Assembly: GCA_903919045.1 (NCBI GenBank) | Contig: CAIXGU010000097.1 | Span: 1-37,410 of the forward strand | Reading direction: 5' to 3' | DNA: 37,410 nt | Source: an uncultured Eubacteriales bacterium | Lineage (GTDB): Bacteria > Bacillota > Clostridia > Saccharofermentanales > UBA5734 | Shown here: positions 1 through 37,410 of the stretch, in pieces | How the letters are laid out: each line of letters begins with the position of its first letter | Position numbering within the stretch: the stretch's first letter is position 1 | Notes under the pieces: model-generated | Databases searched by the model: none | What the model saw: only the letters and a program-made list of their open reading frames with translations | Told to the model about the DNA's origin: nothing | Program-made: the position numbers and the translations under genes

Positions 1-573
1 CGCGATCGCCGCGGCCGCCGCCGGTCCGCGGCGCAGCATCGCGAAGTCGACGTGGCAGTAGCCGCCGGGAGTCTTCTCGAGGTAGTCCGGGTGGTACGCC
101 TCGGCCGGCCACCGGTTCCGCAGCGGCAGCAGCTCGACGACGAGCGGCTTCGCGTGCCGCTTCGCCTCGGAGTCCAGGACCTCGCGCGCAACGGCCGCGT
201 CCGCCTCGTCCCGGTAGTAGATGCCGGTGCGGTACTGCGAGCCCGCGTCGGCGCCCTGCCGGTCCAGGGAGGTGGGATCGATGACCAGCAGGTACGCCTC
301 GAGGAGCGTCTTCAGGCTCACGCGCGCGGGGTCGTAGCGGACCTCGACGGTCTCGGCGTGGCCGGTGTCGCGCCGGCACACGTCCTCGTAGGTCGGGCGC
401 GCGCCGGTGCGCCCGTTCGCGTAGCCGGAGACGGCGTCGGCGACGCCGGGGACGCGGGCCAGGAAGGCCTCGATGCCCCAGAAGCAGCCGCCGGCGAGCC
501 AGATGGCTCGCATGCGCGCGGGGTCGTAGGAGAGGGTGCGGTTCGGGTTCGGGGGGATCGGTCCGTGGGCCAT
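1..573 (-). CDS. msrA: Peptide methionine sulfoxide reductase MsrA, partial (3' end outside window)
   Basis: Reduces methionine-S-sulfoxide in proteins. The 191 visible codons contain the catalytic GCFWG motif with Cys30, the conserved GYANG segment, a YHPDYLEK-like stretch and the late GGYCH motif, so the MsrA domain is essentially complete. No stop is reached before the window edge, so either a C-terminal tail or a fused MsrB domain (common in this family) lies outside; that part is inference. The start at 573 has an AAGGAG ribosome site about 8 bases upstream, whereas the inner Met21 has none. There is no signal peptide, so it should be cytosolic. It starts 11 bases after the ccdA stop and is the last visible gene of the ABC-ccdA-msrA operon. 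The link to CcdA suggests electrons reach it through a thiol relay. Confidence 0.93.
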   Translation of the reverse strand, partial: MAHGPIPPNPNRTLSYDPARMRAIWLAGGCFWGIEAFLARVPGVADAVSGYANGRTGARPTYEDVCRRDTGHAETVEVRYDPARVSLKTLLEAYLLVIDPTSLDRQGADAGSQYRTGIYYRDEADAAVAREVLDSEAKRHAKPLVVELLPLRNRWPAEAYHPDYLEKTPGGYCHVDFAMLRRGPAAAAAIA

Positions 574-584
574 GGTCGGTCTCC

Positions 585-1286
585 TTACGAGAAGAGTCCC
601 GCGAGCCAGCCCATCCGGTCGAGGAGGAGCAGGACGCCCATCGCGGCGATCAGGACGCCGCCGACGATCCGGAGGACGCCGAGGTGCGGGACGAGGCGCC
701 TGAAGACCCGCAGCAGCAGGTCGGTGAAGAGCGAGAGCAGGACGAAGGGCAGGGCGAGCCCGAGCGCGTAGACGCCCAGCAGGAACGCGCCGTAGAGGGC
801 GCTCCCCTGCTGCGCGGCGATGCCGAGCACCGCGGCGAGGACGGGTCCGGCGCAGGGCGTCCAGCCCAGGCTGAACGTGAAGCCGAGCACGAAGGCGCCG
901 ACGTAGCCGCCGGCCGCGGCGCGCCCGCTTTCGGCCTTCCACTCGCGCTGGAGGAAGGGGATCGGGACGAGCCCGGTCATCGCGATGCCCATGAGGATCA
1001 CGACGATGCCCATCGCGATGCGGAAGGCGCGTCCGGAGAGCCAGGCGCCGACCGCGCCGGCGCCGAATCCGAGCAGGAAGAAGGCCGTGGACAGCCCGAG
1101 CGCGAACACGAGCGTCCGGGCGAGCAGTCCGGGGTCGAAGCCCTTGCGGGTCCGCGCGGCGCGGCCGGCCGCCTCGCGGGAGAGATAGCCCACGTAGACC
1201 GGCAGCAGCGGGACCGTGCAGGGCGAGAGGAACGACAGGAGCCCTGCGGCGAAGACGGTGGCGAAGTAGAAGGCGCTTCCTTCCAT
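585..1286 (-). CDS. ccdA: CcdA-type thiol-disulfide electron transporter
   Basis: A 233-residue polytopic membrane protein of the CcdA/DsbD-beta family, which moves electrons from cytosolic thioredoxin across the membrane. About six hydrophobic helices are visible. The two redox cysteines sit in the family-typical contexts: LSPCTVP (Cys23, first helix) and WTPCAGP (fourth helix). The length is normal for the family. The ATG at 1286 is preceded by GGAGG. The gene lies 13 bases after the ABC permease and directly before msrA. CcdA next to Msr proteins is a known arrangement in Gram-positive bacteria, so a role in supplying reductant for methionine sulfoxide repair is more likely here than cytochrome c maturation, since no cytochrome c genes are nearby. 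Confidence 0.93.
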   Translation of the reverse strand: MEGSAFYFATVFAAGLLSFLSPCTVPLLPVYVGYLSREAAGRAARTRKGFDPGLLARTLVFALGLSTAFFLLGFGAGAVGAWLSGRAFRIAMGIVVILMGIAMTGLVPIPFLQREWKAESGRAAAGGYVGAFVLGFTFSLGWTPCAGPVLAAVLGIAAQQGSALYGAFLLGVYALGLALPFVLLSLFTDLLLRVFRRLVPHLGVLRIVGGVLIAAMGVLLLLDRMGWLAGLFS

Positions 1287-1299
1287 GGATCCTCCGGAA

Positions 1300-2346
1300 T
1301 CAGAGCCTGCGGTGCTTCTTCAGGGCGAGGACGTTCGCCGCGGAGAAGAGGACGATGAAGCCGACGAGCATGCCGAGCTGCGGGAGGATCGTCCGGAACC
1401 CCGCGCCCTGGACGAGCACGAGCCGCAGCGCGTCGCACGCGTAGTACACCGGCATGACGCGCGACAGGACGCCGAGCCCGAGCGGGATCGTGTCGAGCGA
1501 GATCAGGCCGGTGAAGAAGAACTGCGGCACGACGACGACCGGGATGAACTGCATGATCTGGAACTCGTTCTCCGCGAAGATCGAGGCGAAGGCGCCGATC
1601 GCGGTCGCGGTCAGCCCGATCAGGACCATCACGAGCACCGTCAGCGCGAGGGACCCGGCGATGTGCATCCCGAGGACCGCGACGGCGAAGACGACCATCA
1701 GCGTGCACTGCACGGTCGCGAACACGCCGAATCCCGCGGTGTACCCGAGGACGACCTGGATGCGCCGCACGGGCGACGCGAGCAGCCGCTCGAGCGTCGC
1801 GCCGGTCCGCTCGCGCACGAACGCGATGCCCGCGAGGATGAACACGAAGAAGAACGCGAGCACGCCGAGCAGGACGTACCCGAGGCTGTCGAACGAGCTG
1901 TCGGAGCTGCCCGCGTAGAGGTACTCGGCCTCCGGCGCCGACAGGAGCCCGGGGATCCCGGTCGGGACGAGGTCGCGCATCGCCGTCTGCAGGGCCTTCA
2001 TCACGAGGGCGTCCTTGCCGGGGTCGCTCGCGGCGAACAGGAGACGGAGCTTCCCGTCCTCGAGCCGGAGCGAGGCGTCGTACGTCCCGTCCTCGACGCC
2101 CGCGCGGGCCGCCGCGGCGTCGGTCTCCGTCAGTCGCACGCCGTCGCCGTCCTCGAGCGCGGCCGCCAGCTTCGCCGGGAGGTCGGACGCCGCGAGGGTC
2201 GGGACGTAGCCGGTCTTCCCGAGCAGCAGCCAGATCAGCGTGAGCATGAGGAGGGGGACCACGAGGATCAGGCCCACCGTGCGCTTGTCGCCGGTGATCT
2301 GGCGGATGACGCGGACCATGATCGCGAACGTCGCCATCGCCGTCAC
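1300..2346 (-). CDS. ABC-2 type transporter permease
   Basis: Membrane subunit of an ABC exporter, about 348 residues. It has one N-terminal membrane helix, a soluble presumably extracytoplasmic region of roughly 130 residues rich in Asp/Ala, then about five helices, ending in a short KKHRRL tail. This layout is the ABC-2 permease type 3 pattern seen in NatB-like and drug/lipid exporters; the substrate cannot be read. The GTG at 2346 overlaps the TGA of the ATPase gene (GTGA), implying translational coupling; an ATG three codons later (2337) is the alternative start. It forms one transporter with the upstream ATPase and is followed closely by ccdA. Confidence 0.88.
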   Translation of the reverse strand: MTAMATFAIMVRVIRQITGDKRTVGLILVVPLLMLTLIWLLLGKTGYVPTLAASDLPAKLAAALEDGDGVRLTETDAAAARAGVEDGTYDASLRLEDGKLRLLFAASDPGKDALVMKALQTAMRDLVPTGIPGLLSAPEAEYLYAGSSDSSFDSLGYVLLGVLAFFFVFILAGIAFVRERTGATLERLLASPVRRIQVVLGYTAGFGVFATVQCTLMVVFAVAVLGMHIAGSLALTVLVMVLIGLTATAIGAFASIFAENEFQIMQFIPVVVVPQFFFTGLISLDTIPLGLGVLSRVMPVYYACDALRLVLVQGAGFRTILPQLGMLVGFIVLFSAANVLALKKHRRL

Positions 2347-3047
2347 CCCGCCGCCTGGAAGAAGAGGCCTTCCAGGGTCCCGCCGGGCGCGGACGCCTTG
2401 AGGTCCGCCACCGGGCCGCAGGCGATCAGGTCTCCGCCGTAGAGCAGGCCGGCCCGGTCGCACCGGTCGGCCTCCTCCATCACGTGCGTCGTCACGAGGA
2501 GCGTGCGCCCCTGCGCGCGTAGGCGCGCGAACTCCTCCCAGATCGTCCGCCGCAGGACCGGGTCGATGCCGACCGTCGGCTCGTCGAGCAGGAGCACGTC
2601 GGGGTCGTGCAGCAGGGCGGTCGCGAGGGAGAGGCGCTTGCGCATCCCGCCCGAGTAGTTCGCGACGCGCTTGCGGGCGTCGCCGGACAGGCCGGTCAGC
2701 GCGAGCACGTCGTCGATGCGCCCGCGGAGGCGCGGGCCGCGGAGGCCGTAGAGGCGGCCGAAGAAGCGCAGGTTGTCCTGGCCGGAGAGGTCCTTGTAGA
2801 GGGCGTCCTCCTGCGGCATGAACCCGATGCGGCCGAGGCTCTCCCGGCGCGGCATCCGCACGCCGTCGAGCGTCACCTCGCCGCGGTCGGCCGCGAGCGT
2901 CCCGGCGAGGATGCGGATCAGCGTGGTCTTGCCCGAGCCCGACGGGCCGAGGAGCCCGAAGACCTCCGCAGGGGGGATGTCCAGGGAGACGCCCTTCAGG
3001 ACCTTCTCCTTGCCGAACGACTTCTCGACGCCGCGCACTCCGATCAT
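2343..3047 (-). CDS. ABC transporter ATP-binding protein
   Basis: Cytosolic ATPase of 234 residues that powers the permease encoded next. It shows Walker A (GPSGSGKT), a Q-loop (MPQED), the signature NYSGGMRKRLSLA with Walker B VLLLDEPTVGIDP, and the switch His in TTHVMEEAD. The GGM variant of the signature and the VGIDP box are typical of the multidrug/NatA-like subgroup. The start at 3047 is chosen because the domain begins right there (MIGVRGVEKSFG) and a GGGGGT ribosome site precedes it; the open frame extends upstream only through unconserved sequence. First gene of the operon, with an extended -10 about 80 bases upstream. Confidence 0.93.
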   Translation of the reverse strand: MIGVRGVEKSFGKEKVLKGVSLDIPPAEVFGLLGPSGSGKTTLIRILAGTLAADRGEVTLDGVRMPRRESLGRIGFMPQEDALYKDLSGQDNLRFFGRLYGLRGPRLRGRIDDVLALTGLSGDARKRVANYSGGMRKRLSLATALLHDPDVLLLDEPTVGIDPVLRRTIWEEFARLRAQGRTLLVTTHVMEEADRCDRAGLLYGGDLIACGPVADLKASAPGGTLEGLFFQAAG

Positions 3048-3124
3048 GCCGGACCCCCTGTCCCTGCGCCCCGGGACGAACCCGGAAGCCGCCGCGGGGC
3101 TCGCGCACCCGCCGCACAGGGTCC

Positions 3125-3133
3125 ATCGTACCA
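3125..3133 (-). promoter_or_regulatory. Putative extended -10 promoter of the ABC-ccdA-msrA operon
   Basis: Read on the minus strand, TGG TACGAT forms an extended -10 element about 78 bases upstream of the ATPase start. No good -35 is seen, which is usual for extended -10 promoters. It faces away from the rnf promoter in the same 245-base divergent gap. Confidence 0.45.
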
Positions 3134-3211
3134 CGTCCGGAGCGGTCCGGGATTTCGCGTTCCGGGCATGGGATCGAAGGCGCCATTTCTGTGGAGTACG
3201 TTACGGTTTTG

Positions 3212-3220
3212 TGCTACGAT
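3212..3220 (+). promoter_or_regulatory. Putative extended -10 promoter of the rnf operon
   Basis: TGC TACGAT fits an extended -10 and would start transcription near 3227, leaving a leader of about 60 bases before rnfC. The -35 region is poor. The hexamer is the same as in the divergent ABC promoter. Confidence 0.5.
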
Positions 3221-3272
3221 GGTCGGGATGCAACCGGTTCGGACGCAAAAAATCCTCGCGTTCTCCACTCCG

Positions 3273-3280
3273 AAGGAGGG
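3273..3280 (+). promoter_or_regulatory. rnfC ribosome binding site; start codon ambiguous
   Basis: A strong AAGGAGGG lies 6 bases before a TTG (3287) and 12 bases before the ATG (3293), which is in frame two codons later. Spacing favours TTG; codon preference favours ATG. The protein would differ by only two residues. Confidence 0.6.
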
Positions 3281-3292
3281 ATCCGCTTGCCC

Positions 3293-4648
3293 ATGACATG
3301 GTCCTTTTCAGGCGGCGCGCACCCGCACGGCCGCAAGGGAACGGCCGAAGCCGCGACCGTTCGCCTCGACGGCTTCCGGCGGGTGGTGCTCCCGCTCAGC
3401 CAGCACGCCGGCGCCCCCTGCCGCTGCCTCGTCGCCCCCGGAGACCTCGTGAAGGTCGGCCAGCGGATCGGCGAGCCCGGCGGGTTCGTCTCCGCGCCGG
3501 TGCACGCCTCCGTCTCCGGCAAGGTCGTCGCCGTGCGGAAGACCGTCGGGTTCTCCGGCGCCCGCATCGAGGCGGTCGAGATCGAGTCGGACGGCGTCTA
3601 CGAGATGCACCCCGACATCGCGCCTCCGGTCGTGACCGACCGCGCTTCGTTCGTCGCCGCGATCGCCGCCTCCGGCCTCGTCGGGCTGGGCGGCGCGAGC
3701 TTCCCGACGCACGTGAAGCTCTCCCCGCCCGCCGACAAGGCCCCGGACACGCTGCTGATCAACGCGGCGGAGTGCGAGCCGTTCATCGCGTCCGACTACC
3801 GGCGGATCCTCGAGGACCCGGCCGCCGTCCTCGCCGGCATCCTGCACGTGATGCACTACATCGGCATCCCCCGCACCGCGATCGGCATCGAGGACGACAA
3901 GCCGCGCGCGATCGCCGCCCTGCACGCCGTGATCGACGCGAAGGCCGCGGCGGACCCGTTCGGCCCGGCCTCGCACGTCGAGGTCGTGCCCCTGCGCACC
4001 CGGTACCCCCAGGGCGCCGAGAAGATGCTGATCCATGCGGTCACGGGCCGCACGGTCCCGTCCGGCGGGCTGCCGCACGACGTGCGCGTGATGGTCCTGA
4101 ACGTGAGCACCGTCGCCTTCATCGCGGACTACCTGCTCACGGGCGTCCCGCTCGTCCGCCGCCGCCTGACGCTCGCCGGCAGCGCGGTGCGGTCCCCCGC
4201 GAACCTGGACGTCCCGGTCGGCGTGCCGATCGGCGACCTCGTCGAGGCCGCCGGCGGCTTCGCCCGCACGCCCGGGAAGGTCCTCATGGGCGGGCCGATG
4301 ATGGGCGTCGCGATCGACTCCCTCGACTCCCCGATCATCAAGGCGAACAACGCGATCCTCGCGCTCGACGAGAAGGAAGCCCGGATCCCCGACGAGTCGG
4401 TCTGCATCCGGTGCGCCAAGTGCGTCGAGTCCTGCCCGATGCGCCTGATGCCGACCGCGATCGACGAGGCCTCCCGCCGCAACGACCTCGAGGAGCTCGG
4501 GACCTTCCACTGCAACGACTGCATCGAGTGCGGCACCTGCTCCTTCGTCTGCCCCGCCCGCCGCCACCTCGTCCAGAGCATCCGGAACGGCAAGGCGCAG
4601 CTCCGCGCCGCCGCGGCGAAGGCCCCGAAGAAGGAGGCGAACGCATGA
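3293..4648 (+). CDS. rnfC: Rnf complex subunit C (NADH-binding, 4Fe-4S)
   Basis: Peripheral 451-residue subunit that exchanges electrons with NAD(H) on the cytosolic face. The N-terminal GGAHPHG segment is the RnfC signature. GLGGASFPTHVKL around residues 131-143 is the nucleotide/FMN-binding glycine loop, and INAAECEP follows it. Two 4Fe-4S sites are visible near the C-terminus: Cys371/374/377/381 and Cys410/413/416/420. The frame extends further upstream but is unconserved there; the start is placed at ATG 3293, with TTG 3287 as a well-spaced alternative. It ends in an ATGA overlap with rnfD. First gene of rnfCDGEAB, the order usual in Clostridia. Confidence 0.96.
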   Translation: MTWSFSGGAHPHGRKGTAEAATVRLDGFRRVVLPLSQHAGAPCRCLVAPGDLVKVGQRIGEPGGFVSAPVHASVSGKVVAVRKTVGFSGARIEAVEIESDGVYEMHPDIAPPVVTDRASFVAAIAASGLVGLGGASFPTHVKLSPPADKAPDTLLINAAECEPFIASDYRRILEDPAAVLAGILHVMHYIGIPRTAIGIEDDKPRAIAALHAVIDAKAAADPFGPASHVEVVPLRTRYPQGAEKMLIHAVTGRTVPSGGLPHDVRVMVLNVSTVAFIADYLLTGVPLVRRRLTLAGSAVRSPANLDVPVGVPIGDLVEAAGGFARTPGKVLMGGPMMGVAIDSLDSPIIKANNAILALDEKEARIPDESVCIRCAKCVESCPMRLMPTAIDEASRRNDLEELGTFHCNDCIECGTCSFVCPARRHLVQSIRNGKAQLRAAAAKAPKKEANA

Positions 4649-5619
4649 GCACGGAAGCCCGTCTCCTCGTCAGCTCGTCCCCCCACCTCCGCGACCGCGC
4701 GACGACCCGGACCCTCATGCTCGACGTGATCGTCGCCCTGATCCCCGCCCTCGTCGCGAGCTACCTCGTCTTCGGCGTCCGCGCCGTCGCGCTGACCTTC
4801 GTGACGGTCGCCGCGGCCGTGCTCGCCGAGGCGGCCGCCCGCCGGATCATGAAGCGCGAGGACACGATCTCCGACCTCTCCGCCGTCGTGACCGGCCTGC
4901 TGCTCGCCTTCAACCTGCCGCCCACGCTGCCGTACTACATGGCCGCGATCGGCGCCGTCGTCGCGGTCGTCGTCGCGAAGCAGCTCTTCGGCGGCCTCGG
5001 CTCCAACTTCATGAACCCCGCGCTCGTCGGGCGCGTGCTCCTCGTGATCTCCTTCCCCGTGGCGATGACCCGCTGGACCGTCCTCGACGGGGCCGACGCG
5101 GTCGCCGCCGCCACGCCGCTCGCGCAGCTCAAGGCCGCCGCCGCGGCCGGGAGCGCGGTGCCCGGGACGGGCGGCCTCCCGTCGTACGTCGACCTGCTCC
5201 TCGGCACCCATGCGGGCTGCGTCGGCGAGGTCTCCGTGCTGGCCCTGCTGGTCGGCGCGGCCTATCTTCTCGCCCGCCGCACGATCTCCCCGTGGGCCCC
5301 GCTCGCGTTCGTCGGGACCGTCGGCCTCTTCGCCCTCGTCGCCGGCCAGCCCCCGCTCTACCACATGATGTCCGGCGGCCTGATCCTCGGCGCGTTCTTC
5401 ATGGCGACCGACTACGCGACGACGCCCCTCTCGTGGAAGGGCAAGCTGGCCTTCGGCATCGGCTGCGGCCTGCTCACCGGCCTGATCCGGCTGTTCGGCG
5501 GCATGGAGGAGGGCGTCTCCTTCGCCATCCTGCTGATGAACATCGTCACGCCCCACATCGACAAGTGGACCCGCCCGGTCCCGCTGGGAGGAGGTGTCCG
5601 CCATGCCCGCAGCGCCTGA
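4645..5619 (+). CDS. rnfD: Rnf complex subunit D (membrane flavoprotein)
   Basis: A 324-residue polytopic subunit of about nine to ten helices, homologous to NqrB, thought to form part of the ion path. It starts with the typical SSSPHLR and contains LGSNFMNPALVGR and GAFFMATDYATTP, both hallmarks of the family. The covalent FMN site is normally a Ser/Thr-x-Ala-Thr motif. Here the region reads DAVAAATPL, with Thr157 kept but the preceding Ser/Thr replaced by Ala. The start overlaps the rnfC stop (ATGA) and has AAGGAGG ahead. The end runs past the rnfG start by 17 bases. Confidence 0.95.
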   Translation: MSTEARLLVSSSPHLRDRATTRTLMLDVIVALIPALVASYLVFGVRAVALTFVTVAAAVLAEAAARRIMKREDTISDLSAVVTGLLLAFNLPPTLPYYMAAIGAVVAVVVAKQLFGGLGSNFMNPALVGRVLLVISFPVAMTRWTVLDGADAVAAATPLAQLKAAAAAGSAVPGTGGLPSYVDLLLGTHAGCVGEVSVLALLVGAAYLLARRTISPWAPLAFVGTVGLFALVAGQPPLYHMMSGGLILGAFFMATDYATTPLSWKGKLAFGIGCGLLTGLIRLFGGMEEGVSFAILLMNIVTPHIDKWTRPVPLGGGVRHARSA

Positions 5620-6316
5620 TCGCGAACCCGTGCCCCAGCCCCACGTCCACGGCGTCTTCGCCTCGTCTCCCCCGGAGCCGCGCACCCCGGGCCGCAAGAC
5701 CTACAAGGACCTGCTCGTCTGGCCCGCCGTCGCCCTGTTCATCATCTGCATCATCACGACGGCCGCCCTCGCCGGCACCAACGCCCTCACCGTCGGGCCG
5801 ATCGCCGATCAGGCGCGCCTCGCCGCCGAGGAGGCCCGCAAGGCCGTCCTCCCGGCCGCGACGTTCGAGCGCGTCGACCTCTCGTCGCTCTCCTCGGCGG
5901 ACCTCGCGTCCGCCGTCGGGTCCTCGAAGTCCCTGTCGTTCGCGAACGCCGAGGCCTACCGCGGCCTCGACGCCGAAGGCAAGACGGCCGGGGTCGTGGT
6001 CGAGGTCGACACCCGCGGCTACGCGAACGGCCTGCGCATCATGATCGGGATCGCCGCGGACGCCACGGTCGCCGGCATCCGCATCCTCGCCGACAGCGAG
6101 ACGCCGGGCCTCGGCAAGAAGGTCGCGGACGCGCCCTTCCTGTCCGGTCTGCTCGGCAAGCCCACGGCGACCGGCTTCGCGGTCCGCAAGGACGCGAAGG
6201 GCGACGTCGTGCCGGTCGACGCCGTGACCGGCGCCACGATCTCCTCCCGCGCCGTCGTGGAGGCCGTCAACGCCGCGGCCCGGCTCGCCGCGCTGCTCCA
6301 GAAGGGAGGCGCCTGA
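5603..6316 (+). CDS. rnfG: Rnf complex subunit G (covalent FMN)
   Basis: A 237-residue subunit with one N-terminal membrane helix (about residues 35-57) and an extracytoplasmic FMN-binding domain. The flavinylation motif DAVTGATIS is intact, with the acceptor Thr at about residue 212. The segment ETPGLGKKV is another family signature. The start is taken at ATG 5603, which has GGAGGAGG 8 bases upstream; the earlier in-frame GTG at 5594 overlaps that ribosome site and is unlikely. It overlaps the end of rnfD by 17 bases. Maturation requires an ApbE-type flavin transferase, not encoded in the window. Confidence 0.95.
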   Translation: MPAAPDREPVPQPHVHGVFASSPPEPRTPGRKTYKDLLVWPAVALFIICIITTAALAGTNALTVGPIADQARLAAEEARKAVLPAATFERVDLSSLSSADLASAVGSSKSLSFANAEAYRGLDAEGKTAGVVVEVDTRGYANGLRIMIGIAADATVAGIRILADSETPGLGKKVADAPFLSGLLGKPTATGFAVRKDAKGDVVPVDAVTGATISSRAVVEAVNAAARLAALLQKGGA

Positions 6317-6320
6317 CGCC

Positions 6321-7130
6321 ATGGCCGAGACGAAGCGCTCCTGGATCTCCGAGATCACCAAGGGATTCGTCAAGGAGAACCCCGTCCTGCGGCTGATCCT
6401 CGGGACCTGCCCCACCCTCGCCGTCACGACCAGCGTCGAGAACGGCATCGGGATGGGCATCGCGGCCACGTTCGTGCTGATCGGCTCGAACGTCGCGATC
6501 TCCGCCCTCCGGAAATTCATCCCGGACAAGGTCCGCATCCCCGCCTACATCACGATCATCGCGGGCTTCGTGACGGTCGTGCAGCTCCTCCTCAAGGCCT
6601 TCGTGCCTTCGCTCGACAAGGCGCTCGGCATCTTCATCCCGCTGATCGTCGTCAACTGCATCATCCTCGCCCGCGCCGAGATGTTCGCGAACAAGAACCC
6701 GGTCGGCGCCTCGGCGCTCGACGGGCTCGGCATGGGCATCGGCTTCACGTCGGCCCTGATCGTGATGGGCGCGATCCGCGAAGCGATCGGCAACGGCACG
6801 ATCCTCGGGTACCCGCTGCCGGTGATCCAGTCCGGCGGCATGATCGAGCCGATCCTGATCCTGATCCTCCCGCCGGGCGGCTTCTTCGTGTTCGGCATCC
6901 TCGTCGCGACGGCCCAGCGCCTGTCCGAGGGCATCGACCGCCGCGCGGTCGCGCGCGGCCTCAAGAAGGCGCGCCTCGCCCCGGCCGGCAATGCCCCGAC
7001 CGCCGAGGACTGCGCGGCGTGCGGCCTCGGCTGCGCGAGCTCCGTCGTCGCGGAGGCCTCCGCCTCGCCCGCCGACGACCCGAAGCCCGCGGCGGACGCC
7101 GCCTCCCCGGAAGGAGGTGAGGACCGGTGA
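6321..7130 (+). CDS. rnfE: Rnf complex subunit E with cysteine-bearing C-terminal extension
   Basis: A 269-residue integral subunit paired with RnfA. Cys30 (LGTCPTLAV) and Cys113 (VVNCIILARAE) are the expected ligands of the intramembrane 2Fe-2S cluster shared with RnfA. The core family fold ends near residue 215. Here about 50 extra hydrophilic residues follow, containing Cys231, Cys234 and Cys238 and then an Ala/Pro/Asp-rich tail. The start at 6321 has GGGAGG upstream. The stop overlaps the rnfA GTG (GTGA). Confidence 0.95.
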   Translation: MAETKRSWISEITKGFVKENPVLRLILGTCPTLAVTTSVENGIGMGIAATFVLIGSNVAISALRKFIPDKVRIPAYITIIAGFVTVVQLLLKAFVPSLDKALGIFIPLIVVNCIILARAEMFANKNPVGASALDGLGMGIGFTSALIVMGAIREAIGNGTILGYPLPVIQSGGMIEPILILILPPGGFFVFGILVATAQRLSEGIDRRAVARGLKKARLAPAGNAPTAEDCAACGLGCASSVVAEASASPADDPKPAADAASPEGGEDR

Positions 7131-7717
7131 AGGCGCTGCTCGTCATCCTCCTCACGTCGATCCTCGTCGACAACTTCGTCCTCTCCAAGTTCCTCGGCAT
7201 CTGCCCGTTCCTCGGCGTGTCGAAGAACCTCAACACCGCGATGGGCATGAGCGTCGCCGTCATCTTCGTCATGCTGCTCTCCACCGCGATCACCTGGCCG
7301 ATCCATACGTTCGTGCTTGTCCCGCTCGGCGTGGGCTTCCTCGTCACGCTGGTGTTCATCCTGAGCATCGCGGCCCTGGTCCAGTTCGTCGAGACGATCC
7401 TGAAGAAGGCGATGCCGCCGCTCTACAAGGCGCTCGGCATCTACCTGCCGCTGATCACGACGAACTGCGCCGTCCTCGGCGTCACGATCCTCAACATCGA
7501 CCAGAAGTACGACTTCCTGCAGTCGATGTTCAACAGCCTCGGCGTCGGCGTCGGCTTCATGCTCGCCCTGTTCCTCTTCGCCGGCGTCCGGTCGCGCGTC
7601 GACAAGGCCGACGTGCCGAAGTTCCTCAAGGGGCTCCCGATCACGCTCATCGCCGCGTCGCTCGTCTCCCTGTCCTTCTTCGGGTTCAAGGGGATGATCG
7701 AGAAGCTGTTCGGCTGA
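7127..7717 (+). CDS. rnfA: Rnf complex subunit A
   Basis: A 196-residue integral membrane subunit, about six helices, homologous to NqrE. It carries the conserved DNFVLSKFLGICPFLGVSK region (Cys26) and TTNCAVLG (Cys114), the cysteines that hold the membrane 2Fe-2S cluster together with RnfE. It uses a GTG start at 7127, overlapping the rnfE stop, with AAGGAGG about 9 bases upstream. The length is normal. The rnfB gene follows after 30 bases. Confidence 0.96.
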   Translation: MKALLVILLTSILVDNFVLSKFLGICPFLGVSKNLNTAMGMSVAVIFVMLLSTAITWPIHTFVLVPLGVGFLVTLVFILSIAALVQFVETILKKAMPPLYKALGIYLPLITTNCAVLGVTILNIDQKYDFLQSMFNSLGVGVGFMLALFLFAGVRSRVDKADVPKFLKGLPITLIAASLVSLSFFGFKGMIEKLFG

Positions 7718-7747
7718 CCGGCCGACGCGGTAGGAGGTACGAACGCC

Positions 7748-8629
7748 ATGCATTTCGCCTTCTCCCTGGCCGTGAAGGCCGGCGACATCCTGATCCCCGT
7801 CGCGATCACCGGCGGGCTCGCCCTGTTCTTCGGGGGGGTCCTCGCGGTCGTCGCGAAGTTCTTCGAGATCCCGCTGAGCGAGAAGCAGACCCGCGTCCGC
7901 GAGATGCTGCCCGGCGCGAACTGCGGCGCCTGCGGCTACACGGGCTGCGACGGTTACGCCGCGGCCCTCGCGAACGACGGCGTCCCGACCGGCCTGTGTC
8001 CCGTCGGCGGCGCGCCCCTGTCGGCCTCGCTCGCCGAGTTCCTCGGCGTCGAGGCCCAGTCCGTCGAGCAGCGCGTCGCCTGCGTGATGTGCAACGGCAC
8101 GTCCGAGCACACGCGCACCCGGTACGAATACCAGGGCATCCCCGACTGCGTCACGGCGTCGATGATGTTCGCCGGGCCGTGGGCCTGCACCTACGGCTGC
8201 CTCGGTCTCGGGACCTGCGTCCAGGCGTGCCCGTACGGCGCCCTGTCGGTCGTGGACGGCGTCGCGATCGTCGACAACGCGAAGTGCACGGCCTGCGAGC
8301 TGTGCGTCGCCGCCTGCCCCAAGAAGCTGATCTCCATGATCCCGATGCGCGAGGCCAGCTACCAGGTGAAGTGCCGCAACCTCACCAGCGGCGCGGAGAC
8401 GCGGAAGATCTGCACGGTCGGCTGCATCGGGTGCAGCCGCTGCGTCAAGGCCTGCGGGGACGATGCGATCCACCTCGACGGCGGGCCGCTCGCGCTCATC
8501 GACCAGGACAAGTGCACGGCCTGCGGCAAGTGCAAGGCCGTGTGCCCGACGAACTCGATCCATTCATGGGGCACGGACGTCGGGGCCGCGCCGGCCGAAG
8601 CGCCGGTCGCGGCGGGCGTCGCGCAGTAG
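7748..8629 (+). CDS. rnfB: Rnf complex subunit B (multi-cluster ferredoxin-type subunit)
   Basis: A 293-residue subunit that accepts electrons from reduced ferredoxin. One N-terminal membrane helix (about residues 14-36) is followed by the RnfB Fe-S domain with Cys59, Cys62, Cys67 and Cys84. Next come a cysteine-rich section with CVMCNG and GTCVQACP, and then ferredoxin-like repeats CTACELCVAACP, CIGCSRCVKAC and CTACGKCKAVCP. The first 4Fe-4S repeat is in the arrangement usual for long clostridial RnfB. A TAGGAGG site precedes the ATG. It is the last gene of the operon; no U-rich terminator follows, only a GC inverted repeat near 8644-8662. Confidence 0.96.
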   Translation: MHFAFSLAVKAGDILIPVAITGGLALFFGGVLAVVAKFFEIPLSEKQTRVREMLPGANCGACGYTGCDGYAAALANDGVPTGLCPVGGAPLSASLAEFLGVEAQSVEQRVACVMCNGTSEHTRTRYEYQGIPDCVTASMMFAGPWACTYGCLGLGTCVQACPYGALSVVDGVAIVDNAKCTACELCVAACPKKLISMIPMREASYQVKCRNLTSGAETRKICTVGCIGCSRCVKACGDDAIHLDGGPLALIDQDKCTACGKCKAVCPTNSIHSWGTDVGAAPAEAPVAAGVAQ

Positions 8630-8653
8630 CTGCCGAAGGCGCGCGCCGGCATA

Positions 8654-8682
8654 TTGCGCCGGCTGTCCGGATGTGATAAAGT
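8654..8682 (+). promoter_or_regulatory. Putative promoter of rpmB
   Basis: TTGCGC (8654-8659) and TAAAGT (8677-8682) are separated by 17 bases and would give a leader of about 40 bases. GATAAA two bases earlier is an alternative -10. Confidence 0.45.
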
Positions 8683-8728
8683 ACCATTTGCGCGTCCGGA
8701 ACCTGCGGCGCGAGGAGGTTTTCCCGAC

Positions 8729-8926
8729 ATGGCCAAGTGCGAGATCTGCCAGAAGGACATTCTGTACGGCCGTTCGATCAGCATCACGCGTTCCCAGGTG
8801 TCCCGCCGGGCGAAGTCCAAGCAGAAGCCCAACGTGCGGAACGTCAAGGTCGTCGTCGACGGCGCTCCGACCACGATGCACGTCTGCAGCCGCTGCCTGC
8901 GTTCCGACGCGGTGAAGCGCGCCTGA
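8729..8926 (+). CDS. rpmB: 50S ribosomal protein L28
   Basis: A 65-residue protein of the large ribosomal subunit. The N-terminus MAKCEICQK and the late CSRCLRSD give two CxxC pairs, the zinc-binding form of L28. The central SRRAKSKQKPNVR is the family RNA-binding region. A GAGGAGG site lies 10 bases before the ATG. Its own promoter candidate lies upstream and a strong intrinsic terminator follows, so it can be a single transcription unit, although read-through from rnf is possible. Confidence 0.96.
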   Translation: MAKCEICQKDILYGRSISITRSQVSRRAKSKQKPNVRNVKVVVDGAPTTMHVCSRCLRSDAVKRA

Positions 8927-8973
8927 CCTTCCCTCCGACGGCGGCATCGGCCGCCCGGACCCGACGAACGAAG

Positions 8974-9002
8974 AAGGATGCGGCCTCGGCCGCATCCTTT
9001 TT
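8974..9002. terminator. Intrinsic terminator between convergent rpmB and the SH3 gene
   Basis: A perfect 12-base-pair stem (8974-8985 with 8988-8999) with a 2-base loop is followed by a run of T on the plus strand. On the minus strand the hairpin is followed by TTCTTC, so it may serve both genes. Confidence 0.9.
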
Positions 9003-9067
9003 CGTGTCCCGGGAACGGAGGCCCTGCGGCGCGGTCCCGGTGGACCGGCCCGGCGCGGAGGCGAAGG

Positions 9068-10345
9068 CTAGGGGTTCGCGAAGAGCCGGCGGACCGCGAC
9101 CACCCGCGCGAGCAGGGCCGGCTCGTCGGCGAGCGTCACGAGGCGGACCGAGGAGCGGTTGGCCCGGCTCATCAGCACCTGTCCTTCTCCGACGTACAGG
9201 GCGACGTCCGCGTAGACGGGGGCCTCCGGCATCGGCGTGGCCGTGAGCGCGGCGGACGTCGGCGTCAGCGGCTTCGCGGCGCCAGGCGTGGAGGTGGCGA
9301 CAGGAACGGGGGTCACGGGTCCGAACAGGACCAGGTCGCCGCTGCGCCACGCCGTCGTCGCCCAGGTCCCCGTCTTCTCGTCCTTCTCGAGGGGAACGGA
9401 CGCGCCGGACCCCGCGATCCCGTCGAAGGCATGCGGTATCGTGCGGCCGTTGACCGCCGCCGCGACCTGGACCAGCCCCTGCGTGTCGATGCCGTCCTGC
9501 GTGAGACCGCCGGGCAGGTAGGTCATGCCCAGGAAGGCCATCGCGCTCGCGACGAAGGCCGCCGCGCCGCTCTCCTGCACCGTGCCGTCGACCGGAAGCT
9601 CGATCAGGCCGTTGCTCCCGATCCATCCCGTGCCGCCGCCCGCCAGCGCGACGCGATAGATGCCGTCGCCGCGGTAGTCGGCGTAGAGGACGGTCCCCAT
9701 CATGACTTCCTGCAGGAGCGTCCCCTGGCTCGCGTGCGACATGATGCGACGCACGCGGTCGGCGACGACGAGCTTGTATCGGTACAGGTACGGCTCGGCG
9801 GAATCGCGGGCGTCGGTGAGCCGGTCGGAGGCGACGTAGCCGCGCATCCCGTCGGGCAGCTCGACCGCCGCGTAGCCGTAGGCGGCATCCGCGTCGACGA
9901 CCTTCACCGGGGCGTTGTACAGGACCTGCGTGATCCGGTCCGCCCGGAGGTCCGGACGGTCGAGGACGTCGGCGGCGGTGGCCCGGACGACCCGCGTCGC
10001 CTCGGACAGGATGCGGACGGCGGGGTGGCCGTTGTTCGGCTCCCGGTCGCCGAAGAAGGACGAGAGGGCGGCGACCGCCAGCGGGGCCACGACGAACACG
10101 AGCACCGCGAGCAGCGCCGTCACCGCGACCGGGGTCGCCCAGGCGGGGAGCCGGCGGCGCCCGGCGCCGTCGACGTAGACCTTCCGGTCGTAATAGGGCA
10201 GGGTCTCGCGGCCGAAGGCGTTCCCGCGCGCGGAGCGCTGCGCGGAACGGCGGGAGGCGCTGCGGCGGCGGCCCCGTCCGCCTCCGCGGACGGGGCCGGA
10301 TCCGCGGTCGAAGCCGCCCGGCGGTGTCCGGCCGGACAGGTTCAA
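9068..10345 (-). CDS. YkfC-like SH3/NlpC-P60 protein lacking catalytic residues
   Basis: A 425-residue protein with a cytosolic Arg/Gly-rich head (1-65), one membrane helix (about 69-95) and two bacterial SH3-like domains (about 110-250). The last domain (about 260-425) aligns to NlpC/P60 peptidases of the YkfC type. In active enzymes the motif is DCSG with a later H-V-x-x-Y-x-G. Here these read IDTQG (Thr288 for Cys) and YADVALYVG (Asp380 for His). The usual IHS after it is LMSR. The whole protein contains no cysteine, so hydrolase activity is not expected. A Thr/Pro-rich insert (about 343-375) sits inside the domain. The TTG start overlaps the acpS stop (TTGA) and has GGGGAGGAG five bases upstream. 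Likely a cell-wall binding or scaffold protein (inference). Confidence 0.85.
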   Translation of the reverse strand: MNLSGRTPPGGFDRGSGPVRGGGRGRRRSASRRSAQRSARGNAFGRETLPYYDRKVYVDGAGRRRLPAWATPVAVTALLAVLVFVVAPLAVAALSSFFGDREPNNGHPAVRILSEATRVVRATAADVLDRPDLRADRITQVLYNAPVKVVDADAAYGYAAVELPDGMRGYVASDRLTDARDSAEPYLYRYKLVVADRVRRIMSHASQGTLLQEVMMGTVLYADYRGDGIYRVALAGGGTGWIGSNGLIELPVDGTVQESGAAAFVASAMAFLGMTYLPGGLTQDGIDTQGLVQVAAAVNGRTIPHAFDGIAGSGASVPLEKDEKTGTWATTAWRSGDLVLFGPVTPVPVATSTPGAAKPLTPTSAALTATPMPEAPVYADVALYVGEGQVLMSRANRSSVRLVTLADEPALLARVVAVRRLFANP

Positions 10346-10770
10346 GGGGACTCCTCCCCGATCAGGGCGCCGGAGGATCCCCTCGAGGTCAGGATGACGC
10401 AGCTCGCCGCCGCGACGTCGCCTTCATGCGTGAGGCTGATCGCGACGTCCTCGCCGCCGACCGCCCGGAATGCCGCGAGCGCCGCGTTGCGCAGCCGCAC
10501 GGTGGGTTCGCCGCTTTCGGCGCGCATCACCTCGATATCGCCCAGGGCGATCCCGTCGCGCATCAGGCCGGTCCCGAGCGCCTTCCCGACCGCCTCCTTC
10601 GCCGCGAAGCGCACGGCCAGGGATTCATAGCGGCTCTCCTCGCCGCGTGCGAGGCAGTAGGCGAGCTCGACCGGGGTGAAGGTCTTCGAGAGGAACGCGT
10701 CGCCCTGCCGGCGCACGACGTTCCGGATCCGATCGATGCTCGCGATGTCGATTCCGCAGCGCAGTCCCAT
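10342..10770 (-). CDS. acpS: Holo-[acyl-carrier-protein] synthase
   Basis: Transfers 4'-phosphopantetheine from CoA to acyl carrier protein. The 142 residues show the family motifs: GIDIASIDRI at the N-terminus with the metal-binding Asp, FAAKEAVGKALGTG in the middle, and SLTHEGDVAAA near the end. The start at 10770 has GGAGGG upstream and places the GIDI motif at the normal position; the frame upstream is not conserved. It overlaps the SH3 gene by four bases and is probably co-translated with it. Confidence 0.95.
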   Translation of the reverse strand: MGLRCGIDIASIDRIRNVVRRQGDAFLSKTFTPVELAYCLARGEESRYESLAVRFAAKEAVGKALGTGLMRDGIALGDIEVMRAESGEPTVRLRNAALAAFRAVGGEDVAISLTHEGDVAAASCVILTSRGSSGALIGEESP

Positions 10771-10787
10771 GGTCCCTCCGCGTGTCG

Positions 10788-10793
10788 TATAAT
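10788..10793 (+). promoter_or_regulatory. Putative -10 box for manA
   Basis: A consensus TATAAT lies 75 bases upstream of the manA start. The -35 region overlaps the acpS start and is weak. Confidence 0.4.
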
Positions 10794-10817
10794 CGAAGCG
10801 CCGCCCACGGCACCGCC

Positions 10818-10826
10818 ATTCTATCA
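10818..10826 (-). promoter_or_regulatory. Putative extended -10 promoter of acpS
   Basis: On the minus strand TGA TAGAAT forms an extended -10 about 48 bases upstream of acpS. It crosses the manA promoter candidate head-on, so the two transcripts would overlap at their 5' ends. Confidence 0.45.
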
Positions 10827-10868
10827 CAGCCGCCCGCGGAGCGTTCCGCCGCCCCTCGAGGTCCCCGG

Positions 10869-11888
10869 ATGCTGTATCCCCTCCGCTTCCGTCCCGTCTA
10901 CCGTCCCTATCTCTGGGGAGGCCGCGCCCTCGAGCGCTTCCGCGCCGATGTCCCGGCGACGGGCCCCCTGGCCGAGTCCTGGGAGGTCTCGTGCCTCCCG
11001 GACGGGCTCTCGGTCGTCTCGGGCGGCGTCCTCGACCGGCTGACGCTTCCCGACGTCATCGCCCGCTTCGGACCGGAGGTCCTCGGCCGCGACGTCGCGG
11101 CCCGCACCGGCGGGCGGTTCCCGCTGCTCGTCAAGCTGCTCGACGCCGCCCTGCCCCTGTCGGTGCAGGTACACCCCGGCGACGCGGACGCGGCGCGCCT
11201 GGAGGTCGGCCAATCCGGCAAGGCCGAGATGTGGTACGTGCTCGAGGCACGCCCCGGTGCGACGGTGGTCGCGGGCCTGAAGACCGGGACGACCCGCGAG
11301 CGGCTCGCCCGCGCGCTCGAGGAAGGGGATCCCGAGCCGCTGCTCCACCGCATCGAGGTCCGCCCCGGAGACGTCGTCGACATCCCGCCCGGCTCCGTGC
11401 ACGCGATCGGCGCCGGCCTTTTCCTCTACGAGCTCCAGCAGAGCAGCGACGTCACCTATCGCCTGCACGATTGGGGCCGCCGCGATGCCGCGGGACGGCA
11501 GCGCCCCCTCCAGGTCCCGAAGGCGCTCGAGTCGATCGATTTCCGGCACCGCGCGGCCGGCGTGCGGCGGGCGCTCCCGTACCGCCGACCCGACGCCGGG
11601 CGGACGACCGGCGAGGTCCTCCGTCGCACGCTCGTCTCGAATGCGCACTTCCGCGTCGACGAGTTCACGCTCGGCATCGGGTCGACGGCGCGCTTCGAGG
11701 CGGCCGGCGACCGGTTCCGGGTCCTGACGGGCGTCGCGGGCGAGGGCTGGCTGCGGTACGTCGACGAGAAGGGGCGGCCGGTGACGATGCCGCTCCGCAC
11801 GGCGGAGACCGTCCTCGTGCCGGCGGCGCTCGGCGGCTACGTCCTCGAGGGCCCGCTCACGGTGCTGGAGGCGGTCCCTTCGGTCTAG
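10869..11888 (+). CDS. manA: Mannose-6-phosphate isomerase, class I (ManA type)
   Basis: Interconverts mannose-6-P and fructose-6-P; a zinc cupin enzyme. The 339 residues match the short Gram-positive ManA form: RPYLWGGRAL at the N-terminus, AESWEVS, LSVQVHPGD with the metal His, KAEMWYVLEA with the metal Glu, and PPGSVHAIGAG with the third ligand. The start at 10869 follows GAGGT by six bases; the frame upstream to 10782 is unconserved. The 3' end overlaps the convergent dnaI-like gene by 32 bases. Confidence 0.93.
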   Translation: MLYPLRFRPVYRPYLWGGRALERFRADVPATGPLAESWEVSCLPDGLSVVSGGVLDRLTLPDVIARFGPEVLGRDVAARTGGRFPLLVKLLDAALPLSVQVHPGDADAARLEVGQSGKAEMWYVLEARPGATVVAGLKTGTTRERLARALEEGDPEPLLHRIEVRPGDVVDIPPGSVHAIGAGLFLYELQQSSDVTYRLHDWGRRDAAGRQRPLQVPKALESIDFRHRAAGVRRALPYRRPDAGRTTGEVLRRTLVSNAHFRVDEFTLGIGSTARFEAAGDRFRVLTGVAGEGWLRYVDEKGRPVTMPLRTAETVLVPAALGGYVLEGPLTVLEAVPSV

Positions 11889-12945
11889 ACGGCGTCTTGC
11901 GCCGGCGGACCGCCTGGCGCAGGTCTTCCCCGAAGAAGCGGTAGCTCGCGAAGCCTCCCAGGAGGCGGGACAGCACCCGCTCGTCGTAGGCGTCGCGGAT
12001 GTCCTTCGGCTCGAGGTTCGTCGCCACGATCGTGCGGCGCGGCGCGCCGTGCCGCGGTCCGGAACGCGTGTTGAGCACGGTGAGCAGCTCGGGCATCCGC
12101 GTCGACGACGGCGCCTCGGTCCCGAGGTCGTCGACGATCAGGAGCTCGACGCCGAGGATCCGGTCGTAGACCTCCTCCGCCTGCTCCAGGCGGTCCTCGT
12201 CCGGACGGAAGGAGGCGACGAGCGTGCGGTACGCCGAGATCGCCTCGAACAGCGCCGGCGCCCCCAGATAGAGCACGGAATGCGCCCGCTTCAGCATCCG
12301 GTCCGCGATCGCGCCCGCGAGGAAGGTCTTGCCCGTCCCCGGCTTCCCGACGAACAGCAGGTCGCGCGTGCCGGCCTCGCCGAAGGCGTCGCAGAAGGCT
12401 TCGCAGGCCTTCCGGATGCCGAGGACGTTGTCGCGCGGCGACAGGTCGGAGCCGTAGCGCTCCTTGTCCGGCGCATCGGAGAACAGCGACGCATCGAAAC
12501 GCTCGAAGGTCAGGCCGTCGAGGAGGCCGAGATTCGCCCGCTCGAAGAGCATCGGGACCAGGATCGCGTCGCGGCAGACGCAGGGGCGGTGGCGTCCGGT
12601 CGGCGGGTCCTCGTCGGCGAGCCCCGTGTCGCGGCAGATCGGGCAGGTCCAGCGCGGCGCTTCGAAATCGGCCTCGACGCCCTTCTCCGCGAGGAATGCG
12701 AGGCGACGGGCGGTGCGCTCCCGCTTCTCGGCGGCGAGCCCGGCGACGCGCGCCGCGGCGTCCGGCCCGGTCTGCAGCGTGGCGGCGAGCATCGCGGCGC
12801 CGGTCTCGGCGATCTCCCGGTCGAGCGTCGCGAGCGCGGGGTACGTCGCGCGCACGGCGCGCGCACGCTCCGCCCCCGCGCGCTCCGCCCGCTCCCGGCG
12901 GGCCGCGTAGACCGCCTCGATGCGCTGCTCGAGCCCGTTCCTCAT
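11857..12945 (-). CDS. DnaC/DnaI-like helicase-loader ATPase
   Basis: An AAA+ ATPase of 362 residues of the DnaI/DnaC helicase loader family. The N-terminal half is Ala/Arg-rich and helical. A zinc-like set (CPIC at about residue 100, CVC about 20 residues later) precedes the AAA+ core, which shows Walker A GKPGTGKT, Walker B LLIVDDLG, and a sensor-like VATNLEPKDI with the later DERVLSRLLGG arginines. It starts in an ATGA overlap with the DnaD-domain gene, the usual clostridial pairing for primosome proteins. The basic tail reads RRRKTPSRPKG. The 3' end overlaps manA tail to tail. Confidence 0.92.
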   Translation of the reverse strand: MRNGLEQRIEAVYAARRERAERAGAERARAVRATYPALATLDREIAETGAAMLAATLQTGPDAAARVAGLAAEKRERTARRLAFLAEKGVEADFEAPRWTCPICRDTGLADEDPPTGRHRPCVCRDAILVPMLFERANLGLLDGLTFERFDASLFSDAPDKERYGSDLSPRDNVLGIRKACEAFCDAFGEAGTRDLLFVGKPGTGKTFLAGAIADRMLKRAHSVLYLGAPALFEAISAYRTLVASFRPDEDRLEQAEEVYDRILGVELLIVDDLGTEAPSSTRMPELLTVLNTRSGPRHGAPRRTIVATNLEPKDIRDAYDERVLSRLLGGFASYRFFGEDLRQAVRRRKTPSRPKGPPPAP

Positions 12946-14120
12946 TCCTTCGGCGCCTCGAGCCGGAACAGGTCGAGCTGGCCGGGCAGCACCGCGGGCG
13001 GCACGGAACCCCGCGCGGCGGGCGGCGCTTCGGGCGGCGGAGGCGTCGCGGCGTCGGGGTCGTCGGGATCGGGGGGCGATACTTCCTCGTAGAGGCTGCC
13101 CAGGTATTCGTCGCTGTACTCGCGCTGGACGAAGTTGCCGGCATTGCGCGCACGGCCGCGTCCACCATCCGGACCCGGGGCGCTTGTCGTCCCGGCGGCC
13201 TGCTCCGCCCGCCGTTCGGCGGCGATCCGCCGCATCCGCTCCCCCTCGTACCGCTCGACGTCCTCCGGCGTCTTCACGCCGTTCCGGGACCACTCCTTCA
13301 GGATGCCGTCCACGAACGCGAGGTTGGGGTTGCGCAGCTTCACGGTGCGCCGCAGGGCGAGGTCGACCACGTCGAAGCCGTAGCCGAGCCCGTTCGCCCA
13401 GTTCGCGACGAGCTCCTCGTCGTATTGGGTCATCGCCTTCCGCAGCCGGCGGCCGACCTTGCGCGACAGGTCCGCGAGCTTCTCGCGCTCCGCGAAGTAC
13501 GCGCTCAGGTCCTGGAAGGTCACGATGCCGTTCGTCGACCAGCTCTGCGCGACCGCCGCGATGTAGCCCTTGCCGTCGAGCTTGCCGCGGTCCGCGCAAT
13601 AGCGGAACAGGGCGTAGATCACCTCCGGCTCGAAGCGGTAGCGGTCGAACCAGGAATCCACCTCGTAATACCAGGCCGGGGCCATCAGCCCCTGGAAGAA
13701 GGTCTTCGCGATGTCGGCGAGCAGCTTGTCCCGCGCCGCCCGCCGCGCTTCGGCCGGCGTGCGCGTGCGCTCCGCGCCGGGCTCCGCGCCGGCCGTCTCC
13801 GGTTCGGACGACGTGCGCGGCCGGTAGACCTTCCCGACCTCGACCGCCTTCACGTCCACGATCTCGAAGCCGCGCTCCTTCATCTGCACGAGTCCGGCCG
13901 CCGCCAGCTGCGCGGTCGCCGCGCGCACCGCGTCCGGGTCGGCGCCGAGCCGGCGCGCGAGCTCCGCTTCCGTGAAGGTCCGCCGCGCGCGGGCCGCGAA
14001 CAGCGCGTACACGTAGAGCTTCACGGCGAGACCGTCGAGCGCGGGGAGGTATTCGGTGATGAAGATGTCCGGCACGAGCGTGTCGGAGAAGAGGAGCCTG
14101 CGGCTTTCGTCGATCTGCAT
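12942..14120 (-). CDS. DnaD/DnaB-domain primosome protein
   Basis: A 392-residue replication initiation protein with an N-terminal winged-helix part (about 1-100) and two DnaD/DnaB_2 repeats. The first (about 138-215) contains WYYEVDSWFDRY and ends in the YIAAVAQSW segment; the second (about 230-290) contains AFVDGILKEWSRNGV, the canonical end of the domain. The C-terminus is a low-complexity Pro/Asp/Ala tail ending in a hydrophobic QLDLFRLE that could contact partners. GGAGGAG precedes the ATG at 14120. Co-transcribed and overlapping with the loader ATPase; both point to a Bacillota-type primosome. Confidence 0.9.
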   Translation of the reverse strand: MQIDESRRLLFSDTLVPDIFITEYLPALDGLAVKLYVYALFAARARRTFTEAELARRLGADPDAVRAATAQLAAAGLVQMKERGFEIVDVKAVEVGKVYRPRTSSEPETAGAEPGAERTRTPAEARRAARDKLLADIAKTFFQGLMAPAWYYEVDSWFDRYRFEPEVIYALFRYCADRGKLDGKGYIAAVAQSWSTNGIVTFQDLSAYFAEREKLADLSRKVGRRLRKAMTQYDEELVANWANGLGYGFDVVDLALRRTVKLRNPNLAFVDGILKEWSRNGVKTPEDVERYEGERMRRIAAERRAEQAAGTTSAPGPDGGRGRARNAGNFVQREYSDEYLGSLYEEVSPPDPDDPDAATPPPPEAPPAARGSVPPAVLPGQLDLFRLEAPKE

Positions 14121-14176
14121 GGCGGGTGCGCTCCTCCGAGTCCTGCCGGCCGTCCGCCCGGGACGGCGCAGCCTTG

Positions 14177-14205
14177 ATTATCCACCGGTCCGGGGTCCCG
14201 TGCAA
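14177..14205 (-). promoter_or_regulatory. Promoter of the dnaD-dnaI pair
   Basis: On the minus strand TTGCAC (14200-14205) and GATAAT (14177-14182) are 17 bases apart. This is one of the best matches in the window and would give a leader of about 50 bases. Confidence 0.65.
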
Positions 14206-14223
14206 GGGCGGATTCCGAGCGGA

Positions 14224-14261
14224 GAAGGCGCCCGCCCCCGCTTCCGGGGACGAGCGCCTTC
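14224..14261 (-). terminator. Imperfect hairpin downstream of nifJ
   Basis: Outer stem GAAGGCGC/GCGCCTTC (14224-14231 with 14254-14261), an internal loop, then an inner CCCCG/CGGGG stem. There is no U-run after it, so intrinsic termination is uncertain. It sits between nifJ and the dnaD promoter. Confidence 0.35.
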
Positions 14262-14302
14262 CGTGCCGCGCCGGCCTGCGCGGGCCGGCCGGATCCGCGG
14301 CG

Positions 14303-17300
14303 CTAGAGCGTCGCGGCGAGCCGCTTGTAGTTCGCGAGGCGGTCCTTCGAGGCCTCCTCGGCGTTCTTGAAGAGCACCTCGGCGCGGTCCGGGAAGCTGC
14401 GCACCAGCGAATTGTACCGGACCTCGCTCATCAGGAACTCCTGGAAGGAGGCGGTCGGGTCCTTGGAGTCGAGCTGGAACGGATTCTTCCCCTCGGCCTT
14501 CAGGTCGGGGTTGTACCGGTACAGGTGCCAGTAGCCGCATTCGACGGCGCGCTTCTCCTGGGTCTGCGACACGGTCATGCCGCCCTTGATGCCGTGGTTG
14601 ATGCACGGGGCGTACGCGATCACGAGCGACGGGCCCTTGTAGGCCTCGGCCTCGGCGATCGCCTTGATCGTCTGGGCCTGGCTCGCGCCCATCGCGATCT
14701 GCGCGACGTACACATAGCCGTAGCTCATCGCCATCAGCCCGAGGTCCTTCTTGCGCGTCGGCTTCCCGGCCGCCGCGAACTGCGCGATCGAGCCGGTCGG
14801 CGTCGACTTGGAGGCCTGGCCGCCGGTGTTCGAGTACACCTCGGTGTCGAAGACCAGCACGTTCACGTCCTCGCCGGTCGACAGCACGTGGTCGAGGCCG
14901 CCGTACCCGATGTCGTACGCCCAGCCGTCGCCGCCGAAGATCCAGGTCGAGCGCTTCACGAGGTAGTCCTGCTTCTCGACGATCTCGGCGAAGATCGCCT
15001 TCGCCTTCCCGTCGCCGCCCGCGTAGGCCTTCACGGCCGCGAGCGCGGCGTCGCTCGCCGCGCGGGTCGTCTTCCCGTCGCCGAATGCGTCGAGCCAGGC
15101 CTTGAACGCCGCCTTGGCGCCGTCGCCGACGTCGAGGGCCATCGCCTGCTGCAGGAGGTCGGCGATGCGGGCGCGGATCTGCTGCGCGCCCAGGTGCATG
15201 CCGAGCCCGTTCTCCGCGTTGTCCTCGAAGAGCGAGTTCGCCCACGCCGGGCCCTGGCCCTTCTCGTTCAGGCGGTACGGCGTCGCCGGCGCGGAGGCGC
15301 CCCAGATCGAGGAGCAGCCCGTCGCGTTGGAGATCAGCATGCGGTCGCCGAAGAGCTGGGTCACGAGCTTGGCGTACGGCGTCTCGCCGCAACCGGCGCA
15401 GGCGCCCGAGAACTCGAGCAGCGGGGCTTCGAACTGGCTGCCCTTCACGGTCTCCTTGTTCGCGGGATTCGGTTTCGCGGAGAGGGTCATCGCGTAGTCC
15501 CAGTTCGCCGCCTGCTCCATCTGCGTCTCGAGCGGCTTCATGATCAGCGCCTTCTCCTTGGCCGGGCAGACGTTCGCGCAGCTGCCGCAGCCGTAGCAGT
15601 CGAGCACGTCGACCTGGATGCGGAAGCCGTACTGCTCATAGGGCTTCATGCCGGGCTTGAGCGTGAACGCCGCGGGCGCGGACTGCGCCTCCTTGGCGTC
15701 CACGAGGAACGGGCGGATCGTCGCGTGCGGGCACACCAGCGCGCACTGGTTGCACTGGATGCACTTGTCGGGCTGCCACTCCGGCGTCTCGACCGCGATG
15801 CCGCGCTTCTCGTACTGCGAGGTGCCCTGCGGGAACGTGCCGTCCTCGCGGCCCTGGAAGGCGCTGACCGGGAGCGTGTCGCCGGCCATCGCATTCATGA
15901 CGTCCGCGACCTGCTCGATGAAGGCGGGGGCCCTGCGCTTCGCCTTCGGCGCGTCCGCGGCGTCCTTCCAGGCGGCCGGGACCGCGACCTCGACGAGCTT
16001 CTCCACGCCGGCGTCGACCGCGGCGTTGTTCATCCGGACGATCTCGTCGCCCTTCTTGCCGTAGGACTTCACGATCGCGTCCTTCATATAGCCGACCGCT
16101 TCCTGGATCGGGATGATCTTCGCGAGCTGGAAGAACGCGGCCTGCATGATCGTGTTGATGCGTCCGCCGAGTCCGAGCTCGCGGGCGATGCCGATCGCGT
16201 CGATCGTGTAGAAGCGGATGCCGTTCTCGGCGATATGGCGCTTCATCTTCGCGGGCAGCTTCTCGTCGAGCTCTGCGCCGCTCCACGGGCAGTTCAGGAG
16301 GAACGTGCCGCCCTTCTTCAGGTCGGGGAGCATGTCGAAGGTGTCGACGTACGACGTCTTGTGGCATGCGAGGAAGTCGGCCTTCTTCACGAGGTACGGC
16401 GAGCGGATCGGGTTCCTGCCGAAGCGCAGGTCGGAGATCGAGACGCCGCCCGACTTCTTCGAGTCGTACGAGAAGTACGCCTGCGCGTACATGTCGGTGT
16501 GGTCGCCGATGATCTTGATCGAGTTCTTGTTCGCGCCGACCGTGCCGTCCGAGCCGAAGCCCCAGAACTTGCAGCTGATCGTGCCCTCGGCGGTCATGTC
16601 GACGTCCTCGGTCACGGGCAGCGACAGGTTCGTGACATCGTCCACGATGCCGATCGTGAAGCCGTTCTTCGGCTTGCCGGCGGCGAGGTTCGCGAACACG
16701 GCCAGGAGCTGGCCGGGGGTCGTGTCCTTCGAGCCGAGGCCGTAGCGGCCGCCGACGATCGACGGGGCGTCGCACTGGCTGGCGTACGCCGCGCAGACGT
16801 CGAGGTACAGGGGCTCTCCCTGGGCGCCGGGCTCCTTGGTGCGGTCGAGGACGGCGATGCGCTTCACGGTCTTCGGGATCGCGGCCAGCATGCGCTCGAC
16901 GGAGAACGGACGGTAGAGGTGGACCTTCAGGAGGCCGACCTTCTGGCCCTTCCTGTTGAGGTAGGCGACGGCTTCCTCGGCGGTCTCGCACACGGAGCCC
17001 ATCGCGACGACGATGCGGTCGGCATCCGGCGCGCCCACGTACTGGAACGGCTTGTACTCGCGGCCCGTGATCCTGCCGATCTCGGCCATGTAGTGCTCGA
17101 CGACGGCCGGCAGCGCCTCGTAGAAGGGGTTGCAGGCCTCGCGGGCCTGGAAGAAGATGTCGGGGTTCTGCGCGGTGCCGCGGAGCACGGGGTGGTTCGG
17201 GCTGAGGGCGCGGTCGCGGAACTCCTGGACGGCCTTGCGGTCGAGGAGGCGGTCGAAGTCGGCGTAGTCGATCGACTCGATCTTCTGGACCTCGTGCGAG

Positions 17301-17833
17301 GTGCGGAAGCCGTCGAAGAAGTGCAGGAACGGCACGCGGCCGCGGATCGCGGAGAGGTGCGAGACGGCGGCGAGGTCGAGGGCCTCCTGGACGCTGTTCG
17401 AGGCGAGCAGGGCGAAGCCCGTCTGGCGGCAGGCCATCACGTCGGAGTGGTCGCCGAAGATCGAGAGCGCGTGGCTCGCGACGGCGCGGGCGGTCACGTG
17501 CAGGACGCCGGGCAGGAGCTCGCCGGCCATCTTGTACATGTTGGGGATCATCAGCAGCAGGCCCTGCGACGCCGTGAACGTCGTGGTCAGCGCGCCCGCG
17601 TTGAGGGCTCCGTGGATGACGGCGGCGGCGCCGCCCTCGGACTGCATCTCGACGACCTTGACGGTCTGTCCGAACAGGTTCGTCTTCCCGATCGCGGCCC
17701 ACTGGTCGACGATCTCGGCCATGGGGGACGACGGGGTGATCGGGTAGATGCCCGCGACCTCGGTGAAGGCGTACGCGGTGTAGGCCGCCGCGCTGTTGCC
17801 GTCCAGGGTCATGAACTTCCGGTTCTTCGCCAT
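14303..17833 (-). CDS. nifJ: Pyruvate:ferredoxin (flavodoxin) oxidoreductase, single chain
   Basis: Oxidises pyruvate with CoA to acetyl-CoA and CO2, reducing ferredoxin. The 1176 residues match the homodimeric enzyme. Domain I contains ITPSSPMAE. The 2x4Fe-4S insert has CIQCNQCALVCP (near residue 692) and CYGCGSCANVCP (near 745). The GACAGCGETPY and SNATGCSSIWG stretch supplies the cysteines of the TPP-proximal cluster. The thiamine domain has GDGWAYDIGYGG (near 966) and TEVYSNTGGQASKSTP. The start at 17833 has AAAGGAG upstream; the longer frame is not conserved. It has its own promoter just after gpmI. It would supply the reduced ferredoxin used by Rnf. Confidence 0.97.
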   Translation of the reverse strand: MAKNRKFMTLDGNSAAAYTAYAFTEVAGIYPITPSSPMAEIVDQWAAIGKTNLFGQTVKVVEMQSEGGAAAVIHGALNAGALTTTFTASQGLLLMIPNMYKMAGELLPGVLHVTARAVASHALSIFGDHSDVMACRQTGFALLASNSVQEALDLAAVSHLSAIRGRVPFLHFFDGFRTSHEVQKIESIDYADFDRLLDRKAVQEFRDRALSPNHPVLRGTAQNPDIFFQAREACNPFYEALPAVVEHYMAEIGRITGREYKPFQYVGAPDADRIVVAMGSVCETAEEAVAYLNRKGQKVGLLKVHLYRPFSVERMLAAIPKTVKRIAVLDRTKEPGAQGEPLYLDVCAAYASQCDAPSIVGGRYGLGSKDTTPGQLLAVFANLAAGKPKNGFTIGIVDDVTNLSLPVTEDVDMTAEGTISCKFWGFGSDGTVGANKNSIKIIGDHTDMYAQAYFSYDSKKSGGVSISDLRFGRNPIRSPYLVKKADFLACHKTSYVDTFDMLPDLKKGGTFLLNCPWSGAELDEKLPAKMKRHIAENGIRFYTIDAIGIARELGLGGRINTIMQAAFFQLAKIIPIQEAVGYMKDAIVKSYGKKGDEIVRMNNAAVDAGVEKLVEVAVPAAWKDAADAPKAKRRAPAFIEQVADVMNAMAGDTLPVSAFQGREDGTFPQGTSQYEKRGIAVETPEWQPDKCIQCNQCALVCPHATIRPFLVDAKEAQSAPAAFTLKPGMKPYEQYGFRIQVDVLDCYGCGSCANVCPAKEKALIMKPLETQMEQAANWDYAMTLSAKPNPANKETVKGSQFEAPLLEFSGACAGCGETPYAKLVTQLFGDRMLISNATGCSSIWGASAPATPYRLNEKGQGPAWANSLFEDNAENGLGMHLGAQQIRARIADLLQQAMALDVGDGAKAAFKAWLDAFGDGKTTRAASDAALAAVKAYAGGDGKAKAIFAEIVEKQDYLVKRSTWIFGGDGWAYDIGYGGLDHVLSTGEDVNVLVFDTEVYSNTGGQASKSTPTGSIAQFAAAGKPTRKKDLGLMAMSYGYVYVAQIAMGASQAQTIKAIAEAEAYKGPSLVIAYAPCINHGIKGGMTVSQTQEKRAVECGYWHLYRYNPDLKAEGKNPFQLDSKDPTASFQEFLMSEVRYNSLVRSFPDRAEVLFKNAEEASKDRLANYKRLAATL

Positions 17834-17894
17834 TTCGCTCTCCTTTGTCTCTATCGGGGGCTCGATTTTTCTCACTGCAGAAAAAGCCACTGGC

Positions 17895-17903
17895 AGTATA
17901 CCA
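17895..17903 (-). promoter_or_regulatory. Extended -10 promoter of nifJ
   Basis: On the minus strand TGG TATACT lies about 62 bases upstream of the nifJ start, within the 100-base gap after gpmI. The -35 is not recognisable. Confidence 0.55.
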
Positions 17904-17933
17904 CGGCGGGAGGGTCCCCGCATCCTCGCAGGG

Positions 17934-19490
17934 TTACCGTACGAGCAGCGACTCCCCGGTCATCTCGGCCGGTTTCGGGAGGCCCATCGCGTCGAGCAGG
18001 GTCGGCGCGAGGTCCGCGAGTCGGCCGTTCCTAATCCCGACCCCCGGCATCCCCGCGAGGAGGACCGGGACCGGGTTGGTGGTGTGCGCCGTGAACGGGC
18101 CGCCCGTCTCCGGGTCGACCATCTGCTCGGCGTTGCCGTGGTCGGCCGTGAGGACCACGACGCCGCCCTGCGCGAGGACGGCCTCGGCGACCTTGCCGGC
18201 GCAGGCGTCCACCGCCTCGACGGCCTTCACGGCCGCGTCGAGGAACCCGGTGTGCCCGACCATGTCGCAGTTCGCGAAATTGAGCACGACGACGTCGTAG
18301 ACGCCCGACGCGATCCGCTCCGCGGCCTCGTCGGCCACCTCGAAGGCGCTCATCTCGGGCTTCAGGTCGTACGTCGCGACCTTCGGCGAGGGGATCAGGC
18401 AGCGGTCCTCGCCGGGGTACTCCTTCTCGACGCCGCCGTTGAAGAAGAACGTCACGTGGGCGTACTTCTCGGTCTCGGCGATGCGGAGCTGGCGGAGCCC
18501 GAGGCTCCCGACGTACTCCCCGAACGTCCGGTCGAGGTTCTCGGGGAGATACGCGAACGACAGCCCGGGGAATTCCGCGAACGTGCGGTCGTACTGGGTC
18601 ATGCAGACGTACCGGGCGGGAACGTGTCCGGCCGGGCGGGCGAAGCCGTCGAAGCCCGGCTGGACGAACGCGCGCGTGATCTCGCGGGCGCGGTCGGGGC
18701 GGAAATTGAAGAACACCACGGAGTCGCCGTCATCGATCGTCGCGACGGGCCGGCCGCCCTCCCGGACGACCGTCGGCAGCACGAACTCGTCGAACACGCC
18801 CGCGGCGTAGGAGTCCGCGACGGCCTGCACGGGGTCCGCGCACGCAGCGCCCTCGCCGAGGGCCAGCGCCCGGTACGCCTTCTCCACGCGCTCCCAGCGG
18901 TTGTCGCGGTCCATCGCATAGTAGCGGCCCATCAGCGTGGCGATGCGCCCGCAGCCGATCTCCGCCATCTTCGCGACGAGCGCCTCCGTATGCCCCTTCG
19001 CGGAGTCGGGCGGGACGTCGCGGCCGTCGAAGAACGCATGCACGAAGGTCCGGCCGGCGAGGCCCTGCTCCTTCGCGAGGCGCAGCAGCGCGTGGAGGTG
19101 CGTGTCGTGGCTGTGCACCCCGCCGTCGGAGAGCAGGCCGTAGAGGTGGAGCTTCCCGCCGGTCGCCTTCGCCGAGGCGATCGCCCCGAGGAACGCCGGA
19201 TTCGCGAAGAACCCGCCCTCCTCGATCTCCTTCGTGATGCGCGTGAGCTCCTGGTAGACGATGCGGCCGGCGCCGATGTTGGTGTGCCCGACCTCGCTGT
19301 TCCCCATCTGGCCGCGCGGGAGCCCGACGTCCATGCCGCTCGTCGCGAGCAGCGCCGCCGGCCAGGCCGCCTTCAGGCGGTCGAGGTTCGGCGTCCGGGC
19401 CAGGGCGACGGCGTTGGCCGCGCTCGAGGGGTTATAGCCGTAGCCGTCGAGGATCATCAGGAGCACGGGGCGCTGGGGGATGCGGGTCAT
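17934..19490 (-). CDS. gpmI: 2,3-bisphosphoglycerate-independent phosphoglycerate mutase
   Basis: Interconverts 3- and 2-phosphoglycerate using two Mn ions. The 518 residues show the alkaline-phosphatase-fold landmarks: LMILDGYG (Asp15), [11 protein letters not shown] with the phosphorylated Ser65, [29 protein letters not shown] and [10 protein letters not shown]. The length is standard. The ATG at 19490 has AAAGGA eight bases upstream. It follows pgk-tpi with a 103-base gap that holds a hairpin, so it is probably expressed by partial read-through from the pgk promoter. Confidence 0.97.
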
Positions 19491-19533
19491 GTCGGGTCCT
19501 TTCCGGGGCCGCGCGCGGCGGCCGTCTTCATGC

Positions 19534-19560
19534 GGAAAGGCCGGGAAGCCCGGCCTTTCC
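19534..19560 (-). terminator. Hairpin between pgk-tpi and gpmI (attenuator or terminator)
   Basis: Perfect 12-base-pair inverted repeat (19534-19545 with 19549-19560), three-base loop, with A-rich and T-rich shoulders (AAAGG...CCTTT) but only three T at the exit. It probably reduces, rather than stops, transcription into gpmI, or protects the pgk-tpi 3' end. Confidence 0.55.
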
Positions 19561-19593
19561 ATGGCATCGCGGGGGCGGTCCGGCCGTCCGGGG

Positions 19594-21540
<1,947 letters not shown>

Positions 21541-21587
21541 GACTGCCCCTCTCCTTGCCGTGCCTCATTCTCCCGGAAACCGATGAT

Positions 21588-21616
21588 AGTATACGGCAGG
21601 ACCGGGGGACCCGCAA
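21588..21616 (-). promoter_or_regulatory. Promoter of pgk-tpi
   Basis: On the minus strand TTGCGG (21611-21616), a 17-base spacer and TATACT (21588-21593), about 48 bases upstream of the start. Confidence 0.65.
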
Positions 21617-21683
21617 GGGAACCCGACGCGGACGGCCGGAAACGAAGCCGTTCGGCGGCGGTCGGCCCCCACCGGCCTTCCGC

Positions 21684-22136
21684 CTACCGGGCGGCGTTGC
21701 CGATCCGCGCCTCGCCGCCGGCGCCGCCCGCCCCGTCCGCGTTCCAGCGGGCGCCCCGCCCGTCCGATCCGGCCCGACACCCCTCCGCCTCCTCCGTCGG
21801 CCTGCGCGTCTCCACGCGCAGCACATCCACCGCCTCGGCGATGCGCGGCTCGAGCCGGGCGATCACCTCGCCCCGCGTGACGAACAGGACGCGCGCGAAG
21901 ACGGCCGCACCGAAGGAATCGTGGATGCGGCCGGCGCTCTGCGTGCCGCGGGCGACGGTCGACGGAGAGTTCGCTACGTACCCGACCGTGCCGAGGCGCG
22001 GCAGCAGGACGCGCACGGCCTCCGCGTCGTTCTCGTTGTCCGGTTCCTTCGCGAGCAGGACCAGGTCGCCCACGGCGAAGGGCGTCTTCCCGTAATAGTG
22101 GTCGATGCCGACGATGGTGACGAAGCGCTCGTCCAT
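21684..22136 (-). CDS. Stand-alone HIRAN domain protein
   Basis: A 150-residue protein whose first 80 or so residues match the HIRAN domain: TIVGIDHYYG, a conserved PDNENDAEAVRV core and GTVGYVANS. HIRAN modules are known from HLTF/Rad5 helicases, where they bind DNA 3' ends, and also occur alone in bacteria with unknown function. The last 50 residues are Gly/Ala/Arg-rich and probably disordered. AAGGAGGG lies eight bases before the ATG. It lies between the NagA fusion and pgk-tpi and has its own weak promoter candidate, so it may be monocistronic. The function is not established. Confidence 0.82.
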   Translation of the reverse strand: MDERFVTIVGIDHYYGKTPFAVGDLVLLAKEPDNENDAEAVRVLLPRLGTVGYVANSPSTVARGTQSAGRIHDSFGAAVFARVLFVTRGEVIARLEPRIAEAVDVLRVETRRPTEEAEGCRAGSDGRGARWNADGAGGAGGEARIGNAAR

Positions 22137-22161
22137 GCCAGGACCCTCCTTGTCCGCCTTC

Positions 22162-22170
22162 AGCGTATCA
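22162..22170 (-). promoter_or_regulatory. Putative extended -10 promoter of the HIRAN gene
   Basis: On the minus strand TGA TACGCT, about 26 bases upstream of the start codon. The element is weak, but it lies just downstream of a perfect inverted repeat. Confidence 0.3.
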
Positions 22171-22178
22171 CGGGGGTC

Positions 22179-22193
22179 TGCACGGATCGTGCA
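22179..22193. promoter_or_regulatory. Perfect inverted repeat upstream of the HIRAN gene
   Basis: TGCACGGATCGTGCA: 6-base arms with a 3-base centre, located 9-23 bases upstream of the putative -10, where a regulator would act. It could also be a short hairpin at the end of the uxaE-nagA transcript, but no T-run follows. Confidence 0.4.
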
Positions 22194-22261
22194 AAGCCGG
22201 ATCGGATCCTTTCCTGCGTCCGCGTCTCGCGGAGTGCCTGACGGGATGCGGCGCCTCGGAG

Positions 22262-25015
22262 CTACGTCCGTTCCATGCGGCATCCGCCGATGTAGACGGC
22301 CGCGACGGCGAGGTCCGACGCAAGGATCGAGAAGTCCGCGCGCGCCCCCTCCGCGATTCGTCCGATGTCCGTCCGGCCGAGCAGGTCGGCCGGCGTCGTC
22401 GCGAGCATGCGGACGACGTCGACGAGCGGGATGCCCGCGTCGCGGTGCGCCGTGCGGAGGAGCCGGTCGCCCGTGGCGACGCTGCCCGCGAAGGCCGAGC
22501 GGTCCGGGAGCCAGGCCACGCCGTCGGCGACGACGACCGTCCGGCCGCCCTGCAGGCCGCCGAGGAGGCTCTTCCCGTCCGGCATGCCGGCGGCGCGCAT
22601 CGAGTCGGTCACGAGGCAGACGCGTCCCGGTCCCTTGATGCGCCAGATCATCCGCAGCATCGGCGGCGGCAGGTGGATGCCGTCGGCGATCGCCTCGACG
22701 TACATGCCGTCGAGGAGGTAGGCCGCCTCGACGACGCCGCCGCGGCGGTACCCGTCGATGCGGCGAACGGTCGACATTCCGGAATACAGATGCGTCGTGG
22801 AGACGAAGCCGGCCTCGTGCGCCGCGATCGCGTCCTCCATGAAGGCATCGGAGTGGGCGATCGAGGGCCGCACGCCGCGCGCGCGGAGCGCCTGCGCGAA
22901 CTCCCTTGCGCCCGGGAGCTCGGGGGCTGCGCTCCAGCGCAGGATCCCGGGGCAGCGGTCGAGCACGCGGAGGTACTCGGCCGGGTCGGGGTTGCGGATG
23001 TGGGCGGGGTCCTGGGCGCCCTTCTGGGCCATCGAGAAATACGGCCCTTCGAGGTGGAGCCCGAGGATGCGCGCCCCCGCCGCGGAAGCGGACGCCCCGC
23101 CGGCCGCGTGGGCCGCGTCGGACGCCCGCTTCGCCGCGGAGAACGTGTCGAGCGAGCGGAGCAGCGCCTCCGTGGAGCTCGCGAGCGTCGTCGGGAGGAG
23201 CGAGGTCGTGCCGTGGGCCGCGTGCATGCGCGCGGCGCCGCGGAAGGCCTCGGGCGTGCCGTCCATGAAGTCGTGGCCGCCGCCGCCGTGGGTGTGGACC
23301 TCGACGAACCCCGGGACGACCGTCGCGCCCGCGGCGTCGACCGTCCGGACGCCGGCGGCGTCCCCGCCGTCGAACCCGTCCGGCAGGCGCGCGTCGCCGG
23401 GCGCCTCGAGGATGCGGACGATGCGGCCATCCGCGATGCAGAGCGCCGCTTCGGGAAGGATGCGGTCCGGCAGGACGGCGCGGGCGCGGAGGACGACGAG
23501 GCGGTCGACGGCCGCCGTCTTCAGCCCGGAGGAAAGGCGCAGGCCGAGCCCGTCGGTGTGGCGGCGCAGATGGCGGACGAGGCCGGCGGCGTAGGCGTCC
23601 TCGAGACGGTCGAGGGCCGCGTGCAGGCGGTCGCCGAGCGTGCCGCCGGCCGGGTCCGCGTGCTTCAGGACGTGGCCGTACGTGATGTGCAGGACCTGGC
23701 GCGCGTCGTCCTGGTCGAGCAGGCAGGGCAGCCCGGCGTCGGTCATCGACGCCTCGGGCGCGATGTTCCCCGCCTCGCCGGAGATGTGGTAGAAGTTCCG
23801 CGCGTCCGGCAGCGACGCGACCGCGACGCGCAGGATCTCCCGGAACAGCGCGGGCTCGCGCGCGGACAGCACGCGCAGCGCCTCGAGCCAGTGCGTGCCG
23901 GCGGTCTTCAGGTGATAGCCCTCGGGCGCCTCGGCGCCGACGATCGGGAACACGAGGAACTTGTCGCTGCCCGAATGGACGCTGACGCGGTAGCCGAGCG
24001 CGCGGGCGATCGCCGCGTGCGCCGCGAACTCCCCGCGGAACCGGGCGACGTCGCCGCGGTAGTCGACGCCCTTCTGGAACTCGCCGCAGAAGCGCGGGGC
24101 GATGCTCATCGGGCGCACGCCGCGACGCAGCAGCTCCAGGGCCACGAACGCGTGGTCGGCGGGCGAGGTCACGGTCGCCGTCTCGTCGATCGAGACCTCG
24201 AAGTCGATCGGGCGCGCGGACGCCGCGATGCGCGTCCTGTACATGTCGACGGAGTGGGCGATCGCGCCCCGGTACGTCAGGACGCGCCGCTCGAAGCCCG
24301 GGCGGTCCATGGAGACGCCGAGCGCCGCGAGCCGGGGCTCCCCGCCCGCGAGGTAGCGCGCCTCGAGGTCGGCGCGCTCCGCCTCCGGCAGCACGGCGTA
24401 GCGCGCGCGGATCTCCGCTTCGGGCAGCGTCGCGAGCGTCTTGTCGATGTGGTCGGAGCAGTCGAGCGTGATCATCGTGAAGCCGCACCCGAGGGCGCAG
24501 TCGAGCTCCTCGCCGGTCTTCAGGTGGTCTCCGTCGGCGCCGTAGCCCTCGGTCCAGCCGACCTCGAACGCGCCCCAGGTGGCGGCCGCGAGGACCTCCT
24601 CGTAGGTGCGGCCGGTCAGGCGAAGCTCGCGCATGGACTGCTGGGCGAGCACCGGGAAGACGGGCAGGCCCGCGAGCGCCCTCAGGTGGCCGGCGGCCGC
24701 GCGGCCGAGCCGGTCGCCGAGGCCGATCGAGACGGCCTTCCCCGGGTTCGCGCAGGGCGCGAGGTGCGGGAACGCGGCGCGCATCCAGGCGGCGTTGGCG
24801 GTCGAAAGGCCGCAGACGGCCCGGCTTCCGCCGGGGAGGGTGCACAGGCCCTCGAGGCCCGCGGGGAAGCGGCCCTCCGCCGTCTCGACGAGGAGCGCGC
24901 GCGCGCCTTCATGGCGCACGAGCTCGAAGGAGGCGCCGTCCTTCGCGAGGCGCGAGGCCGGGTAGCGGCGATCGAGGGCGTCGGGGCGGGCGACGGCGGG
25001 GTTCGGGTCCGTCAT
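22262..25015 (-). CDS. UxaE (tagaturonate/fructuronate epimerase)-NagA (N-acetylglucosamine-6-phosphate deacetylase) fusion
   Basis: A 917-residue two-enzyme protein. Residues 1 to about 490 match the UxaE family (T. maritima TM0440 type): GDRLG (100-104), the AQQS and TGRT segments, ATWGAFEVG, GADGDHLK, TLDCSDHI, FEVSIDETATVTSP and VSVHSGSDKF. Residues from about 503 match NagA: PGFVEVHTHGGGGHDFMDGT (His574, His576), HLEGPYF (Glu656), AHSDA (His721), THLY (His742) and the catalytic Asp804 in VTDSM. The linker is only about 12 residues with no start codon or ribosome site, so separate translation of NagA is unlikely. The ATG at 25015 overlaps the lacI stop (ATGA). I do not know of this fusion; both active sites look intact. 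The substrate of the first domain may differ from uronates (inference). Confidence 0.9.
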   Translation of the reverse strand: MTDPNPAVARPDALDRRYPASRLAKDGASFELVRHEGARALLVETAEGRFPAGLEGLCTLPGGSRAVCGLSTANAAWMRAAFPHLAPCANPGKAVSIGLGDRLGRAAAGHLRALAGLPVFPVLAQQSMRELRLTGRTYEEVLAAATWGAFEVGWTEGYGADGDHLKTGEELDCALGCGFTMITLDCSDHIDKTLATLPEAEIRARYAVLPEAERADLEARYLAGGEPRLAALGVSMDRPGFERRVLTYRGAIAHSVDMYRTRIAASARPIDFEVSIDETATVTSPADHAFVALELLRRGVRPMSIAPRFCGEFQKGVDYRGDVARFRGEFAAHAAIARALGYRVSVHSGSDKFLVFPIVGAEAPEGYHLKTAGTHWLEALRVLSAREPALFREILRVAVASLPDARNFYHISGEAGNIAPEASMTDAGLPCLLDQDDARQVLHITYGHVLKHADPAGGTLGDRLHAALDRLEDAYAAGLVRHLRRHTDGLGLRLSSGLKTAAVDRLVVLRARAVLPDRILPEAALCIADGRIVRILEAPGDARLPDGFDGGDAAGVRTVDAAGATVVPGFVEVHTHGGGGHDFMDGTPEAFRGAARMHAAHGTTSLLPTTLASSTEALLRSLDTFSAAKRASDAAHAAGGASASAAGARILGLHLEGPYFSMAQKGAQDPAHIRNPDPAEYLRVLDRCPGILRWSAAPELPGAREFAQALRARGVRPSIAHSDAFMEDAIAAHEAGFVSTTHLYSGMSTVRRIDGYRRGGVVEAAYLLDGMYVEAIADGIHLPPPMLRMIWRIKGPGRVCLVTDSMRAAGMPDGKSLLGGLQGGRTVVVADGVAWLPDRSAFAGSVATGDRLLRTAHRDAGIPLVDVVRMLATTPADLLGRTDIGRIAEGARADFSILASDLAVAAVYIGGCRMERT

Positions 25016-26094
25016 GTCGTTCCTCCTTGCGGGGCCTTCCAGGGGGCGGGAGGCGCGCAGCTGGCGCGCGGGACGAGGCGGGGCGCGAAGCGCTCGACGG
25101 TGACCTTCCCCGGCTCCCGGAGCGCGTCGGAGAGGAGCCGCATCGCCGCGGCGCCGGTCTCGAAGGCGGGATGCGCGATGGTGGAAAGGGCGGGGGTGAC
25201 CCAGGCGCTGAACGGCAGGTCGTCGAACCCGAGGACGGACACGTCGTCGGGCACGCGCACCCCGAGCGCCGCGAAGCCCTGGATCAGGCCGAACGCCGTG
25301 ACGTCGTTCGCGGCGAAGACGGCGGTCGGCACGCGGGGGGAGCGTCCGGCCAGTCGGCCGGCCAGGCGGCGCCCGTTCTCGACCTCGTATCCTTCGGTGC
25401 CCTCGGCCTCGGACGTCCCGAGGAAGATGCGGTGCTCGCCGCCGGGGATGCCGAAGGCCGCGAGGCCCTCGAGGAATCCGCGCTGCAGCGATCGGCGGCT
25501 CGGGCGGTCGATCGGGGACGAGGCGAAGGCGATGTCGCGGTGCCCGAGGGCGTGCAGGTGCGCGACGGCGAGCTTCCCCGCGGCCTCGAAGTCGAACTCG
25601 ACGCGGCTGCATTTCAACCCCTCGACGACCTGGTCGAAGGTGACGATCGCGATGCCGCCGGACTGGAGGTCCTTGAGGAGATTCGCATCCGGGCGGGTCA
25701 GGGACACGATCGCGCCGGCCACCTGCTTCGTCGCGAGCATCCGGAGCGAGCGCGCCTCGGTCTCGGGATCGCGGAACGAACTGGCGAGGAGGACGTTGTA
25801 GCCGAGGCGGTGCGCCTCGGTCTCGAGCCCGAGGAGAACGGACGTGAAATAGGGATTCGACAGGTTCGGCAGCACGACGCCGATGTCGGCGCTCTCCCGG
25901 CGGCGGAGCATCCGCCCGATGGCGTTCGGCGTGTAGCCGACCTCCTTGGCGACGGCGACGACGCGCGCACGGACGGCCTCCTTCACGGGATAGCCGCTGT
26001 CGGACAGGACGCGGGACACGGTGGCGCCGCTCACCCCGCAGATCCGGGCGATGTCGTAGATCGTGGGCTTCCGGGTCTTCGGATCCAGGGCCAT
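25012..26094 (-). CDS. LacI-family transcriptional regulator
   Basis: A 360-residue sugar-responsive repressor type. Helix-turn-helix at residues 10-30 (TIYDIARICGVSGATVSRVL), a hinge near 55-65, and then the periplasmic-binding-protein-like effector domain with NLSNPYFTSVL and the DDVSVLGFDDLPFSAW signature. The start is placed at 26094, just before the HTH, with GAGGCGGTGG-like purines upstream; the frame extends 11 codons further without conservation. It overlaps the UxaE-NagA gene by four bases, so it very probably controls that enzyme and itself. The ligand is likely an amino-sugar phosphate or uronate intermediate (inference). Confidence 0.93.
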   Translation of the reverse strand: MALDPKTRKPTIYDIARICGVSGATVSRVLSDSGYPVKEAVRARVVAVAKEVGYTPNAIGRMLRRRESADIGVVLPNLSNPYFTSVLLGLETEAHRLGYNVLLASSFRDPETEARSLRMLATKQVAGAIVSLTRPDANLLKDLQSGGIAIVTFDQVVEGLKCSRVEFDFEAAGKLAVAHLHALGHRDIAFASSPIDRPSRRSLQRGFLEGLAAFGIPGGEHRIFLGTSEAEGTEGYEVENGRRLAGRLAGRSPRVPTAVFAANDVTAFGLIQGFAALGVRVPDDVSVLGFDDLPFSAWVTPALSTIAHPAFETGAAAMRLLSDALREPGKVTVERFAPRLVPRASCAPPAPWKAPQGGTT

Positions 26095-26123
26095 CCGGTC
26101 CACCGCCTCTCCGTGCGCTTCTA

Positions 26124-26135
26124 GCAATCGATTGC
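26124..26135. promoter_or_regulatory. Candidate LacI operator, perfect palindrome
   Basis: GCAATCGATTGC, with the central CG typical of LacI-family operators. It covers the predicted transcription start, directly downstream of the lacI -10 box and 30 bases before the lacI start, an ideal place for autorepression. Confidence 0.65.
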
Positions 26136-26136
26136 C

Positions 26137-26165
26137 ATGCTACTCCGGTCCGCGGATCCGCGCAA
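26137..26165 (-). promoter_or_regulatory. Promoter of the lacI-uxaE/nagA operon
   Basis: On the minus strand TTGCGC (26160-26165), 17-base spacer, TAGCAT (26137-26142). The palindromic operator candidate begins one base beyond the -10. Confidence 0.6.
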
Positions 26166-26182
26166 GGGGTCCGGGAGGGCTG

Positions 26183-26191
26183 TGGTAGAAT
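26183..26191 (+). promoter_or_regulatory. Putative extended -10 promoter of the glycosyltransferase operon
   Basis: TGG TAGAAT, about 86 bases upstream of the GT2 start and divergent from the lacI promoter; the same hexamer is used for acpS. Confidence 0.5.
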
Positions 26192-26276
26192 GGTTCCGAC
26201 CGCGGGCCGCGCCCGCGGGGCCCGTCCCCCGCCCGTTCCGCGCGTTCCCTGCGCCCCGTGCATCCCGGAGGCCGAC

Positions 26277-27206
26277 ATGAAGATCTCCGTCGTCATCCCC
26301 TTCTTCAATGAGGAGAAGCAGATCCCGATCACGGTCGACGCGCTCGTGCCCGTGCTGACGTCGCTCGGCTGCGACTTCGAGGCCGTGCTCGTCGACGACG
26401 GCTCGTCGGACGGCACCTGGGCCGCCCTCCGCGCGGCCTGCACCGCCGATGCGCGCCTGCGCGCGATCCGCTTCTCCCGCAACTTCGGCAAGGAGGCGGC
26501 CCTGTGCGCCGCGCTCGACGCCGCGGACGGCGACGCCGTCGTCGTGATGGACGGCGACCTGCAGCACCCGCCGGCCGTGATCCCGGAGATGGTCCGCCTC
26601 TGGCGCGACGAAGGCTACGAGGTCGTGGAGGGCGTGAAGTCGTCCCGCGGGCGCGAGAGCCTCGGCAGCCGGCTGAACGCGGCCCTGTTCTACAGCCTCT
26701 TCAAGCGCCTCTCCGGCTACGACCTGGAGAACGCCTCGGACTTCAAGCTCCTCGACCGCCGCGTCGTCGAGGAGTGGCGCCGCCTCGGCGAGCGCGACAC
26801 GTTCTTCCGCGGGCTGTCGGCGTGGCTCGGGTTCCGCCGCGCGAAGGTCCCGTTCGAGGTCGCCGACCGGAAGGCCGGGAAGAGCAAGTGGTCCCCCTTC
26901 AAGCTGATCCGCCTGAGCATCACCGCGATCACGTCGTTCTCCGCGATGCCGCTGCAGATCGTCTCGGTCCTCGGCGGGCTCCTGCTCGTCGGCTCCCTCG
27001 CCCTCGGGATCCAGACCCTCGTGAAATGGGCGCAGGGCTCCGCGGCGAGCGGCTTCACCACCGTGATCCTCCTGCTGCTCCTGATCGGCGGCTGCATCAT
27101 GCTGAGCCTCGGCCTGATCGGCATCTACCTCGCGCGCATCTTCGACCAGGTGAAGGGCCGCCCGCGCTACGTCGTCGCGGAGGACACGCGACGGAGGGGC
27201 CGCTGA
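26277..27206 (+). CDS. GT2 glycosyltransferase, polyprenyl-phosphate sugar synthase type
   Basis: A 309-residue enzyme of the DPM1/GtrB-like GT2 group, which moves a sugar from a nucleotide donor onto undecaprenyl phosphate at the cytosolic face. The GT-A domain shows VVIPFFNEE, LVDDGSSDGTW, the donor-metal VMDGDLQHPP and SDFKLLDRRVV. The region KAGKSKWSPFKL precedes two C-terminal membrane helices (about 225-250 and 260-285), as in GtrB/ArnC relatives. GGAGG is five bases before the ATG at 26277. The stop overlaps the next gene (TGATG). It probably makes the lipid-linked donor for the GT-C-like proteins that follow (inference from context). Confidence 0.93.
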   Translation: MKISVVIPFFNEEKQIPITVDALVPVLTSLGCDFEAVLVDDGSSDGTWAALRAACTADARLRAIRFSRNFGKEAALCAALDAADGDAVVVMDGDLQHPPAVIPEMVRLWRDEGYEVVEGVKSSRGRESLGSRLNAALFYSLFKRLSGYDLENASDFKLLDRRVVEEWRRLGERDTFFRGLSAWLGFRRAKVPFEVADRKAGKSKWSPFKLIRLSITAITSFSAMPLQIVSVLGGLLLVGSLALGIQTLVKWAQGSAASGFTTVILLLLLIGGCIMLSLGLIGIYLARIFDQVKGRPRYVVAEDTRRRGR

Positions 27207-29779
27207 TGCTGGGATTCGAGGCGCTCCCCGGCTTCCTCGGCGTCCTCGCCTCCGCGTACCTCGCCCTCTGCCTCGCGCTCGGGCATGCGCTGCGCGCCCG
27301 CCTGCTGCCGCCCGCGCCGGCGCTCTTCGAGGGCGCCGCCGGCGTGCGGACCGCGGACGGCCCGGACCTCGAGGGACGGCCCCTGCGGCCGACGCCGCAC
27401 CTCCCCGCCTGGACCTTCGACGTCCCCGTCGCCCTCGTGCTCGGCGGCATCGTCCTCACGTCGGCCGTCTACCTCCTCGCCTGCGCCTTCGACGCCGTCC
27501 TCCCCGCGACGTCCGCGATCCACCCGCTGCTGCCGGCGAACCTCGCCGGCGCCGCCCTGGCGGTCCTCGCGATCCGCGCCCTGCGCCCGCCGCACCGGCA
27601 GGTCCCGCTGGCCGAGGTCGGCCGCGGTCCGGTCGCGCGCGCCGTCGCCGGCGGGACGGACGCCGTCCGCCGCGCCTGGGCGGCCTTCGTCTCCTCGCCC
27701 TTCTTCGCCGGTTCCGCCGTCGCCTTCCTGCTGGTCGGCACCTACATCATGGCCTACGTCTTCTGGATGAAGGACGGGGTCCTGCACTCGGGCGTCACGG
27801 CGTTCAGCGACTTCTCGCCGCACACCGCGATGATCCGGTCCTTCTCGCACGGCCGCAACTTCCCGACCGAGTACCCGCACTTCGCGAACGACGGCATCCG
27901 CTACCACTTCCTGTTCCTCTTCCTCACGGGGAACCTCGAGTTCCTCGGCCTGCGGATGGACCTCGCCTTCGACCTGCTCGGGATCCTCGGCCTCGCCGCC
28001 TTCTGCGTCCTGCTCGGCGCGCTCGGCGTCGCGCTGACGGGCCGCCGCGGCGTCTTCCTCCTCGGCCCCCTGCTCCTGTTCCTCCGCGCGTCGGTCTCCT
28101 TCGTCCCGTTCCTCGCGGAGCTCGCGCGGAAGGCGGACGGGAGCCCGGTCGCCTTCGCGAAGCTGCTCTTCGCCCAGCGCGACTTCATCGGCGACACGCC
28201 CTTCGACAACTGGGGCATCTGGACATTCAACGTCTTCGGCAACCAGCGCCACCTCCTGTGGGGCGGCGTCGCGATGCTGCTCGTGCTGTTCATCTTCCTG
28301 CCCTACCTGCACCGGATGACCGTGCGGCTCCGTGCGCTGCGGCGCCCCGGGCGCGGCGGCGCCGATGCGGCGCGCCAGCTCACGACGGACGACCTGCTGC
28401 GCACGGCCGAGGCCGTCGCCGACGCCTGGTCGGACTCCGCACCGGAGGGCACCGGGCCCGACGACGCGTCGTCCGCCCCCGCGACCGCACCCGCCGCCGC
28501 CCGCCGGCCCGCCCCCGCGCCCGGCCTGCGCGCCTTCTTCCTGTCCCGCGAGGCCTGGATCCCAGACCGCGCGGACCTCCCCGCGATCGGGCTCGCGGCC
28601 GGCCTCCTGTTCCTCCTCCCCTATTGGCACGGCTCCGTCCTGCTCTCCGCCCTCGCGGTCCTGTTCGTCCTCGCGATCGTCTCGCAGGCGCGCCTCGCGC
28701 ATCTCGCCGTCGCCGTCGCCGCCCTCGCCGGCTCCTGGCTGCAGACCGGCTTCTTCGCGGGCTTCGGCACGAGCGTGGTCTCGCCGTCCTTCTACTTCGG
28801 CTTCGTCGCGCCGCTGCGGAGCGTCTTCGGCGTCCTCGACTACGCCTTCCAGGCCTTCGGGCTGACCTTCGTCCTCCTGCTGCTGCTCTTCTTCTCCCTG
28901 CGCCGCACCCAGGCCTTCGCCCTCGCGGCCTTCGCCGCGCCCTTCGCGCTCGCCTTCACGGTCTCGTTCCTGCCGGAAGGGCTGCGCGGGATGACCTCGT
29001 ACTACATCCTCGTCAACCACAAGTTCATCGTGCTGACGTTCGCGCTCGCGAACCTGTTCATCGCCGGGATGCTCTGCGACCTCTGGGCCGCGGGGCGCGA
29101 ACGCGCGGCGTCCTTCTCGTACCGGACGTCCGCGGCTCCGGACGCGATGCCCGATGAGGCCTCCCCGCCCGACGCGGCCCATCGGGAGGGCGCCGGGGAG
29201 CCGCCCGACGCGGCCCCGCCGGTGGAGGCGCCCGTGCTTCCGCGCCTGCGCGCGCCGTCGTTCCCGGGCCTGTGGCAGCGCGTCCTCGCGGTGGCGCTCG
29301 GGTTCGCCCTGATGGCCAACGGGGCCATCGACGCGATCATCTACTTCAACCGCGACCGTCAGACCGTCGGCATCGACACGCGGTCGCCGCTCGTCCTCTG
29401 GATCGAGGCGCACGCCGCACCCGACGCCGTCTTCCTCACGCCGCCGGATTACGCGTACAACGCGTTCTTCCTGTCCGGGCGCCTGTCGTTCTACGCCTGG
29501 CCGTACTTCGCGACGTCCGCCGGGCACGACACGGGCGATCGGATCCAGGTCGTCGACGCGCTCTATGCGGGCTGCGGCGGGGACCTCGCGGAATTCCGCC
29601 GGCTCGCGGAGGAGAACGGGATCGCGTTCGCGATCGTCGACGACGGCCTCCGGAACAATGCGGACCGGACGACCGACGAGGCCTTCTTCGAGAAATACCT
29701 GCCGGTCGCCGCGTCGTTCCCCGAGCTCGGGAACCTGGTCGTGTACGACCTGCGGGCGGACCCGCTGGCCCTGCCGTAG
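27206..29779 (+). CDS. Polytopic GT-C-like membrane protein, paralog 1
   Basis: An 857-residue protein with a dozen or more membrane helices and a C-terminal soluble domain of about 130 residues. The first large outer loop carries FSDFSPHTAMIRSF with Asp202, where GT-C glycosyltransferases keep a catalytic acid. It continues into a strongly conserved block (213-248). NQRHLLWGG is a second shared motif. Two hydrophilic low-complexity loops (about 375-445 and 630-685) are absent from the paralog downstream. I recognise no exact family; lipid-linked sugar transfer is inferred from topology and the coupled GT2 gene. The ATG overlaps the GT2 stop. Confidence 0.85.
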   Translation: MLGFEALPGFLGVLASAYLALCLALGHALRARLLPPAPALFEGAAGVRTADGPDLEGRPLRPTPHLPAWTFDVPVALVLGGIVLTSAVYLLACAFDAVLPATSAIHPLLPANLAGAALAVLAIRALRPPHRQVPLAEVGRGPVARAVAGGTDAVRRAWAAFVSSPFFAGSAVAFLLVGTYIMAYVFWMKDGVLHSGVTAFSDFSPHTAMIRSFSHGRNFPTEYPHFANDGIRYHFLFLFLTGNLEFLGLRMDLAFDLLGILGLAAFCVLLGALGVALTGRRGVFLLGPLLLFLRASVSFVPFLAELARKADGSPVAFAKLLFAQRDFIGDTPFDNWGIWTFNVFGNQRHLLWGGVAMLLVLFIFLPYLHRMTVRLRALRRPGRGGADAARQLTTDDLLRTAEAVADAWSDSAPEGTGPDDASSAPATAPAAARRPAPAPGLRAFFLSREAWIPDRADLPAIGLAAGLLFLLPYWHGSVLLSALAVLFVLAIVSQARLAHLAVAVAALAGSWLQTGFFAGFGTSVVSPSFYFGFVAPLRSVFGVLDYAFQAFGLTFVLLLLLFFSLRRTQAFALAAFAAPFALAFTVSFLPEGLRGMTSYYILVNHKFIVLTFALANLFIAGMLCDLWAAGRERAASFSYRTSAAPDAMPDEASPPDAAHREGAGEPPDAAPPVEAPVLPRLRAPSFPGLWQRVLAVALGFALMANGAIDAIIYFNRDRQTVGIDTRSPLVLWIEAHAAPDAVFLTPPDYAYNAFFLSGRLSFYAWPYFATSAGHDTGDRIQVVDALYAGCGGDLAEFRRLAEENGIAFAIVDDGLRNNADRTTDEAFFEKYLPVAASFPELGNLVVYDLRADPLALP
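27842..27948 (+). repeat. Conserved block, copy 1, of tandem GT-C-like genes
   Basis: A 107-base stretch that matches 30416-30522 with 11 mismatches by hand count, in the same reading frame (residues 213-248). It covers the outer-loop motif after the putative catalytic Asp. Confidence 0.85.
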
Positions 29780-29797
29780 ACGCGGACGCTCCGAAGG

Positions 29798-31939
29798 ATG
29801 GCCGCCCTCCTCTTCCTGGTCCTCGCGTTCTGGCTCGGCGACCGCATCCGGCGCCGCGCCGTCCCCGACACGCGCGCGCTGTTCGCCGCGATTGCGGGGA
29901 CCGGCCCTGCGCGCCCGGCCGATGGGACCGGCGACGACGCGGACGCGCCGCCGCTCCTCCCGCCCTCCTGGACGTTCGATCTTCCGGCCGCGCTCGTGAC
30001 GGGCGTCCTCGTCCTCGCGTCGGCGACGTATCTCGCCGGCTATGCGTTCGATGCGCTCGTCCAGGAGGGCCTGCACCCCCTCCTCCCCGCGAACGCCCTC
30101 GTGCTGGGCCTCGCCGCCGCCGCGATCGCGATCGACGTCCTCGTCGCCTCCCGGCCCCGGCGCCGCGCGCTCCGCGCCGACGCCGCCTCCCGCCTCTCCG
30201 GCCTCGCGGCGCGGGTCCGCGCCTGGGCGGCCGCCCGTCCCTTCCGGATCTCCGGCGCCTTCCGCCGGCCGTCCGTCTACGCCGTCTCCGCGGCCGTCTT
30301 CCTCGCCCTCGGCTGGTTCCTGATGGCCTCGGTCCTCACGGTGAAGGACGGGCGGCTCTCCGCGGGCGCCACGGTGTTCAGCGACTACGCCCCGCACATC
30401 GCCCTGATCCGCTCGTTCTCGCACGGGCGCAACTTCCCGACCGAGTACCCCCTGTTCCCGGGCGACGGGATCCGCTACCACTTCCTCTTCCTGTTCCTCA
30501 CGGGGAACCTGGAGTTCCTCGGGATGCGCCTCGACGTCGCGTTCAACCTGCTCGGCGCGCTCGGGCTCGTCGCGTTCTGCCTGCTCCTCGGCGCGCTCGC
30601 GGTCCTGCTGGTCCGCCGCCGCTCGGCCTTCCTCGTCGCGCCGCTCCTGCTGTTCCTGCGCAGCTCGCTCGCCTTCGCGACGTTCCTCGGCGCGCTGTGG
30701 CGCGAATCCGACGGGAACCTCGGGGGCGTGATCGTCGGGCTGCTCCTGAACCGCGGCTACATCGGGGAGACGCCCTACGAGAACTGGGGCCTGTGGACCG
30801 TCAACGTCTACAGCAACCAGCGCCACCTCCTGTGGGGCGCCTCCGTCCTGGTGCTCGCGCTCCTCCTGCTCCTGCCCCTCTGGCGGCGCTCGCCGCAGCC
30901 GCGCCTGCTCTCCCGCGACGCCTGGCTCCCGCAGGACGCGCGTCCCGTCCTCCTCGCCGGACTCCTCCTCGTCCTGCTGCCCTACTTCCACGGCTCGATG
31001 CTGATCGGGGCGTGCCTCGTCCTCGGCACGGTCGGCCTCTTCTCCGCGGGGCGCCTCGCCTTCGCCGCGGTCCTCGCGGCCGGCGCCGGCTCCGCCGTGC
31101 TGCAGGCCGCCTTCTTCTCGGGCGGCGCCGCGTCCGTCGCGCACCCCCGGATCCTGCTCGGCTTCGTCGCCGAGGACAGGACCCTCGCCGGCGTCCTCGC
31201 GTACTGCGTCCTCGCCTTCGGGGTCGCCTTCGTCCTGCTCCCGTTCCTCCCGCTGCTCGGAACGCGGCGGCAGGCCGTGCTCTGGCTTGCGTTCCTCGTC
31301 CCCTTCGTCTTCGCCTTCACGGTGTCGCTGACGCCCGACGTGGCGGTGAACCACAAGTACATCCTGCTGGCGTTCGCGCTCGAGAACGTCTTCCTCGCCG
31401 GCCTGCTCGCGGCGCTCGCGCGTCCGCCGTCCGACGCGGGCCGCCTGCGGCGCATCCTGCGGAAGTCTCTCGCCGTCGCGCTCGCCGTCTTCCTGACCGC
31501 GACCGGGTGCATCGACCTCTGGACGTATTTCGTCGCGAACCGCATCCGCGTGTCGATTCCGCTCGATTCGCCCGTCGCGGCGTGGATCGAGACGCACACG
31601 GATCCCGACGACGTGTTCCTCACGCCGCGCTACCACTACAACGCGTTCTTCCTCGCCGGCCGCAAGGCCTTCCTCGGCTGGCCCTACTACGCCTGGTCCG
31701 CGGGCCACGGCACCGGGGCGCGCAACGACCGCGTCCTCTGGCTCTATGCGGGCGCGGGGAACAGCGCCGACGCGTTCCGGGCCTTCTGCCGGGAGAACGG
31801 GATCGCCTATGCGATCGTCGACGACGGGTGGCGGAGGGATCTCGGAGAGGGCCTGGACGAAGCGTTCCTCGCGGCGAATTTCCGCGTGGCGGCGACGTTC
31901 CCCGACGACGGGAACCTGACGGTCTACGCGATCGGCTGA
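29798..31939 (+). CDS. Polytopic GT-C-like membrane protein, paralog 2
   Basis: A 713-residue paralog of the preceding gene, collinear over nearly its whole length but lacking the two low-complexity loops and with a shorter N-terminus. Shared features: FSDYAPHIALIRSF (Asp196), the 107-base conserved block (residues 207-242), NQRHLLWGA, VNHKYI, and the C-terminal soluble domain with WIETHTDPDDVFLTP and YAIVDDGW. The start is uncertain: CGAAGG abuts the ATG with no spacer, and the gene is in the same frame as paralog 1, separated by one TAG and six codons. Function inferred as for paralog 1. Confidence 0.83.
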   Translation: MAALLFLVLAFWLGDRIRRRAVPDTRALFAAIAGTGPARPADGTGDDADAPPLLPPSWTFDLPAALVTGVLVLASATYLAGYAFDALVQEGLHPLLPANALVLGLAAAAIAIDVLVASRPRRRALRADAASRLSGLAARVRAWAAARPFRISGAFRRPSVYAVSAAVFLALGWFLMASVLTVKDGRLSAGATVFSDYAPHIALIRSFSHGRNFPTEYPLFPGDGIRYHFLFLFLTGNLEFLGMRLDVAFNLLGALGLVAFCLLLGALAVLLVRRRSAFLVAPLLLFLRSSLAFATFLGALWRESDGNLGGVIVGLLLNRGYIGETPYENWGLWTVNVYSNQRHLLWGASVLVLALLLLLPLWRRSPQPRLLSRDAWLPQDARPVLLAGLLLVLLPYFHGSMLIGACLVLGTVGLFSAGRLAFAAVLAAGAGSAVLQAAFFSGGAASVAHPRILLGFVAEDRTLAGVLAYCVLAFGVAFVLLPFLPLLGTRRQAVLWLAFLVPFVFAFTVSLTPDVAVNHKYILLAFALENVFLAGLLAALARPPSDAGRLRRILRKSLAVALAVFLTATGCIDLWTYFVANRIRVSIPLDSPVAAWIETHTDPDDVFLTPRYHYNAFFLAGRKAFLGWPYYAWSAGHGTGARNDRVLWLYAGAGNSADAFRAFCRENGIAYAIVDDGWRRDLGEGLDEAFLAANFRVAATFPDDGNLTVYAIG
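30416..30522 (+). repeat. Conserved block, copy 2, of tandem GT-C-like genes
   Basis: Second copy of the 107-base block described at 27842-27948; about 90% identical at the DNA level. Confidence 0.85.
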
Positions 31940-31967
31940 CGGCGGTCCGGTCCGCGGATCCCCGCGC

Positions 31968-33296
31968 TCAGGCGGTCGGACGGACGCCGGCCTCGCGGGC
32001 GAGCCGGTCCGCGACGGGGAAATCGGCCGGACACAGCGGCATCGCGGACAGCGCCTCGACCGGCACCCAGCGCGCTTCGCTGTGGGCCGAGAGCCGGAAG
32101 CCCTCCGTCCGCTCCAGCGACGTCCGGTGGCAATGCAGCCGCACGGTGCGCTCCGCGTAGGCGTGCTCGACGACGCAGATCCGGTCGCCGACCGACGCGC
32201 CGCAGTCCAGCTCCTCTCGGATCTCCCGCGCCAGCGCCTCCTCGACCGTCTCGCCCGGGGCCATCTTCCCTCCCGGGAACTCCCACAGCCCGGCGAGGTC
32301 ACGTTCGCCCGATCGGCGCGCGAGCAGCACCGACGGGCGTCCGTCCGGCTCCGTCCGGAGCGCGATCGCGGCCGCCACGTGCAGCGTCGTCCTCCGCGGG
32401 GCGCCCTCCGGCCAGGACCGCGCGCGCGACGCGCGGTACATCGCGGAGTGGCCGCCGCGCGGGCCGTCGCCGTGGAAATCGCTGCCGCGCGTGGCGAGCA
32501 GCCCCAGGCGGCGCGCCGCGGCGGCGAGCGTCACGATCTGCCGCCCGACCGCGTCGCCGTGGCGCGTTTCCACGCCGCCGAGCCCCCGCTCCGCGAGGAA
32601 CGCGAGGCGGCGGACGAGCGCGGCGGGCAGCCCGCCGTCGCGGGCGGGGTCGTCGAGCCAGCCGTACAGGACGGGGTGCGCGAGCACGGGCACGCCGCCC
32701 GCCGAGCGGATCGCCGCGCAGCCCGCCGCCGCGTCCGGGCGTTCCCGCCCCACGTAGCCCGGCTTCCCGACGGCGAGGTACCGGTCGAAGGCGTCGCGCA
32801 CGGAATCGGCCTGCCCCTTGCGCACCAGGAGGCGCGCCGCGTGCAGGCGCCCCACGACGCCCTCCCCTTCCGCGGCGAGCTCCTCGTGCGTCACGTCGAG
32901 GCCGAGGCCGCGAAGCGCCTCCACCATCGCCTCGTTCCGACGGCTCCGCCGCTCGCGCTGCAGCGCGAGGAACGGCTCGATCGCCTCCGGCCCGCCCGAC
33001 GGGAAGTATCCCAGCAGGTGGAGCTCCTGCTCACCCTCCTGGACGCTGAGCTCGATGCCGGGAAGGAAGCGCACGCCCGGCAGGCGCCGCGCCGCGTGCG
33101 CCGCCGCCGCGGCCGCCTCGGCGAGGCCCGCGGTCGTGTCGTGGTCCGTCAGGGAGAACAGGCGCAGCCCCTGCGCCACGGCCTCCTCGGCCACCTCGGC
33201 CGGCGGGAGCCGTCCGTCGGACGCCGTGGAATGCAGGTGCAGGTCGGCCGGCCCCGTCCCGAGCAGCGCCCGCAGGGCCTCGTCCGCCTCCCGCAT
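31968..33296 (-). CDS. PHP phosphoesterase-NUDIX hydrolase fusion
   Basis: A 442-residue two-domain enzyme. Residues 15 to about 285 are a PHP domain of the TrpH/YciV type: DLHLHSTASDG (His20, His22), SLTDHDT, GIELSV, VLAHPVLYG and GSDFHGD supply the metal ligands. Relatives act on 3',5'-nucleoside bisphosphates or RNA 5' ends. Residues from about 310 are a MutT-like NUDIX domain with the full box GGKMAPGETVEEAL followed by AREIREEL; MutT types clean 8-oxo-dGTP. The joint is in frame; Met in SAMYRAS has no ribosome site. The start at 33296 has GGGAGG upstream. It follows the EF-G-like gene across a 107-base gap with a hairpin. Convergent with the GT-C gene, 28 bases apart. Confidence 0.9.
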   Translation of the reverse strand: MREADEALRALLGTGPADLHLHSTASDGRLPPAEVAEEAVAQGLRLFSLTDHDTTAGLAEAAAAAAHAARRLPGVRFLPGIELSVQEGEQELHLLGYFPSGGPEAIEPFLALQRERRSRRNEAMVEALRGLGLDVTHEELAAEGEGVVGRLHAARLLVRKGQADSVRDAFDRYLAVGKPGYVGRERPDAAAGCAAIRSAGGVPVLAHPVLYGWLDDPARDGGLPAALVRRLAFLAERGLGGVETRHGDAVGRQIVTLAAAARRLGLLATRGSDFHGDGPRGGHSAMYRASRARSWPEGAPRRTTLHVAAAIALRTEPDGRPSVLLARRSGERDLAGLWEFPGGKMAPGETVEEALAREIREELDCGASVGDRICVVEHAYAERTVRLHCHRTSLERTEGFRLSAHSEARWVPVEALSAMPLCPADFPVADRLAREAGVRPTA

Positions 33297-33320
33297 CCCC
33301 TCGCCTCCCTTCGGCAGGAA

Positions 33321-33344
33321 GGCCCCGCCGTCTCCGGCAGGGCC
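33321..33344 (-). terminator. Hairpin between the EF-G-like gene and the PHP-NUDIX gene
   Basis: A 10-base stem with one G-U pair on the minus-strand RNA and a GAGA tetraloop, followed by UUCCU. Probably an attenuating terminator, since no separate promoter for the PHP-NUDIX gene is seen. Confidence 0.5.
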
Positions 33345-33403
33345 CCCCGGTCCGCGCCCGTCCGGCGACGACGCCGGCAGCCGCTTCGCTGCGCGGAGAA
33401 GGA

Positions 33404-35491
33404 CTACTCCTCCTCCTCTTCCTCCTTCATGTGCGCCTTCGCCTCGGCGATCACCTTGTCGGCGACCAGCTGCGGCGCCACGTCGTAGCGGGCGAACGAG
33501 ATCCGGTACCAGCCGCGCCCCTGGGTCATCGACCGCAGGTCGTTCGCATACTTGGCCATCTCGCTCTGCGGCACCTCGGCGACGACCTGCTGGCCGCCCT
33601 CGACCGGGTTGACGCCCATGATGCGGCCGCGCCGCTTGTTCATGTCGCCCATGATGTCGCCGAGGTTCGCGTCGGGGATGTAGACCTCGACGTTGCAGAT
33701 CGGCTCGAGCAGGACCGGGCCGGCCAGCGGGATGCCCGCCTTGTAGGCCAGGCGCGCGGCGATCTTGAACGCCATTTCGGACGAGTCGACGTCGTGGTAC
33801 GAACCGTCGACGAGCGTCGCCTTCAGGCCGACCATCGGGTAGCCTGCGAGCACGCCCTTCTTGATCGCGTCCTGCAGGCCCTTCTCGACGCCGGGGTGGT
33901 ACTGCTTCGGGACGGAGCCGCCGAAGATGTGCTCCTCGAACGTGAGGCCCTCGCCCTGCCCGGGCTCGAACTCGACCCAGACGTGGCCGAACTGGCCGTG
34001 GCCGCCGGACTGCTTCTTGTGCTTGCCTTCCACGCGGACCTTCTTGCGGATCGTCTCGCGGTACGGGACCCGCGGTTCGACCAGCGTTCCCTCGGCGTTG
34101 AACTTGGACTTGAGCTTGCTCATGAGGACGTCGAGGTGCTGCTCGCCGATGCCGGAGAGCAGGAGCTGGTGCGTCTCCCCGTTGTAGCCCATCGTGAAGA
34201 CGGGATCCTCGTCCTGGAGCTTGTGCAGGCCGGCGCCGATCTTCTCCTCGTCGCCCTTCGCCTTCCCCTCGACGGCCATCGACAGGCACGGCACGGGGAA
34301 TTCGGTGCGCGGGAGCAGCACGGGCTTCGCCTTGTCGCACAGGGTGTCGTTCGTGCCGGTGTAGACCAGCTTCGTGACGGCGCCGATGTCGCCGGCGGAG
34401 ACCTGGTCCGTCGGGAGCTGCTTCTTGCCGACCATGAGGAACAGCGAGCCGATGCGCTCGTCCTTCTCGTGCCCGGGGTTGTAGACCGTGGAGTTGGCCT
34501 TCAGGACGCCGGCGTAGACGCGGAACATCGAGATGCGGCCGACGAAGGGGTCGGCGATCGTCTTGAACACGATCGCGGCGAGCGGCTCGGTCGCGGCGCA
34601 CTTCACGGACGCGTCCGTCCCGTCGAGCTTCTTCGCGGGAACCGTCGCGGCGGCGTCCGCGGCGGGCAGCAGGGCGACCAGGCGGTCGACGGTGCCCTTC
34701 ACGGCCCAGTTGCTTGCGGCGGCGCCGCAGAACACCGGGTAGACGGACCCGGCGGCGACGCTGAGGGCCAGCCCCTTCAGCATCTCCTCGGGCGTGAAGT
34801 CCTCGCCCGCGAAGAACTTCTCCATCAGGGATTCGTCGCTCTCGGCGGCGTGCTCCTTCAGGGCCTCGAGGGCGGCGGCGGCGTCGGCGGCCATCCCCGC
34901 GGGGACGGCGGTCTCGGTCGTCGCGCCGTTGGCGCCGTTCATGTAGGCCTTCTGGGAGAGGACGTCGACATACCCCTTCATCTTCCCGCCCTCGAGGACC
35001 GGGAGCGCGAAGGGCTTGGCCTGGGCGCCGAACGCCGCGGCGATCTGGCCGAGCGTGCGCGCGAAGTCCGCGTTCTCCTCGTCCATCTTGCTGACGAAGA
35101 AGACGACGGGCAGATTCCGGTCGCGGAGGTACTTCACCGACTTCTCGGTGCCGACGGCCACGCCGTCCTTCGCGGGGACGAGCACGATGCCGGCGTCGGC
35201 GACGCGCAGGCCCTGGTAGACCTCGCCCACGAAGTCGAAGTAGCCCGGGGTGTCGAGCAGGTTGAGCTTCGCGTCGTTCCATTCGACCGCCGCGATCGCG
35301 GTGTTGATCGAGAACTTGCGGCGGATCTCCTCCGCGTCGAAGTCCAGGACCGTATTGCCGTCGGCGACGCGCCCGAAGCGGTCGGTCGCCTTCGCGTCGA
35401 ACAGGACGGCCTCGGCGAACGTCGTCTTCCCCGAGCCTCCGTGGCCGAGCAACGCGAGGTTGCGGATCTTCCCTGCCGGATATTCCTTCAT
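33404..35491 (-). CDS. EF-G-like translational GTPase
   Basis: A 695-residue GTPase with the EF-G domain order (G, II, III, IV, V). The P-loop is GHGGSGKT rather than the GHVDHGKT of canonical EF-G, which marks the FusA2/EF-G-like group. The G3 box is DTPGY. The G4 box reads SKMD instead of NKxD. Domain IV shows SGGHGQFGHVWVEFEP, domain V ends in the GDIMGDMNKRRGRIMG segment. An acidic KEEEEEE tail closes the protein. It may be a non-canonical translocation, recycling or tetracycline-resistance-like factor; its role is unresolved in this group. Start at 35491 with purine-rich AGGGGG upstream. Confidence 0.92.
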   Translation of the reverse strand: MKEYPAGKIRNLALLGHGGSGKTTFAEAVLFDAKATDRFGRVADGNTVLDFDAEEIRRKFSINTAIAAVEWNDAKLNLLDTPGYFDFVGEVYQGLRVADAGIVLVPAKDGVAVGTEKSVKYLRDRNLPVVFFVSKMDEENADFARTLGQIAAAFGAQAKPFALPVLEGGKMKGYVDVLSQKAYMNGANGATTETAVPAGMAADAAAALEALKEHAAESDESLMEKFFAGEDFTPEEMLKGLALSVAAGSVYPVFCGAAASNWAVKGTVDRLVALLPAADAAATVPAKKLDGTDASVKCAATEPLAAIVFKTIADPFVGRISMFRVYAGVLKANSTVYNPGHEKDERIGSLFLMVGKKQLPTDQVSAGDIGAVTKLVYTGTNDTLCDKAKPVLLPRTEFPVPCLSMAVEGKAKGDEEKIGAGLHKLQDEDPVFTMGYNGETHQLLLSGIGEQHLDVLMSKLKSKFNAEGTLVEPRVPYRETIRKKVRVEGKHKKQSGGHGQFGHVWVEFEPGQGEGLTFEEHIFGGSVPKQYHPGVEKGLQDAIKKGVLAGYPMVGLKATLVDGSYHDVDSSEMAFKIAARLAYKAGIPLAGPVLLEPICNVEVYIPDANLGDIMGDMNKRRGRIMGVNPVEGGQQVVAEVPQSEMAKYANDLRSMTQGRGWYRISFARYDVAPQLVADKVIAEAKAHMKEEEEEE

Positions 35492-35551
35492 GCTCCAACC
35501 CCCTGCCTGGCACCGCCCTTCGGGGCGGACGCCGAAAAACACTCGCGTCCG

Positions 35552-35581
35552 ATTATACAACGAGGAGTCGCCGCTTGTCTT
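35552..35581 (-). promoter_or_regulatory. Promoter of the EF-G-like gene
   Basis: On the minus strand AAGACA (35576-35581), an 18-base spacer and a consensus TATAAT (35552-35557), about 60 bases upstream of the start. Confidence 0.65.
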
Positions 35582-35620
35582 GTCCTCCGGGCGCCTCGCC
35601 CCTCCCCGGCGCCGGCCGGA

Positions 35621-36685
35621 TCAGAGGAGGGCGCGGAACCGCGCGAGCACCCTCGCGACGTCGGCGCGCGACGCCGCGTGCACCGCGATGGCCCGCAGCG
35701 GGGCGCTTCCGCGGGTGCCCTTCAGGTACCAGGCGAGGTGCTTGCGGAACTCGGTCACGGCCTGGGTCTCCCCGAGCCGGTCGATCGCGAGGTCGAGGTG
35801 GCGCAGGATCAGCGCGGCGCGGGCGTCGGGCGCCGGCTCCCCCGGGACCGCGGGCCACTCCGGGCCCTTCCGGCCGTCCGGGTCGAGCCCGTGCCGGATG
35901 CGCTCGAACACCCACGGGTCGCCGAGCGCGGCGCGGCCGACCATGAGCCCGTCGCACCCCGTCTCGCGCAGCATCCGCCGCGCGTCCGCCGGGGTCCGCA
36001 CGTCGCCGTTCCCGAAGACCGGCACGCGCAGCGCGGCCTTCACCGCCGCGATCGCCGCCCAGTCGGCCGAGCCGGCGTACATCTGGTCGCGCGTCCGGGC
36101 GTGCACGGCGACCATGGCGGCGCCCTCGGCCTCGCAGGCGCGGGCCACCTCGACGGCGTTCGCGGACGCGGCGTCCCAGCCCTTGCGGATCTTCGCGGTC
36201 ACCGGCCGGCGGGCGGCGCGGACCATCGCCCGCACGCACGCGGCGGCTTGCGCGGGGTCCTTCATGAGCGCGCTGCCGGCGCCGTCGTCCACGACCTTGG
36301 GGACGGGGCAGCCGAGGTTCAGGTCGAGGAAGGCGCACTGCGAGAGCAGCGGGTGGTCCTCGACGATCCGGACGGCCTCGCCGAGGTCCTCGGGGTCCGC
36401 GCCGAAGAGCTGGATCGCGACCGGCGCCTCGGCCGGGTCGATCTCCACGTAGCGCCAGGTGCGCTTCAGGCCGGGGTCGCGCCGCATCCCGCGGGCGCTC
36501 GCGAGCTCCGTGCAGACGAGGTCCGCGCCGAGCTCCCGGCACAGCCGCCGGAACGGCAGGTCCGTCGCGCCGGCCATGGGGGCGAGCGCGAGGTTGCCGG
36601 CCAGCAGGACGCCGCCGATCGCGACGGGGTGCAGGAGCGGGGCCGCGACGGAGGCCGCGGGGGTCAGGGCGGGTTCGGGATCCAT
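35621..36685 (-). CDS. dusB: tRNA-dihydrouridine synthase
   Basis: FMN enzyme of 354 residues that reduces uridines in the tRNA D-loop. The TIM-barrel landmarks are present: LAPMAGATDLPFR at the N-terminus, QLFGADPEDL, LNLGCPVPKVV with the catalytic Cys, the AGSALM segment, VHARTRDQMY and VFGNGDV with GLMVGRAALGDPW. The subgroup (DusB-like) is likely but not certain. The ATG at 36685 has GGGAGGAC upstream. It starts 22 bases after the transglutaminase gene and is probably in the same operon. Confidence 0.95.
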   Translation of the reverse strand: MDPEPALTPAASVAAPLLHPVAIGGVLLAGNLALAPMAGATDLPFRRLCRELGADLVCTELASARGMRRDPGLKRTWRYVEIDPAEAPVAIQLFGADPEDLGEAVRIVEDHPLLSQCAFLDLNLGCPVPKVVDDGAGSALMKDPAQAAACVRAMVRAARRPVTAKIRKGWDAASANAVEVARACEAEGAAMVAVHARTRDQMYAGSADWAAIAAVKAALRVPVFGNGDVRTPADARRMLRETGCDGLMVGRAALGDPWVFERIRHGLDPDGRKGPEWPAVPGEPAPDARAALILRHLDLAIDRLGETQAVTEFRKHLAWYLKGTRGSAPLRAIAVHAASRADVARVLARFRALL

Positions 36686-36707
36686 CGTTCGTCCTCCCGC
36701 CCGTAGC

Positions 36708-37410
36708 CTACCACGGAACCGCCCGTCCCCGCGACGGGCGCCGCATCCGGAGCTGCCGCGCGAAGTAGGCGGCCGGGGACAGGCTCGCGCGCAGCCGCCG
36801 CTCGAGCGCCCCGCGGAGCGCCTCCAGGCGGTCGAGGTCGTCCGGCGAGGGGGCGATGCCGCCGTAGCGCAGCGCCTCGACGCACCCGAGCGCCTCGGGC
36901 ACCGGCCGCCCGTCGATCCGCAGCGACGCCTCGGCGCGCGCCGCGAAGGCGCGCAGCGTCTCGCCGGTCTCCGGCCGCAGGTCGAGGCAGGCGAGCTGCG
37001 CGCGCAGGTCCGCGTAGAGGTGCTCGAGCCGCTCGGACGGGTCCGGGAGCCGGCGGGCGACGCAGGCGGGGTCGAGCAGCCGGCGGGCGCGGAGGCGGAC
37101 CGCCCCGCCCGCGGCCGTCCCGAGCGCACCCGCGACGAGGAGGCCGAGGAGCGCGGCGATGCCGCCGGTCGCCTCGCCGCCCGGACTCGGGCTCGGCGTC
37201 GGCGTCTCCGTCGCGTCCGGCCCCGCGGTCGGCGAAGGGGCCCCGGGCGTCTCGGCGGCGGTCGGCGAGGGCGTCGGCAGCGGCGTCCCGTCGCCGACCT
37301 GCGGCGTCGGGTCGAAGGCGAGCCAGCCGACGCCCCGGAAGTACAGCTCGCACCAGGCGTGCGCCGTGCGGCCCGTGGCGACGTAGGCATCCGCGGCCCC
37401 CTCGGGTTCC
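36708..37410 (-). CDS. Membrane transglutaminase-like protein, C-terminal part (5' end outside window)
   Basis: The visible 233 residues begin inside a transglutaminase-core domain: AHAWCELYF with the catalytic His and GVGWLAFDPTPQ with the Asp; the catalytic Cys lies outside the window. A Pro/Thr-rich linker (about 45-75) and a membrane helix (GGIAALLGLLVAGALG) follow, then a cytosolic C-terminal domain resembling DUF4129 (LYADLRAQLACLDLRPETGET). This is the usual ending of large Gram-positive membrane transglutaminases, which sit beside MoxR ATPase and DUF58 genes; those would lie off the right edge. Followed closely by the Dus gene. Confidence 0.85.
   Translation of the reverse strand, partial: EPEGAADAYVATGRTAHAWCELYFRGVGWLAFDPTPQVGDGTPLPTPSPTAAETPGAPSPTAGPDATETPTPSPSPGGEATGGIAALLGLLVAGALGTAAGGAVRLRARRLLDPACVARRLPDPSERLEHLYADLRAQLACLDLRPETGETLRAFAARAEASLRIDGRPVPEALGCVEALRYGGIAPSPDDLDRLEALRGALERRLRASLSPAAYFARQLRMRRPSRGRAVPW

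Follow-up and report, generated by a model that had tools for sequence, protein, structure and literature searches.

The gene that adjoins acpS in a 37,410-nucleotide stretch of contig CAIXGU010000097.1 (GenBank assembly GCA_903919045.1), from an uncultured Eubacteriales bacterium of the order Saccharofermentanales, raises the question of what a protein built like a wall hydrolase may do once its catalytic residues have been replaced. This stretch is referred to below as the window and the gene as pseudo-YkfC. An initial annotation, made from the letters of the window alone, described the product as an NlpC/P60 pseudo-peptidase with a YkfC-like layout, translationally coupled to acpS, and suggested a structural or sensing role at the wall.

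The features of the locus are listed in Table 1. The overlap of the pseudo-YkfC start with the acpS stop is borne out by the sequence, and an SD-like element, GGGGAGGAG, lies immediately 5' of this TTG start. A scan for promoter and terminator patterns at the pseudo-YkfC locus found neither; the palindrome in Table 1 came from folding. The gene names yhaO, yhaN, ugtP, sleB, dnaC, dnaD, and pspA are labels assigned here, with Pfam support. Elsewhere in the window (19597-21540, minus strand), phosphoglycerate kinase and triosephosphate isomerase (PF00162, PF00121) are fused in frame into 648 residues.

Table 1. Features of the pseudo-YkfC locus and its product, in window coordinates.
Feature	Position	Strand	Remarks
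Terminator-like palindrome	8974..8999		between the convergent pseudo-YkfC and rpmB genes; seen by folding
Pseudo-YkfC CDS (SH3b-SH3b-NlpC/P60)	9068..10345	minus	425 aa, TTG start
Degenerate NlpC/P60, residues 259-422	9080..9571	minus	Cys to Thr288, His to Asp380, third His to Met392
Thr/Pro-rich insert in P60, residues about 343-377	9215..9319	minus	low model confidence
SH3b2, residues 188-250	9596..9784	minus	most conserved domain of the order (199-209, 221-223, 241)
SH3b1, residues 117-180	9806..9997	minus	BcYkfC Tyr118 position is Met167
Hydrophobic helix (predicted signal anchor), residues 67-98	10052..10147	minus	model helix 70-98
Arg-rich N-terminal tail, residues 1-66	10148..10345	minus	pLDDT 43-68
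acpS (holo-ACP synthase)	10342..10770	minus	TGA stop overlaps pseudo-YkfC TTG as TTGA
manA-like phosphomannose isomerase	10869..11888	plus	between dnaC and acpS, opposite strand
dnaC-like ATPase gene	11857..12945	minus	conserved upstream neighbor; phmmer versus IstB_IS21-family protein of L125
dnaD-like gene (PF07261)	12942..14120	minus	conserved upstream neighbor

Protein architecture and the former catalytic site

Pfam searches with the single window sequence identified SH3_3 above the cut-off (31.6 bits) and NLPC_P60 (PF00877) below it (20.7 bits, where 23 are required). An AlphaFold2 model of the 425-residue protein (mean pLDDT 84.7; 62 aligned sequences) consists of two SH3b domains and a P60 domain, the ectodomain being predicted at high confidence; its top structural match is BcYkfC (3h41; Z 27.1, 2.6 Å, 263 residues, 23% identity), followed by three Bacteroides dipeptidyl-peptidase VI structures (Z 26.2-26.3), and a profile search with the orthologs also matched 3pvq, 3npf, and 3h41. 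As the model aligns to many NlpC/P60 structures and the ortholog profile matches them, the protein belongs to the NlpC/P60 family by descent, and the 3h41 alignment places it in the YkfC subfamily arrangement of two SH3b domains and one NlpC/P60 domain. This SH3b1-SH3b2-NlpC/P60 fold is shared with YkfC and the Bacteroides enzymes (3pvq, 3npf, 4r0k) at Z 26-27 over 263-269 residues. Sequence homology between YkfC and the window protein is detectable as well, and both are exported, as the hydrophobic helix suggests for the latter; however, YkfC has a cleavable signal peptide and a ykfB gene context, whereas the window protein appears to have a signal anchor with a long tail and is encoded in a dnaD-dnaC-acpS context. 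The Arg-rich tail is probably cytoplasmic, judging from the adjoining hydrophobic helix, in which P88 is present in 87 of 88 relatives. The Thr/Pro-rich insert does lie within the P60 domain, as described initially, and is absent from most relatives, its core columns being gapped in 82-86 of the 88. In the model, T288 begins a helix (288-298), the one that bears the catalytic Cys in the NlpC/P60 family.

At the position of the DCSG motif the window protein reads D287-T288-Q289-G290, and alignment confirmed that the catalytic Cys and His positions are occupied by Thr288 and Asp380 and that the protein contains no Cys at all. The Cys-free composition was ruled out as a signal in its own right, as 14 of 89 ORFs of the order are Cys-free and the others carry Cys elsewhere. 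According to excerpts of the BcYkfC paper (PMC2954226), L-Ala-γ-D-Glu is gripped in this enzyme by Tyr118 (of SH3b1), Tyr226, Trp228, Ala229, Asp237, Ser239, Arg255, Asp256, Ser257, and His291, together with Cys238 and His303, and the free L-Ala amine is bound by Asp256 and Tyr118. When these residues were mapped onto the window protein through alignments, Tyr118 corresponded to Met167, Tyr226 to Tyr276, Trp228 to Pro278, Ala229 to Gly279, Asp237 to Asp287, Ser239 to Gln289, Arg255 to His305, Asp256 to Ala306, and Ser257 to Phe307, while the catalytic Cys238, His291, and His303 corresponded to Thr288, Asp380, and Met392. The Cys-His-polar triad of NlpC/P60 cysteine peptidases and most pocket residues have thus been replaced, with Tyr226 and Asp237 retained; the YkfC layout said to be otherwise kept is kept with regard to the fold, but not with regard to the substrate pocket.

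The same holds across the order. None of the 89 ORFs has both the catalytic Cys and the catalytic His (L018 has the Cys without the His, and L084 the His without the Cys), a loss so uniform that it represents more than chance. Scored on 11 catalytic and pocket residues (Ala229 left out), the 89 order members, window included, most often keep two and at most five, while 41 of 42 intact enzymes keep 9-11 and the remaining one keeps seven. In the intact enzymes, conservation is much stronger in the catalytic and pocket columns than in the remaining columns of P60 (mean entropy 0.24 vs 1.79, p = 6e-6); in the order it is not (2.24 vs 2.11, MWU p = 0.80). Trp228 is kept in 0, Asp256 in 9, Ser239 in 5, and Tyr118 in 1 of the 89, while Tyr is still found at the Tyr226 position in 52 and Arg at the Arg255 position in 75. 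Nor is the Thr/Asp pair conserved among orthologs, which mostly carry V, I, M, P, T, or L at the first position and E, D, or S at the second, and this variation indicates no replacement dyad; no P60 column of the order reaches 80% Ser, Thr, Cys, His, or Lys. Column 384, near the lost catalytic His, is Cys in 46 of the 89 members (the window protein not among them). These alignments support the description of a pseudo-peptidase with YkfC architecture, inactive throughout the order: the window protein is almost certainly a pseudoenzyme by its sequence, and γ-D-Glu-DAP endopeptidase activity is predicted to be absent.

Intact and inactive copies outside the order

The initial annotation held that orthologs with an intact DCSG motif would speak against a pseudo-peptidase, and such orthologs do occur outside the order, although they do not make the window copy active. 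Searches of the class and the phylum brought up relatives in other families, and DCSG and His are present in all 28 phylum-level matches that were read (L136-L163) and in all eight canonical matches of the class (L115-L122). In a related order (that of genome G206), the gene was matched in 42 of 58 genomes, at one syntenic place; 40 of the 42 copies were read, those of G272 and G791 being cut by contig ends, and the His column of L193 was unreadable. Among the 40 readable copies, 8 are intact (L127, L165, L172, L176, L183, L188, and L190, plus L166 with an altered pocket) and 32 are inactive. The presence of intact DCSG copies at the same locus points to an active ancestor. In the inactive copies of this order the Cys has been replaced by Gly, Ser, Ala, or Tyr and the His by Asp, Glu, Ser, Cys, Leu, Met, Thr, or Gly; L169, L182, and L184 keep the Cys and have lost the His, and L164 and L168 keep both His and have lost the Cys. 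L164 (genome G794) has Ser in place of Cys, and L168 (G799) has Tyr in place of Cys with the remaining pocket intact. These two are candidates for very recent inactivations or sequencing errors, as single substitutions such as the Cys-to-Tyr change in L168 could be errors.

When the 12 site columns were removed, a tree with 25 of the 89 members of the order, 40 of the 44 other loci at the same place, and 7 of the 28 phylum enzymes as rows (omitting L193 and L190, which are incomplete, and L113 and L192, each closely related to a row that was retained) requires at least five changes of activity state. A single loss of activity, with all pseudoenzymes in one clade, was rejected: a tree that groups the 57 inactive rows apart from the 15 intact ones is 98 log units worse (AU p = 0.000106). 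Activity was thus probably lost repeatedly, this being the simplest reading; regain of activity in its place would require many residues to return. In a separate tree of 90 rows made with a quick method, the intact L127 likewise falls inside the inactive group. Family f27, which is sister to the window's order with modest support (92/70), is inactive in all three loci, and acpS adjoins the P60 gene in two of these.

Retention, selection and conservation within the order

The protein is present in 92 of 98 related genomes of the order and in 71 of the 74 better ones, several genomes being fragmented; 89 ORFs of the 92 matching genomes were read, leaving out G046 (split over two frames, L091), G027, and G095. 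Among named records, the nearest is a MAG contig from an uncultured Clostridiales (L031), which duplicates L002. Six genomes (G012, G025, G028, G036, G049, and G052) have no match, five of them in family f4 with genomes of 1.6-1.8 Mb, and the gene seems dispensable in these. Median dN/dS, calculated from 72 close pairs of which 38-50 had usable dS and which share ancestry and hence are not independent, was 0.079 for P60, 0.033 for SH3b2, 0.099 for SH3b1, 0.183 for the tail, and 0.155 for acpS, with a P60 maximum of 0.271 across 44 usable pairs. This is not the pattern of a functionless domain, and purifying selection acts strongly on the three-domain body.

In the syntenic block of the related order, ypeB and sleB-like genes sit near the P60 gene. 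A sporulation role prompted by these neighbors is unsupported: none of the 98 genomes of the window's order gave a match for SpoIIIAE (PF09546) or YpeB (PF14620), in searches that were both positive only in Bacillus subtilis among 14 controls, and a spore role is thus unlikely to account for retention.

Within the order, SH3b2, a domain distal to the YkfC active site, has taken over from the catalytic pocket as the focus of conservation. Mean pairwise identity is 0.47 for SH3b2 and 0.34 for P60, SH3b2 being higher in 95% of 3861 pairs; the corresponding values are 0.43 and 0.44 for the inactive copies of the related order, 0.48 and 0.58 for intact copies at the locus, and 0.27 and 0.53 for intact phylum enzymes. 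The groups compared differ in depth and breadth, the intact set being taxonomically broader, but the contrast between domains within a group is independent of this. The pseudoenzymes of the related order, which lack the SH3b2 shift, indicate that catalysis was lost there without it. In the window's order, most of the positions that gained conservation lie in SH3b2, among them 199, 203-205, 208, 221, and 223, with Lys199 in 86, His204 in 78, Tyr221 in 73, and Asp223 in 81 of the 89 members (the window has Arg at 199); these residues may be structural rather than ligand-binding.

The anchor differs as well. Copies outside the order have a lipoprotein-like N-terminus, a strict lipobox pattern matching 35 of 44; of the nine that this pattern missed, eight have, by eye, a small residue and Cys after the hydrophobic stretch, and the N-terminus of L190 is cut. 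In the order the pattern occurs in just 2 of 89, at unsuitable places, and the anchor therefore appears, from these N-termini, to have changed from a lipoprotein type to a tail and transmembrane helix.

Possible functions of the non-catalytic protein

We favor, with moderate confidence, the reading that pseudo-YkfC has been retained as a membrane-anchored, non-catalytic binder or scaffold with SH3b2 as its main contact. The N-terminal tail and single transmembrane helix would keep the SH3b1-SH3b2-P60 body at the outer side of the membrane, where the SH3b2 loop 199-209, residues 221-223, and residue 241 would make contact with a polymer of the wall or with a partner protein. What we infer here is the membrane topology, the inability to hydrolyze in vitro, and both the binding by SH3b2 and the nature of its ligand. 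Of the structural or sensing role at the wall suggested initially, a structural or binding role, probably centered on SH3b2, is consistent with these data, while sensing of muropeptides through the P60 groove is unlikely given the loss of the L-Ala-γ-D-Glu pocket.

The alternative closest to a described case is that peptidoglycan is bound through the degenerate P60 groove, as for mycobacterial RipD (Rv1566c). Excerpts of a 2025 review (PMC12067865) describe RipD as non-catalytic and peptidoglycan-binding, likewise with an NlpC/P60 domain retained after its catalytic residues were replaced. RipD is the closest described case; the kind of loss and the fold are the same, and 4jxb and 4lj1 align to the P60 part of the model (residues 257-423) at Z 14.4-14.6 over 115 residues. 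The frequent Tyr and Arg at the Tyr226 and Arg255 positions would also fit groove binding. By contrast, residues that hold L-Ala-γ-D-Glu (Trp228, Asp256, Ser239, and Tyr118) have been lost from nearly all members of the order and pocket columns are no more conserved than the rest of P60, so that we consider this alternative unlikely. RipD further differs in having a C-terminal pentapeptide-repeat region, whereas the window protein ends with P60 at residue 425, and in its gene context; its match covers the P60 part alone, whereas in pseudo-YkfC most of the substrate pocket is gone and constraint sits in SH3b2.

It is rather improbable that the protein instead activates or inhibits a true wall hydrolase through its old active-site groove, as the degenerate LytM domains of EnvC and DipM do. 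Degenerate hydrolase domains that serve as regulators of wall hydrolysis are a precedent in excerpts of PMC11627006, and the window's genome encodes a single canonical NlpC/P60 protein, L092, in which DCSG and His are present and which could be a client. However, EnvC and DipM belong to another protease family (M23) in which the degenerate groove is the functional contact, whereas the groove of pseudo-YkfC shows neither residual nor new conservation in the order; moreover, no hydrolase gene is among the conserved neighbors in the marked stretches, and the identity of any client is speculative.

A function tied to AcpS or lipid synthesis is very unlikely, despite the coupling of the two genes across the order. 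In 86 of 89 order loci, acpS is the immediate upstream gene on the same strand, the exceptions being L030, at a contig end, and L034 and L039, where the P60 gene has no detected adjoining acpS, and in 32 loci the P60 start codon lies within acpS, 4 bases from its end, although start codons were picked nearest the acpS stop, a choice that favors small distances. On the other hand, dnaC and/or dnaD are equally constant upstream neighbors (upstream of acpS in 57 of 60 order loci), AcpS is a cytoplasmic enzyme, and in the related order metallophosphoesterase and SMC-like ATPase genes usually stand between acpS and the P60 gene. Among 28 wide-flank loci outside the order (a set that includes three loci from family f27 and one from a different class), these two genes precede the P60 gene in 22, MGDG-synthase-like, sleB-like, ypeB, dnaC, and dnaD genes often follow it, and acpS lies within the fetched stretch at just 12. 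Downstream of the P60 gene, rpmB is found in 40 of 60 order loci, and the window has the gene order of its order with the addition of manA. The coupling that had been read as a pointer to the wall is real, but it sits in a conserved dnaD-dnaC-acpS-P60 block with replication genes and thus by itself suggests neither a wall nor a lipid function.

That a different catalytic site has been acquired is highly improbable. The conserved Lys, His, Tyr, and Asp of SH3b2 and the Ser in place of Cys, with both His kept, in L164 of the related order might be cited in favor of such a site; however, SH3b domains are binding modules, and the P60 domain of the order has no conserved nucleophile, base, or pair, with column maxima of 18 of 89 for His and, at column 384, the above-mentioned number for Cys. 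A decaying pseudogene product without function, which would explain the loss of all catalytic residues, is hardly tenable, being contradicted by the selection test, the open frame in the order, and the presence of the gene in nearly all of its genomes.

As for the broader reading around the membrane-anchored binder, we suggest, tentatively, that a muropeptide endopeptidase locus may have been converted to a non-catalytic protein several independent times in related lineages within one class and that in the window's order the conversion may be complete, with the functional center moved to SH3b2 and the lipid anchor exchanged for a transmembrane helix, yielding an SH3b-based membrane-to-wall receptor or scaffold. 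In the open-access literature we found no description of a receptor or scaffold of this kind, and nothing linking acpS with NlpC and SH3 or YkfC with a pseudoenzyme. The intact syntenic enzymes of the related order share the locus and the three domains of the window protein, but have DCSG and His intact and, where complete, a lipoprotein-type N-terminus.

That dead enzymes are kept for other work is already well known. At this locus, one syntenic position is occupied by copies of a wall hydrolase that are intact, were inactivated recently, or have long been inactive, which makes it testable which function preceded the loss of catalysis. For the poorly studied order itself, pseudo-YkfC is a nearly universal envelope protein that annotation by homology would likely call a C40 peptidase or an SH3 protein, although it is not expected to cut.

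Follow-up and report, generated by a model that had tools for sequence, protein, structure and literature searches.

Why a tagaturonate epimerase (UxaE) and a GlcNAc-6-P deacetylase (NagA) should share one reading frame is the question raised by the 37,410-nucleotide stretch of clostridial DNA analysed here (the window). The arrangement is probably due to the recent joining, within one lineage, of two ordinary enzymes after the loss of neighbouring genes, rather than to a new pathway.

Two complete enzymes in one frame

The fused gene (22262–25015, minus strand) runs over 917 codons without a break from an ATG at 25015 to a stop codon at 22264–22262. Its product of 917 amino acids comprises (i) a UxaE-type tagaturonate/fructuronate epimerase (residues 17–492; 23540–24967, minus strand), (ii) a linker of about 12 residues (493–504; 23504–23539, minus strand), and (iii) a NagA-type deacetylase (residues 505–917; 22265–23503, minus strand), with the match to NagA-type amidohydrolases covering approximately residues 505–911. 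The gene represents the single UxaE match as well as the single NagA match of the window genome. The N-terminal half belongs to Pfam family PF16257 (498.9 bits at a cut-off of 27.1; E = 1.9e-149; residues 64–489, profile positions 50–474 of 475) and aligns from residue 17 to 492 with the structure of Cohnella UxaE (6il9; phmmer, E = 4.8e-120). The C-terminal half is matched by solved NagA structures in sequence searches (6fv3, 2vhl and 1o12) and by TIGR00221 (E = 1.5e-61); since its score of 208.4 bits does not reach the equivalog cut-off of 225.65, it falls short of a NagA equivalog in the strict sense. The AlphaFold model of the entire protein (mean pLDDT 90.7, pTM 0.61) contains two confident domains joined by a low-confidence linker (residues 496–502), indicating two well-modelled domains whose relative position is uncertain. 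Foldseek assigned 6il9 to the first domain (41–42 % identity in structural alignments to 6il9/6ila) and NagA structures to the second. The UxaE–NagA fusion is thus confirmed in the sequence, with two complete enzymes placed end to end.

The active sites of both halves are preserved. In the UxaE half, E130 and D163 align with Glu126 and Asp159, which were proposed as the catalytic residues of Cohnella UxaE (PMC11194214), and the conserved motifs GADGDHLK, GEFQKG, HSGSDKF and D163-H164, metal-site motifs included, agree throughout with the uronate-type family. The NagA half shares the fold of characterised NagA proteins and retains HxH (residues 574–576, as in binuclear-type enzymes), HLEGPY, AHSDA, THLYS and VTDS. 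The metal ligands are provided by HxH, the Glu of HLEGPY and the His residues of AHSDA and THLYS, while the catalytic Asp of VTDS is equivalent to D267 of Mycobacterium smegmatis NagA (6fv4, PMC6016474). Asn212 of the latter enzyme contacts the substrate phosphate; the corresponding residue here is Ser745. Ser occupies this position in all 22 NagA rows compared and can therefore be regarded as a subfamily trait, not as damage, and the conserved Arg of the phosphate-contact loop is still present. Lacking the phosphate-contacting Asn and scoring below the TIGR00221 cut-off, the NagA half is only putatively assigned to a substrate.

At the junction, no ATG, GTG or TTG was found in any frame between nucleotides 1380 and 1585 of the coding sequence. 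Within the NagA half, translation in this frame could begin at the earliest from an ATG at residue 584, i.e., past the HxH metal motif. The original prediction, made from the letters of the sequence, had described a single 917-codon frame with full UxaE and NagA domains, a linker of about 12 residues, no internal start and intact metal and catalytic residues of NagA; all of this was borne out.

Regulator, operator and the unfused genes of a sister genome

A gene for a LacI-family regulator (25012–26094, minus strand, start at about 26094; Pfam LacI and Peripla_BP_3) is located directly upstream of the fused gene and overlaps it by the 4 bp ATGA (AAGGAGGAACGACATGA). It is preceded by a likely LacI operator, the palindrome TAGCAATCGATTGCCA (26122–26137), which is the only match in the window at up to two mismatches (0.01 expected by chance). 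The palindrome is conserved in the sister genome G001, where it is perfect over 20 bp, and beside the LacI genes of three further loci (L078, L054, L097). Within 1.8 Mb of loci, all sites with at most one mismatch adjoin such a LacI gene, two of them in L078 and one each in the window, G001, L054 and L097. The gene order is LacI-nagB-nagA in L078 and LacI-Gfo-aminotransferase-nagA in L054 and L097, the names Gfo and aminotransferase being read from the sequence. UxaE proteins of PF16257 otherwise resemble the N-terminal half in full-length domain and in the catalytic Glu/Asp, HSGSDKF, GEFQKG and DGDH motifs; the window gene differs from them in its C-terminal fusion to NagA and in standing under an operator common to nagA clusters instead of in a uronate operon. 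Since nagA clusters of other Clostridia carry this operator as well, uxaE appears to have joined an amino-sugar regulon.

In L054 (9373–17028) and L097 (5932–12455), genes for LacI, a Gfo-like protein, a class III aminotransferase-like protein, a NagA of this subfamily and a glutamate dehydrogenase-like protein stand in a row together with the same operator, possibly representing an amino-sugar route without NagB.

Among the 148 relatives examined, G001 is the single genome of the same genus. On its contig C25 (CAILLO010000025.1), uxaE and nagA are two genes on the same strand, about 19 kb apart, and none is fused. Their products are 81 % (UxaE) and 76–77 % (NagA) identical to the respective halves, the LacI protein beside G001 uxaE is 77 % identical to that of the window, and the upstream LacI gene and operator as well as the downstream HIRAN-domain gene (window 21684–22166, minus strand) are common to both genomes. 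At the DNA level, LacI-UxaE corresponds to positions 50266–47661 of C25 (78.9 % identity), NagA to 28311–27165 (81.0 %) and HIRAN to 19749–19385, the latter gene following in the same order about 7.4 kb farther off. Unlike in the window, the 19 kb between uxaE and nagA of G001 hold other genes, encoding a ketohexokinase-family protein, URO-D-like proteins, AraC, an ABC transporter, GH4, an AgaS-like SIS protein and Gfo/Idh, together with a GH20-like stretch. Mere relocation of these genes in the window genome was considered and ruled out, as no orthologues of the 34.0–47.6 kb region were found elsewhere in it and the long matches are just 64–67 % identical, i.e., at paralogue level. The original prediction had staked itself on the absence of two-gene relatives in the same clade. 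G001 is such a relative, and the separation of uxaE and nagA in it disposes of the idea that the two form a long-conserved functional pair, but leaves the fusion itself untouched.

Three URO-D-like proteins are encoded within the sugar-utilisation cluster of G001 (C25, 31.6–46.1 kb; L032, L033), and similar proteins also adjoin NagA or UxaE in L056, L073 and L035.

Directly after uxaE, G001 carries a remnant of nagB (C25, about 47.3–47.6 kb; L033), the ATGA of which overlaps the uxaE stop. Due to an internal deletion and loss of frame, it consists of a short N-terminus followed, in a different frame, by some 90 residues of the C-terminus. The window junction reads CTGCGCCTTTCCTCCGGGCTGAAG and its counterpart in G001 CTGCGGAGGGGCGCATGAAG; the TGAAG of the window may be derived from the stop of uxaE and the start of nagB, with the frame shifted by one and the ATG now CTG. 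Judged from this one sister genome, the common ancestor would have possessed a LacI-controlled operon LacI-uxaE-nagB with nagA farther down. In the window lineage, nagB and the intervening genes would then have been lost, as well as the start of nagA, and a frame change would have removed the UxaE stop, yielding one bifunctional gene. As the sister genome still shows the unfused operon and a nagB in decay, a plausible stepwise route to a fusion can be outlined.

Alternatively, the single frame may have arisen artificially or through a very recent frameshift; the genes would then be separate in the living cell and would have been merged here by an error of one base or by chimeric assembly. The fusion is known from one metagenome-assembled genome (308 contigs, 94 % complete), and a TGA in the +1 frame (window 23523–23521) is positioned exactly at the end of UxaE, so that the change of a single base near 23523 would divide the frame. 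Moreover, the search for UxaE and NagA in one protein, as suggested by the original prediction, returned the window and no second case: none of about 60 UxaE genes of a wider sampling and of 64 other named UxaE loci (some cut by contig ends) is fused to nagA, and in 391 genomes sampled at class level and 399 at phylum level, UxaE genes reside in open frames of at most 632 amino acids, the window excepted. However, if the frame were split, the NagA half would have no ATG, GTG or TTG start before residue 584, and third-position GC is even across the joint (0.88–1.00 over the entire fused frame). In addition, synteny with G001 is intact at the downstream HIRAN gene, unlike in a random chimera, and the end of uxaE and the start of nagA in G001 do not share a stretch of sufficient length to have misled the assembly. 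An artefact is accordingly unlikely. If real in the cell, the fusion represents a new domain architecture, as no second case appeared in the genomes and loci covered; the literature available contained nothing relevant on fusions of NagA or UxaE.

Neither half appears to decay: dN/dS relative to G001 amounts to 0.28 (UxaE) and 0.34 (NagA), with dS close to 0.5, values which average the whole divergence before and after the fusion, and in trees both halves pair with G001 on window branches about half as long as those of G001 (0.089 vs. 0.18 and 0.16 vs. 0.31).

Predicted roles of the two halves

The UxaE of Thermotoga maritima was reportedly described by Rodionova et al. in 2012 as a tagaturonate-fructuronate epimerase. 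In agreement with such a role, the window genome encodes UxaC adjoining a UxuB-type SDR on contig C134 (76–77 % identity to G001, where the pair is likewise adjacent); the D-mannonate dehydratase step is represented by no more than a two-piece match to UxuA on C82, and a family search for UxaA gave no match. Galacturonate utilisation in T. maritima with UxaC but without UxaA relies on UxaE (PMC6353982; PMC3750489). Likewise, with UxaC present and UxaA not found, the window genome would need a tagaturonate epimerase if galacturonate is used. At a completeness of 94 %, gene absences from this genome are provisional.

The N-terminal half is predicted to interconvert D-tagaturonate and D-fructuronate, such that galacturonate could enter the UxuB route via UxaC. 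The C-terminal half is predicted to deacetylate GlcNAc-6-P or a close analogue, and the subsequent deamination could be provided by the NagB-type proteins encoded elsewhere in the genome (C1 and C44). Overall, the data fit an ordinary epimerase of the galacturonate route and the only NagA of the genome in a new arrangement. The fusion would mainly ensure that one regulator governs both halves, with joint and equal expression. As the two reactions have no intermediate in common in this canonical reading, channelling from one half to the other was considered but dismissed.

As an alternative use of the two activities, the original prediction had proposed joint degradation of uronate and HexNAc from glycosaminoglycans. 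Joint use is the straightforward reading and fits better than its main hypothesis, since UxaE and the present NagA subfamily are found jointly in other Clostridia (L047, L051, L054, L060). No GH88 was found in the window genome or in G001, so that there is no indication of glycosaminoglycan supply by lyases. GH20 matches are weak.

A more specific link between both halves would be a single pathway for N-acetyl-hexosaminuronates (GalNAcA/GlcNAcA), in which the NagA-like enzyme deacetylates, a NagB-like enzyme deaminates to tagaturonate or fructuronate, and UxaE epimerises for UxuB. The exchange of the phosphate-contacting Asn for Ser throughout the compared NagA rows is consistent with this route, as is the requirement of characterised NagA for an anionic group at C6 but not for phosphate as such, GlcNAc-6-sulfate being accepted. 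The classical NagB loop reads TG-[S/G]-TP, whereas the NagB-like partners display TGASQ/APSQ motifs. Furthermore, UxaE with UxaC (clustered in 17 of the 64 loci of UxaE relatives) and this NagA (with or without NagB) recur together, which such a pathway would explain. On the other hand, the loss of one phosphate contact is no proof of a new substrate, the more so as the loop Arg is retained, and most relatives of this NagA have nagB alongside without uxaE. In the literature available, no enzyme or paper on such a route was found. Altogether, this pathway is rather improbable, and there is a still slighter chance that the fusion marks an undescribed N-acetyl-hexosaminuronate route of Clostridia, with a NagA-like enzyme adapted to a C6-carboxylate, a NagB-like enzyme and UxaE, the first and third steps residing in one protein. 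Since UxaE is repeatedly found next to a NagA subfamily devoid of the phosphate contact, a specific substrate question nevertheless becomes testable.

In the main hypothesis of the original prediction, GalNAc-6-P is the substrate of the NagA half, and the UxaE half turns tagatose-6-P into fructose-6-P, so that the tagatose kinase/aldolase route is bypassed. This is very unlikely: although tagatose 4-epimerases of the UxaE fold are known from the PDB (9lhw, 9kcs) and G001 encodes the AgaS-like SIS protein, the ketohexokinase-family protein and the GH20-like stretch between uxaE and nagA, this SIS protein has no close counterpart in the window genome (matches of 29–32 % only, including one on a long frame that would suit GlmS), the UxaE motifs are those of the uronate-type family, the tagaturonate epimerase would be needed for galacturonate in a genome with UxaC and UxuB-type SDR but no detected UxaA, and UxaE relatives adjoin UxaC. 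Of the genes that the original prediction had suggested to look for elsewhere in the genome, uxaC and uxuB have counterparts on C134 and nagB on C1 and C44, whereas uxuA is represented by the two-piece match on C82 and agaS at most by the distant SIS matches.

Further features of the window and of related loci

Rfam and tRNA scans of the window gave no matches. A second fusion, of phosphoglycerate kinase and triosephosphate isomerase in one frame, is encoded at 19594–21540 (minus strand); this type of fusion is already known from Thermotoga. Genes for an Rnf complex (RnfC, FMN-binding RnfG, Rnf-Nqr membrane subunits and RnfB) are located at 3191–8629 (plus strand), and a second Rnf/Nqr-like set is present on another contig of the same genome (G000, C156; L128). 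Downstream of a glycosyltransferase gene, two long frames occupy 26504–31939 (plus strand), the first part of which is syntenic with G001: the frame at 26504–29779 is without a Pfam match, and that at 29798–31939 has a weak match to DUF6798. A further instance of linkage occurs in another family of the order (G047, C63, 6626–11079; L163), where two tandem NagA-like genes (35 %) adjoin uxaE.

Follow-up and report, generated by a model that had tools for sequence, protein, structure and literature searches.

Three-component glycosylation systems are the precedent for the locus described here (PMC11127046, PMC7389260), and the GtrA/GtrB/Gtr system of Shigella, the CsbB/GtcA/YfhO system of Gram-positive bacteria and the GT136 pentofuranose system resemble it in combining a polyprenyl-phosphate sugar synthase with a GT-C transferase that acts outside. 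As a whole operon, the closest precedent is pgf of Streptococcus mutans (PgfS, PgfM1, PgfE and PgfM2), whose two related membrane proteins have PgfS in common and act at different steps, PgfM2 being proposed to act late (PMC5856776). Here too, one GT2 of the PgfS kind stands with two related membrane proteins, the likeness to the PgfM proteins being taken from their description and not from sequence. In structure, the best matches are DPY19 C-mannosyltransferases and STT3/AglB oligosaccharyltransferases, which are alike in the acidic base of the first outer loop (Glu71 in CeDPY19; PMC10154233) and in an outer dome.

The window, that is, the whole stretch of 37,410 nucleotides that was analyzed, has a GC content of 71.8% and comes from an uncultured Eubacteriales genome of 2.64 Mb in 308 contigs. 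It contains three intact genes in the same direction, which encode a GT2 and two membrane proteins, p1 and p2, of one family, here called M (Table 1). The GT2 plus GT-C pairing is in itself an ordinary and known design; the M family is unnamed, and its doubling is specific to the genus. The locus differs from the three-component systems in that its GT-C proteins match no named Pfam GT-C family, the flippase is unlinked and the GT-C gene is present in two copies, and from pgf in that there is no epimerase gene and the GT2 falls below the equivalog cut-off for PgfS. We consider that GT2 and the two paralogs probably form an extracytoplasmic glycosylation module. Its gene order, homologies, folds, conservation and the age of its duplication come from computation, whereas we infer the activity, the sugar, the acceptor, the flippase and any division of labor between the copies.

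Table 1. Features of the GT2-p1-p2 locus, with positions in the window.
Feature	Position	Strand	Basis
GT2, predicted polyprenyl-phosphate sugar synthase, 309 aa	26277..27206	+	GtrB/ArnC/PgfS type, C-terminal membrane helices
TGATG overlap of GT2 stop and p1 start, one base in common	27204..27208	+	sequence
p1, predicted GT-C-fold membrane protein, 857 aa	27206..29779	+	AF2 and Foldseek
Asp202 of p1, putative catalytic Asp, first outer loop, FSDFSPH	27809..27811	+	invariant in alignments
p1 loop that contains insertion 1 (aa 369-472), cytosolic by prediction and disordered in part	28310..28621	+	topology, pLDDT, alignment
p1 loop that contains insertion 2 (aa 627-684), cytosolic by prediction and disordered	29084..29257	+	topology, pLDDT
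Thr770 of p1 (Trp in p2 and 91% of other members; YAWSAGH)	29513..29515	+	family alignment
p2, predicted GT-C-fold membrane protein, 713 aa	29798..31939	+	AF2 and Foldseek
Asp196 of p2, putative catalytic Asp, first outer loop, FSDYAPH	30383..30385	+	invariant; hhalign pairs it with DUF2298 Asp
Leu219 of p2 (His in p1 and 59/59 other members; YPHF)	30452..30454	+	family alignment
p2 C-terminal outer domain, aa 584-713	31547..31936	+	sub-threshold DUF6798/DPY19 matches; mixed helix/strand domain in model

The preliminary description of this DNA regarded the three genes as translationally coupled. This can be kept for GT2 and p1, judged from the start/stop overlap alone, and an identical -1 arrangement of the two genes is found in the sister genome (G001); it cannot be kept for p1 and p2, which are merely close, the start of p2 lying 18 nt beyond the stop of p1. 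GT2 itself matches Pfam Glycos_transf_2 (E 2.9e-29), and its best NCBIfam score is with PgfS (NF047588; E 3.2e-72), at 243 bits against a cut-off of 500 and therefore outside that equivalog; the ArnC equivalog model is likewise below its cut-off. Among solved structures, GtrB (sll0501) is matched with E 1.2e-63 and ArnC is matched as well. In the full-length alignment, which includes the membrane part, D92, D94 and D155 of GT2 correspond to D94, D96 and D157 of GtrB (PMC4728340), and the GT-A domain, metal-binding DxD, catalytic Asp and membrane helices expected of a polyprenyl-phosphate sugar synthase were all found. The assignment to such a synthase, made earlier, thus agrees with the homology to GtrB and ArnC and with the catalytic Asp residues in place, and GT2 is by homology a GtrB/ArnC-type enzyme whose sugar is not readable from the sequence.

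The two membrane proteins, previously described as paralogs, are homologous from end to end, with identities of 50% over 348 residues and 42% over 414 residues in the full-length alignment (E = 1e-80). AlphaFold2 models built with 43-44 homologues were confident for both (pLDDT 90.5 and pTM 0.91 for p2; 86.2 and 0.87 for p1). When the models were compared with PDB by Foldseek, every match at E <= 0.001 (16/16 for p2 and 10/10 for p1) was a GT-C enzyme or a complex containing one, the matched structures being oligosaccharyltransferases, CeDPY19, AftA, AftD, PglB and ArnT, with moderate TM-scores of 0.28-0.43 by query length. The GT-C fold, for which structure prediction had been proposed as a check, is therefore upheld in both paralogs. 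Fold and outer-loop acidic residue together support the placement of the modeled p1 and p2 in the GT-C superfamily, as putative transferases.

In profile searches, M proteins reach the Pfam or NCBIfam cut-off of no family, and the M profile found no match among the sequences of solved structures. Among the 44 members used for profile tests, none matches the Pfam profiles of YfhO, PMT, PMT_2 or STT3 at E <= 0.01. DUF6798 (PF20604), on which a literature search returned no paper, is matched at E <= 0.01 by 16 of the 44, with p2 at 22.7 bits against a gathering cut-off of 26.9. The DPY19 profile (PF10034) is matched by the C-terminal region only, not over the full length, in three of the 44 members (best 23.8 bits against 27.2, E 1.5e-5). 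No member matches DUF2298 (PF10060) directly at E <= 0.01; profile-profile comparison with hhalign gives a probability of 94.3% (E 1e-7) and pairs the Asp of the FSD motif with a conserved DUF2298 Asp. M and DUF2298 genes also share loci in Lachnospiraceae, Anaerolineaceae and Deefgea, and the abstracts of the literature found do not address the function of DUF2298.

The Asp of the FSDxxPH motif, reported earlier as common to both paralogs, is invariant across the family alignments, and the invariant positions include Asp196, Pro199, Asn212, His228, Asn340-Gln-Arg-His343, Asn518-His-Lys520, Ser634-Ala-Gly636 and Arg642. In p2, the loop preceding the FSD segment has 12 Lys/Arg against 1 Asp/Glu by hydropathy and charge analysis; since it is so strongly positive it should lie inside, and the FSD loop is therefore placed outside. 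By this positive-inside topology and the GT-C fold, the conserved Asp is predicted to face the outside and not the cytosol, in agreement with the preliminary description, and the first outer loop of both proteins carries the acidic residue that characterizes GT-C enzymes. The modeled C-terminal domain of p2 fits what has been described as the luminal dome in GT-C enzymes (PMC10154233). M has only ~10-12% identity to DPY19, STT3 and AglB and, from the topology, differs from them in a core that is preceded by three additional N-terminal helices.

The acceptor is a separate matter. A narrower reading of the module would have p1 and p2 glycosylate secreted proteins, as DPY19 and the oligosaccharyltransferases do, and not a wall polymer or lipid; oligosaccharyltransferases and CeDPY19 as the best structural matches, the Dpy19 matches of the dome and the top NCBIfam score of GT2 with PgfS, a member of a protein-glycosylation operon, all point in this direction. 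Those Dpy19 matches are below the Pfam cut-off, however, and AftA, AftD and ArnT, which have other acceptors, match too. The acceptor cannot be read from the fold, and we regard this narrower reading as possible but doubtful.

A tree of 63 M members places the p1 proteins of the genus, known from two genomes, in one clade (support 100) and the p2 proteins in another (99), and joins these two clades (97). The duplication therefore predates the split of these two genomes. The tandem pair is confined to this genus (2/2 genomes), no other being found among 23 genomes of the family, and the source genome has no third copy. In G003 and G019, the extra M matches have the look of a single gene distributed over contigs; in G020, where the overlap is short, the extra match could belong to the one gene or to a second. 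One further genome (locus L175, G007:C201) has a second M-like gene that is clearly more divergent, lacks the SAGH motif and is cut by the contig end.

Whether the two copies do the same work can be considered from their conserved sites. Of the 84 strongly conserved positions, 68 are kept by both copies in both species, among them those of FSDxxPH, NQRH, NHK and SAG; 18 changes at conserved sites tell the copies apart, the derived state being that of p1 in 14 cases and that of p2 in four. These observations would suit copies that are redundant or serve dosage, using one donor and one acceptor, with one of the two perhaps drifting. Against this, both frames are intact in two species between which orthologs have no more than 61-63% identity, a conserved loop motif persists in p1, and each copy has private changes at conserved sites that the two species share. 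Position 219 of p2 is Leu or Met where His is otherwise invariant; in p1, Trp770 has become Thr or Gly, Ser295 has become Ala and several Tyr have become Phe. dN/dS is uninformative for the pair because GC at third codon positions is ~96%. On this evidence we take redundancy to be unlikely. The reciprocal divergence suggests two specificities and, as far as sequence goes, favors functional divergence over redundancy, short of proof. A division of labor between p1 and p2 is accordingly the reading that we slightly prefer; acceptor or linkage would then most likely set the two apart, much like the PgfM1 and PgfM2 steps in Streptococcus mutans. The pair is thus a natural one, with defined residue differences, for studying acceptor choice in GT-C enzymes. 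The most detailed proposal is quite improbable in its entirety: that M is a bacterial GT-C family as yet without a name, has an outer dome like that of DPY19 and uses a polyprenyl-phosphate sugar to glycosylate secreted proteins, and that its genus-level duplication split acceptor or linkage specificity through reciprocal loss of an outer-loop His and a dome Trp.

M proteins are common across Clostridia and also occur outside this class. They were found in 42 of 58 sampled relatives and in 392 stretches of a species-level genome set, including Blautia, Herbinix, Deefgea and Anaerolineaceae, when an alignment was used as query; p2 alone gave no match in that set. The named relatives that have the family are mostly Clostridia metagenome-assembled genomes (MAGs). 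A likely role is hereby assigned to membrane proteins that are widespread in Clostridia and fall below every Pfam and NCBIfam cut-off.

Within the order, GT2 lies directly upstream of M in 25/25 loci read from families f1, f3 and f4, the G001 locus included, mostly <=8 nt apart or overlapping, and M of family f2 has no linked GT2 in 10/10 loci; in the species-level set, some genomes of which overlap the sample of the order, GT2 lies directly upstream in 27 of 80 loci. GT2 and M thus need not be paired: these ten f2 loci lack the linkage, and GT2 is retained in many genomes that have no M. It stays beside PHP in genomes without M, so that the two genes can be lost separately. EF-G, PHP(-NUDIX) and GT2 form an old conserved neighborhood in the order (loci L158-L171 and the window), with M present or absent between GT2 and PHP. 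This synteny within the order could stem from common descent rather than function.

GtrA, the third component, adjoins GT2 and M in two relatives: a Bacillota MAG has GtrA-GT2-M in line (L105, 2600-6127), and Deefgea has DUF2298-GtrA-GT2-M (L139, 600-5995), the fullest three-component form of the M family. In the window GT2 and the GT-C genes are adjacent and there is no flippase gene; the source genome has four GtrA-domain matches, none of them linked to GT2-p1-p2. Herbinix-type loci read GT2-M-Glf-GT2'-DUF2298. A gene for UDP-galactopyranose mutase directly follows M in nine loci of Lachnospiraceae, Clostridiales MAG and Anaerolineaceae sequences (L150, L151, L146, L131, L142, L118, L134, L147 and L144), in L134 within the same open frame as M; in most of these loci, genes for a second GT2 and for a DUF2298 protein come next. 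The mutase hints at galactofuranose as the sugar in those loci.

M often lies behind GT2, in two loci together with a GtrA flippase, which suggests glycosylation by a system of three components. The surface glycosylation module of the preliminary description gains support from the GT-C fold of both paralogs, the GT2 residues, the Asp outside and the recurrent GT2-M linkage, including unrelated contexts beside GtrA. In the module, GT2 would load a sugar from a cytosolic nucleotide-sugar onto polyprenyl (undecaprenyl) phosphate, and a flippase, probably of the GtrA family and encoded elsewhere in the genome, would turn the lipid-linked sugar to the outer face. There p1 and p2 would each pass the sugar on to an extracytoplasmic acceptor, the invariant outer-loop Asp serving as catalytic base and the C-terminal dome in acceptor binding; two transferases fed by one donor, as supposed earlier, are plausible. 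That p1 and p2 are instead polyprenyl-phosphate-sugar flippases or Wzy-like polymerases, as large polytopic proteins adjoining a GT2 might suggest, is very improbable in view of the GT-C fold of both, the invariant outer-loop Asp and the outer dome, and of the separate GtrA flippases beside GT2-M in two loci.

Long disordered cytosolic loops had been ascribed to p1 only. Within the pair this is correct: pLDDT is below 50 at 384-392 and 411-434 in insertion 1, which has a short helix at aa 394-410 and a motif, RQLTTD[DE]LL, common to the sister genome, and at 643-669 and 675-683 in insertion 2, and the charge count places the loops in the cytosol. As a trait of p1 only it fails, since single-copy relatives have low-complexity loops too. 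The loops as an invention of p1 were rejected, some single-copy relatives of f2 carrying longer insertions at the second site.

The 107-base block of about 90% identity between the two genes was recovered, the best block being 89.7% identical (27842-27948 against 30416-30522) and covering the FSD loop. Its identity is explained by protein constraint together with 97% GC at third positions. Recent gene conversion between p1 and p2 is unsupported, because synonymous identity is not significantly raised in the block (26/33, against 203/311 elsewhere; Fisher p = 0.13).

Elsewhere in the window, one uninterrupted frame on the minus strand (22262-25018) joins tagaturonate epimerase (UxaE) and a NagA-like amidohydrolase; in the sister genome the two genes are separate and ~20 kb apart, and the joined frame is either a private fusion or an assembly indel. 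Also on the minus strand (19594-21540), phosphoglycerate kinase is fused to triosephosphate isomerase, adjoining a cofactor-independent phosphoglycerate mutase; a fusion of this kinase and isomerase is known from Thermotoga.
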